Made by a program: the position numbers and the translations under genes | Notes under the pieces: generated by a model | Database searches by the model: none | Told to the model about the DNA's origin: nothing | Seen by the model: the letters and a program-made list of their open reading frames with translations, nothing else | From: Candidatus Kapaibacterium sp. | GTDB taxonomy: Bacteria; Bacteroidota; Ignavibacteria; Kapaibacteriales; WFXC01 | Reading direction: 5' to 3' | DNA length: 53,086 bases | Assembly: GCA_026996895.1 (NCBI GenBank) | Contig: JALWJX010000044.1 | Location: 6,615-59,700 of the forward strand | Shown: in pieces, positions 1 through 53,086 of the stretch | Numbering within the stretch: position 1 is the first letter of the stretch | How the letters are laid out: each line of letters begins with the position of its first letter

Positions 1-172
1 TAAATTTGTTTCCATTATTAACAGCGAACGTATGCCCAACAAACTCAGGCAGGATGGTGGAAGCTCGCGACCAGGTTTTAATCACCTTCTTCTCATTGCG
101 CTCATTGAGCTGCTGCACCTTCTTCAGCAGCTTGTAATACACATACGGTCCTTTTTTGAGCGAGCGTGCCAT
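1..172 (-). CDS. rpsS: 30S ribosomal protein S19, partial (C-terminal part beyond the window)
   Basis: Only the first 57 residues are present; the gene runs off the left edge. Reading from the ATG at 172, the protein begins [11 protein letters not shown], the conserved S19 opening, and continues with the KTWSRAST block and the NNG motif. S19 sits in the head of the 30S subunit and works with S13. It lies 27 nt downstream of rplB, its usual place in the S10 operon. The product is certain; only the end is unknown. Confidence 0.95.
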
Positions 173-199
173 ACCGCTCCTTTAGCTTTTCCGTTCAAC

Positions 200-1045
200 T
201 TACTTCTTTTTCTTTACCCGTCGGCGCAGAATAAATTTATCCGACGGTTTATTCCGCTTTCGTGTCTTCAATCCCTTGGCTAATTGCCCCCACGGAGAGC
301 GCGGATGCTGCCGCCCTCCCCCGGATTTGGAGCGACCTTCTCCACCACCATTGGGGTGATCGATCGGATTCATTGCCATTCCCCGGGTCTGGGGTCGTAC
401 CCCCAGCCACCGCATTCGTCCAGCTTTCCCGTACAAAATATTTTCGTGATCGCTGTTGCCAACTTCGCCAATGGTTGCCATACACGTATTGAGAATACGC
501 CGAATCTCACCGGACGGCAACTTCAGATGCACGTAACGCTCTTCCCGTCCCACAATCTGCGCTGAAGTACCAGCGCTTCGCGCTAATTGTCCTCCTTTAC
601 CGGGTTTGAGCTCGATGTTATGAACCACTGTTCCAACCGGAATCTTACCCAATGGCAGAGCATTTCCCACTTTGATCTCTGCGTCAGGACCTGATCGGAT
701 AACATCACCGACTTTTAAACCATCGGGCGCTAAGATATAGCGCAATTCGCCATCTTCATACTTTACCAGCGCAATACGTGCTGAACGGTTGGGATCATAT
801 TCGATCGCTTCAACCGTTGCATTCATCCCGATTTTATTGCGCTTGAAATCAATAATCCGATATCGTCGCTTATGCCGCCCCCCGCGATGCCGGGAAGTAA
901 TGCGCCCTAAGTTGTTTCGCCCTCCCGTGCTTTTCAGCGGAGTCAACAAAGATTTTTCCGGCTCCGTTTTCGTAATCTCCTCGAAGGTTGGCACGCTATA
1001 AAACCGCGTGCCTGGCGTAATGGGTTTTAACATTCGGATGCCCAT
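200..1045 (-). CDS. rplB: 50S ribosomal protein L2
   Basis: This 281-residue protein is slightly longer than most L2 proteins (about 273-277), because of a lysine-rich tail. L2 binds 23S rRNA beside the peptidyl-transferase centre and helps subunits join. The sequence opens [14 protein letters not shown], has the [13 protein letters not shown]-binding stretch near residue 55, and carries the C-terminal loop HPNGGGEGR with the conserved histidine near residue 229. The first ATG (1045) is chosen because the MGIR opening matches the family; an in-frame ATG at 1033 would cut into it. It lies 16 nt after rplW in the S10 operon. Confidence 0.97.
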
Positions 1046-1061
1046 TGCTCTCTATGCCTTT

Positions 1062-1370
1062 CTATTCCTCAACTCCGACACTAAAGATGTCAATTTCATA
1101 GCCCGGCTGCAACGTCACATATGCCTTTTTCATATGCGATCGCCGTCCTTCCAGCACACCGTGACGGGTAAACATTCGACGATGTTTCCCCCGAATTCGA
1201 ACGATCCGCACTTTCTTGACTTTCACATTAAAAATATGCTCCACAGCGTGTTTAATCAACGCTTTATTTGCCCGAGGATCGACTTCAAACACATAGCACC
1301 GCTGTGTTTCCTGCAAATGTGTCGCCTTCTCTGTCAAGATGGGGCGCTTTAACACATCCCAGATTGTCAT
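1062..1370 (-). CDS. rplW: 50S ribosomal protein L23
   Basis: A 102-residue L23, of normal length. The family is recognised by the opening TIWDVLKRPILTEKA, the FEVDPRANKALIKHAVEHIFNVKV core and the basic loop that reaches into the ribosome. L23 lines the polypeptide exit tunnel and is the docking point for trigger factor and SRP. Its start overlaps the end of rplD by 4 nt (ATGA), so the two are probably translationally coupled. Confidence 0.97.
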   Translation of the reverse strand: MTIWDVLKRPILTEKATHLQETQRCYVFEVDPRANKALIKHAVEHIFNVKVKKVRIVRIRGKHRRMFTRHGVLEGRRSHMKKAYVTLQPGYEIDIFSVGVEE

Positions 1371-2005
1371 ACCAATTGCCCCTCTGCTAATTGTTCGACC
1401 AAAACCTGAATAGCGCCCTGGTGCAACAGCACCTTATGATGGCTGAGAATATCGTATGCTGACACCATAAAAGCCGGCATCGTGGTCAACTTCGGCAAAT
1501 TGCGACCTGATAACATCACATTTGGCTTCGGCTCTGGTAACAATTGCAGCGTCTTGAGCTCTCTGAGTCCCAGTGCCTCCAGCACTGCGAGCATCTGCTT
1601 TGTTTTCGGACGCTCGAAATCAAAGTCTTCGACCACGATTAAATTGTTTTCCCTGGCACGGGCAGATAGTGCGGATTTCCGAGCCAGCCGTTTCAGCTTA
1701 CGCGGCAAGTTCATTGAATAATCCCGGGGGCGTGGACCGTGAACTTTGCCACCACCTATCCACAGAGGCGAGCGGATCGAGCCAGCCCGTGCTACTCCAC
1801 GTCCTTTCTGTGGCCACGGTTTGCGCCCGCCGCCGGAAACTTCTGCCCGTGTTTTGACTTTATGTGTCCCCTGGCGACGATTATTCAAGTAGGCCCGGAC
1901 TGCCATATACATTGCATATTCGTGGGGCTCAATATTAAACACTTCATCTGGCAATTCCACCTGCCCCTTCACCTGACCATCACTGGTATAGAGATCTACC
2001 ACCAT
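1367..2005 (-). CDS. rplD: 50S ribosomal protein L4
   Basis: A 212-residue L4, of usual length (200-210). The long tunnel loop carries the conserved pattern TRAEVSGGGRKPWPQKGRGVARAG (residues about 52-76), followed by the RSPLWIGGG segment. L4 lines the exit tunnel, and in E. coli it also represses its own operon; no matching leader was recognised here. It begins 10 nt after rplC and overlaps rplW by 4 nt. Confidence 0.97.
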   Translation of the reverse strand: MVVDLYTSDGQVKGQVELPDEVFNIEPHEYAMYMAVRAYLNNRRQGTHKVKTRAEVSGGGRKPWPQKGRGVARAGSIRSPLWIGGGKVHGPRPRDYSMNLPRKLKRLARKSALSARARENNLIVVEDFDFERPKTKQMLAVLEALGLRELKTLQLLPEPKPNVMLSGRNLPKLTTMPAFMVSAYDILSHHKVLLHQGAIQVLVEQLAEGQLV

Positions 2006-2015
2006 CGTCTATCCC

Positions 2016-2642
2016 TCACTGTTCCATCTTCACAATTTCCACCAGGGAATTCGGTGCACCGGGCACACTGCCTTTGACCACCAGCAAATTTGCATCGGGG
2101 AAGATCGCAACGATTTCCAGATTCCGCACCGTCACTCTGTGTCCGCCCATCCGCCCCGCCATACGCAAACCTTTCCAGACTCGAGAAGGAAAGGACGAAG
2201 CACCAATTGATCCCGGATGCCGCTGCCGATTATGTTGCCCGTGAGTAGCACCACCAACACCAGCAAATCGATGACGCTTCACCACTCCCTGAAATCCGCG
2301 GCCCTTACTCAACCCGGAAATCTTGACCCGATCTCCAACCGCAAAATCGCTGACGGTAATAACATCACCAACCTGATAGTCTCCTGCGACGTTGCGGAAC
2401 TCTCGCAAATATCGAGTGGGTTCCACACCGGCTTTCGCAAAATGCCCTTGCAAGGGTTTATTCAACTTGCGGCGCGGCATTTTTCCCCATCCAATCTGGA
2501 GCGCTTCATAACCATCCCGCTCCCTGGTCCGCCGCATGACGACCGGGCACGGACCGGCCTCAATGACCGTACAACCAACATATTCGCCGGTTGGTAGGTA
2601 CAGACTGGTCATCCCCACTTTCTTGCCTAACAACACGCTCAT
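2016..2642 (-). CDS. rplC: 50S ribosomal protein L3
   Basis: L3 folds close to the peptidyl-transferase centre and is an early assembly protein of the 50S subunit. The protein begins MSVLLGKKVGMTSLY, the standard opening, and contains the GRGFQGVVKRH and THGQHNRQRHPGSIGASSFPSRVWKG blocks that mark the family. The ATG at 2642 gives 208 residues. A GTG at 2654, which overlaps the rpsJ stop (GTGA), would add four residues; neither start has a strong Shine-Dalgarno sequence, so the choice rests on similarity. Confidence 0.95.
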   Translation of the reverse strand: MSVLLGKKVGMTSLYLPTGEYVGCTVIEAGPCPVVMRRTRERDGYEALQIGWGKMPRRKLNKPLQGHFAKAGVEPTRYLREFRNVAGDYQVGDVITVSDFAVGDRVKISGLSKGRGFQGVVKRHRFAGVGGATHGQHNRQRHPGSIGASSFPSRVWKGLRMAGRMGGHRVTVRNLEIVAIFPDANLLVVKGSVPGAPNSLVEIVKMEQ

Positions 2643-2650
2643 TTTCAAAC

Positions 2651-2962
2651 TCACACTTTAATTTCAACATCGACCCCGGCGGGCAATTCCAGCCGCATCA
2701 ATGAATCAACCGTCTTCGGCGTCGCGTTGTAAATGTCAATCAACCGCTTGTGAATTCGGATTTCAAAATGTTCCATTGACGTCTTATTAACGTGCGGCGA
2801 TCGCAGCACGGTAAAAACGCTCCGCCGCGTCGGTAATGGAATCGGACCGGCAACGACAGCCCCCGTTGCCTGAACCGTTTTGACAATTCGCTCCGCCGAC
2901 TTATCCACCAGATTGTGATCGTAGGACTTCAACTTAATCCGAATTTTCTGTGTTGCCGCCAC
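2651..2962 (-). CDS. rpsJ: 30S ribosomal protein S10
   Basis: This is the first gene of the S10 operon here. S10 is part of the 30S head and, as NusE, also of transcription antitermination complexes. From the GTG at 2962 the product is 103 residues, the family length, and opens [21 protein letters not shown] purine-rich GAGAAGAGAG lies just upstream. The reading frame stays open back to an ATG at 3013, but that extension would start inside the tuf terminator and adds 17 residues not found in S10, so it is rejected. Confidence 0.96.
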
Positions 2963-2977
2963 CGCTCTCTTCTCACT

Positions 2978-2987
2978 TTTGTGAAAC
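2978..2987 (-). promoter_or_regulatory. GTTTCACAAA leader element before rpsJ
   Basis: On the minus strand this reads GTTTCACAAA. Its near edge is 16 nt from the rpsJ GTG, with the Shine-Dalgarno region in between. It lies 5 nt past the T-run of the tuf terminator, so little room is left for an ordinary promoter. Function unknown; see the finding on this recurring element. Confidence 0.5.
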
Positions 2988-2991
2988 AAAC

Positions 2992-3022
2992 AAAAAGGGG
3001 ATGCCAGCAGCACCCCCTTTTT
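2992..3022 (-). terminator. Intrinsic terminator between tuf and rpsJ
   Basis: A 9-bp perfect stem (AAAAAGGGG at 2992-3000, CCCCTTTTT at 3014-3022) has an inner TGC/GCA pairing. On the minus strand it ends in a T-rich run, as expected for an intrinsic terminator of the str operon after tuf (stop at 3036). Because A and T runs flank both sides it could work in both directions. Some read-through into the S10 operon is likely, since rpsJ starts only 30 nt further on. Confidence 0.85.
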
Positions 3023-3035
3023 ATCGTTCTGCTGA

Positions 3036-4244
3036 TTATTCGATAATCTTCGTTACAACGCCTGCACCAACGGTTCGGCCACCTTCCCGGATAGCGAATC
3101 GCAATCCTTCTTCCATTGCTACCGGTGAAATCAGCTCAATTTCCAGATCATCCACATTATCGCCTGGCATCACCATCTCAACACCCGGCGGCAACTGCAC
3201 CACACCCGTGACGTCCGTCGTACGGAAGTAGAATTGCGGACGATAGCCGGAGAAAAAGGGCGTATGGCGACCCCCTTCTTCTTTGGTCAGCACGTACACC
3301 TGTGCCTTAAACTTATGGTGAGGCGTAATGCTGCCGGGTTTGGCAATGACCATTCCGCGCTCAACTTCATCCTTGGCAATACCCCGCAGCAACAATCCCA
3401 CATTATCACCAGCTTGCCCTTCATCCAGCAACTTTCGGAACATTTCAATTCCTGTTACCACCGTCTTCTTTTGCATTCCAAAACCAACGATCTCCACCTC
3501 ATCATTCAGCCGGATAACGCCACGCTCGATCCGCCCTGTCGCAACCGTTCCGCGACCGGTAATGCTGAACACGTCTTCAACAGGCATCAAGAATGGCTTA
3601 TCAATATCACGCTGTGGCGTTGGGATGTATTCATCAATCGCATCCAGCAGTTCCCAGATCGGCTGAAATCGGGGATCATCGGCTGTGGTGTTCGGATCCA
3701 GTGCCGCTTCCAGTGCCTGGAGTGCTGATCCTCGAATGACCGGGGCATCATCCCCAGGAAACTCGTACTTATTCAGCAATTCCCGAACTTCCAGTTCCAC
3801 CAGATCGATCAGCTCAGGATCTGCAATATCCACCTTGTTTAAGAACACAACGATATAGGGTACACCAACCTGACGTGCTAACAAGATATGCTCCCGCGTC
3901 TGCGGCATTGGACCATCCGTGGCAGCAACCACCAGAATTGCCCCATCCATTTGTGCTGCACCAGTGATCATATTCTTGACGTAATCTGCGTGACCGGGAC
4001 AATCGACGTGCGCATAGTGCCGCTTGTCAGTCTGGTACTCCACGTGTGCCGTTGCAATGGTGATTCCCCGCGCTTTTTCCTCCGGTGCCTTATCGATAGC
4101 ATCGAATGGTGTAAACTCCGCCAACCCTTTCTTTGCTAACGCACCAGTAATAGCAGCAGTCAACGTCGTTTTCCCGTGGTCAACGTGACCGATGGTTCCA
4201 ATGTTCACGTGCGGTTTGGTTCGCTCGAACTTTTCCTTTGCCAT
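3036..4244 (-). CDS. tuf: Translation elongation factor Tu
   Basis: EF-Tu brings aminoacyl-tRNA to the ribosome at the cost of GTP. The protein has 402 residues, a little longer than the usual 394-396; the extra length lies in the G-domain around residues 180-195 (near [13 protein letters not shown]). GTPase motifs are intact: GHVDHGKT at 19-26, DCPGH near 81, NKVD near 136 and GSAL near 173. Domains 2 and 3 follow, ending [11 protein letters not shown]. An AAAGGAG Shine-Dalgarno precedes the ATG. It is the last gene of the str operon, 52 nt after fusA. Confidence 0.98.
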
Positions 4245-4257
4245 TGTTCAACTCCTT

Positions 4258-4267
4258 TTAATGAAAC
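4258..4267 (-). promoter_or_regulatory. GTTTCATTAA leader element before tuf
   Basis: Reads GTTTCATTAA on the minus strand, ending 14 nt before the tuf ATG and just upstream of its AAAGGAG. It lies in the 52-nt fusA-tuf gap, inside an operon, which argues against a role only in starting transcription. Confidence 0.5.
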
Positions 4268-4296
4268 TTGTTTATCACGACTGAGATCAAAAAAAT

Positions 4297-6360
4297 TTAT
4301 ACCAAAATTGCTTTTGCAACTTCTGCTGGCACTTCTTCGTAATGTGAAAACTTCATTGTGTATACCGCTCGTCCTTGGGTAATCGACCGCAACCGCGTCA
4401 CATAGCCAAACATTTCTGACAATGGAACCTTCGCAACAATCACCTGTGCATTCCCCCGTGGCTCGATTTTTTCAATCTTCCCCCGTCGAGCATTGAGATC
4501 GCCAATCACTTCACCCATATATTCTTCCGGCGTAATTACTTCCACCTCCATAATGGGCTCCAGCAACACCGGATCTGCTTTTTTTGCCGCCTCCTGAAAT
4601 GCCATAGAAGCAGCAATTTTGAAAGCCAGTTCCGAAGAGTCGACCGGGTGGAACGATCCATCAAAGAGTTTTACTTTAATATCGACCATTGGATAGCCAC
4701 CCAGAGGACCGGTCTGCATCGCTTCCCGAATCCCCTGCTCCACCGCAGGAATATACTCGCGAGGGATCACACCACCAACAATGGCATTTTCAAACTCAAA
4801 CCCCGAACCTTTGGGCAATGGCGACACCTCAATCCACACATGCCCATACTGCCCGCGCCCACCAGTCTGCCGAATGAACTTCCCTTCCTGCGTCACCGTC
4901 TTCCGAATCGTCTCCCGATAAGCAACCTGCGGCTTCCCGGTATTGACTTCGACGCCAAACTCTCGCTTGAGCCGGTCAATCATAATTTCCAGATGCAGTT
5001 CGCCAACCCCACTAATAATGGTTTGTCCTGTTTCTTCATCGATCCGATAATGGAACGTGGGATCTTCATCTGCCAGCTTTTGCAATGCCTGCCCCAACTT
5101 CTCCTGATCGGCGCGAGTCTTGGGCTCAATGGCTAACTCAATCACCGGCTCTGCAAAAGCAATTTTTTCCAGAATAATCGGATGATTCGGATCGCTCAGC
5201 GTATCTCCTGTCTTGGTGTTCTTCAATCCTACAATCCCCACGATCGCACCGGTATAGGCATCAGGGATTTCTTCTCGACGGTCGGCGTGGATCCGGAGAA
5301 TTCGAGCAATTCGTTCTTTCTTCCCTGTTGTGGTATTCAGCACATAACTGCCGCTTTCCAGCCGTCCTGAGTAAATCCGGATGTAGGTCAGGCGTCCGAC
5401 ATACTGATCCGTAATAACCTTAAATGCGAGTGCGCAGAATGGTTCATCGTCAGAGGGTTTGCGGCTGACAATATTTCCTTCTAAATCCTCGCCGGTAATT
5501 TCGCCAATATCGATGGGAGAAGGCAGATACCACACAATGCCATCCAGCAACTGCTGAATTCCCTTATTCTTGAAAGCAGAACCACAGAACACTGGCGTGA
5601 TTTGATTTGCAATGGTTCCTTTGCGCAATGCCCGCCGAATTTCCTCCTCGGTCAGTTCCTCGCCATCCAGATATTTCATCAGCAACTCTTCGTCCAGCTC
5701 CGCTGCATGCTCCACCAACTGATGGCGCCAATGTTCTGCCGCTTCCTGATACTCTGCAGGAATCTCCTGTTCAAAAAACCGCAATCCCTGCGTTTCCTCA
5801 TCATACGTGATCAGCTTCCGGGTGATCAGATCAATAACGCCCTGGAACTGATCTTCCTTCCCATACGGAATCTGCACAGGAACGGGTTTTGCGCCCAATC
5901 GTTCTTTCATCATTTCCAGCACATTAAAGAAGTCGGCGCCGACCCGATCCATTTTATTGACAAAAGCAATCCGCGGGACATTGTATTCATCCGCCTGCCG
6001 CCACACGGTTTCAGATTGTGGCTCCACCCCTTCGACGGCGGAAAACAGTGCTACGGCACCGTCCAACACCCGTAAAGACCGTTGTACTTCCGCTGTAAAA
6101 TCGACGTGTCCTGGCGTGTCGATGATATTGATCTGATGATCCTTCCATTCGCACGTCGTCGCTGCAGAAGTAATTGTAATTCCCCGTTCTCGCTCCTGCT
6201 CCATATAATCCATCACCGCCGTTCCAGAGTCGACCTCCCCAATGCGATGCACGACTCCGGTATAAAACAGAATCCGCTCTGTTGTTGTGGTCTTTCCGGC
6301 GTCAATATGCGCCATAATCCCAATATTTCGGACCCGTTCTAAAGGAAACGCTCTACTCAT
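4297..6360 (-). CDS. fusA: Translation elongation factor G
   Basis: EF-G is the GTPase that drives translocation of tRNA and mRNA on the ribosome and, with RRF, recycles ribosomes. The 687-residue length is normal (about 690). GTP-binding motifs are intact: [12 protein letters not shown] at 17-28, DTPGHVDF near 84 and NKMD near 138. Domain IV carries the [13 protein letters not shown] loop, and domain V ends [12 protein letters not shown]. It follows rpsG by 74 nt and precedes tuf in the classic str order. Confidence 0.98.
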
Positions 6361-6434
6361 AGTCGCTAACCCTTATTCTCTGATTTTTGTTCAACATCTT
6401 TTTAGCACTTATCCGCATCTACCTTTTACAGCAA

Positions 6435-6902
6435 TTACCATCGGAAATGAGCAAATGCCCGATTTGCTTCCGCCATTCGATGCGTATCATCCCGCTTTTT
6501 CACCGCTGCGCCCTCACCTTTTGCTGCATCCATTAGTTCTGCTGCTAATTTCTCCGCCATACTTTTGCCCCGCCGATTGCGTGCCGCCAGTTTGATCCAT
6601 CGAATTGCCAGGGCAATGCGCCGATCCTGCGGTACCTCCATCGGTACCTGATACGTTGCCCCTCCAATACGACGCGGGCGCACTTCCACCAGCGGCGCCA
6701 CATTCTCGATGGCTTTATGAAAAATTTTCAGCTCATCTTCTTTGGTTTTTTGCTTGATGATTTCCAGCGCCTTGTACATTATCTTTCGCGCAACGGTCTT
6801 TTTACCACCTCGCATAATGTTATTGATAAAGCGTTCTACCGTGACATCCTGATAAACCGGATCCGGTTTACGCTCTCGTTTTTCAGCTCGCCGACGTCGC
6901 AT
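6435..6902 (-). CDS. rpsG: 30S ribosomal protein S7
   Basis: S7 nucleates assembly of the 30S head and contacts tRNA at the E site. The 155-residue protein opens [19 protein letters not shown], contains the [21 protein letters not shown] and [11 protein letters not shown] blocks, and ends with the [18 protein letters not shown] tail. It lies 15 nt after rpsL. In E. coli S7 represses the str operon by binding between rpsL and rpsG; the short gap here leaves little room for the same structure. Confidence 0.97.
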
Positions 6903-6917
6903 GCTTCCCTACACCAT

Positions 6918-7292
6918 TTATTTCTTTGGTCGTTTCGTTCCGTACTTTGAGCGCCCCTGCCGACGCCCTTCCACGCCCTGGGCATCCAGCGCTCCTCGAA
7001 TAATGTGATACCGAACGCCCGGCAGATCTTTCACCCGTCCACCCCGGACTAAAACAATGGAGTGTTCCTGTAAATTGTGTCCCTCGCCCGGAATATACGC
7101 CGTTACTTCAATACCATTGGTCAAACGTACCCGGGCAACTTTCCGCATAGCAGAATTCGGCTTTTTGGGAGTCGTTGTATAGACCCGAACGCAAACGCCT
7201 CGCCGTTGTGGACATCCCTGCAAAGCCGGCGATTTGCTCTTGTACCGGACTTTCTGCCGCCCTTTCCGTATCAACTGGTTAATTGTTGGCAC
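6918..7292 (-). CDS. rpsL: 30S ribosomal protein S12
   Basis: S12 lies in the decoding centre and governs accuracy. The protein has 124 residues, opens [12 protein letters not shown] and has the [15 protein letters not shown] and [14 protein letters not shown] blocks. The lysines altered in streptomycin-resistant mutants of other bacteria are both lysine here, the sensitive form. The start is GTG at 7292, preceded by AGAGATTAAA. It is the first gene of the str operon and has a good promoter about 40 nt upstream. Confidence 0.97.
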
Positions 7293-7306
7293 TTTAATCT
7301 CTGCTT

Positions 7307-7316
7307 TTTATGACAC
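7307..7316 (-). promoter_or_regulatory. GTGTCATAAA leader element before rpsL
   Basis: Reads GTGTCATAAA on the minus strand, one base off the GTTTCAYWAA pattern, and ends 15 nt before the rpsL GTG. It lies between the predicted transcription start and the start codon. Confidence 0.4.
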
Positions 7317-7338
7317 TTTTCCACTTTTAAAAAGTCTT

Positions 7339-7369
7339 CTAAATTACGAAATTTTACGCTTATAACCAA
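7339..7369 (-). promoter_or_regulatory. Predicted str operon promoter (TTG-N20-TAATTTAG)
   Basis: On the minus strand a TTG (7367-7369) is followed after 20 bases by TAATTTAG (7339-7346), one mismatch from the Bacteroidota -7 box TAnnTTTG. The predicted start of transcription gives a leader of roughly 40 nt before rpsL. Confidence 0.55.
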
Positions 7370-7416
7370 ACTCCATACTGCTCTGGCTACCAGGCTTTAC
7401 TGAAAAAAGCACGAAA

Positions 7417-7439
7417 AAAAGCGCCTTATCAGCGCTTTT
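7417..7439. repeat. Short A/T-flanked hairpin, possible terminator
   Basis: AAAAGCGC (7417-7424) pairs with GCGCTTTT (7432-7439) around a 7-nt loop. The A and T runs could make it a weak terminator in either direction. It lies in the 322-nt gap between the symporter gene and rpsL, upstream of the str promoter. Confidence 0.45.
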
Positions 7440-7446
7440 CCTCCAC

Positions 7447-7487
7447 CAGACAGCTACTTTCCTGATCAACTCGGGGGTAGCTGTCTG
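7447..7487. repeat. 11-bp perfect inverted repeat with 19-nt loop
   Basis: CAGACAGCTAC (7447-7457) is exactly repeated in inverted form as GTAGCTGTCTG (7477-7487). No T-run follows on either strand, so a simple terminator is unlikely. It lies next to the 7417-7439 hairpin and outside any gene. Role unknown. Confidence 0.5.
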
Positions 7488-7545
7488 TTTCCGCAGGCGC
7501 TATAACGAGCAGATCGCTGAAAAATTGGATAACGAAACCCGGAAC

Positions 7546-7580
7546 AAAAAAGGCTTCTCAAGAACCTGTCTTGAGAAGCC
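7546..7580 (-). terminator. Intrinsic terminator of the symporter operon
   Basis: A 12-bp perfect stem (GGCTTCTCAAGA at 7552-7563, TCTTGAGAAGCC at 7569-7580) has a 5-nt loop and is followed on the minus strand by six T (7546-7551). It lies 35 nt past the stop of the symporter gene. Confidence 0.93.
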
Positions 7581-7614
7581 CTTGTAATGGAGACTCTGGA
7601 GAATCGCAGAAAGA

Positions 7615-9393
7615 TCAATGCGCAGCCGGTGGCGCTCCGGCACCCCGAGGAATGCGGACATGGTCGACAATTTCCTGCACTTCCGGTGGCGGAGGCGGAG
7701 TCATTCGTGAAACCACATACGCAACAACAAAGCTCAGCAACATCCCGATTGTTCCAATGCCCTCTGGGGAAATTCCAAACCACCAGTGATCGGGATTATT
7801 GGCTGCGGGATTCACAAACTTGAAGTAGATGATATACGCAGCCGTAAAGATAATTCCTACCAACATTCCCGCAATAGCACCTTCTTTGTTCATCCGTCGC
7901 GAGAACACCCCCATAATAATGATGGGGAAGAAGCTGGAAGCCGCCAATCCGAAAGCAAAAGCCACCACCTGGGCAACGAATGCTGGCGGATTGATACCGA
8001 AGTATCCAGCAACCATTACAGCAAACGCTGCGGCGATCCGTGCATACAACAGCTCTTCTTTCTCTGTCGTCTGTGGTCGAAAGACTCGTTTGATCAGGTC
8101 GTGTGAAATCGCTGTTGAGATCACCAACAACAACCCTGCTGCGGTCGACAACGCTGCTGCTAAGCCACCAGCAGCTACCAAACCTACAACCCAGGCGGGT
8201 AAATTTGCAATTTCAGGATTTGCCAATACAATGATATCACGGTCCACATAGAGTTCATTCTCAGAATCTGTTGGCTGATTCGCCACCACGCGCTGCCCGT
8301 ACTTGCCTACCTGGTCGGTGAACTGAGGTTTACCTACAAACGCCTTTCCTGGTCGGAACTGAATAATTCCATCATCATTCTTATCAACCCACGCAATCAA
8401 TCCTGAATGCTCCCAGGTCTTAAACCATTGAGGCACTTCCTGATATGGTTTATCATTCACCGTCAGGATCAGATTCGTTCGGGCAAATGCTGCCACTGCC
8501 GGAGCCGTTGTATAGAGCAATCCAATAAAGACCAGCGCCCACCCAGCAGACAAGCGGGCATCCCGCACTTTCGGCACCGTGTAGAAACGGATAATCACGT
8601 GCGGCAATCCCGCCGTACCAACCATCAAGGAAAATGTAATGGCGAACACATCAATCATTGACTTGATTCCACTGGTATATGGTGCAAATCCCAACTCTTT
8701 ATGCAATTGATCCAGCTTATCCAGCAAATAAACCCCTGGTTCATTGGCTAACGTATCTCCGAATGCTAATTGGGGAATGGGATTTCCAGTCATCAAAATA
8801 GCGATAAAGATCGCCGGCATCAAGTAAGCAATAATCAGCACACAATATTGCGCCACCTGAGTATAGGTAATCCCCTTCATTCCCCCAAGAACAGCATAGA
8901 TAAAGACAATAGCCATTCCAATGATCACCCCCAGATTCACATCGACCTCCAGAAAGCGGGCAAAGACAATTCCAACTCCTCGCATTTGCCCAGCTACGTA
9001 GGTCAAGGAAACAAAGATAGCACAGATCACTGCCACAACTCGTGCTGCCTGAGAATAGTAGCGGTCTCCCACAAAGTCCGGGACAGTGAATTTACCAAAC
9101 TTCCGCAGATATGGTGCTAAAAGTAAAGCCAGCAACACATAACCCCCGGTCCATCCCATCAAATAGACTGCACCATCCCGTCCGATAAACGAAATCAATC
9201 CCGCCATTGAAATAAACGAAGCAGCCGACATCCAATCTGCCGCTGTTGCCATTCCGTTTGCCACGGGGGGGACACGAGTTCCAGCAACGTAGAACTCTTT
9301 CGTACTGGCTGCTTTCGACCAAATAGCTATTCCAATGTACAGAGCAAAGCTCAACCCAACAATTATCAATGTCCATAACTGTACCGATTCCAT
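7615..9393 (-). CDS. Sodium:solute symporter large subunit (SSS family, DUF4212-partnered type)
   Basis: A 592-residue inner-membrane transporter of the sodium:solute symporter family, most like the group that travels with a small DUF4212 subunit and is related to acetate/monocarboxylate permeases. It has about 13 hydrophobic segments, with the family stretch GMATAADWMSAASFISMAG (47-65) and GGLAAALSTAAGLLL in the second half. A large loop (about 305-395) contains DKNDDGIIQF (337-346), an EF-hand-like calcium-binding pattern. The C-terminus is proline-rich and cytoplasmic. An AAGGGGA Shine-Dalgarno precedes the ATG. The small subunit lies 39 nt upstream. The substrate cannot be read from the sequence; acetate, lactate or propionate are family-based guesses. 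Confidence 0.88.
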   Translation of the reverse strand: MESVQLWTLIIVGLSFALYIGIAIWSKAASTKEFYVAGTRVPPVANGMATAADWMSAASFISMAGLISFIGRDGAVYLMGWTGGYVLLALLLAPYLRKFGKFTVPDFVGDRYYSQAARVVAVICAIFVSLTYVAGQMRGVGIVFARFLEVDVNLGVIIGMAIVFIYAVLGGMKGITYTQVAQYCVLIIAYLMPAIFIAILMTGNPIPQLAFGDTLANEPGVYLLDKLDQLHKELGFAPYTSGIKSMIDVFAITFSLMVGTAGLPHVIIRFYTVPKVRDARLSAGWALVFIGLLYTTAPAVAAFARTNLILTVNDKPYQEVPQWFKTWEHSGLIAWVDKNDDGIIQFRPGKAFVGKPQFTDQVGKYGQRVVANQPTDSENELYVDRDIIVLANPEIANLPAWVVGLVAAGGLAAALSTAAGLLLVISTAISHDLIKRVFRPQTTEKEELLYARIAAAFAVMVAGYFGINPPAFVAQVVAFAFGLAASSFFPIIIMGVFSRRMNKEGAIAGMLVGIIFTAAYIIYFKFVNPAANNPDHWWFGISPEGIGTIGMLLSFVVAYVVSRMTPPPPPEVQEIVDHVRIPRGAGAPPAAH

Positions 9394-9408
9394 CTATGTT
9401 CCCCTTGT

Positions 9409-9418
9409 TTAGTGAAAC
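9409..9418 (-). promoter_or_regulatory. GTTTCACTAA leader element before the symporter gene
   Basis: Reads GTTTCACTAA on the minus strand, ending 16 nt before the ATG. It lies in the 39-nt gap between two co-transcribed genes. Confidence 0.5.
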
Positions 9419-9432
9419 ATTCTCTTGTGTTG

Positions 9433-9696
9433 TCAATCTTCGTGTACGTCGTATTCGCGGTCCAGCTTATTCATCAGCGAGACATACACAAAGATCAAAA
9501 TAATAAACACAATGATCGATCCTTGCTGTGCAAACCAAAAACCCAGCTTAAAACCAGCGATTTTAATGTTGTCAAGTTGATTCACAAAGAAGATGCTCAA
9601 TACATATCCAACAAAAAACCACACCGCTAATAGTGACAACACATATCGAATATTTTTCTTCCAGTACTCTTCCAAACGACTGTTATTGTTGCTCAT
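9433..9696 (-). CDS. Symporter small subunit (DUF4212 family)
   Basis: An 87-residue membrane protein with two hydrophobic helices (about 18-40 and 50-75), a polar N-terminus containing the family motif YWKKNIRYV (11-19), and an acidic C-terminal tail. DUF4212 proteins are the small partners of the SSS-type symporter coded next to them, which matches the gene downstream. A GGGAG Shine-Dalgarno precedes the ATG at 9696. Its biochemical role is not established in the family. Confidence 0.9.
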   Translation of the reverse strand: MSNNNSRLEEYWKKNIRYVLSLLAVWFFVGYVLSIFFVNQLDNIKIAGFKLGFWFAQQGSIIVFIILIFVYVSLMNKLDREYDVHED

Positions 9697-9710
9697 CCGA
9701 GAACTCCCGA

Positions 9711-9720
9711 TTTATGAAAC
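9711..9720 (-). promoter_or_regulatory. GTTTCATAAA leader element before the DUF4212 gene
   Basis: Reads GTTTCATAAA on the minus strand and ends 15 nt before the ATG, just upstream of CGGGAG. Confidence 0.5.
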
Positions 9721-9739
9721 ATGACTTTTACTGACTTTC

Positions 9740-9780
9740 CAAAATGAAGGGAAGGGGAGCCCTCTGGAGGCTCTCCCTTC
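9740..9780 (-). terminator. Probable terminator after the outer-membrane protein gene
   Basis: GAAGGGGAGCC (9751-9761) pairs with GGCTCTCCCTTC (9769-9780), with one bulged base. On the minus strand it is followed by a T-rich but interrupted run (9740-9747). It may end the barrel gene only partly, leaving read-through into the symporter genes. Confidence 0.6.
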
Positions 9781-9820
9781 TGCGTTGCTTTGTTTGACAA
9801 ATGCAAGTCATTGACTGTTC

Positions 9821-11005
9821 TCAGAAAAAGAGGTATCCGGCAAACAATAGGCGGATATTCGAGACAGGATCTTTGGTCTGATCCGGTTTGCCCTTGGTGT
9901 CCCAGGTTTCGGCGTAAGTTGCTTGCGTATACTCAAGTTCCACAGCTAACCACGTCTTTCCTGACTTAAATACAACTCGCGGGGAAACTCGCATCACGCT
10001 GGCAATATTTGCCCCTCGAGCATAGACCTTACTGCCAATATCATCAGCAGCACCCAGATTCTGGGTGTAACCAGCGAAGAGCCCAAATTCTGTATTGCCA
10101 CCGTAAATCAGCTCGAACCACGCAGAAAGCGTTTGATACGGTGTGTAGGCAGTCGAATCATCCTTTTTCGTCGCATAGCCTCCCAGCATCAACCCATCGT
10201 ATACATTCTGCCCATACAGTCCCCACAATTTCACAGTCACTGGCTTCAGATTCAGGCGTACATATCCCAACCCGGACACACCACTCACCATATTATCCGA
10301 TTCCAGCGTAGGTCGGAGTGATTTGTACCCTCCTCCCAATCCTATCAGATGATCCCCAACGTGAAGCTGCACCTGTCCCTGAAGGTCGGGGATCACGGCA
10401 TTGCGAAGATAAATGGAGCTGGCTCCCTGAGGACCAGGGCTGGCAAAGTCCCGTTGCGCACACGCGGCTAAGATCACATTGGCAGGTCCCATCTTCGTTG
10501 TCAGCCGAATCTGTGGATTCCGGGAGAAAAACTGGATTGGTACACCAGTATTAAACGATATGACTCCAGGAAATGCCTGCGTCACAAAGAAAGGATGCCA
10601 ATACTGCCCCAAGATCAAATTGGTCTTTCCCCAGTCCAGCTTCAAGAACGCATGCCGAAGACGAAAGCCATTGATGTCAGCATTGGTATGCCCAAAAAAG
10701 GCTCCTTCAATCACTCCACTGACCTTTGCCCCAAACGCATCGGGTGCAGAAATGACCCCGGTCAAGCGAGTTTGAATTGCCAAAATGTTGAAACTTGGAT
10801 TGGCGTTCAAATCTTTCCCATCAGCATCCAGCACCTCTGGCTTTGGATATAGCAAGAAATGCCCTTCACGCGCAGCTACAACCTGGCGAGAGTCGAAAAA
10901 GTAATCTGCCTTGACAAAGCCCTTAAACTTAATGCCCCATTCCTGAGCATAGCTCAAGGAAAGCAGGAAAAATGCACTGAAGAAAAACAGAAGCCCTCTT
11001 CTCAT
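9821..11005 (-). CDS. Predicted outer-membrane beta-barrel protein
   Basis: A 394-residue exported protein with a clear signal peptide (MRRGLLFFFSAFFLLSLSYAQ region, cut after AQ). The rest is rich in alternating hydrophobic strands and ends LLFAGYLFF, an aromatic C-terminal strand typical of outer-membrane barrels. Early strands (FVKADYFFDSRQ, LRHAFLKLDWGKTNLILGQYWHP) recall porin-like DcaP or phosphate-porin proteins, but no exact family is claimed. The ATG at 11005 is chosen because GGGGAG lies 7-8 nt upstream and it starts the signal peptide; upstream starts at 11020 and 11086 lack this. It may supply substrate to the symporter genes downstream. Confidence 0.8.
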   Translation of the reverse strand: MRRGLLFFFSAFFLLSLSYAQEWGIKFKGFVKADYFFDSRQVVAAREGHFLLYPKPEVLDADGKDLNANPSFNILAIQTRLTGVISAPDAFGAKVSGVIEGAFFGHTNADINGFRLRHAFLKLDWGKTNLILGQYWHPFFVTQAFPGVISFNTGVPIQFFSRNPQIRLTTKMGPANVILAACAQRDFASPGPQGASSIYLRNAVIPDLQGQVQLHVGDHLIGLGGGYKSLRPTLESDNMVSGVSGLGYVRLNLKPVTVKLWGLYGQNVYDGLMLGGYATKKDDSTAYTPYQTLSAWFELIYGGNTEFGLFAGYTQNLGAADDIGSKVYARGANIASVMRVSPRVVFKSGKTWLAVELEYTQATYAETWDTKGKPDQTKDPVSNIRLLFAGYLFF

Positions 11006-11020
11006 TCGGGTACTCCCCAT

Positions 11021-11030
11021 TTTGTGAAAC
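11021..11030 (-). promoter_or_regulatory. GTTTCACAAA leader element before the barrel gene
   Basis: Reads GTTTCACAAA on the minus strand, 16 nt before the ATG at 11005. Its constant spacing supports that start over the upstream ones. Confidence 0.5.
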
Positions 11031-11106
11031 AAATACCGGCATACTTCACCCCACACCCAGATCAAAATCACTGCAATTCTACACAAAAATTTTCAACAGT
11101 GCAATA

Positions 11107-11137
11107 TTGCATAAAATTAAAATTTGTGCTATATTTG
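11107..11137 (+). promoter_or_regulatory. Predicted promoter of the TRAP operon (TTG-N20-TATATTTG)
   Basis: TTG (11107-11109), a 20-bp spacer and TATATTTG (11130-11137) match the Bacteroidota promoter exactly. The dctQ start lies 33 nt past the -7 box. Confidence 0.75.
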
Positions 11138-11169
11138 TAATTCTTTTTTGAATCGACGGAGGAAAGAGA

Positions 11170-11667
11170 GTGATTCTGCACGCACTTCTACAGAAAATAA
11201 AAATTTTTACAACCACTACTTCCGCCCTCTTTGTTCTGATCAATGTACTGATTGTTGCCCTGAACGTATTGCTCCGCTATGTTTTCGATATTGGAATTGT
11301 TGCCTTGCAAGAACTGGAATGGTGGAGTTATTCCTTGATTTTCCTGTTAGGGGCTACTGCAACATTCCTTGAAGATCGGCACGTTCGAATTGATATCCTC
11401 ATCCAGCGTCTTTCGCCTTCGATCAGAGAAAAAATAACCCTGTATGGAACACTAATTTTTCTTCTCCCTTTCTGCCTTGCGCTCCTGCCTCCTGCCTTTC
11501 GCTTTGCCTGGAATTCTTTCCTCATCAGCGAACAATCCAGCGATCCCGGAGGAATGCCTGCTGTGTACCTGATTAAAGCAGCAATACCGCTCAGTTTTGT
11601 GCTTCTGATCATTGCAGGCATTGGCACGTTCGTGCAAACAAGGATACGCCCTCAGAAAAAGCAATGA
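11170..11667 (+). CDS. dctQ: TRAP transporter small membrane subunit (DctQ type)
   Basis: A 165-residue protein with four hydrophobic helices, the layout of DctQ. Motifs typical of the family are seen: LNVLLRYVF (32-40), ELEWWSYSLIFLLGATATFLEDRHVRIDIL (45-75) and the second-half PLSFVLLIIAGI. DctQ pairs with DctM in the inner membrane to import organic acids using sodium and a periplasmic binding protein. The start is GTG at 11170 with GGAGG 8 nt upstream. It overlaps dctM by 4 nt. No DctP binding protein is in the window. Confidence 0.93.
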   Translation: MILHALLQKIKIFTTTTSALFVLINVLIVALNVLLRYVFDIGIVALQELEWWSYSLIFLLGATATFLEDRHVRIDILIQRLSPSIREKITLYGTLIFLLPFCLALLPPAFRFAWNSFLISEQSSDPGGMPAVYLIKAAIPLSFVLLIIAGIGTFVQTRIRPQKKQ

Positions 11668-12953
11668 TCGGGTTACTCCTGTTTGCCTTAGCATTGATCC
11701 TGTTGCTTACTGGATACCCTGTTGCCTTCGTTTTAGGCAGCAGTGCGCTGATTATGGCTCTTCTCACGGACAATCTCCACCTGTTTGGAATGATGCCCTA
11801 TCGCATTTATGCGATTATGACCAACATCACTTTAATGGCAGTGCCATTGTTCATTTACATGGGCGTGGTCTTAGAAAAATCTGGGCTGGCAGAACAGATG
11901 TTGGTCTCAATGGGGAAATTGTTTGGAAAACTTCGTGGCGGACTGGCAATTGCCACGATTCTGGTGGGAACTTTAATGGCGGCTGCTACCGGTGTTGTCG
12001 GAGCTTCCGTTGTCGCTATGGCAATTATCTCCTTGCCGGTAATGCTCAAACGTCGCTATAATCCAGCGCTGGCTGCCGGAACAATCTGTGCAGCAGGCAC
12101 ACTTGGACAAATTATACCACCATCCATTGTCCTCATCATTCTGGGCGAAGTTCTGCAAATATCTGTTGGTGATCTCTTTCAGGCGGCTCTTTTGCCTGGT
12201 CTCTTATTGTCCGGCAGCTACATTGCCTACATTGTTTTCCGCGTGCTCTTTTCCCCACAACAAGCGCCAGCACTGCCGGAAACCGAAGGATTTTCCCTCC
12301 GCTTATTTCTGCATACCGCCGGGACTCTCCTTCCAACTCTCCTTTTAATCGTTCTGGTACTGGGATCGATCTTTGCCGGCATTGCGACTCCTACTGAATC
12401 AGCAGCCGTGGGTGCAGTTGGAAGTGTCTTGCTCAGCTTTGTTTATCGTCGCGGCTCGTGGCACCTCATCTGGACAGCCGCTAAGGAAACCGCTCACATT
12501 ACCTCGATGGTTTTCTTGGTACTCATCGGTACGACCGCTTTTTCAATGATGTTCTCCTATACCGGCGGCGAAGCGCTCGTTAAAAATTTCTTCTTAAACG
12601 CTCCTGGTGGAATTTGGGGCTTCTTGTTTCTGTCAATGTTGCTCATTTTTTTACTCGGCTTCTTTCTGGACTTTGTGGAAATCTCAACAATCGTTGTACC
12701 AATTCTCTTTGCCGTGGCTCAGCAATATGGTCTCGATCCCTTGTGGTTTGGTATTCTTATCGCTTTGAATCTGCAAAGCTCCTTCCTCACGCCTCCCTTC
12801 GGCTTCAGTCTTTTCTATCTCAAAGGGGTTGCAAAAGATCTGCCCACATCTACTATTTACCGTGGAGTCATGCCTTTTATCATCTTACAACTGGCGGTAC
12901 TGGCCACCTTTCTGCTCCTTCCACAATGGTTCGGTTTTGCCCCGCCTGGATAA
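11664..12953 (+). CDS. dctM: TRAP transporter large membrane subunit (DctM type)
   Basis: A 429-residue inner-membrane protein with 12 or so helices. Family landmarks are GYPVAFVLGSSAL (17-29), GKLRGGLAIATILVGTLMAAATGVVGASVVAM (88-120), GTLGQIIPPSIVLIILGE and the C-terminal LNLQSSFLTPPFGFSLFYLKGV. DctM forms the translocation path. The ATG overlaps the dctQ stop (ATGA). The substrate is not predictable without DctP. Confidence 0.95.
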   Translation: MIGLLLFALALILLLTGYPVAFVLGSSALIMALLTDNLHLFGMMPYRIYAIMTNITLMAVPLFIYMGVVLEKSGLAEQMLVSMGKLFGKLRGGLAIATILVGTLMAAATGVVGASVVAMAIISLPVMLKRRYNPALAAGTICAAGTLGQIIPPSIVLIILGEVLQISVGDLFQAALLPGLLLSGSYIAYIVFRVLFSPQQAPALPETEGFSLRLFLHTAGTLLPTLLLIVLVLGSIFAGIATPTESAAVGAVGSVLLSFVYRRGSWHLIWTAAKETAHITSMVFLVLIGTTAFSMMFSYTGGEALVKNFFLNAPGGIWGFLFLSMLLIFLLGFFLDFVEISTIVVPILFAVAQQYGLDPLWFGILIALNLQSSFLTPPFGFSLFYLKGVAKDLPTSTIYRGVMPFIILQLAVLATFLLLPQWFGFAPPG

Positions 12954-13056
12954 ACCATCCGCTATAAACGATCTGCTGCACACTTGCGCGCTGGAAAATG
13001 AAATGGAATGACACTCGTTGCTTGTAAATCCTGTCTGTGAGTCAAGAGAAACAATA

Positions 13057-13617
13057 ATGACAACGCAACGCGTTCTGCCTGGCTACTGGATTCTGGTCGG
13101 AATTTTTTTATGGCTACCGATCGCACATGCGCAACATTTTACCGAAAACCAGTTGCTCCAACATCCGGCAATGCATACTGTTGCACTCTTTACAACCTCC
13201 GGACAAACCCTGCGATACCAGGCTGTTCGATTGCAGCAGTTGCTCCCTTCTCCGACCCCACACAGTTTGGTCCTTTATCTCCACACGAAGGACACGATCC
13301 AGTTTCCCTGGCAATCCCTGCAACACAGCCAACTGTTACTGCTATGCATCCGACCTCTGGACCGTGCAGCCCGGCACGATACCCTGAAACTACGATTTAA
13401 TCATCAGGACACCCTCTCTCTGGGTCTATTCATCGTCGAATTTAATCGCGCAGTGGTCGAAGATATTTATCTGCCAGCTGATCAATTTCCCTCGTGCTTA
13501 ACGCTTATGCCCGGTATGTGGCTACTTCGAGTAACTGCTGGTGGCAAAATCCGCTGCTACGCTCGTATACAAAGCTTTGAATTTCGGGAAGTCCAACAAA
13601 CGTCAGAAGAACAATGA
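13057..13617 (+). CDS. Secreted protein of unknown function
   Basis: A 186-residue protein, no family recognised. It has a signal peptide (hydrophobic residues about 10-24 ending in AHAQ) and otherwise looks like a small beta-rich periplasmic or secreted domain with one or two cysteine-containing stretches (SCLTLMPG, RCYARI). The ATG at 13057 is chosen because it starts the signal peptide; an upstream start at 13018 would bury it. It follows dctM by 103 nt and overlaps the next gene by 4 nt, so it probably belongs to the TRAP operon. Small proteins with this pattern could be membrane-anchored partners, but this is a guess. Confidence 0.7.
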   Translation: MTTQRVLPGYWILVGIFLWLPIAHAQHFTENQLLQHPAMHTVALFTTSGQTLRYQAVRLQQLLPSPTPHSLVLYLHTKDTIQFPWQSLQHSQLLLLCIRPLDRAARHDTLKLRFNHQDTLSLGLFIVEFNRAVVEDIYLPADQFPSCLTLMPGMWLLRVTAGGKIRCYARIQSFEFREVQQTSEEQ

Positions 13618-13949
13618 AGAAAATTCCACTTTCCAAAATCGCCCATGCTCGAAGCGGTGATAAAGGAAATGCCGCAAACTGCGGCGTTATTGCCTACCGC
13701 AAGGAGTGGTATCCTATCTTGGCGGAATACCTAACAGCGGAACGTGTTAAAAAGCACTTTGAAGGAATCTGCCTGGGACCGGTGGAGCGATACGAACTGC
13801 CGAACTTGTGGGCTTTAAATTTCATTCTGCACGATACACTGGGCGGCGGGGGCACGGTTTCCCTCAAATTAGATGCGCAGGGCAAAACCATTGCCTCCGC
13901 AATGCTGCTGATGAAAATCGAGGTTCCCGATGATTTCCCAGTTGATTAG
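13614..13949 (+). CDS. Free-standing AtuA-like ferredoxin-fold domain protein
   Basis: A 111-residue protein matching the C-terminal domain of AtuA/DUF1446 proteins of terpenoid (acyclic terpene) and related acyl-CoA catabolism. The signature is LSKIAHARSGDKGNAANCGVIA (6-27), followed by GPVERYELPNLWALNFILHDTLGGGG (55-80). In most genomes this domain is fused to, or encoded beside, the larger AtuA part; here no such gene is seen. It overlaps the secreted-protein gene by 4 nt and ends 5 nt from the convergent pdxH. The function of the lone domain is not known to me. Confidence 0.82.
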   Translation: MKKIPLSKIAHARSGDKGNAANCGVIAYRKEWYPILAEYLTAERVKKHFEGICLGPVERYELPNLWALNFILHDTLGGGGTVSLKLDAQGKTIASAMLLMKIEVPDDFPVD

Positions 13950-13954
13950 TCCCC

Positions 13955-14641
13955 TTACGGCGCCAGGCGTTCGATGATCCACCGTCCATTTTCTTTACGG
14001 TACCGGATCCGATCGTGCAGGCGTGCCTGTCGTCCCTGCCAGAATTCAAACTGGGTTGGAATGATCCGGAAGCCGCCCCAGTGGGGCGGAACGGGTACAT
14101 TACCATTGGCATAACGAGCGGCAAGTTTTGCAAAAGCTTTTTCAATTTCAAAGCGACTGGCGATCGGTTGGCTCTGTGGTGAAACCCACGCTCCAATGCG
14201 GCTTGCAAAAGGACGGGTCTGGAAATACGCCTCCACGATCTCCCGTTCCAGCTCTTCCGCTACCCCTTCAATCCGAACCTGTCGCTCCAGTTCGGGCCAA
14301 AAAAAGACGACAGCCGTATGAGGATTCTGCCGCAACTGCTGCGCTTTTGGACTGTTCAGATTCGTGTAAAACCGCAAACCGTGATCAACGCCTTTAAGCA
14401 ACACCATCCGGACAGCAGGCGTTCCATCCCGTTTGACCGTTGCCAGTGCCATCGCATTGGGCTCCCATACCTGTGCCTGTATCGCTTCATCCAGCCAGCG
14501 CAAAAACTGCTTCAGTGGATCTGGATCAACCTCCTTTTCGCTCAATCTGGCTTTTTTGTACTCCCGTCGCATCCGCTCTAATCGCTGTGCCATCGCTGCC
14601 GGATCAACCCGATCTTTCTTGCGACGCCAAAATTTCCACAT
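13955..14641 (-). CDS. pdxH: Pyridoxamine 5'-phosphate oxidase
   Basis: This FMN enzyme oxidises pyridoxamine or pyridoxine 5'-phosphate to PLP. The 228-residue protein carries the family pattern: NAMALATVKRDGTPAVRMVLLKGVD (62-86), FYTNLNSPKAQQLRQNP (91-107), AVVFFWPELERQVRIEG, WVSPQSQPI, and the C-terminal FEFWQGRQARLHDRIRY. The N-terminus (MWKFWRRKK) is unusually basic and longer than in E. coli. It follows serA by 17 nt, so PLP supply and serine synthesis may be co-expressed. Confidence 0.95.
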   Translation of the reverse strand: MWKFWRRKKDRVDPAAMAQRLERMRREYKKARLSEKEVDPDPLKQFLRWLDEAIQAQVWEPNAMALATVKRDGTPAVRMVLLKGVDHGLRFYTNLNSPKAQQLRQNPHTAVVFFWPELERQVRIEGVAEELEREIVEAYFQTRPFASRIGAWVSPQSQPIASRFEIEKAFAKLAARYANGNVPVPPHWGGFRIIPTQFEFWQGRQARLHDRIRYRKENGRWIIERLAP

Positions 14642-14658
14642 CTGCTGCTCCTTACCGC

Positions 14659-15855
14659 TCAGTATAACACGCGAACACGAATTGTCGCCTTCACTCGATG
14701 GAGTTCTTCCAGCAATGATGGTTGATAATCCCGATCCACATCCGTGATCACATAGCCAATATCTTCGTTGGTGCGCAGGTACTGTGACAAAATGTTCACG
14801 TTATTGCGTGCGAACACAGTGTTCAATTCGGACAAAACGCCCGGAATATTCCGGTGGATATGGATCAGGCGATGGGCATTCTGAACTGGAGGAAGCTGTA
14901 CATTAGGAAAGTTCACGCTGAGCGTTGTTGTCCCGGTTCGGTAATAATCCAACAACTTCTGCGCCACAAACCGTCCGATGTTTTCCTGCGCTTCTTCTGT
15001 ACTCCCACCGATGTGTGGTGTTAAGATCACGTTTGGTAATCCCTGGAGTGGAGTCTGAAAAGTATCACTGGAATTGCGGGGCTCTTGCGGAAATACGTCA
15101 ATTCCTGCCCCCGCCAGCTTCCCCGACACCAGTGCATCATAGAGTGCTTCCAGGTCTACCACATAACCCCGACTCAAGTTCAAAAAGATTGCTCCATCTT
15201 TCATCTTTGCAAATTCCTCACGTCCAATTAGATTACGATTCTCAGACCGCCCATCAACGTGAACTGTCACTACATCAGCGAGGGCGAGAAGTTCATCCAG
15301 CGATGCAACCGGCTTTGCATTACCCAAGCTCAGTTTATCAGCAATATCGTAGTAATACACTTCCATCCCTAAATCTTCTGCCAGATGTCCTACCTGTGAG
15401 CCAATATTGCCATAACCAATGATTCCCAGCTTCTTGCCCCGGGTTTCGTGGCTACTACGGCTACTTTTTTCCCAGCGCCCCTGATGCATCTTCAAAATTT
15501 TGTCAATAACATTGCGAAGCAACAATACAATTTCTGCAACTGTCAACTCAGCAACACTCCGTGCACTACTATACGGAGCATTAAACACGGGAATGCCCCG
15601 CAGCATTGCTTCTTTCAGGGCAATGTTATTGGTGCCAATGGAAAATGCACCGATTGCCAGCAGCAATGGTGCCTGTTCCAGCACAGCGTCCGATAGCTGC
15701 GTTCGAGATCGGACGCCGACAAACACAGCGTCGTGGATTTCCTCTGCTAATTCCTCTGGCTCTAACGCTGACGGGAATCGCTTGACCGTAAATCCTTCCT
15801 GTTGTAGGATTTCAGCAGCCGCTGCGTGAATGTTTTCCAGCAACAAAACTTTCAT
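14659..15855 (-). CDS. serA: D-3-phosphoglycerate dehydrogenase
   Basis: First committed step of serine synthesis: 3-phosphoglycerate to 3-phosphohydroxypyruvate with NAD. The 398-residue protein has the NAD motif GIIGYGNIGSQVG (about 144-156), the catalytic Arg/Glu/His set (DGRSENRNL, and LTPHIGGSTEEAQ with the His) and a C-terminal ACT domain (HRNIPGVLSELNTVFARNNVNI) for serine feedback control. The form resembles the E. coli type (about 410). It overlaps serB by 4 nt. No serC is in the window. Confidence 0.95.
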   Translation of the reverse strand: MKVLLLENIHAAAAEILQQEGFTVKRFPSALEPEELAEEIHDAVFVGVRSRTQLSDAVLEQAPLLLAIGAFSIGTNNIALKEAMLRGIPVFNAPYSSARSVAELTVAEIVLLLRNVIDKILKMHQGRWEKSSRSSHETRGKKLGIIGYGNIGSQVGHLAEDLGMEVYYYDIADKLSLGNAKPVASLDELLALADVVTVHVDGRSENRNLIGREEFAKMKDGAIFLNLSRGYVVDLEALYDALVSGKLAGAGIDVFPQEPRNSSDTFQTPLQGLPNVILTPHIGGSTEEAQENIGRFVAQKLLDYYRTGTTTLSVNFPNVQLPPVQNAHRLIHIHRNIPGVLSELNTVFARNNVNILSQYLRTNEDIGYVITDVDRDYQPSLLEELHRVKATIRVRVLY

Positions 15856-16535
15856 TGACTTTCTTCAGCACATTGTTGCACAACTTCCATCAGGTGATCA
15901 AACGACTCAACAACCCAATCCGCAACGGCAACGACAGAGGGACGACGAACATTTTCAACAAACGCCGCAAAGCATTGGGCAATCTGTGCTTTCCGCAGCT
16001 CATAATCATTATACCCATCTCCAACAACCAAAATTGGGGTATGTAAACTGAGCCGCTGTGCCAGCCGCACTTTCCCTTCATCAGCAGCAAGAGGGACAGA
16101 CGGATCCACTCCGATAATTTTGCCCCGCGCATTGGCGACAAATCGATTCGCAAAAATACGATCGGGCGCAAAACCCAGAGGATGGAGCACCGGAACGATA
16201 AACTCAACGAACCCCCCAGAAAACACATAAACCTCCCAGTCGGACTCCAGCAACTGGGGAAGATTACGGAGGAGCGATGGCGTATAAAGCCGTCGCAATT
16301 GATCGATCAACACTGGCAAGTGATGGGCATACGCCTGGAGCAACTGGATGCGCTTCTCCAGTGCTTCGGCAAAAGAAATCTTGCCCTCCATTGCCGCCTC
16401 AGTCAATGCTTTAATCTGCTGATACCGTTCCTGCCGGTTGGGCACTGTTGCCAGAGAAATTTGCGCCAGCAACTCCAGAGACTCTACCTGCACCAACGTG
16501 CTGTCAAAATCCAAAATCAGCGTACGGAAATGCAT
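15852..16535 (-). CDS. serB: Phosphoserine phosphatase (HAD family)
   Basis: Removes phosphate from phosphoserine in the last step of serine synthesis. The 227-residue protein has HAD motif I DFDSTL (9-14; nucleophile D9, acid D11), a four-helix cap, motif II VFSGGF (about 109), motif III lysine near 155 and motif IV GDGYNDYEL (about 172-180). It starts 24 nt after purA and overlaps serA by 4 nt, supporting a serB-serA-pdxH operon. Other HAD phosphatase roles are possible, but the neighbour makes serine the best call. Confidence 0.88.
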   Translation of the reverse strand: MHFRTLILDFDSTLVQVESLELLAQISLATVPNRQERYQQIKALTEAAMEGKISFAEALEKRIQLLQAYAHHLPVLIDQLRRLYTPSLLRNLPQLLESDWEVYVFSGGFVEFIVPVLHPLGFAPDRIFANRFVANARGKIIGVDPSVPLAADEGKVRLAQRLSLHTPILVVGDGYNDYELRKAQIAQCFAAFVENVRRPSVVAVADWVVESFDHLMEVVQQCAEESQ

Positions 16536-16559
16536 AGATCCGAGCGATCCATTCCCACT

Positions 16560-17834
16560 CTATGGCATCCGAAACACAATATCCTGTCGGTTCGGACTGG
16601 TAGAAATCATCCGAACCGGCACCTGCAAGAATTCCTCGATAAAGCCCACATACCGTTGCGCCTGCACCGGTAGTTGATCAAACCGCCGAACGCCCTCGAG
16701 GGAAGTTTTCCATCCCGGTAAAGTGGTGTACTCCGGTACCACTCGCTCCAGCGTCGGTGGATCAACAGGGAAACTCTTTAAAATCTCTCCATCGACCTGA
16801 TAAGCCGTTGCTACAGGGATTTCTGAAAAAGTGCTCAGAACATCCAACTTCGTCAATGCGATGCTCGTAAACCCATTCACCATTGCTGAATATCGCAGGG
16901 CAACCAGATCCAGCCAGCCACAGCGGCGCGGTCGCCCTGTGGTTGCTCCAAACTCCTGCCCCTGCCTCCGCAACTGATCTCCAACTGCTCCTGTCTGCTC
17001 AGTTGGGAAGGGACCATTGCCAACCCGGGTTGTGTACGCTTTGACAATGCCGATAATCTCGGTAATGACCGTTGGGGGAATCCCGACCCCCGTACACGCT
17101 CCGCCGCTGGTAGGATTGGAGCTGGTCACGTACGGATAAGTTCCGTGATCCACATCTAACAACGCACCTTGAGCGCCTTCCAGTAGAATATTTTTCCCAT
17201 CTGCTATTGCCTGATGCAATAACCCGGTAACGTCCCGGACATACGGATCGATCTTTTTATCAAACGCCAGGTACTCCTGCACCATCGCTTCAACATCAAA
17301 ATTGGGCGTAATGCCATAGTATTGCTGTAGCAATGCTGTTTTTTCAGCAATATTTTTTCGCAACTTTTGTTCCAGATGATGAGGATCCAGAAGATCCACG
17401 ATGCGAATGCCTGTGCGATTAATTTTATCTGCATAGGCAGGTCCAATCCCACGGCCAGTTGTACCAATACTCTGCCGCCGCTCATTCGCCGCATCCAGTG
17501 CTTTATGGTAGGGCATAATAACGTGGGCTTTGTGGCTGATATAAAGGCGGCCTTCAATTGGTATCCCGTGTTCCTGCAGCATTGCAATTTCTTCCAGCAG
17601 CGCAACGGGATCCACCACCACCCCATTGCCAATGATGCAAATAGGTTTAGCGTGCAAAATACCTGCTGGAATTAAATGCAAAATATACTGCTGGTTTCCC
17701 ACAACGATAGTATGTCCTGCATTAGCGCCCCCCTGATAGCGAGCAACAATATCAGCATCTTCACTGAGCACATCCACAATTTTGCCCTTGCCTTCATCTC
17801 CCCATTGGGCACCGACAACAACGGTGACAGCCAT
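16560..17834 (-). CDS. purA: Adenylosuccinate synthetase
   Basis: Joins IMP and aspartate using GTP, the first step from IMP to AMP. The 424-residue length is normal. Motifs: GAQWGDEGKGKIVD (8-21, with the catalytic Asp and the P-loop-like GDEGKGK), NAGHTIV (38-44), the GTTGRGIGPAYADK block (123-136), LEGAQGALLDVDHGTYPYVTSSN and the C-terminal TSPNRQDIV. It lies 12 nt after the STAS gene, so it may be read with the sec genes. Confidence 0.97.
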   Translation of the reverse strand: MAVTVVVGAQWGDEGKGKIVDVLSEDADIVARYQGGANAGHTIVVGNQQYILHLIPAGILHAKPICIIGNGVVVDPVALLEEIAMLQEHGIPIEGRLYISHKAHVIMPYHKALDAANERRQSIGTTGRGIGPAYADKINRTGIRIVDLLDPHHLEQKLRKNIAEKTALLQQYYGITPNFDVEAMVQEYLAFDKKIDPYVRDVTGLLHQAIADGKNILLEGAQGALLDVDHGTYPYVTSSNPTSGGACTGVGIPPTVITEIIGIVKAYTTRVGNGPFPTEQTGAVGDQLRRQGQEFGATTGRPRRCGWLDLVALRYSAMVNGFTSIALTKLDVLSTFSEIPVATAYQVDGEILKSFPVDPPTLERVVPEYTTLPGWKTSLEGVRRFDQLPVQAQRYVGFIEEFLQVPVRMISTSPNRQDIVFRMP

Positions 17835-17846
17835 TCGGATGTCTGT

Positions 17847-18200
17847 TTATTGCTCCTGTTGGCTGAAATACTTGAGTGCTTCCTCCACTGAAGGAAATTG
17901 TTGAAAGACGCGATCCAAGTGGGTAATGACCAGAAGCCGCTGTATTTTCTCTGGAACGGCTGCCAGCACCAGCTCTGCCCCGAACTTGCGAACTGTCGTC
18001 AAACTGCTCACCAACATTCCCAATCCGGAACTATTCATTACTTCCACAGCGGACAAATCAACAATGAAGCCTCGCTTCCCCTGCCCAACGAAGTCTCGAA
18101 TTCTGGTTGTAAACTCTACTGCTTGGACACCTCCAAAAACGTGCGGTTCCAAGGTAATAACCAGAACGGCTGGTTGATCCTTGACTTCTGCAAACTTCAC
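17847..18200 (-). CDS. STAS-domain protein (anti-sigma factor antagonist type)
   Basis: A 117-residue single STAS domain like SpoIIAA/RsbV. Such proteins switch partners with serine kinases of the RsbW type; phosphorylation of a serine controls binding. The target block DLSAVEVMNSSGLGML has S57-S58 in the position of the phosphorylated serine, with the usual preceding Asp replaced by Asn. The GTG at 18200 is chosen because AAGGG lies 9 nt upstream and the domain starts there; an earlier start at 18260 would overlap secF by 50 nt. No partner kinase lies nearby. Confidence 0.85.
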   Translation of the reverse strand: MKFAEVKDQPAVLVITLEPHVFGGVQAVEFTTRIRDFVGQGKRGFIVDLSAVEVMNSSGLGMLVSSLTTVRKFGAELVLAAVPEKIQRLLVITHLDRVFQQFPSVEEALKYFSQQEQ

Positions 18201-18210
18201 GGTATTGCCC

Positions 18211-19146
18211 TTACGTTGCTGTTGCTGCGACAACTTTTTTCTGCCCTTTGCGCCGTTCAATGTACCAGATGGTCAGCGCACTGGCAACATAAATGGATGA
18301 ATACGTTCCGATCACAATCCCCAACAACATAATAAAGGCAAAACCCTGGAGAACCGCTCCGCCGAACAACGTCAGCACCAGCAAGACCAGAAACGTTGTC
18401 AATGAGGTATTAACTGTTCGGCTGAGGGTTTGATTAATGCTCATATTCATCAATTCCACCAGTGGTATTCCCCGGTGGATTTCCCGGTTCTCCCGAATTC
18501 GATCAAAAATAACAACGGTATCATTAATCGAAAATCCCAGGACTGTGAGCACAGCCGCAATGGTACTTTGATTGACTTCTAAGGAAACAAGTCCCAACTG
18601 TCCAGCGATGACCGCCCAGGTAAAAGCGATAATAACATCATGCACCAGCGCCAGCACTGCTCCCAGCGCAAAGGCAAATTCAAACCGCAATGAAACATAG
18701 AGCAAAATTGCCAGTACTGCCAGAATCAGGGCAATGAGTGCATCAGTCCGCAATTCTTTTCCTACTTTAGGACCAATAACATCGGCTTTGAGCACAGTCA
18801 CCGTCAGGTCTGGAAACTGCTTTTGAAATGCTTCTTTCAACTTTGCAGCAATTTCCCCTGCTCCTTTCGTTTGCTGCACCCGAATGAGAAACTGATTAGG
18901 AGCACCATAGGTTTTAATCTCACTGCGGGCAAATTCCGTTTGTGCTACTACTGCCCGCACCTGCGCAATATCCAGCGGTTTTGAGAGTCGCAAAGCGATT
19001 TCTGTTCCACCTGTAAAGTCAATGCCAAAGGGAATGCCCAAGATCGCCACGCCCAAAATGCCAACTGCTATCAATACAAATGAGACATATTTGAAGAAAT
19101 GCCGTTTTCCCAGAAAATCAATTTTCGGATTACGAAAAAATTCCAT
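18211..19146 (-). CDS. secF: Protein translocase subunit SecF
   Basis: With SecD it uses the proton gradient to help export proteins through SecYEG. The 311-residue protein has six hydrophobic helices and the family motifs GIDFTGGTE (42-50), TVLGFSINDTVVIFDRIREN (about 203-222) and a conserved QTLSRTVNTSLTT block. It lies 17 nt after secD as a separate gene, not fused as in many Bacteroidota. Confidence 0.96.
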   Translation of the reverse strand: MEFFRNPKIDFLGKRHFFKYVSFVLIAVGILGVAILGIPFGIDFTGGTEIALRLSKPLDIAQVRAVVAQTEFARSEIKTYGAPNQFLIRVQQTKGAGEIAAKLKEAFQKQFPDLTVTVLKADVIGPKVGKELRTDALIALILAVLAILLYVSLRFEFAFALGAVLALVHDVIIAFTWAVIAGQLGLVSLEVNQSTIAAVLTVLGFSINDTVVIFDRIRENREIHRGIPLVELMNMSINQTLSRTVNTSLTTFLVLLVLTLFGGAVLQGFAFIMLLGIVIGTYSSIYVASALTIWYIERRKGQKKVVAATAT

Positions 19147-19163
19147 CCTTTGTACCCTTCAAT

Positions 19164-21212
19164 TTACTTTGCGGCTGCAATTTTTGGTTGTCCCAGGTTA
19201 ATCGTTTGAACACCCCGCGCCAGCAAAATCTGGAAGATGGAGCGTCCAACAACCAGCACGGTAAAGAGCGTCATTACAATACCAATCATCAGGGTAACGG
19301 CAAATCCCTGAATAGGACCCGATCCAAAGTAAAACAGGATCAAGCCACTGATAAAGGTTGTAATGTTGGAATCCAGAATTGCGCTCAACGCTTTCCGGAA
19401 ACCTTCATCAATAGCAGCTCGAATGGTTCGCCCTTTATAGAGTTCTTCTCGCGCCCGTTCGTAAATTAGAATATTCGCATCCACCGCCATACCAATCGTT
19501 AGAATAAGTCCTGCGATGCCCGGCAACGTCAGGGTTCCACCGAAAGCTGCTAACATCGCAAGAACCAATAGCAGGTTCAAAAAGAGCATCAAATCAGCAA
19601 TCACTCCCGCAAATGCATAGTACACGACCATAAACACCACGACAATCGCCAATGCAAGCAAACTGGCAGTCAACCCGCGCTGGATCGAATCTTCACCCAG
19701 GGATGGTCCTACCACTCGTTCCTCAATGATTTTCACCGGTGCTTTCAATGCCCCTGCTTTTAACACAATCTCCAGCAGTCGGGCTTCCTGAATCGACGCT
19801 AATCCGGTAATCTGAGACCGCCCACCCGTAATGCGAGTCTGCACTACCGGAGCAGAATACACCCGCCCATCCAGAACAATTGCTATGCGCTTGCCAACAT
19901 TGGCACCCGTGATCCGTGCCCAGCGCTCCGCGCCATCTGCATTCATCGTCATCAACACAATCGGCGAGTTCGTAGTAGGATCGAATGTTGCGCGAGCGTC
20001 AACAATAACTTCCCCCGTAAGCTCTGGCTCTGCTTTGAGCACGTAGAACGGGTACACTCGCTGTGGCGATCCTTCTGTCTCCGCCCGTGGTTTAGCTGCC
20101 AGAGCTATCATATAATCTGTACCGATAATCCGCATCACATCGGGGCGCTGGAGGATTGCTTCAAACTGCGGAATGTTCGACTCCAGGATTTCAAAATAGT
20201 ACTCTCCTTCGGGGAAATTCTTCCGCACATAATCAATCGGTACATACTGGTTGTTTTCCCGATCGATATAATAGGTCACAAACAGGGAAGTAAAGGGATG
20301 GTCTCGCCGATACGCTTCCCGCGCTTCTTCGTCGGACAGCCCTGCATATGGATTTGTTGTATCGCTTTGAACCGTTGTATCAGCTTTTGCAGTGTCCGCC
20401 TGCTGTCCAGTAGTATCTATTGGATTCTGCGCCGTGACCGTTGCCCTCGGCGAACCCGTATCGGCTGATTCTTTTGCCCTTTGTTCCTGGCGCAACAATT
20501 CATCAACCTGAGCAAATGCCTGGACAATTTCAACATTCTGGCGCAGCAAATGGAATTCCAGCCGGGCTGTGGTCTGGAGCAACTGTCGTACTTCCTTTTC
20601 ATTCGTTACGCCCGGAAGCTCCAGCACGATGCGTCGCCCTCCTTGCTTTTGAATCGACGGCTCACTCACCCCATATTTATCGATCCGCTGGCGGATGATT
20701 TCCATTGCCTGATCCACTGCATCCTCGATGTTTTGCTCCAGCCGATCGATGATATCTTCTTCAGTAAGATCCCGCACATCGCCAAACTCAAAGTAGGAAA
20801 AGAGCGTTCGCCCCTTCGGGCGAGCGATCTGGTCAAAGTAGCGCAGGAAAATATCCAGTACTGCCTCATCACTCTGTTCAGCCTCCTGCCGGGTCTTGTT
20901 CATTACTTCCTGAAACACCTCATCGATAGCATCCCGCTGCGCCGATTCCTCCAGAAGGCGAATCACATCTACCTCGAGGGTAATGTACATACCACCACGC
21001 AGATCCAATCCTAACTTCAGCCGGCGGAGTTTCAACTCTCGCAACGTCTCGCCATACTCTTTCTCAAATTGCGCCAGTGCTGCACTATCCTGTGCCAACT
21101 GTTCCTTTTCTTTCTCCAATTCCCACGCCCGATACGTCGGATATAGCAACCAGATTGCTGCAATGATTGGAAAGATTATCACCACGTATGTCCCAAAACC
21201 TATCTTCCGCAA
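19164..21212 (-). CDS. secD: Protein translocase subunit SecD
   Basis: Six-helix export partner of SecF with a large periplasmic region. Motifs: LGLDLRGGMYITLEVD near residue 60, the P1 domain block QRIDKYGVSEPSIQKQGGRRIVLELPG, and FLNLLLVLAMLAAFGGTLTLPGIAGLILTIGMAVDANILIYERAREE. An unusual polar insert rich in Thr, Asp and Ala (about 255-300) splits the first periplasmic domain. The start chosen is TTG at 21212 (682 residues), with AAGGGG six nt upstream and just before the first helix. The frame remains open to a TTG at 21248, but that lies inside the -7 box. Confidence 0.94.
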   Translation of the reverse strand: MRKIGFGTYVVIIFPIIAAIWLLYPTYRAWELEKEKEQLAQDSAALAQFEKEYGETLRELKLRRLKLGLDLRGGMYITLEVDVIRLLEESAQRDAIDEVFQEVMNKTRQEAEQSDEAVLDIFLRYFDQIARPKGRTLFSYFEFGDVRDLTEEDIIDRLEQNIEDAVDQAMEIIRQRIDKYGVSEPSIQKQGGRRIVLELPGVTNEKEVRQLLQTTARLEFHLLRQNVEIVQAFAQVDELLRQEQRAKESADTGSPRATVTAQNPIDTTGQQADTAKADTTVQSDTTNPYAGLSDEEAREAYRRDHPFTSLFVTYYIDRENNQYVPIDYVRKNFPEGEYYFEILESNIPQFEAILQRPDVMRIIGTDYMIALAAKPRAETEGSPQRVYPFYVLKAEPELTGEVIVDARATFDPTTNSPIVLMTMNADGAERWARITGANVGKRIAIVLDGRVYSAPVVQTRITGGRSQITGLASIQEARLLEIVLKAGALKAPVKIIEERVVGPSLGEDSIQRGLTASLLALAIVVVFMVVYYAFAGVIADLMLFLNLLLVLAMLAAFGGTLTLPGIAGLILTIGMAVDANILIYERAREELYKGRTIRAAIDEGFRKALSAILDSNITTFISGLILFYFGSGPIQGFAVTLMIGIVMTLFTVLVVGRSIFQILLARGVQTINLGQPKIAAAK

Positions 21213-21245
21213 GAGAGTCCCCTTCTCGCTGAATTTACAGACTTG

Positions 21246-21253
21246 CAAATTTA
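21246..21253 (-). promoter_or_regulatory. Predicted -7 box of the secD operon (TAAATTTG)
   Basis: The minus strand reads TAAATTTGC, a perfect TAnnTTTG box. Twenty bases upstream is TCT rather than TTG, so the -33 element is poor. It leaves about 30 nt of leader before the TTG start at 21212. Confidence 0.5.
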
Positions 21254-21341
21254 CGAAAAGATTTGCAATTTACAGAATTTTGTGGAAAGAAGACACAGAA
21301 ATAGCCCGGCGAAACTCCTCTGTCTACAAGGTATTTGTTCG

Positions 21342-22238
21342 CTATTCAGACCGCTTCCCGGAAAGGCTTCGTCGCCGTGCGGAACGCTGTCCTCCTGGTG
21401 CTCGCTGATTGACTGAGTCTTTTGGCGCCCAGCATCCGAACCCTGCGGAATTTTTCTCTCCCAATCCACAGTCATAGGCAACCTGAATCAATTCAGGACT
21501 TCCTTCCAGATGGATCGGTGCCCGGAAACCCTTTATTGCGATCACCTGATAAGTGCCATCTGGCTGTCGATCAAAAAACCGCCGAAGGACGGTCACAGCT
21601 GGAGATTCCGCTCCCCCCTTTCGCTCTACATACTCGCGGTCCACGGTAATGGTAATATCCAGATCGGTTGATTCCCGTTGATGAAGGGTGCTGTACTTGT
21701 ACTGCAGATTCTTGCGCAACTGTTCGGGAACCCGTGGGTCCAGCGCTCGAAGATATTCGGTACTGCCATCGGGTCGGAGCAGCGAAACCACCACCGGCGA
21801 AAGCAAGATCGCTGTTGCGCTGCCAGCGCTGAAGTCTTCCGGTTTCAAAACCTCAATTCTCTGAATTCTGAACTCTGCCTTAGCCGCTTCCGGGATTACG
21901 ATTGGGAGTTTGTTGTTCTTTTTAAAAAACCCGGTGACCAGCAATGTTAACAGCCGGTCCTCCAGCGGCGAACTGAAGTACAGATACAACCGCTGTCGCC
22001 TGCGGATAACGTATCCAATATCAGTTTGATCCCGTTTGCGCAGCGGACGCAAATCCGAAAAGACAAAAAATTTATATCGTCGATTGTGATGCGCCTGATA
22101 CCCATCTTCGTGCAAGAACGTTGCATACCCCGGATCTGCTTCCTGGAGGCAACGATAAAACGCCGCCTGCAAGGCGTACTGATAATTCCACGGCAGAATC
22201 TGATCTCGAACCGATTCGAGGGTAATCCGAAACCGCAT
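21342..22238 (-). CDS. cas6: CRISPR-associated endoribonuclease Cas6
   Basis: Cas6 cuts precursor CRISPR RNA within repeats. The 298-residue protein has the family layout: MRFRITLES opening, LPWNYQYALQAAFYRCL (15-31), a probable catalytic His in FLHEDGY (H43), RYKFFVFSDL (54-63), the TAILLSPVVVS strand (about 142-152) and the diagnostic glycine-rich loop GLGEKNSAGFGCW (258-270). An Arg/Ser-rich tail of 28 residues after the loop is unusual. The ATG overlaps the upstream stop (TGATG) and GGGAGG lies 9 nt before. No array or other cas gene except the two CARF proteins is in the window. Confidence 0.93.
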   Translation of the reverse strand: MRFRITLESVRDQILPWNYQYALQAAFYRCLQEADPGYATFLHEDGYQAHHNRRYKFFVFSDLRPLRKRDQTDIGYVIRRRQRLYLYFSSPLEDRLLTLLVTGFFKKNNKLPIVIPEAAKAEFRIQRIEVLKPEDFSAGSATAILLSPVVVSLLRPDGSTEYLRALDPRVPEQLRKNLQYKYSTLHQRESTDLDITITVDREYVERKGGAESPAVTVLRRFFDRQPDGTYQVIAIKGFRAPIHLEGSPELIQVAYDCGLGEKNSAGFGCWAPKDSVNQRAPGGQRSARRRSLSGKRSE

Positions 22239-23569
22239 CAATCGTTCCTCCCGCCAAAGATGGTTCCTACCTGATCCCGCCCTAACAATTCCTCACAGGC
22301 TTGGAGAATCGCCGGATACTGCTGCATCACATCCTCAACCTGGACATATCTGCCCTCTGCGTGGGCAACGACGTTTCGCATCCTCTGCAACTGTCGCACC
22401 TGTTGGAGGAACTGCCGCCACATTTCTGGCAGTTCGGGTGAAGGATAGGCTTTCGCAATCCGCTCAGTAATCTGCTGATACGTTTTACTCCGATTCGGAT
22501 CCAGTCCCCAGCGTTCACCCAATCGTTCCACAACCGCCTCCCAGAGCGCTAAGACTGAAAGCCCAGGACGACCATGTTCCCAGTGGTAGCGGGCAACCAG
22601 TAGCATTGCTTTCCATTTCGGAACATCCTTATCAGCCAATGCCATCGGGAGATCCAGAAATTCCTTTTTGAGAAACCGCAGGGGGCGTGGAAACAACGGA
22701 TCGATTTCCGCATCAGCGTAGGCATTCAGGAGTTGCTGGCTATCTTCCTGAACGGTTCCCAACAGGTTGGTCTGAAGACTGCTGGTAAACTTTCCAGCCG
22801 TCTCTTTCAGTTGCTCTAAGGCTTCACTGGAAATCTCCTTCGGTAGCAGTTCCAGCACAGGCTGAGCATCGCCGTAGTTCACGAAACTGTATACTGCCAG
22901 TATCCACTGGGTCATTTCCAGAAACTCACGGAGATTGAAAATCGGTGTCCGCCCATTCTGCGTTAATTCCAGCGCGCCGTAATACACACCATCGATGTTC
23001 AAATTTCTGGATAATGCCTGGTAGTACAGCAATGCCTGGTACAGGAAAAACGGCTGATGCCGCAGTCCGTGGGTAATATCAATCGAAACCCTGCCGGCTG
23101 GCAGATTCAATCGCATCAGAGTCCGGAAGATTCCCCAGATTTCCTCGCGATTCTGCCCCACCGGGATCAAATAGCAATGCGCTTTCCGCCCCAGCAACTC
23201 GTTCAGGGCTTGCCCAACCCATTGCAATTCTTCTGCCGCTGGCTCCAGCGTTCCGGACGCAATTTTGCTCCGCAACTTCTCGTAGGTCTCAATCCAGAAC
23301 CGATCCTCGTGCAAAGCCGTGTGCTGCAAACAATGCGCCAGCAGGACATCCCACATCGACTCCGCAGTGCCGAAGACGTATACCTGCGTAAAACGATGGG
23401 GCAACAACCGCACCAATGCTTCACCAACAAACGGCGTCCGCACCGTTTGCCCCGGCAACTCTGCCAGTTCGTATTCTGCCACTCGGTACCCCGTATCGTT
23501 CCAGTTGGTTAAGACCTTTTGTCCCTTACCCAACAACAAAAGAAGAGAATGCTGTTGTTGCTCACTCAT
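22238..23569 (-). CDS. CARF-HEPN protein (DxTHG-type, Csx1/Csm6-like), second in operon
   Basis: A 443-residue protein with an N-terminal CARF sensor and C-terminal HEPN RNase. The CARF marker is DITHGLR (164-170), the DxTHG motif of CRISPR-associated families such as TM1812/Csx2. The HEPN active site RNVVAH (398-403) fits R-x4-H. Proteins of this design are RNases turned on by cyclic oligoadenylate from Cas10. The ATG at 23569 has GGAGG five nt upstream; the frame is open to a GTG at 23575. It overlaps the upstream gene by 8 nt and cas6 by 1 nt, implying tight coupling. Which cyclic ligand it binds cannot be seen. Confidence 0.9.
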   Translation of the reverse strand: MSEQQQHSLLLLLGKGQKVLTNWNDTGYRVAEYELAELPGQTVRTPFVGEALVRLLPHRFTQVYVFGTAESMWDVLLAHCLQHTALHEDRFWIETYEKLRSKIASGTLEPAAEELQWVGQALNELLGRKAHCYLIPVGQNREEIWGIFRTLMRLNLPAGRVSIDITHGLRHQPFFLYQALLYYQALSRNLNIDGVYYGALELTQNGRTPIFNLREFLEMTQWILAVYSFVNYGDAQPVLELLPKEISSEALEQLKETAGKFTSSLQTNLLGTVQEDSQQLLNAYADAEIDPLFPRPLRFLKKEFLDLPMALADKDVPKWKAMLLVARYHWEHGRPGLSVLALWEAVVERLGERWGLDPNRSKTYQQITERIAKAYPSPELPEMWRQFLQQVRQLQRMRNVVAHAEGRYVQVEDVMQQYPAILQACEELLGRDQVGTIFGGRND

Positions 23570-24866
23570 TGTCACCTCCGCTTTGACATTCCTGCAATTG
23601 TTTTATCAACGGCTGGAGTTCTTCCAGAACTTCATCCAGCAACCGCTGCCACCGCCGCAACCGTCGGGGATAGAAATCACGCTTTCCCATTCCGATATGG
23701 GCAATTTCATTCCGCAAATTGGGCACTTTTCTCCAGAGTGTTATCCACTCTGAGGAAAGCAACTTGTTCTCCAGCACTTGTCTCTGATGCTGCCGCTTCA
23801 CCGCCTCATTAAGTTGACCAGCAACTGCTTTCCGTTCCTCCCGATCCCAGACATCTTCTTTCCCTAATTGAAGAGCAACAGCCGTAATAAGAAATTCTCG
23901 CACCGCTAACGCTAACTGAGGATACAACTGTGCCTGGCGCAACAGGTGTAGAAAATTCAATTGCTGTGCAAGAGTATTTTGTAACGCCTCATTCCTGCGA
24001 TCCCATTGCGTTGCATTGGCGTATCGCAATTGGTCAAAATCCCGCTGCAGCTCATCAAATACCAGCATTAACGGAAGTAACTGGGAATGTTGTCCCAGTA
24101 TTTGCTGGACTTCTGTGCCCGTTTGCCACAGATCCTCCGCCTTTTCCATTACCAACAACGGCTGCGCAAACTGGAATGCCAGCCCAAATTCCTGTGCCTT
24201 TCTGCCAAATGTCTCCAGTTGCTGTCGGATTTTCCCCTTTCCTTTCTGCCGCAATCCCTGACTACGGCGTGCAATGTATTGCAACGTCTGCACCAGCAAG
24301 TCAAACCGGTAGGTGTCCCGGACCTTCTGCAATGCCGCTGTCCATTCCAGCATATACCAGAAACTACTAACATCGATCACCGGAGTGTTCCCATCCACAG
24401 AAGCATCGAAAGCGCCATACACAATTTGCACATCTCCCAATGTTTCTGACACACCTTTCTGCCGCAGCAACTCCTGAAAATACGTCACCGTTCCCAGTGC
24501 AATCACCGGTAACATCCGGAAGCCGTGGGTAATATCAAGGACCAGGCGCTGGGGAGCTTGCTTTGATGCATCCACGATCGCTCCCAGCTTCTCGACAAGA
24601 CGTCGGAAAATCTCCCATAGCTCCTCTTCGGACTTCCCATCCGGTATCATTACCCAATGCAACTGTGCTTTGCCAGTCAATGCCTGTTCCAGCCTGTGCC
24701 GATACTTCTGCTGCGCTCCCTCAGTGATGCACAACACCAGATGCTGCGGCTGGAAAAACTGCTGAACAGCGACAGGAAAAAGATTCGTCTGGCAACGCTG
24801 TTCTTTCCACTGATAAACGGTTGATTGGTAATTTCCTGTTCCGACAAAAGACAAAGCAACAGTCAT
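23562..24866 (-). CDS. CARF-HEPN protein (TM1812/Csx2-like), first in operon
   Basis: A 434-residue protein that begins LSFVGTGNYQ (5-14), the usual opening of TM1812-family CARF domains, followed by DITHGFR (111-117). The C-terminal HEPN motif is RNEIAH (385-390). It is clearly different in sequence from its downstream neighbour, although both share the DxTHG and R-x4-H motifs, so they are old paralogues or separate acquisitions. It is expected to be a cyclic-oligoadenylate-activated RNase. It leads a three-gene operon with a predicted promoter and an upstream palindrome. Confidence 0.92.
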   Translation of the reverse strand: MTVALSFVGTGNYQSTVYQWKEQRCQTNLFPVAVQQFFQPQHLVLCITEGAQQKYRHRLEQALTGKAQLHWVMIPDGKSEEELWEIFRRLVEKLGAIVDASKQAPQRLVLDITHGFRMLPVIALGTVTYFQELLRQKGVSETLGDVQIVYGAFDASVDGNTPVIDVSSFWYMLEWTAALQKVRDTYRFDLLVQTLQYIARRSQGLRQKGKGKIRQQLETFGRKAQEFGLAFQFAQPLLVMEKAEDLWQTGTEVQQILGQHSQLLPLMLVFDELQRDFDQLRYANATQWDRRNEALQNTLAQQLNFLHLLRQAQLYPQLALAVREFLITAVALQLGKEDVWDREERKAVAGQLNEAVKRQHQRQVLENKLLSSEWITLWRKVPNLRNEIAHIGMGKRDFYPRRLRRWQRLLDEVLEELQPLIKQLQECQSGGDNE

Positions 24867-24906
24867 CGAATGTTCGCTACCCGAATTTTTCCTGCTTCAC
24901 ACGCAG

Positions 24907-24937
24907 CAAAAGAACGCACAATGGTTCTCATCCCCAA
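24907..24937 (-). promoter_or_regulatory. Predicted promoter of the CARF/cas6 operon (TTG-N20-TTCTTTTG)
   Basis: On the minus strand TTG (24935-24937) is followed after 20 bases by TTCTTTTG (24907-24914), one mismatch from TAnnTTTG. A leader of about 35 nt precedes the ATG at 24866. Confidence 0.6.
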
Positions 24938-24950
24938 CGTTGAAACGCAT

Positions 24951-24968
24951 TTTGAGAAGCTTCTCAAA
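24951..24968. promoter_or_regulatory. 18-bp perfect palindrome, probable operator (copy 1)
   Basis: TTTGAGAAGCTTCTCAAA is a perfect palindrome. Its downstream edge is 13 bp from the -33 TTG of the CARF/cas6 promoter. The identical sequence occurs at 31154-31171 with the same spacing to another promoter. The 18-bp dyad and position (centre roughly 55-60 bp before the predicted transcription start) suit an activator site of the CRP/FNR type; the protein is unknown. Confidence 0.7.
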
Positions 24969-25154
24969 GTTTCGGTAATCTCCCTCAATGAAAACCGCTT
25001 TGGACACAGGGCTTTCAGCATACGAATTGCACTGTCAACAGCACCAGCAGCACACGGCACAGCCTGTTCCATCGTCCACAGAGCAGGTGCAGTGGAACAA
25101 GGGCATCAACGAACTTCGCGCACAGCGGAGTGCATACAGCACGATAAGCGAACA

Positions 25155-26285
25155 ATGGAACATCGCAACCGACAGGATCCAATGCCCGTACTACCATCAA
25201 TCGCTGCCCAGCCACATTGGCTGGACTTTGATTTTTCCCGCCACCAACAAATTCTTGCTGAACTGGGAGAACCATCCTACCGTGCAAAGCAGATTGCTCG
25301 CTGGATCTTTGAACGATTCGTTCTGGATTTTACCGCTATGACAGATCTCCCCAAAGCGCTCCGGACCACCCTGGCTGAGCGTTACCGCCTGGGGTCGTTG
25401 CAACTTCGCCATCGCCAACTGGCATCGGATGGAACGCAGAAATTTCTTTTTGAGCTATTGGATGGGGAGCACATCGAATCGGTTCTGATCCCGGCGGAAT
25501 TTCAATCTGGTGGTACACCGAAGCGGTTGACCCTCTGTATCTCCACACAAGCGGGATGTCCACTGCAATGCCAGTTCTGCGCAACCGGCACTTTGCGCTT
25601 GCGCCGCAACCTTTCTGCTGCCGAAATCATTGAGCAATTTCTGATTGTGCAACAGCACACCGAGCGCCGCATTACGAACGTGGTATTGATGGGAATGGGC
25701 GAACCCCTGCTCAATTATTCGGCAGTTCGGCAGGCATTGCAGCACTTTCTCAACCCCTGGTTCCCGCTGTTGGGTGCCCGGCGACTGACGCTTTCCACTG
25801 CCGGGATCGTGCCTCGCATTCTTCGGCTGGCAGATGAGCCGTTCCGGATTAAGCTGGCGCTCTCGCTCCACGCAACAACCGACGCCCTTCGTTCCCAGTT
25901 GATGCCTATCAACCGGAAATGGAACATTGCGCAACTGCTGCAAGCAGCCGAACAGTACTATCGCAAAACCCGGGTACCGATCACATTCGAATACATTTTG
26001 TTCGATCAGCTCAACGATTCCCGACAGGATGCTCGACGTTTAGCCCGTTTTACCCGACGCTTCCCCTCCAAGGTCAACATTATCCCCTTCCATCCCATCG
26101 ACTTTGTCCACCCACAGGGACTGGCTGCGCAGCTTCGTCCCTCCACACCGGAACGCTTCAATCAATTTGTGCAATGGCTTCGATCAGAAAATGTGGTGGT
26201 TATGGTGCGCAGTTCCAGCGGCAAAGAGATCTATGCTGCTTGCGGGCAGTTGGCGCTTTCTTCTGTGGCTGCTGCTGTTCGCTAA
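25155..26285 (+). CDS. rlmN: Dual-specificity RNA methyltransferase RlmN
   Basis: A radical-SAM enzyme that methylates C2 of A2503 in 23S rRNA and A37 in some tRNAs. It has the radical-SAM motif CPLQCQFC (C-x3-C-x2-C), the VVLMGMGEPLLNY block, LSLHATTDALRSQLMPINRKW, and the C-terminal AACGQL with the methyl-carrying cysteine. From the ATG at 25155 it has 376 residues; an ATG at 25182 with a weak AGGA is an equally good start. The open frame further upstream (to 24825) has no family similarity. The last 53 nt overlap the next gene. Confidence 0.93.
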   Translation: MEHRNRQDPMPVLPSIAAQPHWLDFDFSRHQQILAELGEPSYRAKQIARWIFERFVLDFTAMTDLPKALRTTLAERYRLGSLQLRHRQLASDGTQKFLFELLDGEHIESVLIPAEFQSGGTPKRLTLCISTQAGCPLQCQFCATGTLRLRRNLSAAEIIEQFLIVQQHTERRITNVVLMGMGEPLLNYSAVRQALQHFLNPWFPLLGARRLTLSTAGIVPRILRLADEPFRIKLALSLHATTDALRSQLMPINRKWNIAQLLQAAEQYYRKTRVPITFEYILFDQLNDSRQDARRLARFTRRFPSKVNIIPFHPIDFVHPQGLAAQLRPSTPERFNQFVQWLRSENVVVMVRSSSGKEIYAACGQLALSSVAAAVR

Positions 26286-27129
26286 ACTCGAAGCCCAACC
26301 GTGCTGGGATCCGTCACTGGCTGTTGGCGATGTGGTCATCGTGCTTTTGCAGAACGGTGATCGCCTCTCCGGTGAAATTCAGGACATTGCTGATTCTTCT
26401 TTGTTTCTCCAGACGGACATTGGCACAGCAGAACTCCGTTGCAACGAAGTACTGCGCATCATTCCGCAACCTGCCTTCTATCGCTTCTCCCACCAGCTTT
26501 TGTGGATGCCTTCCGCAGTGCCGATTGGATCGAACCACTTCATTGGAATGACTGGCTGGCTGCTGGCGCACGCCGGTGCTGGCATCACACCCTGGTTCTC
26601 AGTTGTCGCTGCCCGCAGCCTCCTGCCTGCCATCGCAGCACGGGAGCAGGTGTCGGTGCTGTACGGGAAAATCTCTTCTCCGAAACCTTTCACTCTGGGC
26701 ACCCTTGCCAATCTCTACCTTGCTGGGGGTATCGCGCTCGGCTGGCTCAATGCCAGCAATCCCGTCCACCACGTGTTCATTGCCGGAACGGTGCATCGCA
26801 TTCGATCTCGCATCTCGGCGTTGTTTTTTTACCGATCCGGCGGTCCGGAACTCTTCACGGTGCGATTCGGGAACTTCTTCTCTACAAACGTCCGATATGG
26901 TAGAGGCACGGTTGGTTTTGCCCTCGGCGTCGACACGCAGCTTCCAGCAACGCCAACGATTCACATTCTCAGCGAACTCTGGAATCTCAACCTGGCAAAG
27001 CCAACGCAGACAGCGCTGACCTTAGGCATCCGATTCACCTACCACCGCGTCACCGGCGATTTTGGCTTCGCTCTCTTCCCCCGTCCCCTGCTTCTCCCAT
27101 TTGCCTCCCTGTGGTGGACTCCCTTTTAG
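26233..27129 (+). CDS. Secreted protein with N-terminal Sm/SH3-like domain, function unknown
   Basis: A 298-residue protein not assigned to a named family. The ATG at 26233 lies inside rlmN, with AAAGAGA upstream, and starts a signal peptide (hydrophobic to about residue 20, ending LEAQ). Next comes a small beta domain, VGDVVIVLLQNGDRLSGEIQDIADSSLFLQT (30-60), of the kind that sets up Sm or SH3-like folds. The rest is rich in Gly and aromatic residues, consistent with an outer-membrane-associated barrel. The overlap with rlmN suggests co-expression. Function is unclear. Confidence 0.72.
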   Translation: MLLAGSWRFLLWLLLFAKLEAQPCWDPSLAVGDVVIVLLQNGDRLSGEIQDIADSSLFLQTDIGTAELRCNEVLRIIPQPAFYRFSHQLLWMPSAVPIGSNHFIGMTGWLLAHAGAGITPWFSVVAARSLLPAIAAREQVSVLYGKISSPKPFTLGTLANLYLAGGIALGWLNASNPVHHVFIAGTVHRIRSRISALFFYRSGGPELFTVRFGNFFSTNVRYGRGTVGFALGVDTQLPATPTIHILSELWNLNLAKPTQTALTLGIRFTYHRVTGDFGFALFPRPLLLPFASLWWTPF

Positions 27130-27305
27130 TCAGCAATTCAATGTGCAGTTCAACAGGAGTGCACACTCTCAGTACTTATTGCCCCTGGTAGGACAATCCT
27201 TCGAGTTATCCAGAGAAAGCCAGCGGCTTGTTCTGCTCTATTTTTGCCGGCGCAAGCCAGTGCTTTCCAGCGTCGACGCTTGCAACGTTAGTGTTCCCAA
27301 CGACC
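27130..27305. other. Intergenic DNA before the repeat cluster, nothing recognised
   Basis: No gene or clear signal is seen here. Together with the hairpin repeats that follow (27306-27500) it forms the 399-nt gap between two converging genes. Confidence 0.4.
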
Positions 27306-27500
27306 GGGAGCGCACGCTTCAGCGTGCATTTACTGGGAGCGCACGCTCTTAGGGCACATCTACCGGGAGCGCACCCTTTAGGGTGCATTTTTAATTCTTT
27401 GCCGACTGAAGTCGGCGCTCCCGGTTTGCTGGAAGCACATGCTCCTAGGCGTGTATTTCTTGCCGACGAAATCTGGCACTTCCAGCCAGCGCTCCTGGTT
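27306..27500. repeat. Cluster of hairpin-forming GGGAGCGC repeats
   Basis: Three imperfect copies of about 29-30 bp begin with GGGAGCGCAC at 27306, 27335 and 27365. Two contain perfect 7-bp hairpins with different bases, GCACGCT/AGCGTGC and GCACCCT/AGGGTGC, so pairing is kept while sequence changes. A further hairpin GCCGACT/AGTCGGC (27401-27416) and an inverted GGCGCTCCC (27413-27421) follow, then decayed copies to about 27500. The block resembles dispersed intergenic palindromic repeats known in several phyla. It lies between converging genes and could also aid termination. Confidence 0.7.
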
Positions 27501-27528
27501 AGCGCCACTGGTTCGGAACGCCATTGCG

Positions 27529-29889
27529 CTACCGTACCACCGGAACCACCACTATGTGTTGCACACCGTTCTGCAACTGGACGACAAGGTAGTAGTCTCC
27601 TGCCGCTAATTCCCGTATATCCACACTCTCGACTGCTCCCCGATACTGCCTGACAAGCTGCCCATCTGCCGTGTACAGTGACACCGAGGCAACCATCCCG
27701 CGAATCTGCGTGCTGTACTGCAAAAACAGTTTTTCGGCTGCCGGCACTGGATAAGCGGTGATGCCATCATCCCGAACTGCCTGCTGCGCTTCCTCCACCC
27801 CGGTTGTCCCGAAATGGATGAGCAGAAGCTGATGGGGAACGACATTAAATTCTACGAGAAGGTTACCACCTCGCCATACGATGGCACAATGACCATTATA
27901 GTCTAATACAAACCGCGCTTCCCCGGGTTGTGGCAATTCCAGAGCCCGCCATTGTCCATTCCGTAAGTAGACTAGCCGTCCCGAAGAATATGACTCATCG
28001 GTAAGACTGATTATCTTGTTCCTAAAATCCTTAGCCGCAAAGCCAATTAATGGGGTACTTCGAGCTCCTGGGAACCAATAGGTCTGCCACCACTCCTGCT
28101 TCCAACTATTGCCCCCATCGCTACTGGAAAGCAGCACAACATCCCAGAATGGTCCATCCGTAACCAACATTCCCACAACAATGTCTATATGCTGCTCATC
28201 ATAAAATTTCACTGCTTCAATATTCAACAACCGCGTCGGGCGTTCTGCGTAATGCTTCATAGCATCTGCCAGCGAATATTTTTCCCACGTATGACCACCA
28301 TCGCTGGTTTTCCAAAATTCTTTCTCATCCTCCCGCTCAATAACAGCATAGCCACGGTTATCTCCAAAAAAGTGAACGGCAACTATTCTTCCTTCACCTC
28401 TTTTGAGCCGAAAGAGTTTCTGCCACGGTTGTCCCACCTGCGCTGCCACTACGCACGCGTACTCATTGCTACTTTTACCTGAATCTATCACTGGTCCAAC
28501 TATCGCAAATCCTTCATCCCCATAGGGCATAACATTCCTTATCCGGAGTGAATCAAAGTGCACTACATCCCACGTCTTCCCTTCATCAGAGGACCACCAA
28601 CCATTTTCATAGGATGTGAGCACAAACACTGACTGCCCGTTCCACACCCATCGAGTCGGGCGCTCTCCATAGTACTTGAACTGCGCATACACCGTATCCC
28701 GCCACACATCAATGACCGGCAATAGCGACACGGTATCCCACACTCCCGCGCTGCTCCGATGCCGCACCACCTGCGGCGCTGATGGATAACCGATGAGCGC
28801 CAGAAACTCATCGCATTCCTCAAGCTTTGCTCCAGCAACGGTCGACAGTGGCACAATTCGATCCCACACTCGCCGTTGCCATTCTTTCCCACCTTCAACT
28901 GGCTCTACCCCAACTATCGTGTACTGCTGCCGTTCTCCGTACACTATGCGTTGTCCTCCAATACGGAGCATTCCCCACCATCGGATGGGATACTCCAACC
29001 ACCATTTCCCCGAAACTGTATCAATCCGAAATTTCACTTTCCGCCACGTTGCTCCACCATCGGTCGTCTCCCACACTGGCTGCCATAATGCCGATGATCC
29101 TTCCCCTACTATCCACCCGTACTGCCCATTCCAGAAATCAATATTCCGCAATTTATCCGCATCCGACCCCGGTGGTTCTAATGCTCTCATATTCCAGCTA
29201 TTTCCTCCATCAGTCGACCATACCATTTGCATCTTCTCTCCGACTGCATACCACTGGTCAGCACCGGCTGTCGCAATACCGTACAGCGTGCGCTTCAAAG
29301 GTAGTTCTTTCACAACCTCCCACTCATACCCTCCATCCGTTGATCGCACGATCACGCCATCTTCACCGACCGCCATCGCCACATCCCCCTGCCACGCTAC
29401 CGACCACAAGTCCTTCGCTGTCCCACTTGCCCGCCGCTGCCACGTCCACCCCTGATCACTCGATCGCACAATTTCTCCCTCTTCCCCAACGGCAATCAAT
29501 ACCCCCTTCCCATTTTTCCTCACCCGATATAACGTCCTTTCCGTCGGCATCCCAATCGTTTCCCAGCTCTTTCCCCCATCTCCACTCCGATAGCACAACC
29601 CTCTTTCGCCAACAACCACCCACACATCCGGCGTCACCTGTGCGATCGAATAAATCGTCCGATCCTCTCCTTCGGCGATGCGCTGCCGCTGCCAGGTCTG
29701 AAATCCATCCCGACTCCGCAGTATCATCCCCTCCCCTCCAACCAACACCACTTCGCCATCCACCACGATCCCGTCACACATCTTACTCCCATCCGGATAC
29801 AATGGCGCAACGGTGATCGGCTCAAACCGCACCTGGGCAGCAGCACCTGCCACAATAACAACTGCCAGCAGCGTCACCGCCTGCTTCAT
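27529..29889 (-). CDS. Secreted beta-propeller (BNR/Ycf48-like) protein with T9SS sorting domain
   Basis: A 786-residue exported protein. A signal peptide (about 1-19, ending GAAAQ) is followed by at least nine BNR-type repeats of the form S-x-D-G-G-x-S/T-W (for example RSGDGGKSW, RSTDGGYEW, ETTDGGATW, KTSDGGHTW, SSSDGGNSW), which build propellers like Ycf48/HCF136 or sialidase-like folds. The last ~80 residues (AYPVPAAEKLFLQY, then ASVSLYTADGQLV and DIRELAAGDYYLVVQL) are a T9SS type-A sorting domain, so the protein should be exported across the outer membrane and anchored or released. No catalytic site was identified. The ATG at 29889 follows GGGAAGAAAG. The gene is alone in its transcription unit. 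Confidence 0.9.
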   Translation of the reverse strand: MKQAVTLLAVVIVAGAAAQVRFEPITVAPLYPDGSKMCDGIVVDGEVVLVGGEGMILRSRDGFQTWQRQRIAEGEDRTIYSIAQVTPDVWVVVGERGLCYRSGDGGKSWETIGMPTERTLYRVRKNGKGVLIAVGEEGEIVRSSDQGWTWQRRASGTAKDLWSVAWQGDVAMAVGEDGVIVRSTDGGYEWEVVKELPLKRTLYGIATAGADQWYAVGEKMQMVWSTDGGNSWNMRALEPPGSDADKLRNIDFWNGQYGWIVGEGSSALWQPVWETTDGGATWRKVKFRIDTVSGKWWLEYPIRWWGMLRIGGQRIVYGERQQYTIVGVEPVEGGKEWQRRVWDRIVPLSTVAGAKLEECDEFLALIGYPSAPQVVRHRSSAGVWDTVSLLPVIDVWRDTVYAQFKYYGERPTRWVWNGQSVFVLTSYENGWWSSDEGKTWDVVHFDSLRIRNVMPYGDEGFAIVGPVIDSGKSSNEYACVVAAQVGQPWQKLFRLKRGEGRIVAVHFFGDNRGYAVIEREDEKEFWKTSDGGHTWEKYSLADAMKHYAERPTRLLNIEAVKFYDEQHIDIVVGMLVTDGPFWDVVLLSSSDGGNSWKQEWWQTYWFPGARSTPLIGFAAKDFRNKIISLTDESYSSGRLVYLRNGQWRALELPQPGEARFVLDYNGHCAIVWRGGNLLVEFNVVPHQLLLIHFGTTGVEEAQQAVRDDGITAYPVPAAEKLFLQYSTQIRGMVASVSLYTADGQLVRQYRGAVESVDIRELAAGDYYLVVQLQNGVQHIVVVPVVR

Positions 29890-29904
29890 CTTTCTTCCCA
29901 GAAC

Positions 29905-29914
29905 TTTATGAAAC
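29905..29914 (-). promoter_or_regulatory. GTTTCATAAA leader element before the T9SS protein gene
   Basis: Reads GTTTCATAAA on the minus strand, 16 nt before the ATG at 29889. The TAnnTTTG type promoter was not found upstream of it. Confidence 0.5.
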
Positions 29915-30132
29915 TTCTCTCATAAATGCCAGATGGAATGAGCATTAAGAACACCCGCCTTTCAGTCTGCATTGAACTGAAAAAAATACATTTGCGTACC
30001 AACTCCCTTACGCTCTCTTCCTCTCCTACAGGCAGAGAGAAATTTTCCACATTTCTGCAGAATGACTTCCGGTCACCCGTGTGCAGGTATGGAAACCTGC
30101 CCTGACCATCATATTGCATCGCACCAGCACCT

Positions 30133-30160
30133 GTAGGGGCACGGTATACCGTGCCCCTAC
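30133..30160. repeat. 28-bp perfect palindrome
   Basis: From GTAGGGGCACGG through the centre GGTATACC to CCGTGCCCCTAC every base pairs, giving a 28-bp perfect palindrome. GC-rich palindromes of the form TAGGGGCACGG are, from memory, dispersed in genomes of several phyla. It sits in the 450-nt gap between the T9SS gene and the cysteine-rich gene. Confidence 0.7.
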
Positions 30161-30217
30161 CAGTTACACACCCTATGCACTCACTGATGCAACAACGCTA
30201 TGACCTTCACGGAACTG

Positions 30218-30284
30218 AGAGCATACACTTCAGCGCCCATCATCTTCAATCCTTACCTTCTCCAGAAGCGAGAAGGTATGCTCT
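30218..30284. repeat. Pair of overlapping inverted repeats
   Basis: AGAGCATAC (30218-30226) pairs with GTATGCTCT (30276-30284). Inside and overlapping it, TACCTTCTC (30254-30262) pairs with GAGAAGGTA (30270-30278) around a 7-nt loop. The two stems cannot form together. They lie 56 nt downstream of the stop of the cysteine-rich gene and have no T-run. Confidence 0.45.
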
Positions 30285-30339
30285 GTTAGTGTCTCAGCCG
30301 GTATCCCAGTACCACAGCGCGCCTTGTGAATATACCCTG

Positions 30340-30951
30340 TCAATCACACATTGCTGGAATGCACTCTCTTCCCGGCTCATCCTGACAACGGTCTAATGTC
30401 AATGGCTGGCTCCAATGAGATACTACTTCCACTCCTCCGGTGGCATCGATGCACAAAATGTAAACCTCTTCACAACAATTGCCAAATTTGCACCAGACTA
30501 TTGGACGGTTTACCACTTCTATAGAGTTCAGATCCACACAAGCTCTCCAATAAATACGAAAAGTTGTAGCAGAAATGTTAGGTATTCCCTCTGGATTGCA
30601 GTTCACATTTACCCCCTGAGCAGCCATTTGATATAGCTCCCCAACAGAGATTTTGTAAAACAATTCCCGCATAAACTGTTCCCAATGCCCTATCGTATCT
30701 TGTAGCCATTGCTGAAAGGACTGACAATCAGGATCGCTGGTATTGAAATAATATGCATTTATCCAGACTTTTCTCGATCCATCTGGGCATTCAGTAATAT
30801 CATATTCCACCCGCACGTGACACCCCGGGCAACAACTTGGTACCACCCATAAGGTTTTGGAAGTCGTAGGGCCATCACACCCCTCACACGGATCCTGGGC
30901 AAAACTACTGAGCGGGAACAAAGCGGAAGTGAAAAGGAGTAGAAATGTCAC
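30340..30951 (-). CDS. Cysteine-rich secreted protein, out of frame with its likely start
   Basis: The 203-residue frame shown starts at a GTG (30951) with no Shine-Dalgarno; no family is recognised. It begins with a hydrophobic stretch ending SSFAQDP, then has 16 cysteines in a body of about 185 residues (DPCEGC, SCCPGC, WCKFGNCC and others), suggesting disulfide bonds or metal binding. The true start is more likely the ATG at 31045, which has GGGAGAGG and a GTTTCACAA leader. That ATG and the body differ by +1 frame because of a decanucleotide array between them; with one array unit less they are in frame. The copy here is therefore read as OFF. Confidence 0.75.
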   Translation of the reverse strand: MTFLLLFTSALFPLSSFAQDPCEGCDGPTTSKTLWVVPSCCPGCHVRVEYDITECPDGSRKVWINAYYFNTSDPDCQSFQQWLQDTIGHWEQFMRELFYKISVGELYQMAAQGVNVNCNPEGIPNISATTFRIYWRACVDLNSIEVVNRPIVWCKFGNCCEEVYILCIDATGGVEVVSHWSQPLTLDRCQDEPGRECIPAMCD

Positions 30952-30965
30952 TACGGCAGGAATGA

Positions 30966-31007
30966 GAAAGACTCCGAAAGACTCCGAAAGACTCCGAAAG
31001 ACTCCGA
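30966..31007 (-). repeat. Decanucleotide tandem repeat (CTTTCGGAGT, 4.2 copies)
   Basis: The minus strand carries the 10-bp unit CTTTCGGAGT, three perfect central units plus partial units on both sides, 42 bp in all. It lies between the Shine-Dalgarno-preceded ATG (31045) and the body of the cysteine-rich gene. Since 10 is not a multiple of three, each gain or loss of a unit shifts the frame. Confidence 0.88.
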
Positions 31008-31039
31008 GGACTACAGATTTGAACGCAGGCGGAACGCGT

Positions 31040-31058
31040 CATCATCGCAACCTCTCCC
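31040..31058 (-). promoter_or_regulatory. Ribosome-binding site and ATG of the cysteine-rich gene
   Basis: On the minus strand GGGAGAGG is followed after 6 nt by ATGATG (31045-31040). No other translated frame of note follows it: in the present sequence it opens a 46-codon frame that stops at about 30905. With loss of one decamer it would continue into the secreted protein with a longer signal peptide containing two Arg near its start. Confidence 0.7.
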
Positions 31059-31060
31059 TG

Positions 31061-31070
31061 ATTGTGAAAC
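31061..31070 (-). promoter_or_regulatory. GTTTCACAAT leader element before the cysteine-rich gene
   Basis: Reads GTTTCACAAT on the minus strand, 16 nt before the ATG at 31045. The predicted transcription start lies about 35 nt further upstream, so the element is within the leader RNA. Confidence 0.5.
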
Positions 31071-31109
31071 AACCATTATTGTGAGTTTACTTACCCTTTC
31101 GGGCAACGG

Positions 31110-31140
31110 CAAATTTAAAAAGTCTTCCGGAAAAATGCAA
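31110..31140 (-). promoter_or_regulatory. Predicted promoter of the cysteine-rich gene (TTG-N20-TAAATTTG)
   Basis: On the minus strand TTG (31138-31140) is followed after 20 bases by TAAATTTG (31110-31117), then C: a perfect Bacteroidota promoter. Confidence 0.75.
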
Positions 31141-31153
31141 GCGCTGCGCAGTA

Positions 31154-31171
31154 TTTGAGAAGCTTCTCAAA
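31154..31171. promoter_or_regulatory. 18-bp perfect palindrome, probable operator (copy 2)
   Basis: TTTGAGAAGCTTCTCAAA, identical to 24951-24968. Its edge is 13 bp from the -33 TTG of the cysteine-rich gene promoter, exactly as in the CARF/cas6 promoter. Confidence 0.7.
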
Positions 31172-31396
31172 ATGTATGCAGAGAGGTGCCGATTGCGGCT
31201 GCTCCAGCAGGCTATCAGTACGACAGAAATGGCACGCAGTGGCGTAGTCTTCTGTGTGGAATTTTGTTGAGCGCTCGCGTGCAGTTTTGCACGCTGGCAG
31301 TGATGCTATCAGTGCACCGGGAACCGTTCAGAACTGATGGATATGCCTCTACTTTTCAAATCGCACACGCCTTTCCAGCACAGCGTCGCAATACGT
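31172..31396. other. Intergenic DNA with one hairpin
   Basis: No gene is seen between the palindrome and the end of lipA. GCGTGCA (31277-31283) pairs with TGCACGC (31288-31294) around GTTT; there is no T-run, so termination of lipA here is uncertain. Confidence 0.4.
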
Positions 31397-32281
31397 TCAC
31401 ACCTGCTCGGCTGCGTGGTAGGAACTGCGAACCAATGGTCCGGACTCCACATACTGGAATCCCATCTCCAGTCCAACGGTGCGATACCACTGAAATTCCT
31501 CTGGCGATACGTACCGATCGATCGGCAGGTGATTCTTTGTCGGCTGTAGATACTGTCCCAACGTTAGAATATCAACGCCGATGTCCCGCAGATCCTGCAT
31601 CACGTCCAGTACTTCTTGCGGCGTCTCACCCAGTCCCAGCATCAAACCGGTTTTCGTCCGCAGTCCCTGCCGCTTGCTCTCTTCCAGAACAAACAAACTC
31701 CAGTGATAGCGCGCCTGCGGACGCACCATTTTGTACAGCCGAGGGACAGTTTCAATGTTATGGTTCAAAATATCGGGTCGAGCATCGATAACGATCTGAA
31801 GCGAGGATTTTTTTCCTTGAAAGTCCGGGATGAGCACTTCCACCGTAACGCCGGGATTCAGCCGCCGAATTTCCTGAATGGTCTGCGCAAACATTGTTGC
31901 GCCCCCATCCGGCAACTCATCGCGATTGACAGACGTCACCACAGCGTGCCGAACTCCCATTGCCTGCACTGCTTCGGCGACGTGGCGCGGCTCCTGCGGA
32001 TCCAGCTCCAGCGGCTTCCCCGTTTTGATTGCACAGAAACCGCAGGAGCGTGTGCAGGTATCTCCCAGAATCATAAACGTCGCGGTCCCTGCGTTCCAGC
32101 ACTCGGCGATATTCGGACACAAGGCTTCCTCACAGACCGTGTGCAGCCGCTTGGACCGCATCATTTCGTAAAGCCAGGAATACGTTTCGCCACCGGGGGC
32201 ACGCACTTTCAACCACGGAGGACGGCGCACGGTGGATGAAGGCGTGATAACCGGCAATTCAATGGCGGCAAGATCTGACAT
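31397..32281 (-). CDS. lipA: Lipoyl synthase
   Basis: A radical-SAM enzyme that inserts two sulfurs into octanoyl-protein to make the lipoyl cofactor of pyruvate and 2-oxoglutarate dehydrogenases. The 294-residue protein has both iron-sulfur motifs: the auxiliary cluster set [12 protein letters not shown] (50-61) and the radical-SAM C-x3-C-x2-C in CTRSCGFC (76-83). The C-terminal RSSYHA carries the serine that ligates the auxiliary cluster. It begins 3 nt after the sigma gene and is probably read with it. Confidence 0.97.
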
Positions 32282-32284
32282 TCA

Positions 32285-33151
32285 CTACGCACCCAGGTAG
32301 GTTCGAAGAATTTTCACCCGGCTGATGTGTCGCAGCCGCCGAATTGCTTTTTCCTTAATCTGTCGTACCCGCTCCCGCGTCAGATTAAATCGTTCGCCTA
32401 TTTCTTCCAGCGTCATTGGCGACTGTCCATCCAGTCCAAAGTAGAGTCGCAATACTTCTGCTTCCCGCTCGGACAACTGCGACAATGCTCGATTGATCTC
32501 CTGACGCAATGACTCCTGAATCAATCCAGCATCCGGCGCAGGCTGGTCATCACTCGGAAGGATATCAATCAGGCTATCGTCATCATCATCCGAAAATGGC
32601 GCATCCATTGAAATATGGCGTCCTGCCAGCCGCAACGTTTCTTTAATATCCTCGACCGGCATCCCCAGCGCCTCTGCCAATTCCTCAGAAGTCGGTTCCC
32701 GCTCCAGCTTTTGTTCCAGCTCGTTGAACTTTTTACTGATTCGATTCAGCGCTCCGATTCGATTCAAAGGAAGCCGAATGATTCGGGACTGCTCTGCCAG
32801 TGCTTGCAGAATGGACTGTCGAATCCACCACACAGCGTAAGAAATAAATTTGAATCCTCGTGTTTCATCGAAACGCTTTGCCGCTTTGATCAGCCCGATG
32901 TTGCCTTCATTGATCAGATCGCCCAGGGAAAGTCCCTGATTCTGATACTGCTTCGCCACACTGACCACAAAGCGGAGATTTGCCTCCACCAGGCGTTTGA
33001 GCGCTTTTTCTCCTTCCTCGCCACCCTGCTTAATCTTCCGTGCCAGCTCGATCTCTTCTTCCGGCGTGAGGAGCTCCAGACGACCGATTTCCTGGAGGTA
33101 CTTGTCTAAGGATTGGCTTTCGCGGTTGGTATACTGTTTCGTAATGCGCAT
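32285..33151 (-). CDS. rpoD: RNA polymerase primary sigma factor (Bacteroidota-type, no region 1.1)
   Basis: Housekeeping sigma factor that directs RNA polymerase to promoters. The 288 residues lack region 1.1, as in Bacteroidota/Chlorobi. Region 1.2 begins [15 protein letters not shown] (9-23), region 2 contains [29 protein letters not shown] with the promoter-melting aromatics, region 3 follows, and region 4.2 has the helix-turn-helix [29 protein letters not shown]. The ATG at 33151 has AAAGGAG eight nt upstream; a GTG at 33157 would sit too close to it. It is 3 nt ahead of lipA. Confidence 0.96.
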
Positions 33152-33163
33152 AGGCACTACTCC

Positions 33164-33173
33164 TTTGTGGAAC
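33164..33173 (-). promoter_or_regulatory. GTTCCACAAA leader element before rpoD
   Basis: Reads GTTCCACAAA on the minus strand, one base off the pattern, ending 13 nt before the ATG and touching the AAAGGAG. Confidence 0.4.
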
Positions 33174-33281
33174 CGACTCCCAACTAAGGGAATTTTGTGA
33201 CGTTACTTGGAATACGGTATTGTGCCACACGGTGCCACGGCAATCGGTGGATTGTCTGGAAAATTATGCAGCAACCGTGTT

Positions 33282-33629
33282 TTAATCCTGCGTTTCTCCC
33301 CCCGTTCCCGATGCCGACTGCTGCCCCGCTTCGTAATCGGTCAACAACCGAAATGCCTCAATGGCAAAGGGAATCGGCACATACAATCGCACCAGCGCCA
33401 GATGCCCAACGGTCAACTGCCGCGAAGAATCCCGCTGCGAAAGCACGACGACTGGAATGCCGTGGGCTTCCAGCATCCCCTGTAGCAGTGTTGCCTCCCA
33501 TTCCGTCGAAACTGTGTAAATGTGCAGCCATTCCGCTGCGTGGATCAGTTCAGCACCACAATGGGGACATCGTTCGGCAGGCGTAATGGGCAGTGCACAG
33601 TGGGGGCACGGATAGTGCTCAGTTGCCAT
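33282..33629 (-). CDS. Zinc-ribbon plus DUF2007-domain protein
   Basis: A 115-residue protein. Residues 8-24 hold two CxxC pairs (CPHC and CPHC), a small zinc ribbon. Residues about 36-95 match DUF2007, a putative signalling domain often fused to such ribbons: IYTVSTEWEATLLQGMLEAHGIPVVV and LYVPIPFAIEAFRLL. No enzyme activity is expected. It follows the DUF4293 gene by 5 nt at the end of the bamD-led cluster. Confidence 0.82.
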   Translation of the reverse strand: MATEHYPCPHCALPITPAERCPHCGAELIHAAEWLHIYTVSTEWEATLLQGMLEAHGIPVVVLSQRDSSRQLTVGHLALVRLYVPIPFAIEAFRLLTDYEAGQQSASGTGGETQD

Positions 33630-33634
33630 TGAGA

Positions 33635-34135
33635 CTATTCGTCTTCGCGATAAAACAAAATGGATTTAAGGCACAACAGGATGCCAACGGCATAGCAGGT
33701 AACAGCAGGAAGTGCGAACCAATCCACTTTCGCTTTAATAGCCGCTAAGGGCATTGCCGGTCCGGCATAGTACAGCAACGTGAGATTGGCAAGCAAATAC
33801 AGAAAAGCACCACCGCCGGCACACCACGCTCCCAGTTGTACCTGTCGCACGTGCGGGTTGAGCACTATGAGCAACAGAATCATTAACCATGCTCCAATTG
33901 CCAGGACGATGACGTACAACGGAAATTCCTGAATTTGCTTCCACAACAACACAGGATCTGCCGACTGCACCGGTTCTGTCCCGGACGAAGGCGCGGCGGC
34001 TGTTTCCTGCCAGAACAACTGTGCGTAAAGCTGCTCGCTGTGATACGCTACCCACTGTTGGACAAGCAGTCCCCCAAGAAATGCCAGCGTTGCCAGCAGC
34101 AAACCCGCTTTAACAAAGTGAAACGACCGCATCAC
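33635..34135 (-). CDS. DUF4293-like membrane protein
   Basis: A 166-residue protein with four hydrophobic helices (about 8-27, 72-90, 101-120 and 138-158) and a polar loop between the first two. Size, topology and the Bacteroidota context match DUF4293; sequence similarity was judged by eye only. Function unknown. Its start overlaps the DUF4286 gene by 4 nt. Confidence 0.6.
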   Translation of the reverse strand: MMRSFHFVKAGLLLATLAFLGGLLVQQWVAYHSEQLYAQLFWQETAAAPSSGTEPVQSADPVLLWKQIQEFPLYVIVLAIGAWLMILLLIVLNPHVRQVQLGAWCAGGGAFLYLLANLTLLYYAGPAMPLAAIKAKVDWFALPAVTCYAVGILLCLKSILFYREDE

Positions 34136-34461
34136 TCTCCTGCATCATTCCATTGGATCGTGCCCGCTACCACGCGCAACATCCGGCGGGACGCCTGCAC
34201 CTGCGGGAATCGCTGGCGATGATCTTGTTGCAATGCTGGTGCAAACTCCTGCTGATACCGTTTCCACGCCGCAGGTGACGGGAGCGCATACCATATCGTA
34301 CACGCTCTGAATCCCTCAGCAGCATCCAAGGACTCAGCCATCATAAATCCGGCAAAACACCCTGTTGCCAGCACATCCGGGATATGAACCGATTCCATCC
34401 AGCGTTGCCACTCCGGGAAAATTGCTTCCGGGATTTGTAATTGCACTTCGTACAGCAGCAT
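34132..34461 (-). CDS. DUF4286 family protein
   Basis: A 109-residue protein matching the small DUF4286 domain found in Bacteroidota. It opens LLYEVQLQIPEAIFPEWQRWMESVHIPDVLATGCF, then a block ending QEFAPALQQDHRQRFPQVQA, a ferredoxin-like alpha/beta pattern. The ATG at 34461 overlaps the VIT gene stop (TGATG) with GGAGG just upstream. Long readings that start near 34800 are frame artefacts. Function unknown. Confidence 0.85.
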   Translation of the reverse strand: MLLYEVQLQIPEAIFPEWQRWMESVHIPDVLATGCFAGFMMAESLDAAEGFRACTIWYALPSPAAWKRYQQEFAPALQQDHRQRFPQVQASRRMLRVVAGTIQWNDAGE

Positions 34462-35219
34462 CAGCCTCCGATGATTCCTTCCAATACGACGCCGACGTAA
34501 TAGGCAACAATAGCGGCAATACCTCCAAGCGCTAAGGTTTCCAATGAGCTCCGCAGCTTCGGCGTTTGTGTCACATAACCTTTTAACAAACCAATACCTG
34601 CGAAAGCAGCAGCCGTCACGATTGAAGAAATCGGAAACAATGCTGAGCGCTCGATCGGGATCAAATAGTACAACACGTACACAAACAGGGGCACAAATCC
34701 CACGAATACAAAAGACAAAAACGTTGTAATTGCCGTACTTAACGGCGAACGGGACGGCGGTGCCATTTCCAGCTCTTCTTTCATCATCACATCCACCCAC
34801 CGCTCCTTATCGGAGGTGATCACTTCGACAATCTTTTCCAGCAATTCTCCTTCAAATCCTTTGGCTCGGTAAATCTGCCGGATTTCTTCTTTCTCAAACT
34901 CCGGCAGATGTTCTACTTCCCACTGCTCGATCCGGCGATTTTTTTCATAATTTTCGATTTCGCTTTTAGTCGACAAATAGTTACCGATAGACATCGACAA
35001 TCCATCAGCAAACAAATTTGCAAAGCCCAGAATGAGCACCACCGATGGCTCTAATTGTGCCCCGGCAGAACCGGCAATGACAGCAAAGGTAGTGACACTC
35101 CCATCGATTGCTCCATAGACAAATTCGGGAAGATACTCACCCCATTTCCCTACCAACCGATGCTGATGCAAAGCGATCTCATCGTGCATATGCTGTTTGT
35201 CAACAAAATTTCCGTCCAT
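34461..35219 (-). CDS. VIT1/CCC1-type iron or manganese transporter
   Basis: A 252-residue membrane protein of the vacuolar iron transporter family. It has the motif YGAIDGSVTTFAVIAGSAGA (35-54), then GLSMSIGNYLSTKSE (73-87), a cytoplasmic acidic helical segment rich in Glu (about 88-145) that binds metal in relatives, and three further helices. It probably exports or stores ferrous iron or manganese. It lies 2 nt after the thioesterase gene. Confidence 0.9.
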   Translation of the reverse strand: MDGNFVDKQHMHDEIALHQHRLVGKWGEYLPEFVYGAIDGSVTTFAVIAGSAGAQLEPSVVLILGFANLFADGLSMSIGNYLSTKSEIENYEKNRRIEQWEVEHLPEFEKEEIRQIYRAKGFEGELLEKIVEVITSDKERWVDVMMKEELEMAPPSRSPLSTAITTFLSFVFVGFVPLFVYVLYYLIPIERSALFPISSIVTAAAFAGIGLLKGYVTQTPKLRSSLETLALGGIAAIVAYYVGVVLEGIIGG

Positions 35220-35221
35220 CC

Positions 35222-35740
35222 CTATCCTCGCTTTCGTAAGGACTCTATTTGTTTCCGCTTTTCCAATCGGTGTCGTCTTCGGATTTCCGCTTCCTGATAG
35301 CGGCGCTGTTCGATCGCTGTCTGCGGAATAATGGGTGGCACCTCGACCGGTTTCCCGTTTTCATCAATGGCAACAAATGTCAGATAGGCGCTGTTGGTAT
35401 GAATCGTTTCCTGGCTCAATGGATCAAAGCGCTCTGCCCGAACGCCAACTTCCATCGAGGTTCGGAATGCCCGATTCACCGTCGCGTACAACGTTACGAT
35501 CTGCCCCAGCTTAACGGGTGCCAGAAAGCTGAGTTCATCGACCGAGACAGTGACACATACCCGTCCGCTATGCTTCATCGCTGCCATCGCCGCAGCCATA
35601 TCGATCCACTTCATCAACTCGCCGCCGTACAGATTGCCCAGGTAATTGGTATGGTTCGGCTGCACCAGTTGAGTGACAACGACCGTCGATGCTGATGGCG
35701 GCTTGCCTACGGCTTGCGCTGACTGTGCTGATTTCTCCAT
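35222..35740 (-). CDS. Hotdog-fold acyl-CoA thioesterase
   Basis: Hydrolyses acyl-CoA; the exact substrate is unknown. The 172-residue protein has one hotdog domain with NHTNYLGNLYGGELMKWIDMAAAMAAMKH (29-57), the typical Asp in the helix, and VSVDELSFLAPVKLGQIV (65-82). A lysine/arginine-rich tail (RRRHRLEKRKQIESLRKRG) is unusual. It overlaps the bamD stop region by 34 nt, so is coupled to it. Confidence 0.9.
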   Translation of the reverse strand: MEKSAQSAQAVGKPPSASTVVVTQLVQPNHTNYLGNLYGGELMKWIDMAAAMAAMKHSGRVCVTVSVDELSFLAPVKLGQIVTLYATVNRAFRTSMEVGVRAERFDPLSQETIHTNSAYLTFVAIDENGKPVEVPPIIPQTAIEQRRYQEAEIRRRHRLEKRKQIESLRKRG

Positions 35741-36495
35741 TGCTCAATCTCGTGCTTGATTGCTTCAAACATTGTACGCTGGTCAGGAAACCGTTGCTGG
35801 AACAACTGCAATTTCTCAAAGGCTTCCGCATACCGTTGTTGCTCCACCAGCACTTCTAAGGTTCGGCGGGCAGCTAATGCTGCAAAACGCGTATCCGGAT
35901 ACCGGCGGATAACCTGATCGAAATAAATCAATGCCGCCTGAGGATCTGCCATTTTGAGATAGAGCTCGGCAGTTTCATAATCTTTTTCTGCCAGCTTCTC
36001 CCGCAACCGGGCAATGTACGTACGGGCAGAATCTGCCAGGGAATCATCAGGATAAAAAGCCACAAATTCGTTAAATGCCCGAATTGCTTCAAGCGTATAT
36101 CGTTGATCCCGATAATACTCTGGCGAGAGGCGATAATAACACAACGCCGCTTTATACGCTGATAACCGCACCCACGGACTTTGCGGATAGTTCCGAACAA
36201 CCACCTGATAGTTGTATGCTGCCATAATGTACTCTCCTCTGGCGAAGTATGTTTCGCCAAGATAAAACTGGGCATCATCGGCGTATTCGCTGGCAGGATA
36301 CTGGAGCCGGATAATATCGAAATACCGCTGAGCGGTTGGATAATCCTCATCAGCTAAAGCAGCTTTGCCCCGTTCCAGCAATGCCGCCGGTCCTAAATCC
36401 CGCTCAATCACTGCTTCAGAAGCATCACACCCCCACAGCAGCCCGATTCCCAATACCACCAGTGCTATCGGCAAAATATCCAGAGGCTGTCGCAT
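35707..36495 (-). CDS. bamD: Outer-membrane assembly lipoprotein BamD
   Basis: BamD holds the BAM complex that folds barrels into the outer membrane. The 262-residue protein has a lipoprotein signal (hydrophobic core ending LLWGC, lipid-modified Cys23) and about five tetratricopeptide-like repeats, including KAALADEDYPTAQRYFDIIRLQYP and SEYADDAQFYLGETYFARGEY. The ATG at 36495 is chosen because it begins the signal; an open frame to 36570 adds a polar stretch. It heads a cluster with the thioesterase, VIT, DUF4286, DUF4293 and zinc-ribbon genes. Confidence 0.92.
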   Translation of the reverse strand: MRQPLDILPIALVVLGIGLLWGCDASEAVIERDLGPAALLERGKAALADEDYPTAQRYFDIIRLQYPASEYADDAQFYLGETYFARGEYIMAAYNYQVVVRNYPQSPWVRLSAYKAALCYYRLSPEYYRDQRYTLEAIRAFNEFVAFYPDDSLADSARTYIARLREKLAEKDYETAELYLKMADPQAALIYFDQVIRRYPDTRFAALAARRTLEVLVEQQRYAEAFEKLQLFQQRFPDQRTMFEAIKHEIEQWRNQHSQRKP

Positions 36496-36510
36496 TGAAA
36501 AACTTTTCGC

Positions 36511-36541
36511 TTTGTCTATGGATTCGGCAGAATCTTCATTT
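36511..36541 (+). promoter_or_regulatory. Predicted dapF promoter (TTG-N20-TTCATTTG)
   Basis: TTG (36511-36513), a 20-bp spacer and TTCATTTG (36534-36541), one mismatch from TAnnTTTG. The leader to the dapF ATG would be about 78 nt. Confidence 0.5.
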
Positions 36542-36625
36542 GACGCAAGAGGATAGCTACAATTGAACACGCCAGCCGACGTTGTTCCATCGGAACAAAG
36601 CAGGTAAGAATCTCAGCCAGAATCA

Positions 36626-37558
36626 ATGAGTAACTTCTCCCACAACCCACCAAAAGCACAGCAGCTTACAGGATGGCTGCTGGATGGTGCTGGAAATCGC
36701 TTCGTCGCTCTGGAACGCTCAGCGATTGTCCCGTGGCTCGACCAGATTCCCCTGCTGGCACCCTCCCTCTGCCACCTCTGGGATCCTCCCGCTGAAGGAA
36801 TTATTGTCGTTGATGCTGTAGATGATTCGCATATTGTGATGGATTTCTGGAATCCCGATGGATCAACCGGTATGATGTGCGGTAACGGGGGCCGCTGCGC
36901 CGCGCTGTTTGCTATCCACCAGCAACTGCTTCCCTCTGCACAGTCGCAATTCACGTTGCAGGTTAATCAAATTTCTTATCCGATCGAGCGACTGGCAACC
37001 AACACTTTTCGCCTTCAATTTCCCCCGATCACCCAACTCCAGTATCCATTGCCTCTGCCGCTTTTGGGTCTCTCCGTACCAGCAGGTTTTGTGGACAACG
37101 GATCGGAGCACCTGGTTCTGTGGTATCCGGATGTTGCGCCACTCTTTCCGAAGGCTGTATCCTTCGAGGCTTTTCCACTCGATCAACTCGTTCCTCCTAT
37201 CTGGGCTCATCCACTTTTTCAGGAGCGGAAAGTCAACGTCAATCTTGTGCTACCGCTGGACGCCACAACGCTGCGGATTCGAACTTTCGAACGCGGAGTC
37301 AATGCAGAAACCGCCGCCTGTGGAACCGGGGCTGTTGCAGTCGCTGCTGTAACAGCCTTCCAGTATGGTGAGCGCAAAGAAAAACGTTATACAGTGATTC
37401 CTCCTTCCGGGGATCCATTGATCGTGGATTTGCAGATCCAGAACCATACAATGATCCCAGCACTGGCTGGCTCAGCAACCCTTGTGGCAGCCGTAGAATT
37501 CACAATTGAGAACGGAACAGTTCATCCTGTTCGTTTTATTCCGTCGAATACAGCGTAA
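36626..37558 (+). CDS. dapF: Diaminopimelate epimerase
   Basis: Converts LL- to meso-diaminopimelate for lysine and peptidoglycan. The 310-residue protein is longer than usual (about 275), mainly from a 15-residue N-terminal extension. Active-site cysteines are in CGNGGRC (about 85-91) and AACGTGAVA (about 231-239). The substrate block GAGNRF is near residue 22. It starts 130 nt after the divergent bamD start and is followed by an S41 protease 10 nt later. Confidence 0.93.
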   Translation: MSNFSHNPPKAQQLTGWLLDGAGNRFVALERSAIVPWLDQIPLLAPSLCHLWDPPAEGIIVVDAVDDSHIVMDFWNPDGSTGMMCGNGGRCAALFAIHQQLLPSAQSQFTLQVNQISYPIERLATNTFRLQFPPITQLQYPLPLPLLGLSVPAGFVDNGSEHLVLWYPDVAPLFPKAVSFEAFPLDQLVPPIWAHPLFQERKVNVNLVLPLDATTLRIRTFERGVNAETAACGTGAVAVAAVTAFQYGERKEKRYTVIPPSGDPLIVDLQIQNHTMIPALAGSATLVAAVEFTIENGTVHPVRFIPSNTA

Positions 37559-37568
37559 GTCAACTCAA

Positions 37569-39233
37569 ATGACCAGATCAACGATGCGGCGATTCTCGAA
37601 AAAAGCGCTTGCAATACTCAGCATCTTGCTGCTAAGCACCGGTTTTATGATGGTTCGCCACCCTGAATTGCTGTTTGCCATCAACAAATCGCTAACCATT
37701 TTTGGTGAGGTCTTCCGATTGGTCTCCCTCTACTACGTGGACGAGATCGATCCAGAAAAATTCATCCAGGTGGGACTGGAGGAAATGCTGAATTATCTGG
37801 ATCCCTACACGCAGTACGTTACCGAAGATGAAAGCGGCACTATCGATATGCTAACAACCGGGCGCTATGGAGGTTTTGGGATTTCCGTGGGTCGTCTGGA
37901 CAGTATGCTGGTCATTCTCAATGTGATGGAAGGATACGGTGCAGACAAAGCGGGACTGCAACGCGGGGACTTTCTGTATAAAGTCGACTCTGTAATCGTG
38001 CTGCATCTGCCTCCCGGCAAGCTCCGAAGTTATACTTACGGTAAACCAGGGACAGAGGCAACGGTCGTCGTGCTGCGAGGTCCACGTCCGGATACCTTAA
38101 CCTTCCGTGTACGCCGAGAAGAAATCCATCTGGAAAATGTATCGTATTTCGGAATGGTCGATACGGGAATCGGTTACATCCGGCTGGAGCGTTTCTCCCA
38201 GAAAGCACCACGTGAAGTCAAAGAAGCGCTGGAGCAATTGAAGGCGCAGGATTCTTTGCGGGGACTTATCCTGGATCTGCGGAATAATCCCGGTGGTTTG
38301 CTGGAATCAGCCGTGGCTATCACGGAATTTTTTGTTCCTCTGGGCAGCACCATTGTTTCGACCATTGGACGCGATAGTAGCGAGCGTCGGGTGTACATTT
38401 CCGACTCCACTCCACTGGATACTACACTGCCGTTAGTCGTATTGATCAACGAGCAGAGTGCCAGTGCCAGCGAAATCGTGGCGGGGGCATTGCAGGATTT
38501 AGACCGTGCTGTGATCGTTGGACGCCGCTCCTTTGGTAAGGGACTGGTTCAGAGCATTTTTTCCCTGCCCTACGAAGGAACGCTCAAGATGACCACCGCG
38601 CGTTATTACACCCCGTCGGGTCGCTGCATCCAGAAAATTGACTACTCAGCGAAACGAATGCACATTTTGAAAAAAGCTGATTCTTTGCGCAAAATTTTCT
38701 ATACCCATCACGGACGGCCGGTTGAAGAATCCAACGGAATTCTCCCGGACTCTGTAGTACCGCGCCCGCAGTTTCCAAAATTTGTCCAGGTACTCCGCAA
38801 GCATCGAATGTTCTTCCGCTTCGCCAATTTTTACCTCGCAACTCATTCCATCGATTCGGCGCATCCTGTGAACGCCACCACGCTTCAGGCTTTTACACAA
38901 TTCCTGATGCAGGAACGCTTTTTCGACAAACAGTCCTTACCAGCAATGCTCAGCCAGGCACGACACGTTGCGGAAGAGGAAAAATATTCGGACTCGCTCC
39001 TTACACTCCTCAACGCAGCCCGCCGCTTAGCACAGGCAGAACTGCGCCGACTGGTTACCATCAACCAGGCCATTATCCAAAAACAACTCCAGCGCGAGTT
39101 TGCACTGCGGCTTTACCCAAAGCGCATCCGCACTGAACGAAGTCTTACAGAAGACCCAGACCTCCGGGCTGCTACTGCGATTCTCCATTCCCCAGCGCGG
39201 TACAGTGAAATTCTGGCAGGCTCCCTGCATTGA
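37569..39233 (+). CDS. S41-family C-terminal processing peptidase (first of two)
   Basis: A 554-residue tail-specific protease of the CtpA type, anchored or exported by an N-terminal helix (about 10-30). A PDZ domain (about 95-185, YGGFGISVGRLDS onward) is followed by the S41 domain with the catalytic serine in SASASE and lysine in SFGKGLVQ. The C-terminal region of about 150 residues after the core is helical. The ATG at 37569 sits 10 nt after dapF, so the two are probably co-transcribed. A likely substrate is periplasmic cell-wall or export proteins, but none is known. Confidence 0.9.
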   Translation: MTRSTMRRFSKKALAILSILLLSTGFMMVRHPELLFAINKSLTIFGEVFRLVSLYYVDEIDPEKFIQVGLEEMLNYLDPYTQYVTEDESGTIDMLTTGRYGGFGISVGRLDSMLVILNVMEGYGADKAGLQRGDFLYKVDSVIVLHLPPGKLRSYTYGKPGTEATVVVLRGPRPDTLTFRVRREEIHLENVSYFGMVDTGIGYIRLERFSQKAPREVKEALEQLKAQDSLRGLILDLRNNPGGLLESAVAITEFFVPLGSTIVSTIGRDSSERRVYISDSTPLDTTLPLVVLINEQSASASEIVAGALQDLDRAVIVGRRSFGKGLVQSIFSLPYEGTLKMTTARYYTPSGRCIQKIDYSAKRMHILKKADSLRKIFYTHHGRPVEESNGILPDSVVPRPQFPKFVQVLRKHRMFFRFANFYLATHSIDSAHPVNATTLQAFTQFLMQERFFDKQSLPAMLSQARHVAEEEKYSDSLLTLLNAARRLAQAELRRLVTINQAIIQKQLQREFALRLYPKRIRTERSLTEDPDLRAATAILHSPARYSEILAGSLH

Positions 39234-39401
39234 GAGCGATCGATCCGGCTGTTCAACGCCAGAATCACCGGTCATACAGCACAGCGTGATTCCACACGGT
39301 CGCTCCGCTCAACGCAGAGACAGCGACCAGCAGCAGAACCCAAATGACAGGAGAGTGTTCTGATTCCAGTAGCTACCCATTATGGGAATAGGCACAGCCT
39401 G

Positions 39402-40178
39402 CTACCCTTCGTACCGAAAGTGCTTAATCGGTTCTCCCTTTTCTCCAATCTCCATCATTGCTTCGATGCCAATCTGAAGATGCAAATCGGCATATTGTTC
39501 CGTCACCTGCCGATCCGATTCTTCGGTCTTAACTCCCTCCGGGACCATCGGGAGATCAGACACCAGCAGCAATGCTCCTCGAGGAATGGAGTTCACGTGC
39601 CCAACGATGAAGATCGTCGCTGTTTCCATATCAATACCGATCGCTGAGACGCGTCGCAAGTACCGTTTGAACTCATCATCCCACTCCCAGACTCGCCGGT
39701 TGGTTGTATAAACCACCCCGGTTCGATAATCGTGCCCATACTTGAGAATTTTGTCCGACACGAATTTGTGCAGCTTAAACGACGGCAGAGCCGGTACTTC
39801 CGGCGGCATATAATCATTGCTGGTTCCTTCTCCTCGAATTGCTGCAATAGGCAGAATGAAATGTCCAATCTCGGTAGACCGCTTCAACCCGCCGCACTTT
39901 CCCAGAAATAGCACTCCTTTCGGGGATCGAGCAACCAGCAAATCCATAATCGTTGCAGCGTTTGCTGATCCCATCCCGTAGTTCACAATAGTCAGTCCGG
40001 CGGTGTTGGTTGCCGTCTGCATTGGGCGCCCAATGCCCCGAATCTCGCAATGAAACTGTTGAGCAAACCGCTCCAGATAATCAAAAAAATTGGTCAGCAA
40101 AATGTAATCCCCAAATTCATCAACGGGTGTTCCTGTGTACCGCGGCAACCATTCCTTTGCCAGCTCATACTTTGTCAT
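39402..40178 (-). CDS. amn: AMP nucleosidase
   Basis: Splits AMP to adenine and ribose 5-phosphate. The 258-residue protein is a nucleoside-phosphorylase-fold enzyme, close to the Bacteroidota AMP nucleosidase: IVNYGMGSANAATIMDLL (64-81), FLGKCGGLK, AIRGEGTSNDYMP (113-125) and the ribose-binding block GIDMETATIF (about 176-185). The ATG at 40178 overlaps the upstream gene end by 14 nt. It is the last gene of the VWA/E1-rhodanese cluster. Confidence 0.9.
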   Translation of the reverse strand: MTKYELAKEWLPRYTGTPVDEFGDYILLTNFFDYLERFAQQFHCEIRGIGRPMQTATNTAGLTIVNYGMGSANAATIMDLLVARSPKGVLFLGKCGGLKRSTEIGHFILPIAAIRGEGTSNDYMPPEVPALPSFKLHKFVSDKILKYGHDYRTGVVYTTNRRVWEWDDEFKRYLRRVSAIGIDMETATIFIVGHVNSIPRGALLLVSDLPMVPEGVKTEESDRQVTEQYADLHLQIGIEAMMEIGEKGEPIKHFRYEG

Positions 40179-41274
40179 TTGAGTTTTCTCCCATTTGATC
40201 CCACTTTAACGCTGCTATTCCCCCCCGAACATTCCAGACATTGTGCCAGCCTCGCTGTCGGAGCAACATAACCAGACGAGCACTGCGATTGCCAGCAGCA
40301 CAGTAAATGTACACGGGACGATCGCGAGGTATCTGCTCCCACTGCATCTGCGACAATGGCAGATGTCGCCCTCCCGCTGAACACTGCTGCCGCTCCCACC
40401 ACTCTCGAATATCGATCAACTCACCCTCGTTGTTCCATACCTCCTCCCATCCAACTTCTGGAATATCGCAACAAACAGGCTGATACTGCGCCGGATCGAA
40501 CCTCCAATCCGGTTGATATAGCGGATTCTCAGGATTCTTCGCAAGCTGAAATCGCTCCCACCGCTGTTGCCGAAGATCTATTCGGACGATAGCACCAACC
40601 AGCGGCGTCCCGATCCTGGCAATCCATTTGACCAGTTCCGTTGCCTGAAGCGCCCCAACGATGTTTGGCAATGGTCCCCACACGCCAATTTCCCGGCAGG
40701 ACGGTACCAACGACGCCGCTGGTAGAGAAGGATAGAGATCTCGATAATTCGGCGAGAGCTCCTGCGCGCCAAGGGGAACATTGAGCAGTCCATATTCTCC
40801 TTCATACTGGTACACCGCTGCATACGCTACTGGTTTACCGAGCATATAGGCAACATCATTGATCAGGTAACGAGCAGCCAGGCTATCTGTCGCATCCACA
40901 ACGCAGTCGTATCCCTGCAGGATCTGCTCCGCATTTTGTGGTGTTAAGAACTCCGGATGCAAATGATACGCAATGAAAGGATTGCGCTCGCGCAAATGCC
41001 GCTCTGCAACAACGGCTTTGTTCTGCCCCACATCCTCAAGGGTATACAGCCACTGGCGGTGCAGATTGGTGACTTCGACCACATCACCATCGACAATACC
41101 GACAGTGCCAACACCTGCCATTGCCAACGTTAGCAGTGCCGGCAGTCCCAGGCCCCCAGCTCCTACGACAACAACACGGACTGTGCTAAGACGCTGCCGC
41201 TGATCTTCAGAAAAATCGGGCAGCAACCAGTGGCGATGGTACAACTGCTGGAAATCCCCGTATTGCGTGGTCAT
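40165..41274 (-). CDS. E1-like adenylyltransferase/rhodanese fusion (MoeB/ThiF type)
   Basis: A 369-residue protein with an E1 domain (GAGGLG at 38-43, R near 29, DATD near 129) and a C-terminal rhodanese domain with Cys325 in YCAAGNRS. Such fusions activate a small sulfur carrier and load it with sulfur, for molybdopterin, thiamine or thiolated tRNA. Here the usual zinc CxxC pair (CYRC) is replaced by NYRD, and only CC is found in place of the second pair, so the zinc site appears lost. The ATG at 41274 overlaps the VWA stop (ATGA). No sulfur carrier gene is adjacent, so the pathway is unknown. Confidence 0.85.
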   Translation of the reverse strand: MTTQYGDFQQLYHRHWLLPDFSEDQRQRLSTVRVVVVGAGGLGLPALLTLAMAGVGTVGIVDGDVVEVTNLHRQWLYTLEDVGQNKAVVAERHLRERNPFIAYHLHPEFLTPQNAEQILQGYDCVVDATDSLAARYLINDVAYMLGKPVAYAAVYQYEGEYGLLNVPLGAQELSPNYRDLYPSLPAASLVPSCREIGVWGPLPNIVGALQATELVKWIARIGTPLVGAIVRIDLRQQRWERFQLAKNPENPLYQPDWRFDPAQYQPVCCDIPEVGWEEVWNNEGELIDIREWWERQQCSAGGRHLPLSQMQWEQIPRDRPVYIYCAAGNRSARLVMLLRQRGWHNVWNVRGGIAALKWDQMGENSNDKV

Positions 41275-42809
41275 TTCAGTTTCCATCGCTGTCGAACCAA
41301 TCGCCAAAATCGCTTCAATTTCGCCCACCAAAACCGTACAACCATTCCGAGTGAAATTTTCCGCATCACACCCCACACAGGTTTCAGCAGTTGTTTTAAC
41401 TGCTTCTGCTCCCACCACTGAAATTGCGCCATTCGTTCCTCCGCAATGCCGGTGGCAGGATGAAGGTAGACCTGCAGTTGCTCCTCCAACTGCTGCGCCA
41501 CCTGTGCCAGCGCCTGTTGATGCTCTTCATTGAACGGCATCAGAAACAACAGATGATCGTAGAGCAACGCTGCCTGCTTTAATAGTTCTGCATCCGTGAA
41601 CTCTGCGATACGCTGCTGCAGCAGTGCAACCGTTTGCTGCAACGCAGCAATGCGCTCCGGTGTAAGTCGGAAAATCGTGTGTGGATCTATATCATCCACT
41701 TCGACAAACACGGTGGACAACTGTTCAATTTCTCTGCCGTAAGTCTCAGCCAGTTTCTGGCGCAACCGCTCCAGATGTGAAGACAACTGCCGTCGGGCAC
41801 TTTGCAACTGCCGCTGGAGTTGCCGCCGCCGCTGATCACTGGACACGGTGCGTAACTGGATTTCCAGGTCGCGAATCCGATCCTGCAGCTTGCGCAGCAA
41901 CTTCGCTTCCTCGCTGTTATCTGTCAACGCTAAATCCTGGAGATGGGCTTCGGTCAATTCAATGTGTGCTCGACCAATTTTAATCGTATTGAGGACAATA
42001 TCCTCACCCAACCACTGCTGGACTTCCTCCGGATCCAGATGTACCGCACCATCTGTAATCACCAGAATCTCGGCTCCTGCGATGACAGGTTTTTTGTGAA
42101 TATCCTCACACGCTATACGAAGGGCTTTTGCCAGCAGCGTACCCCGCCCCAATTTTTGCCATCGAACAATTCGGCTCAGCAATTCGCGAAAAGACCGCTG
42201 GTCCCGGGCAACAAACAGGGGACCAACTTCGATATCGAAATTGCGGAAATAGATCTCACCCAGCTCGCGCATATTGCGCCGCAGAAAAATATAGGCAATC
42301 GCTTTCGCCAAAAAGAATCGGTAATGCATGCGCATTGATGCTGAGGTATCCAGCAACAAATACACTTTCTGCTTGCGGGGATCCGGAGCATACTGATCAG
42401 CTTCGCTGTGAAAACCTCGCACTTTGGGTGTTGCCGTCCGCGGGACAAAGAAGCTTCGCTCTGCAAGCCGCCGATCAAACACTTCCGGCGGTGCTAAAAA
42501 TTGATAGGGAAAGATGCGCTGGATCTCGTGGTAAAATCGCATCCGGTTCGGCTCATAATCGACGGTATCCCGGATGATCGGAACATAATAGTGCTGAACC
42601 GCTTCCGTTTCCGGCAGCGGCGTTTCAACTGGCGTTAATTCGAGCGCTGGCGCTAAGGACCGGGCTAATGGATGGTCGGGATCTTCTAAGATCCGGGCGA
42701 TTTCGTAAACCAGTGTAAACTCCGGGGGCAAATCCTCCTCGACTTGATCAAAAAATCCCAGCTCTTCAATGCGCTGAAAAAAATCCTCTGTCCATTGTTC
42801 CCTCGTCAT
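41271..42809 (-). CDS. VWA-domain protein, function unknown
   Basis: A 512-residue protein, probably cytoplasmic, as no signal peptide or membrane helix is seen. A central von Willebrand A domain (about 148-270) has the metal site DTSAS (154-158) and later Thr/Asp (ITDGAVHL). It is followed by a coiled-coil rich in Gln and Arg (about 285-345) and a helical C-terminus rich in Trp, Arg and Lys. The first 140 residues are of unknown fold. AAAGG precedes the ATG. It is translationally coupled to the E1-rhodanese gene. VWA proteins of this kind often pair with MoxR ATPases; one lies at 45426-46424, but with the parvulin gene in between. Confidence 0.8.
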   Translation of the reverse strand: MTREQWTEDFFQRIEELGFFDQVEEDLPPEFTLVYEIARILEDPDHPLARSLAPALELTPVETPLPETEAVQHYYVPIIRDTVDYEPNRMRFYHEIQRIFPYQFLAPPEVFDRRLAERSFFVPRTATPKVRGFHSEADQYAPDPRKQKVYLLLDTSASMRMHYRFFLAKAIAYIFLRRNMRELGEIYFRNFDIEVGPLFVARDQRSFRELLSRIVRWQKLGRGTLLAKALRIACEDIHKKPVIAGAEILVITDGAVHLDPEEVQQWLGEDIVLNTIKIGRAHIELTEAHLQDLALTDNSEEAKLLRKLQDRIRDLEIQLRTVSSDQRRRQLQRQLQSARRQLSSHLERLRQKLAETYGREIEQLSTVFVEVDDIDPHTIFRLTPERIAALQQTVALLQQRIAEFTDAELLKQAALLYDHLLFLMPFNEEHQQALAQVAQQLEEQLQVYLHPATGIAEERMAQFQWWEQKQLKQLLKPVWGVMRKISLGMVVRFWWAKLKRFWRLVRQRWKLK

Positions 42810-43151
42810 CGCCTTTGCCCACCGACAGCTGGAATCACTGTGTTTATTGCACCCCGGTTGTCCAATTTCACGGTTTGGGACAAGGAAAATTGTGAGTTCA
42901 ATAAAGACTGCCGGTAGATAGGAACCAGGAGCGCTGGCATCTCGTAATGTGTTGCATATGCTGACACACTGGCACCGCTTGCCACTGAAAACGTTTCTGC
43001 AAACGGTAAGTTCAGCGTATGCTTATTGCGGAGGAACAAAGTCTCCCATCACTTCATACACCGGAAGCTGCCGCTTGCAGCAATGGCAGCTCTCCTCAAA
43101 CCTGTGCCATCCATCCTGTAGATTCAGAATGCCGATGTCAGTGCCCGACTT
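42810..43151. other. Intergenic DNA, no clear signal
   Basis: This 342-nt gap should hold the end of the parvulin unit and the promoter of the VWA operon. The only structure noted is a stem AGCTGCC/GGCAGCT (43068-43093) without a T-run. A 77-codon open frame overlapping the VWA start (42806-43039) has no sequence character of a real protein. Confidence 0.4.
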
Positions 43152-45308
43152 TTACTGGTAGAATCGATACCGGTAATCCCGGATATCGGCGTTGTTCTTC
43201 AACTTGGTAAACCACTCATAAAAAATTGTCGTTTTCAACCGTTTGCGTTCCTGCTCCAGATAGGAATTCAAAGGAAACTTCGTGGTATCCGGCAGCGCAC
43301 GGGAAAGCACCTGCAGAATATAATACCCATTTTCACCCCGGATTGGTCCTGCTACCTTGTTCACCGGTACCTGAAACACCGCAGCAGTAAACCCAAAATC
43401 CTGTCCAATATTCGGCACAGAGCCATTATCGTGAATGGACCCTGCTTCGTGGACAACCAACTGGGGATCAATAGCACTAACTGCTTCCTGTGTGAGCTCC
43501 GGAATCCCTTGCAGCTTTTGATAGACTTCCTGCGCTTTCTTCCCCACCACATTCAACTTTTTCTGATGAACCAGCCGACGCTGGATTTCTTCTTTGACAT
43601 CTTCAAAGGGACGAATGCCTTTGGTTCGAATGCCAATGATTTGTGCTACCACAATGCCCATATTTTGCACCTCAACCGGCGGCGACACAGCACCCAAGTT
43701 TTCGTTGAAAGCAAAGGATGTCAAAGTTCTGGAGCCAAAAATCGGAGTTGTTTGGGGGAAAAAGCCCGTCTCTGATGGTGTTACCCCCAGCCGCTTTGCA
43801 GCCGTGTCAAAAGGAATGCCTTCTTCTTCTACCCACTGCCGCAGCGTATACGCTTTGCGCATAATAGCATTCCGGGTTGCAGGGCTCACCGTTGGGACTA
43901 TGCGGATTTCGCTGTAGGCAATTTCTTCCCAGACTTTATCCTCCACCTTGATGAGATGGAAACCAAACTGCGTCTCGATTGGTCCGACTACCTGTCCAAC
44001 TTTTGCCTTAAAGGCTGCTTCCTCAAATTCCGGCACCATCCGTCCACGTCCAAAGTATCCCAGATCCCCACCTCGAGGAGCAGATCCCGGATCCTTAGAA
44101 TACTGCATTGCCAGCGCAGCAAAATCTTCACCTTTCCGAATACGCCGCAAGAGATCCAGCGCCACTTTCCGTGCACTATCCTTACTCTGCTGTGACGGTC
44201 CTGCCTTGATCAAAATATGCCGGGCTCGCACCACGGTATCCGTCCCCCGACGACGTCCATCTAAGCGGAAAAAGTAGGTTCCATCGTACAATTCGACAGG
44301 ACCGCGAACTTCCCCCACTTTCAAGGGACGTAAAATCTCCAGCCGATCTGGCGGGATCGAAGAAACATTGGTATAGTCGTGCTTCGTTCCCCCATACTCT
44401 GCCATAAAAACCGAAAATATGGAATCCTGAGCTTCCAGCGTCTTTGCCTGCTGCAGGGCATTCGTTATCCGCTGAATCTTCCGCCGTGCCCGCTGCGTGT
44501 CTAAATCACTGGGAACAAGGGGAAAAGTTACGTACTTCAATTTCCGCATCGGACGCTGGGTGAAAGTAGATTTGTAGCGATTGTAGTAAGCACGCATTTC
44601 TGGCTCTGATACCGTCACCTCATCATCAGACACGGTGTTGATGGGGAAAGCAATGAAGCGCACAACTGCACTGGCTTGATCCACGAAATACTTCGTTTTC
44701 AAAAAGGTGGGACTTGCCAGCGCATAACTGGCAGTCACAACACTCTGGATGCGCTCCTTCAGCTTGGTTTTTCGGAGAAAATCTTCGACCTCCAGCAAGT
44801 AGTTCAGAAATTCCTGGATTTGCTGCGGCGCAACATTGCGCTGTCGAAGGAATCCTTCTGGATCGGTCATAATCTGCACATACAACTGACGATTGAAATT
44901 CCCCACGCTATCCGTTGCTATACGTCGAAGATACTCCGGAGGATCATCCAGCATAATATCGCGGATTTCATCATCGGTAATCTCAATGCCCATTTCTTCT
45001 GCTACCTGCTGGAGCAGAATCTCTTCTACCATCTGATTCCATACCGCCTCTCGGATCGCATCATAGTTGATCTCAGCCTGCTCTCCCTGCTGCTGCCGCT
45101 GGCGATCCACCTGTTCCTGAACTCGACGCTCAAATTCTTGATAAAAAATCTCTACTCCATTCACCTCTCCGATCGGCTCATTCCGACGAATCGTGGACAC
45201 GACCGTCCCCAGATCCATATCGGAAATGACCATAAACAACACGAATAGAATCGCAAATGCCGCCAGCAGGTACGGCGACATTTGTCGAATCCGCTCCATC
45301 GTTGCCAT
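43152..45308 (-). CDS. PpiD/SurA-like peptidyl-prolyl isomerase chaperone
   Basis: A 718-residue periplasmic chaperone with one N-terminal membrane helix (about 10-30), like PpiD. Helical SurA-N-like region (about 45-200) is followed by a parvulin domain with [15 protein letters not shown] and the [30 protein letters not shown] block, and a second degenerate parvulin-like region at the end ([27 protein letters not shown]). It helps fold exported proteins. The ATG at 45308 is chosen: GGGAGGA lies upstream, and the predicted -7 box at 45357-45364 makes the longer reading from 45392 impossible. Confidence 0.9.
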
Positions 45309-45356
45309 AGGCTGCTCGTCCTCCCGTCGTTCGGTTTGACTCCACAAAACAAACTG

Positions 45357-45387
45357 CAAAGTTAGTAATATTTGTGCTGATAGCCAG
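45357..45387 (-). promoter_or_regulatory. Predicted promoter of the parvulin gene (CTG-N20-TAACTTTG)
   Basis: On the minus strand CTG (45385-45387), 20 bases, then TAACTTTGC (45357-45364): a perfect -7 box with one mismatch in the -33 element. Confidence 0.55.
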
Positions 45388-45425
45388 CACAAGCAGAAGG
45401 AAGAAAACGATCAATCAGCGATGCA

Positions 45426-46424
45426 TCATACAGCAACGTGCCGCAACAAGCGCTCGACCACCATTTCAGGCGTGATATTTTCTGCCTCAGCATTGAAATT
45501 TAAAATGATCCGATGCCGCAATACGGGCAAAGCAACTGCCTGAATATCTTCCACATCCGGCGCATATTTGCCATAGAGCGCTGCTCGGGCTTTTGCGCCC
45601 AATACCAGATATTGCGATGCCCGGGGACCTGCCCCATACCGCAGGTAATCCCGAACAAAATTCGGACTTTCCGGTCCCGGTCTGGTTGCTCTGACCAACT
45701 GGACTGCATAACGCACTACATTGTCCGGCACTGGTACCCGCCGAACCAATTGCTGAAAATGCAGGATTTCTTCAGCTCTCATCACAGCTTCCAGTTGAGG
45801 CTCGATTTCACCCGTTGTGCTCTGCACAATTTCCACCTCTTCTTCAAAAGAGGGATAGTCTATCCACAGGTTAAACATAAATCGATCCAGTTGCGCTTCC
45901 GGCAGCGGATATGTTCCTTCCTGCTCAATTGGATTTTGCGTTGCTAAAACAAAGAATGGTTCTTCCAGAACATACGTCTGTCCTGCCACCGTCACGCTGT
46001 GCTCTTGCATCGCTTCCAGCAATGCTGCCTGCGTCTTTGGCGGGGTTCGGTTAATCTCATCTGCCAGCACCACGTTCGCAAAGATGGGCCCTTTCACAAA
46101 GCGAAAATGCTTCTTACCCGTCCCGCTGATTTCCTCGATAATCTCAGTGCCGGTAATATCACTGGGCATCAAATCCGGGGTAAACTGAATACGACTGAAC
46201 CTTAGCTGCAGTACCTGTGCTAACACTTTGATCAACAGGGTTTTTGCCAATCCCGGTACGCCAACAATCAGGCAATGACCGCGGGAAAAAAGCGAAATCA
46301 GGAGATTTTCAATGATGGCTTTTTGCCCAATAATGACCTTGCCAATTTCTTTCTGAATATGCTCAAAGCCCTGCGCTAAACGCTCCACACTTTTGACATC
46401 ATTTTGTGCACGATCAGGTGTCAT
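45426..46424 (-). CDS. MoxR-family AAA ATPase
   Basis: A 332-residue AAA+ ATPase of the MoxR group, thought to act as a chaperone that loads metal or cofactors, often on VWA proteins. Walker A is GVPGLAKT (55-62), Walker B VVLADEIN (about 118-125), sensor 1 ATQNPIEQEGTYPLPEAQLDRF. The ATG overlaps the M16 gene by 4 nt. The substrate VWA protein may be the one coded at 41271-42809. Confidence 0.93.
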   Translation of the reverse strand: MTPDRAQNDVKSVERLAQGFEHIQKEIGKVIIGQKAIIENLLISLFSRGHCLIVGVPGLAKTLLIKVLAQVLQLRFSRIQFTPDLMPSDITGTEIIEEISGTGKKHFRFVKGPIFANVVLADEINRTPPKTQAALLEAMQEHSVTVAGQTYVLEEPFFVLATQNPIEQEGTYPLPEAQLDRFMFNLWIDYPSFEEEVEIVQSTTGEIEPQLEAVMRAEEILHFQQLVRRVPVPDNVVRYAVQLVRATRPGPESPNFVRDYLRYGAGPRASQYLVLGAKARAALYGKYAPDVEDIQAVALPVLRHRIILNFNAEAENITPEMVVERLLRHVAV

Positions 46425-47890
46425 TTCACCGTATCTCCATTGATTGCTCCAACCACTGCTTCCATTGGAAAATGCTGTATGTGCAGATCGGGAAACGCAG
46501 TAAATGCTTTTTCAACCACAACCGGACTTCCCGATACACCAATTGCTACGTGAAGGTTTTGAAAAAATCGACGCTGCACTTCTGCCACCTGCTGCTCACC
46601 AACCGTCCGCAACCGCTGGTAAAGATGCTGATAAAACTTCGGCGGTAAATGATATAACTCCTGCGTCGCCAGCAAGGCTAAAATCGTGTTGACAGATTCC
46701 AGGCGAACCGCAATTTGTCCTAACAAATACCGCCGGGCTAATTCCTGTTCTCCAGAATCGACTGGCTGCTCACCAAACCGCTGCAATTCATTGTATAGCG
46801 TCTGGACTGCTTCGGGTAGCACCTCATTCCCAATCCCCGTGCGAATCACCAGCATATGCAGAAAACGGCGATGGGTAACCGAGCCAAAAATACCATAGGT
46901 ATACCCTCTCTCCTCCCGCAAGACACGGTTCAGCCGCGCCAGAAAATACCCACTCAGCATCGTTTGAGTCAGTACAAAGGCTGGATACAACGAATCCGTG
47001 TAAGCAGGCGCAGGAAGCGTGAGCATCAACTCTGCCTGGACCGCCTGTGGATTATCGACAATGCCTAATCGATTCTCCAACGGGAAGAAAACGGGGGGAA
47101 TTTCCAGTGTTTCCTTCGTCGCTGGCGATTGGCTCCAGCTTCCAAAGTATCGCTCCACCAGCTCACGAAATACTGCAACAGGATAGGGACCAGCAGCCAC
47201 AACAAATACATTGTCCGGAAAGAACGTTCGTGCATAAAACTGCTGGCAGTCATCTCGGCCAATCTGCGGCAAGCTCTGGAGCGTCCCATTGAGAGAATGG
47301 CGATAAGGATGCTGCGGCTCAAACAACACCTGAGCAAGCGCAAAGGAAGCCTGATAGCCGGGGTCAAATTTTGACTGAAGCAAATCCGAGAGCAATTGTT
47401 TCCGTAACCGATCAATTTCTTCCTCTGGGAATGTCGGATGCTGTATCACATCTGCCAGAACGGACAATGCTGCATCTCCAAACTCCGGCAAGACCAGTAA
47501 GGAAACCGCACACTGATCCCAGCTTGCCGAACTCCCCAACGAAGCCCCAAGAAACTCCAGCTCTTCTGCAATCTGCTGAGCAGAGCGCGAAGCAGTTCCT
47601 TTCGTCATCACCCCCATTGTCAGCCGTGCCAATCCAGGAATTGACTCCCGATCAGCTCCGCTTCGACTGACCATCCGAACCCGCAGCAACTGAAGCGATG
47701 GATTTTCCACATAGTACACCTTGATGCCATTGCTCAACTCAAATTGCTGATATTCTGGCAGGAAAATCTGCGGAAGAACATCAGCAATCGGAGCATCCGT
47801 TCCAGCTTTCATTTGTCCATACACTTGTCCAACTGATTGACAGATAACAGCACAAACAGCGACTAACAAGGCAAAATCAGTCAGTTTCAT
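46421..47890 (-). CDS. M16-family peptidase homologue lacking the zinc site
   Basis: A 489-residue exported protein (signal peptide to about residue 25) with the M16 fold, from FELSNGIKVYYVENPS onward. Where active members have HxxEH after GLAH, this one reads GLARLTMGVMTKGTA, so the zinc-binding histidines and glutamate are absent. It therefore resembles the inactive partner subunits that form heterodimers with active M16 proteases. No active partner is in the window. The start at 47890 overlaps the BadF gene by 14 nt; an ATG at 47899 is also possible. Confidence 0.85.
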   Translation of the reverse strand: MKLTDFALLVAVCAVICQSVGQVYGQMKAGTDAPIADVLPQIFLPEYQQFELSNGIKVYYVENPSLQLLRVRMVSRSGADRESIPGLARLTMGVMTKGTASRSAQQIAEELEFLGASLGSSASWDQCAVSLLVLPEFGDAALSVLADVIQHPTFPEEEIDRLRKQLLSDLLQSKFDPGYQASFALAQVLFEPQHPYRHSLNGTLQSLPQIGRDDCQQFYARTFFPDNVFVVAAGPYPVAVFRELVERYFGSWSQSPATKETLEIPPVFFPLENRLGIVDNPQAVQAELMLTLPAPAYTDSLYPAFVLTQTMLSGYFLARLNRVLREERGYTYGIFGSVTHRRFLHMLVIRTGIGNEVLPEAVQTLYNELQRFGEQPVDSGEQELARRYLLGQIAVRLESVNTILALLATQELYHLPPKFYQHLYQRLRTVGEQQVAEVQRRFFQNLHVAIGVSGSPVVVEKAFTAFPDLHIQHFPMEAVVGAINGDTVK

Positions 47891-48863
47891 CTTCGCCATC
47901 AGAAGCTGCGCGCTGCTGTTGCTGAAAAAGCTGCTTGCCCAGTGCAATAGCCCCATCGAGCGCTCCACCGGCTGGCTGGCGAAAGACAGCACCGGCTATA
48001 GTCGAAAGCCCAGCCTTCAACTGGCGGGTCAGCACCGTGTCTGCCTCAGCAATGCCGCCCAGGAAACTCACCATTACCGTAGACACATCTTGAAAGTATT
48101 TTTCCCGAATAACCCGAATCATCAGGAGCAGATGCTCGACTGCCCGCTGGATAATAGCAGAAGCGACGGGATCCTCGGCTTCTGCGCATTCCTGCACCAA
48201 TGGTGCCAGTGTTTGATAATCAAACTCTCGCTCATAAAATGCTGCCACCAATGAGCGAGGTTCGTCAGGATGAAACATCGGAAAAAGTTCCGCCATTTTC
48301 TGCACCAGTACCGTCTGCGGTCCTCGTCCGTCCAGTGCCCGCGCTACTGCTGCCAATCCTTCCTTGCCAATCCACGCCCCGCTACCTTCATCATCTATCT
48401 CGATACCCCAGCCGCCGCACCGAACAATGGCTCCATCGGGACACTTTGCGATCGCAATAGTACCAGTTCCAACGATCAAGACGATGCCCGGAGATCCTTC
48501 CAGCGCCCCTTCCAGCGCAATGGCAGCATCGCTGGTAATATTCAGATATTGCAGAGAAACCTGGCGTTCCCGGCCAATCATTCGCAATAAGTGTTCAAAA
48601 CGCTTGCCTTCGTACTCCAACCACACGCCGGCTAAACCAATGGTCGTTGCAGCAACATCTGCCGGCGCAATATTCGCTTTATCACACAACTCCTCGATAA
48701 TGTTCAGCAAACGCTCCGTTGCTTCTCCATATCCGACAACTCCAAGCCGGGTGCTCCCGGTTTCTGCCCGACTCAGCACCTTCTCTCCCCGTACTAAGAT
48801 TCCGCGTGTTCGGGTTCCTCCACCATCAATACCGATCAGATACAGATCTGTGACTTTGACCAT
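47877..48863 (-). CDS. BadF/BadG-type sugar kinase (N-acetylglucosamine kinase-like)
   Basis: A 328-residue ASKHA kinase. Phosphate 1 motif is GIDGGGTRTRG (11-21), later motifs are TSDAAIALEGAL (110-121) and GIVLIVGTGTIAIA (125-138), then GGWGIEIDDEGSGAWIG. Members phosphorylate N-acetylglucosamine or related sugars, possibly for cell-wall recycling. It sits 15 nt after the DUF3108 gene in an envelope-related cluster. Confidence 0.85.
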   Translation of the reverse strand: MVKVTDLYLIGIDGGGTRTRGILVRGEKVLSRAETGSTRLGVVGYGEATERLLNIIEELCDKANIAPADVAATTIGLAGVWLEYEGKRFEHLLRMIGRERQVSLQYLNITSDAAIALEGALEGSPGIVLIVGTGTIAIAKCPDGAIVRCGGWGIEIDDEGSGAWIGKEGLAAVARALDGRGPQTVLVQKMAELFPMFHPDEPRSLVAAFYEREFDYQTLAPLVQECAEAEDPVASAIIQRAVEHLLLMIRVIREKYFQDVSTVMVSFLGGIAEADTVLTRQLKAGLSTIAGAVFRQPAGGALDGAIALGKQLFQQQQRAASDGEDETD

Positions 48864-48878
48864 CGTTTACCTTAAACT

Positions 48879-49682
48879 TTATTCAACCGCTTTCGGGGGC
48901 TGCCATCCATCACGATGCCACTGGACCAACTCGATATCCACCGACCCCAGGTAGACTTTCATCTGTGCGTAGATAGGCACGGATGCATCATCATCGCTAA
49001 ACCAGCCTCGAAAATCGCCACTTAATCCATAGATGCCTTTCCACAATGCTTTACCTTCAAAATAGCGAGTGCGAACAGGATAGGGAATCGATTCAACCTC
49101 GACTGGTTCCACTCGGTTGTAAAAGAAAAACAATGTTTTCGTTGTATCGAAATCGATCACTGTAGGTACAGCAACGCTTTTGCCCAAACGGATGTACTTC
49201 CGTGCCAGAAAAAACAGGGAAAAGCCATCATTCCACCGCTTCGTTGATTGATATTCTTCGTGGCGCCAGATGGTATCCCGAATGCCATGTTCAATGACCA
49301 TCTGCTGATGCGGATAATCGAAAATAATAAAGTTATACGCCCAGGTGCTATCTCGCATCTTTGTTTTCCCTTGAAAACGCCAGCTAAAAGCCAGACTGCG
49401 ATCAATCCAGGAATCAAAAATGGTGTGAAGCGCCACAAAGGGGATACCCGGATGGGAATCGATGTACGCTGTCGCCCGGACAACCGCCCGCCCGTTCAGC
49501 GTATCCCATCCATACGTTACCACCCGAATCGTACCCAGTGGAATTCCCAGATAGGAAACCTCGTACAGCAGTTCCTCACCTGGCTGAACCACGTGCTGTG
49601 GATACCTGGCTTTTCCACCATAGAGTGGACAAACAAAACTGCTTAGCAAGAATCCTCCAAGAATCAGCAACCATTTTTTCAT
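48879..49682 (-). CDS. DUF3108-domain exported protein
   Basis: A 267-residue protein with a signal peptide (about 1-22) and the DUF3108 beta-rich fold: LLYEVSYLGIPLGTIRV (38-54), HTIFDSWIDRSLAFSWRF (about 87-104) and KALWKGIYGLSGDFRGWFSDD. DUF3108 proteins are periplasmic or outer-membrane related, with no firm function. The ATG at 49682 is used; a GTG at 49688 would add two residues. It lies 21 nt after the S41 gene. Confidence 0.85.
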   Translation of the reverse strand: MKKWLLILGGFLLSSFVCPLYGGKARYPQHVVQPGEELLYEVSYLGIPLGTIRVVTYGWDTLNGRAVVRATAYIDSHPGIPFVALHTIFDSWIDRSLAFSWRFQGKTKMRDSTWAYNFIIFDYPHQQMVIEHGIRDTIWRHEEYQSTKRWNDGFSLFFLARKYIRLGKSVAVPTVIDFDTTKTLFFFYNRVEPVEVESIPYPVRTRYFEGKALWKGIYGLSGDFRGWFSDDDASVPIYAQMKVYLGSVDIELVQWHRDGWQPPKAVE

Positions 49683-49703
49683 TCGCACACTCGTCCGGCA
49701 ACT

Positions 49704-51311
49704 CTACTGCAATCCTGCAATCTGAGCTGCTTCGTCAAACAGCGTCAGTGCCTTCTGCACCTGCCGATCTACCGTAATTTGAATCGCTACCGACTCATTG
49801 ACGTGCCAGATCATTCGTGCAATCATTGCTTTGACCTCAGCAGCGATAAATTTTTTATCCCTCTGGAATTGTTCTTCATCCCATTCAATTTTTTCCTGCT
49901 CCGCTCGCTTTCGAATTGTCTCCCACATCTGGTCTGTAAGCTGAAAGTCCCGGTAAAATTTCCGGAAATCATCTTTATACTGCTGCCGCAAGTGCTGGCC
50001 TTCCGCCTGCATATACGCATCCACAAAGAGCCGGATGATCCGCTTATTCCGTAATTGGCGATACAGAGGTGTAATCGTATCTGACTTTACCACGTAATCT
50101 GGAACAATGCCACCACCGCCATATACCGTTCTGCCCAAACGCAAAGTTTTGTAACGGGGTCTTGTTGTATCCTCCTCCCCAGTATGCTCAATATTTTCCC
50201 CTTCCTTCAACTCCGGACGTCCCTTCAACTGGTAATACTCCTTTTTGTCTTTATAGTACGGTCTCTGGATCAGTCGGCCCGAAGGGGTATAGTATTTCGC
50301 CGTGGTAATACGAAAAGCCGACCCATCAGGCAGTTCGTACTGCTGCTGTACCAGACCTTTCCCAAAAGAAGTCTCGCCAACGATTAGCCCACGATCCAGA
50401 TCCTGAATGGCTCCAGAAACAATCTCGCTGGCAGAAGCACTGCCTGCATTAATTAAAACGACCACGGGAATATCTTCAACGTCTCCCTCAGCCGTTGCAA
50501 AAAAGTCCTGGTTAAACTCAGGACGCCGACCCCGGGTATAAACAATGCGATTCCCTTCTGCAATGAACTGATCAGCAATGGCAAACGCCTGCTGGAGATA
50601 ACCGCCGGGATTCCACCGTAAATCAAGCAGGATTTTTTTCATTCCCTGCTGTTTCAATCGGTGAACTGCATCCAGAAATTCTCGCAGTGTCGTGGCAGCA
50701 AAGCGGTTAATCCGGATATATCCAATGTCGGTTCCTTCGATGATAAATGCTGCATCCACGCTGTACAGCGGAATTTTGTCTCGTATAATGGTAAATTCCA
50801 GCAGTTCCGGTACCCCTGCCCGCTTAATATGAACGGTTACCTTCGTTCCTTTCGGACCTTTCAGCTTCTTGGGCACTTCTTCAAGACTCAACCCTACTGC
50901 ATTTTCTCCATCAATCTTGACAATTTTGTCCCCCGCCATAATGCCAACTTTCTCGCTGGGACCTCCAACTATCGGCGTCACAACCGTGATGGTGTCGTTA
51001 ATAATGTCAAACTGGATGCCTATGCCTTCAAAACTCCCCTGGAAATCTTCGTCGACCTTTTTCTTCTCTTTCGGCGGGATGTAAACGGAATGCACATCCA
51101 CTTCTTTCAGCATTCCACGAATGGCTGCCTCGGTTAGCTTCACTGGATCAACTTCCTCTACATAGTTCCGCACAGCCGTTGAAAAAACCTGCCCATATTT
51201 GCGAAGCTGGAAAGCAACACTGCTATCGGTCAAAACTGGCTGGATCCACAGTGCCGTTAAAACCCCGGTGAGAACACCAACGAAAATGGCGATTACAGAC
51301 ACTCGCTTCAT
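49704..51311 (-). CDS. S41-family C-terminal processing peptidase (second of two)
   Basis: A 535-residue CtpA-like protease with an N-terminal membrane helix (about 4-24), PDZ domain (about 85-180: FEGIGIQFDIINDTI onward) and S41 catalytic domain with Ser in SASASE and Lys in SFGKGLVQ. A long charged C-terminal helix region follows. It is a paralogue of the gene at 37569. It is first in a five-gene run ending with MoxR. An AAGGA sequence lies 10-12 nt before the ATG. Confidence 0.92.
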   Translation of the reverse strand: MKRVSVIAIFVGVLTGVLTALWIQPVLTDSSVAFQLRKYGQVFSTAVRNYVEEVDPVKLTEAAIRGMLKEVDVHSVYIPPKEKKKVDEDFQGSFEGIGIQFDIINDTITVVTPIVGGPSEKVGIMAGDKIVKIDGENAVGLSLEEVPKKLKGPKGTKVTVHIKRAGVPELLEFTIIRDKIPLYSVDAAFIIEGTDIGYIRINRFAATTLREFLDAVHRLKQQGMKKILLDLRWNPGGYLQQAFAIADQFIAEGNRIVYTRGRRPEFNQDFFATAEGDVEDIPVVVLINAGSASASEIVSGAIQDLDRGLIVGETSFGKGLVQQQYELPDGSAFRITTAKYYTPSGRLIQRPYYKDKKEYYQLKGRPELKEGENIEHTGEEDTTRPRYKTLRLGRTVYGGGGIVPDYVVKSDTITPLYRQLRNKRIIRLFVDAYMQAEGQHLRQQYKDDFRKFYRDFQLTDQMWETIRKRAEQEKIEWDEEQFQRDKKFIAAEVKAMIARMIWHVNESVAIQITVDRQVQKALTLFDEAAQIAGLQ

Positions 51312-51605
51312 TCAGTGCAGTTCCTTCGTTGTTCTGGATGGTTCTTAACAAAAGTGGAAAGACACCGACCGAACAGCTCTATTGTGTCATAGACTCCTCT
51401 GTCCGCTTTTCAGATTTTTCCCTGCCTGCCCGACAACAAAAGATTTAAGGGCTTCTCACCTGTACCTGGATACATTCTGCGCAGAACCTTAGCAGAGTAG
51501 TGCGAATTGAGGCAAAACGCCACCGTTCGTTGCATTCAAAAACTTTGCATCAGGATAGTCGATCGAAAAGAACAGGCAAGAAAGGAAATCGAAAGTTTAC
51601 TCCGA
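51312..51605. other. Intergenic DNA, no clear signal
   Basis: This 294-nt gap separates the S41 gene from the pseudouridine synthase. It should hold the promoter of the S41-led cluster, but no good TTG-N20-TAnnTTTG match was found. Confidence 0.4.
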
Positions 51606-52403
51606 TTACTTTGTTCCATACCGATTCTCTAAGCCCACCAATTGCTCCAACGCTCGCACTTCTGCACGACTCAAATACCGGTACTCACCTCGTTTCAACC
51701 CCTGAACAGTCAAGTTGGCAAAAGCCTTACGATGAAGTTTCTTTACCGTATAGCCCAGTTTCCGGAACATTCGCTTAATTTCTCGATTTTTCCCTTCGAC
51801 CATTTGAAGCCATAAATGCTTCGGATCTTGTGGATCAACAGCAACATCCGCTGGTGCTGTTTTCCCATCTTTGAGTTGCACTCCGCGGGCAATTCTCTGT
51901 ACATCCTCACTCCGTATCGGGCGATCTAAGGTAACACTGTAGAGCTTGGGAACTTGATATTTTGGATGCGTTAATCGATATGCCAATTCTCCATCGTTGG
52001 TGAGGAGAAGTGCGCCGGTGGTGTTCCGATCCAATCGCCCTACTGGAAAAACACGATATTTACTCCGCACCAGTTCCACCACGGTTGTCCGCTGCTTCTC
52101 ATCTTTCATCGTCGTAATGGTATCCTTCGGCTTATGAAGCAGGATGTAGACATACCGTTGAGCGATGGCGCTGACGGGACGACCATTCACTGTAACGTGG
52201 TCGCTGATATGAATCTTTGTTCCCAGCTCAGTTACCACCTTTCCATTCACCTTCACCACCCCAGAGCGAATAAGCTCATCGGCTTTACGGCGGGAACAAA
52301 CGCCTGCCATCGCCAGATAACGATTTAACCGGACTACCTGCTTCGCCTCCGCAGCATCTCGTGCTACAACTGAAATTTTCTTTTTCAATCTTTGCCTTGC
52401 CAT
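51606..52403 (-). CDS. rluB: rRNA large-subunit pseudouridine synthase (RluB type)
   Basis: Makes pseudouridine in 23S rRNA, most likely near position 2605. The protein (265 residues from the ATG at 52403) has an N-terminal S4 RNA-binding domain (VVRLNRYLAMAGVCSRRKADELIRSGVVKVNG, about 23-54) and the catalytic motif GRLDRNTTGALLLTNDGELAYRL with its Asp. A TTG at 52442 would add 13 residues. RluB, RluE, RluF and RsuA are close relatives, so the exact site is a family-based call. Confidence 0.87.
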   Translation of the reverse strand: MARQRLKKKISVVARDAAEAKQVVRLNRYLAMAGVCSRRKADELIRSGVVKVNGKVVTELGTKIHISDHVTVNGRPVSAIAQRYVYILLHKPKDTITTMKDEKQRTTVVELVRSKYRVFPVGRLDRNTTGALLLTNDGELAYRLTHPKYQVPKLYSVTLDRPIRSEDVQRIARGVQLKDGKTAPADVAVDPQDPKHLWLQMVEGKNREIKRMFRKLGYTVKKLHRKAFANLTVQGLKRGEYRYLSRAEVRALEQLVGLENRYGTK

Positions 52404-52494
52404 CGCTTGTTGTTCTGCCTCCTTCACAACCTCAATTGTCAATGAAAACTTAGGGAACGATCAATGCAGCAAGAAATTTCAGCATTTCAGACGA

Positions 52495-52842
52495 TCAACC
52501 GGGGGGCCAGGAGAACACGCGCCCGCCAAGCAAATGCAGATGGATATGGAATACCGTTTGCCCGGCATCCCGATTGCAATTCCACACCAAACGATAGCCC
52601 GAATCAGCGATTCCCTTCTGCTCCGCCAACTGCTTCGCCACCAAGGTCATTTTCCCAATCAATGGGATATCTTCTTCGCTCAAATCATTGAGCGTTCGAA
52701 TGTGTTTCTTCGGAATGATCAAAATGTGCACCGGCGCCTGTGGATTAATGTCTTTGATCGCAATGATTTCATCATCTTCATACTCAATTTCCGCTGGAAT
52801 TTCCCGCCGAATAATCCGCAAGAAAATGGTTTCCTGATCCAT
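52495..52842 (-). CDS. HIT-family nucleotide hydrolase
   Basis: A 115-residue histidine-triad protein. The triad motif is HIHLHLL in FHIHLHLLGGR (about 98-108), and DINPQAPVHILIIPKKH (32-48) is the other marker. HIT proteins remove AMP from lysyl- or other adenylates. The ATG at 52842 is chosen because AGGAGAGGAGG lies directly before it; an earlier start at 52872 adds a charged stretch. It lies 91 nt before the pseudouridine synthase. Confidence 0.92.
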   Translation of the reverse strand: MDQETIFLRIIRREIPAEIEYEDDEIIAIKDINPQAPVHILIIPKKHIRTLNDLSEEDIPLIGKMTLVAKQLAEQKGIADSGYRLVWNCNRDAGQTVFHIHLHLLGGRVFSWPPG

Positions 52843-52890
52843 CCTCCTCTCCTCTACTTTTGTTCGCCCCACACCTTTATATTACTCAAC

Positions 52891-52926
52891 AAAAAAACTC
52901 CCCGGTGCCGCTGGAGCACCGGGGAG
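52891..52926 (-). terminator. Intrinsic terminator after the right-edge gene
   Basis: An 11-bp perfect stem (CTCCCCGGTGC at 52898-52908, GCACCGGGGAG at 52916-52926) with a 7-nt loop is followed on the minus strand by seven T (52891-52897). It lies 29 nt past the stop of the gene at the right edge. Confidence 0.95.
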
Positions 52927-52955
52927 AAGGAAGAGAAATGCAAGATACTGTTTCC

Positions 52956-53086
52956 TTATCGCACCACGTGCACCGGCTGCACTAAGGTTTCCCGATTCTC
53001 CAGCGTCATCTTGCAGAAATACAACCCGCTCGCTACCAATTGCCCCTGCTCATCTCGCCCATCCCAGATCACTACCTGCTCACTCC
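52956..53086 (-). CDS. C-terminal part of a secreted protein with FlgD-like/T9SS-type sorting tail, partial
   Basis: Only the last 43 or so residues are present; the gene continues past the right edge. They read VVIWDGRDEQGQLVASGLYF and then a beta strand and HVVR before the stop at 52956-52958. The pattern WDGRD-x-G-x-x-V-x-S-G-x-Y is typical of FlgD-like or T9SS C-terminal domains in this group. The rest of the protein is unknown. Confidence 0.8.
   Translation of the reverse strand, partial: SEQVVIWDGRDEQGQLVASGLYFCKMTLENRETLVQPVHVVR

Follow-up and report, generated by a model that had tools for sequence, protein, structure and literature searches.

Does a 10-bp tandem array that separates a well-formed start region from the body of a putative secreted protein act as a switch for that protein? 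The question is raised by a locus in the window, by which we mean the whole stretch of 53,086 nucleotides of Candidatus Kapaibacterium sp. that was analysed; the source genome, G000, is a 2.7-Mb draft in 138 contigs. We consider it very probable that the array is a translational phase switch operating by slipped-strand mispairing at the signal peptide, and that it belongs to a genus-wide set of such switches.

On the minus strand, TRF (period 10) delimited a pure array with 100% matches that separates the ATG at 31045 from the body of a protein with 16 cysteines (Table 1). Towards the start codon, the array adjoins a degenerate copy of the unit, 9 nt long (CCTCGGAGT), a detail that refines an earlier sequence-only reading of the locus. 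The ATG (31045-31043) is directly trailed by a second ATG in the same frame and lies 94 nt from the GTG at 30951 in the body frame. Division by three leaves a remainder of 1, placing the start out of frame by +1, and one unit fewer or two more would bring the remainder to 0. As read from its sequence, the present allele is OFF. The earlier reading had claimed the position and copy number of the array, the 94-nt offset, and the restoration of the frame by the loss of one unit or the gain of two; TRF and the frame arithmetic bore out all three. The leader and promoter that it had described as part of a well-formed start were located upstream of the ATG, and the cTTG/TAAATTTG pair is presumably a promoter of the Bacteroidota type. 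A variant form of the -7 element is retained at most related loci. The signal peptide is probably cleaved before QDPC, and several of the few ortholog differences in its core are silent.

Table 1. Features of the window locus (first ten rows, window coordinates) and loci of the related repeat-bearing families.
Feature	Position	Strand	Basis or remark
cTTG, -33 element of Bacteroidota-type promoter (presumed)	31138..31141	-	Sequence; 20 nt before TAAATTTG
TAAATTTG, -7 element (TAnnTTTG; presumed)	31110..31117	-	Sequence; same or similar octamer before the ATG at loci B, C, D and in the GT family
GTTTCACAA, leader motif	31062..31070	-	Retained in orthologs; a variant precedes other repeat-bearing genes in the genus
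GGGAGAGG, Shine-Dalgarno-like	31051..31058	-	Sequence; identical in 3/3 orthologs
ORF from ATG ATG as now (OFF), 46 codons, then TAG	30905..31045	-	Translation
Tandem array, unit GGAGTCTTTC (10 bp), 4.2 copies	30966..31007	-	TRF; 3.2 copies in G002, about 1 in G001
Signal-peptide core in body frame, LIPAVVTFLLLFTSALFPLSSFA	30898..30966	-	Translation and hydropathy
GTG, sole start codon now in frame with the body	30949..30951	-	Without Shine-Dalgarno; paralogs without start codon at the same place
Body of secreted protein and stop, 184 aa from DPC, 16 Cys	30340..30897	-	Alignment with four relatives; 16 Cys in every intact member
Downstream YCF48/BNR beta-propeller gene, weak type IX sorting domain	27529..29889	-	Domain matches; same gene type after the body at related loci
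Family II, 16-bp array GGGGCATGCTGCATTT	G000:C25, C53, C117; G002:C109; G001:C8, C18, C31, C33
Family III, 13-mer GCGGCAAGGCTGT	G000:C103, L120 4785-4878		7.2 copies
Family III, 13-mer GCGGCAAGGCTGT	G001:C17, L119 5145-5251		8.2 copies
Family III, 13-mer GCGGCAAGGCTGT	G001:C34, L121		About 2 copies
GT family, source genome	G000:C7, C27, C47, C71, C115, C131, C132		Among L166-L218
GT family, G001	C1, C2, C5, C11, C20, C27, C32, C35, C45		Among L166-L218
GT family, G002	C50, C90, C159		Among L166-L218

Replication slippage within the array would alter its length by whole units and, since 10 is not divisible by 3, every such change would shift the frame of the ATG at 31045 relative to the signal core and the body. 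Of the three length classes, a single one (reached from the present allele by losing one unit or gaining two) would give MMTRSACVQICSPRSLSESFGVF-LIPAVVTFLLLFTSALFPLSSFA-QDPC... and lead to export of the 16-cysteine protein; in the other two classes, translation would stop after a few dozen codons. Switching of this kind should be reversible and, with the locus belonging to a wider set of signal-peptide switches in the genus, the cells of a mixed population would differ in the proteins that they secrete. Four units make a short array, so switching may be slow. The arrangement matches SSR-mediated translational phase variation in two respects: a pure repeat whose unit is not a multiple of three lies in the 5' coding region, likewise at the paralogous loci B, C and D and at the GT loci described below, and the number of units sets whether start and body share a frame.

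We compared the locus with two other genomes of the genus, G001 and G002, both metagenome-assembled sister species, so that the comparison is between species with one draft genome each. The flanks of the locus align well across all three. The ortholog at G002:C16 is shorter by exactly 10 bp, which puts its ATG in frame with the signal peptide (MMTRSACVQTCSPRSLSESFGVFLIPAVVTFLLLFASALFPLSSFAQD), while that of G001 is about 29 bp shorter and out of frame. The body is deleted in both sister species, with an identical breakpoint immediately behind the signal peptide (L007/L011 and L008/L016). The array and signal peptide persist, and the stop codon of their frame overlaps the propeller gene's start codon (ATGA). 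All that the in-frame G002 allele encodes is the signal peptide with a few further residues, so that the window gene has no known full-length copy in frame. The sequence-only reading had proposed looking for other unit numbers in close relatives and had named a single fixed length in all reads and strains, with the gene out of frame and decaying, as a case against it. Three species gave three lengths, among them an in-frame 3-unit allele, but the gene that the allele should switch on has lost its body in both relatives. The propeller gene that follows the orthologous locus in G001:C4 (L016, L019) matches as two overlapping pieces, which suggests that it is frameshifted.

The persistence of the array without the body raises the possibility that its main target is the downstream YCF48 gene, reached through translational coupling or polarity, and not the cysteine-rich protein. 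In the window, the cysteine-rich gene is flanked by this propeller gene and by ORF 31397-32281, which we take to be a lipoyl-synthase-like gene. The propeller protein has a weak type IX sorting domain that scores below the curated cut-off, and a search of the cysteine-rich protein for the Por_Secre_tail domain of type IX substrates gave no match. The downstream gene and its relatives resemble the YCF48/BNR-repeat secreted proteins of Bacteroidota (PF14870, PF18962) but are not what is switched at the window locus. Besides the ATGA overlap in the sister species, an action on the propeller gene would agree with the layout of two other groups of cysteine-rich genes, families II and III, whose array lies in a leader ORF and not in the coding sequence itself. 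Against it, 450 nt separate the two genes in the window, an array inside a signal peptide is best explained by the protein that it encodes, and the GT family has the same layout. We regard a main effect on the YCF48 gene as unlikely; it would be compatible with a switch of the cysteine-rich protein.

The leader arrays of families II and III end before the coding sequence in all phases, and their lengths also vary. Family II has 3 to 8 copies of its 16-mer; a leader ORF containing the array was seen upstream of the cysteine-rich gene at C25, C53, C117, C109 and C8, with a propeller gene next at C25 and C53. The family II gene at C25 is frameshifted. A frame switch of the gene itself was considered for both families and ruled out by the position of the array.

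The remaining members of the family of the window protein place an array at the same position, but each group has its own, unrelated sequence with a unit not divisible by three. G000:C83 carries TCCAT x16 and is in frame (MKKFFSLHSIPFHSIPF...), and its near-identical ortholog G001:C43 carries TCCAT x8 and is out of frame. The 13-mer CGCAGCAGTTTTC occurs 7.1 times at G000:C3 and 4.1 times at G001:C20, and the 10-mer AGCATTTCCA occurs 5.1 times at G002:C170, all three out of frame. Length differs between species (4.2/3.2/about 1 at the window locus, 16/8 and 7.1/4.1), a third respect in which the arrangement matches SSR-mediated phase variation. The slipped-strand interpretation of the earlier reading gains support both from these differences in repeat, copy number and phase and from the in-frame G002 allele. 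All four paralog groups have 16 cysteines. Gain and loss of the family are rapid: the gene is absent from locus D in G000:C45, and something else occupies its place at locus B in G002:C98.

A rival view is that the locus is a relic: the window gene would be permanently OFF and in decay, and its array a neutral remnant of a former switch. The gene is out of frame now, both sister species lack its body, and the related gene at G001:C20 has an internal deletion. The window body is nevertheless intact, with 184 codons and every cysteine in place, and array length still differs between species. Moreover, the bodies of the C83/C43 pair, which are in opposite phases, gave a dN/dS of 0.14, indicating purifying selection on the body although one copy is OFF. 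A relic is therefore very unlikely, and a working switch remains our preferred account.

That account would also fail if the protein were made constitutively from the GTG at 30951, with the array irrelevant. This codon is in frame, yields a hydrophobic signal core and is retained in orthologs. The stretch of body frame that runs from two stops near the ATG at 31045 down to the GTG holds no ATG, GTG or TTG. The GTG lacks, however, both a Shine-Dalgarno sequence and a positive n-region. The hydrophobic core (LIPAVV-TFLLLFTSALF) begins before it, an argument for translation normally starting further upstream. At the place of the GTG, paralogs B, C and D offer no usable start codon, and all paralogs have an upstream ATG preceded by a promoter-like element. 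Constitutive translation from the GTG is thus most unlikely.

A pattern search for (GT)10 uncovered a second secreted family, unrelated to the cysteine-rich one, in which (GT)7-16 lies in the signal peptide, between MTKAKTFSANR and the signal core YTLLFAMTLPALAQ. It had no Pfam match and is restricted to the genus among 61 genomes. Three of its 18 phased loci are in frame, although locus counts are approximate, as several lie at contig ends and a few may be fragments of one locus (e.g. C7 and C132). In addition, G000:C64 has (AC)11 in frame before another cysteine-rich body. Across all phased alleles, 6/27 are in frame and all three phases are present; the ON fraction cannot be distinguished from one third (p = 0.31), as expected if lengths drift freely by single units. 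Repeats are a known weak point of metagenome assemblies, so the true window array might differ in length and leave the gene in frame. This is hardly credible given that the 42-bp array is shorter than common short reads, that three separate assemblies show three lengths, and that the 27 alleles, at many loci, are spread over all three phases.

Within 832 kb of G000, such arrays almost always sit at the 5' end of a gene for a secreted protein, and the only two others, a TTC tract and a 12-mer, are both multiples of a triplet. Two contigs, G000:C6 and G000:C17, read as N throughout. This sample consists of partly overlapping stretches and includes contigs picked for holding family members, so that the enrichment is descriptive and not a test. 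A first-order Markov sequence of 2.5 Mb contained no array of the window kind.

The cysteine-rich family was detected only in the genus (3/61 relatives). For the body, 395 genomes of the phylum gave no homolog outside the genus except one weak partial match of 41 residues. Viral contigs contained neither body homologs nor the exact leader sequence. The protein had no match in Pfam or NCBIfam, and sequence searches of the body against PHROGs, PADLOC and the PDB returned nothing significant. A fold search was equally negative, a weak negative given the moderate AlphaFold model (pLDDT 68, 3 sequences).

Repeat-driven phase variation is best known in host-adapted pathogens, where it is explained by immune evasion. 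In an uncultured Kapaibacterium, a large set of switches may call for a different explanation, such as phages, predators or surface competition. By analogy, the window locus would work like the opa and oipA genes, without detected relation to either. The opa genes of Neisseria carry CTCTT pentamers in the leader-peptide region (PMC3960869). Both systems have several paralogs with a repeat in the sequence coding for the signal peptide and a unit that is not a multiple of three, and one Kapaibacterium locus group likewise uses a pentamer (TCCAT). The opa genes share one unit, whereas each Kapaibacterium paralog group has its own (5, 10, 10 and 13 bp); the Kapaibacterium switch is a predicted one, of a putative secreted protein rather than a known outer-membrane protein. 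Pfam, NCBIfam and the PDB revealed no relation of the cysteine-rich protein to the Opa family. The oipA gene of Helicobacter pylori has a CT dinucleotide repeat in its 5' region (PMC10564699). It parallels the (GT)n family in that a dinucleotide array close to the start shifts the frame, but it encodes another type of protein, and the Kapaibacterium repeat contributes part of the signal core (VCVC...) at no fewer than 18 related loci.

The basic mechanism is already known; new here are the organism and the protein families, together with how many loci are involved and how repeat units replace one another at a single site. Among the papers searched, none names both Kapabacteria and phase variation. 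Different repeats that have arisen repeatedly at one paralog site amount to a natural experiment on switch evolution. More tentatively, the genus may possess a stochastic secretome, with about 14 repeat-bearing secreted loci in one genome and the signal peptide as the standard switch site, at which unrelated repeats of 2, 5, 10 and 13 bp would have arisen repeatedly. A second class, families II and III with their 13- or 16-bp leader-ORF arrays, might control its genes by an undescribed mechanism. We hold this wider picture as possible but doubtful.

Two minor features lie on either side of the propeller gene. A perfect palindrome, GTAGGGGCACGGTATACCGTGCCCCTAC, occupies 30133-30160, between it and the body of the cysteine-rich protein, and an imperfect 30-bp repeat of 2.8 copies, ACCGGGAGCGCACGCTTTAGGGCACATCT, occupies 27303-27383; GC-rich pieces resembling the latter precede several genes with repeats at other loci of the genus.
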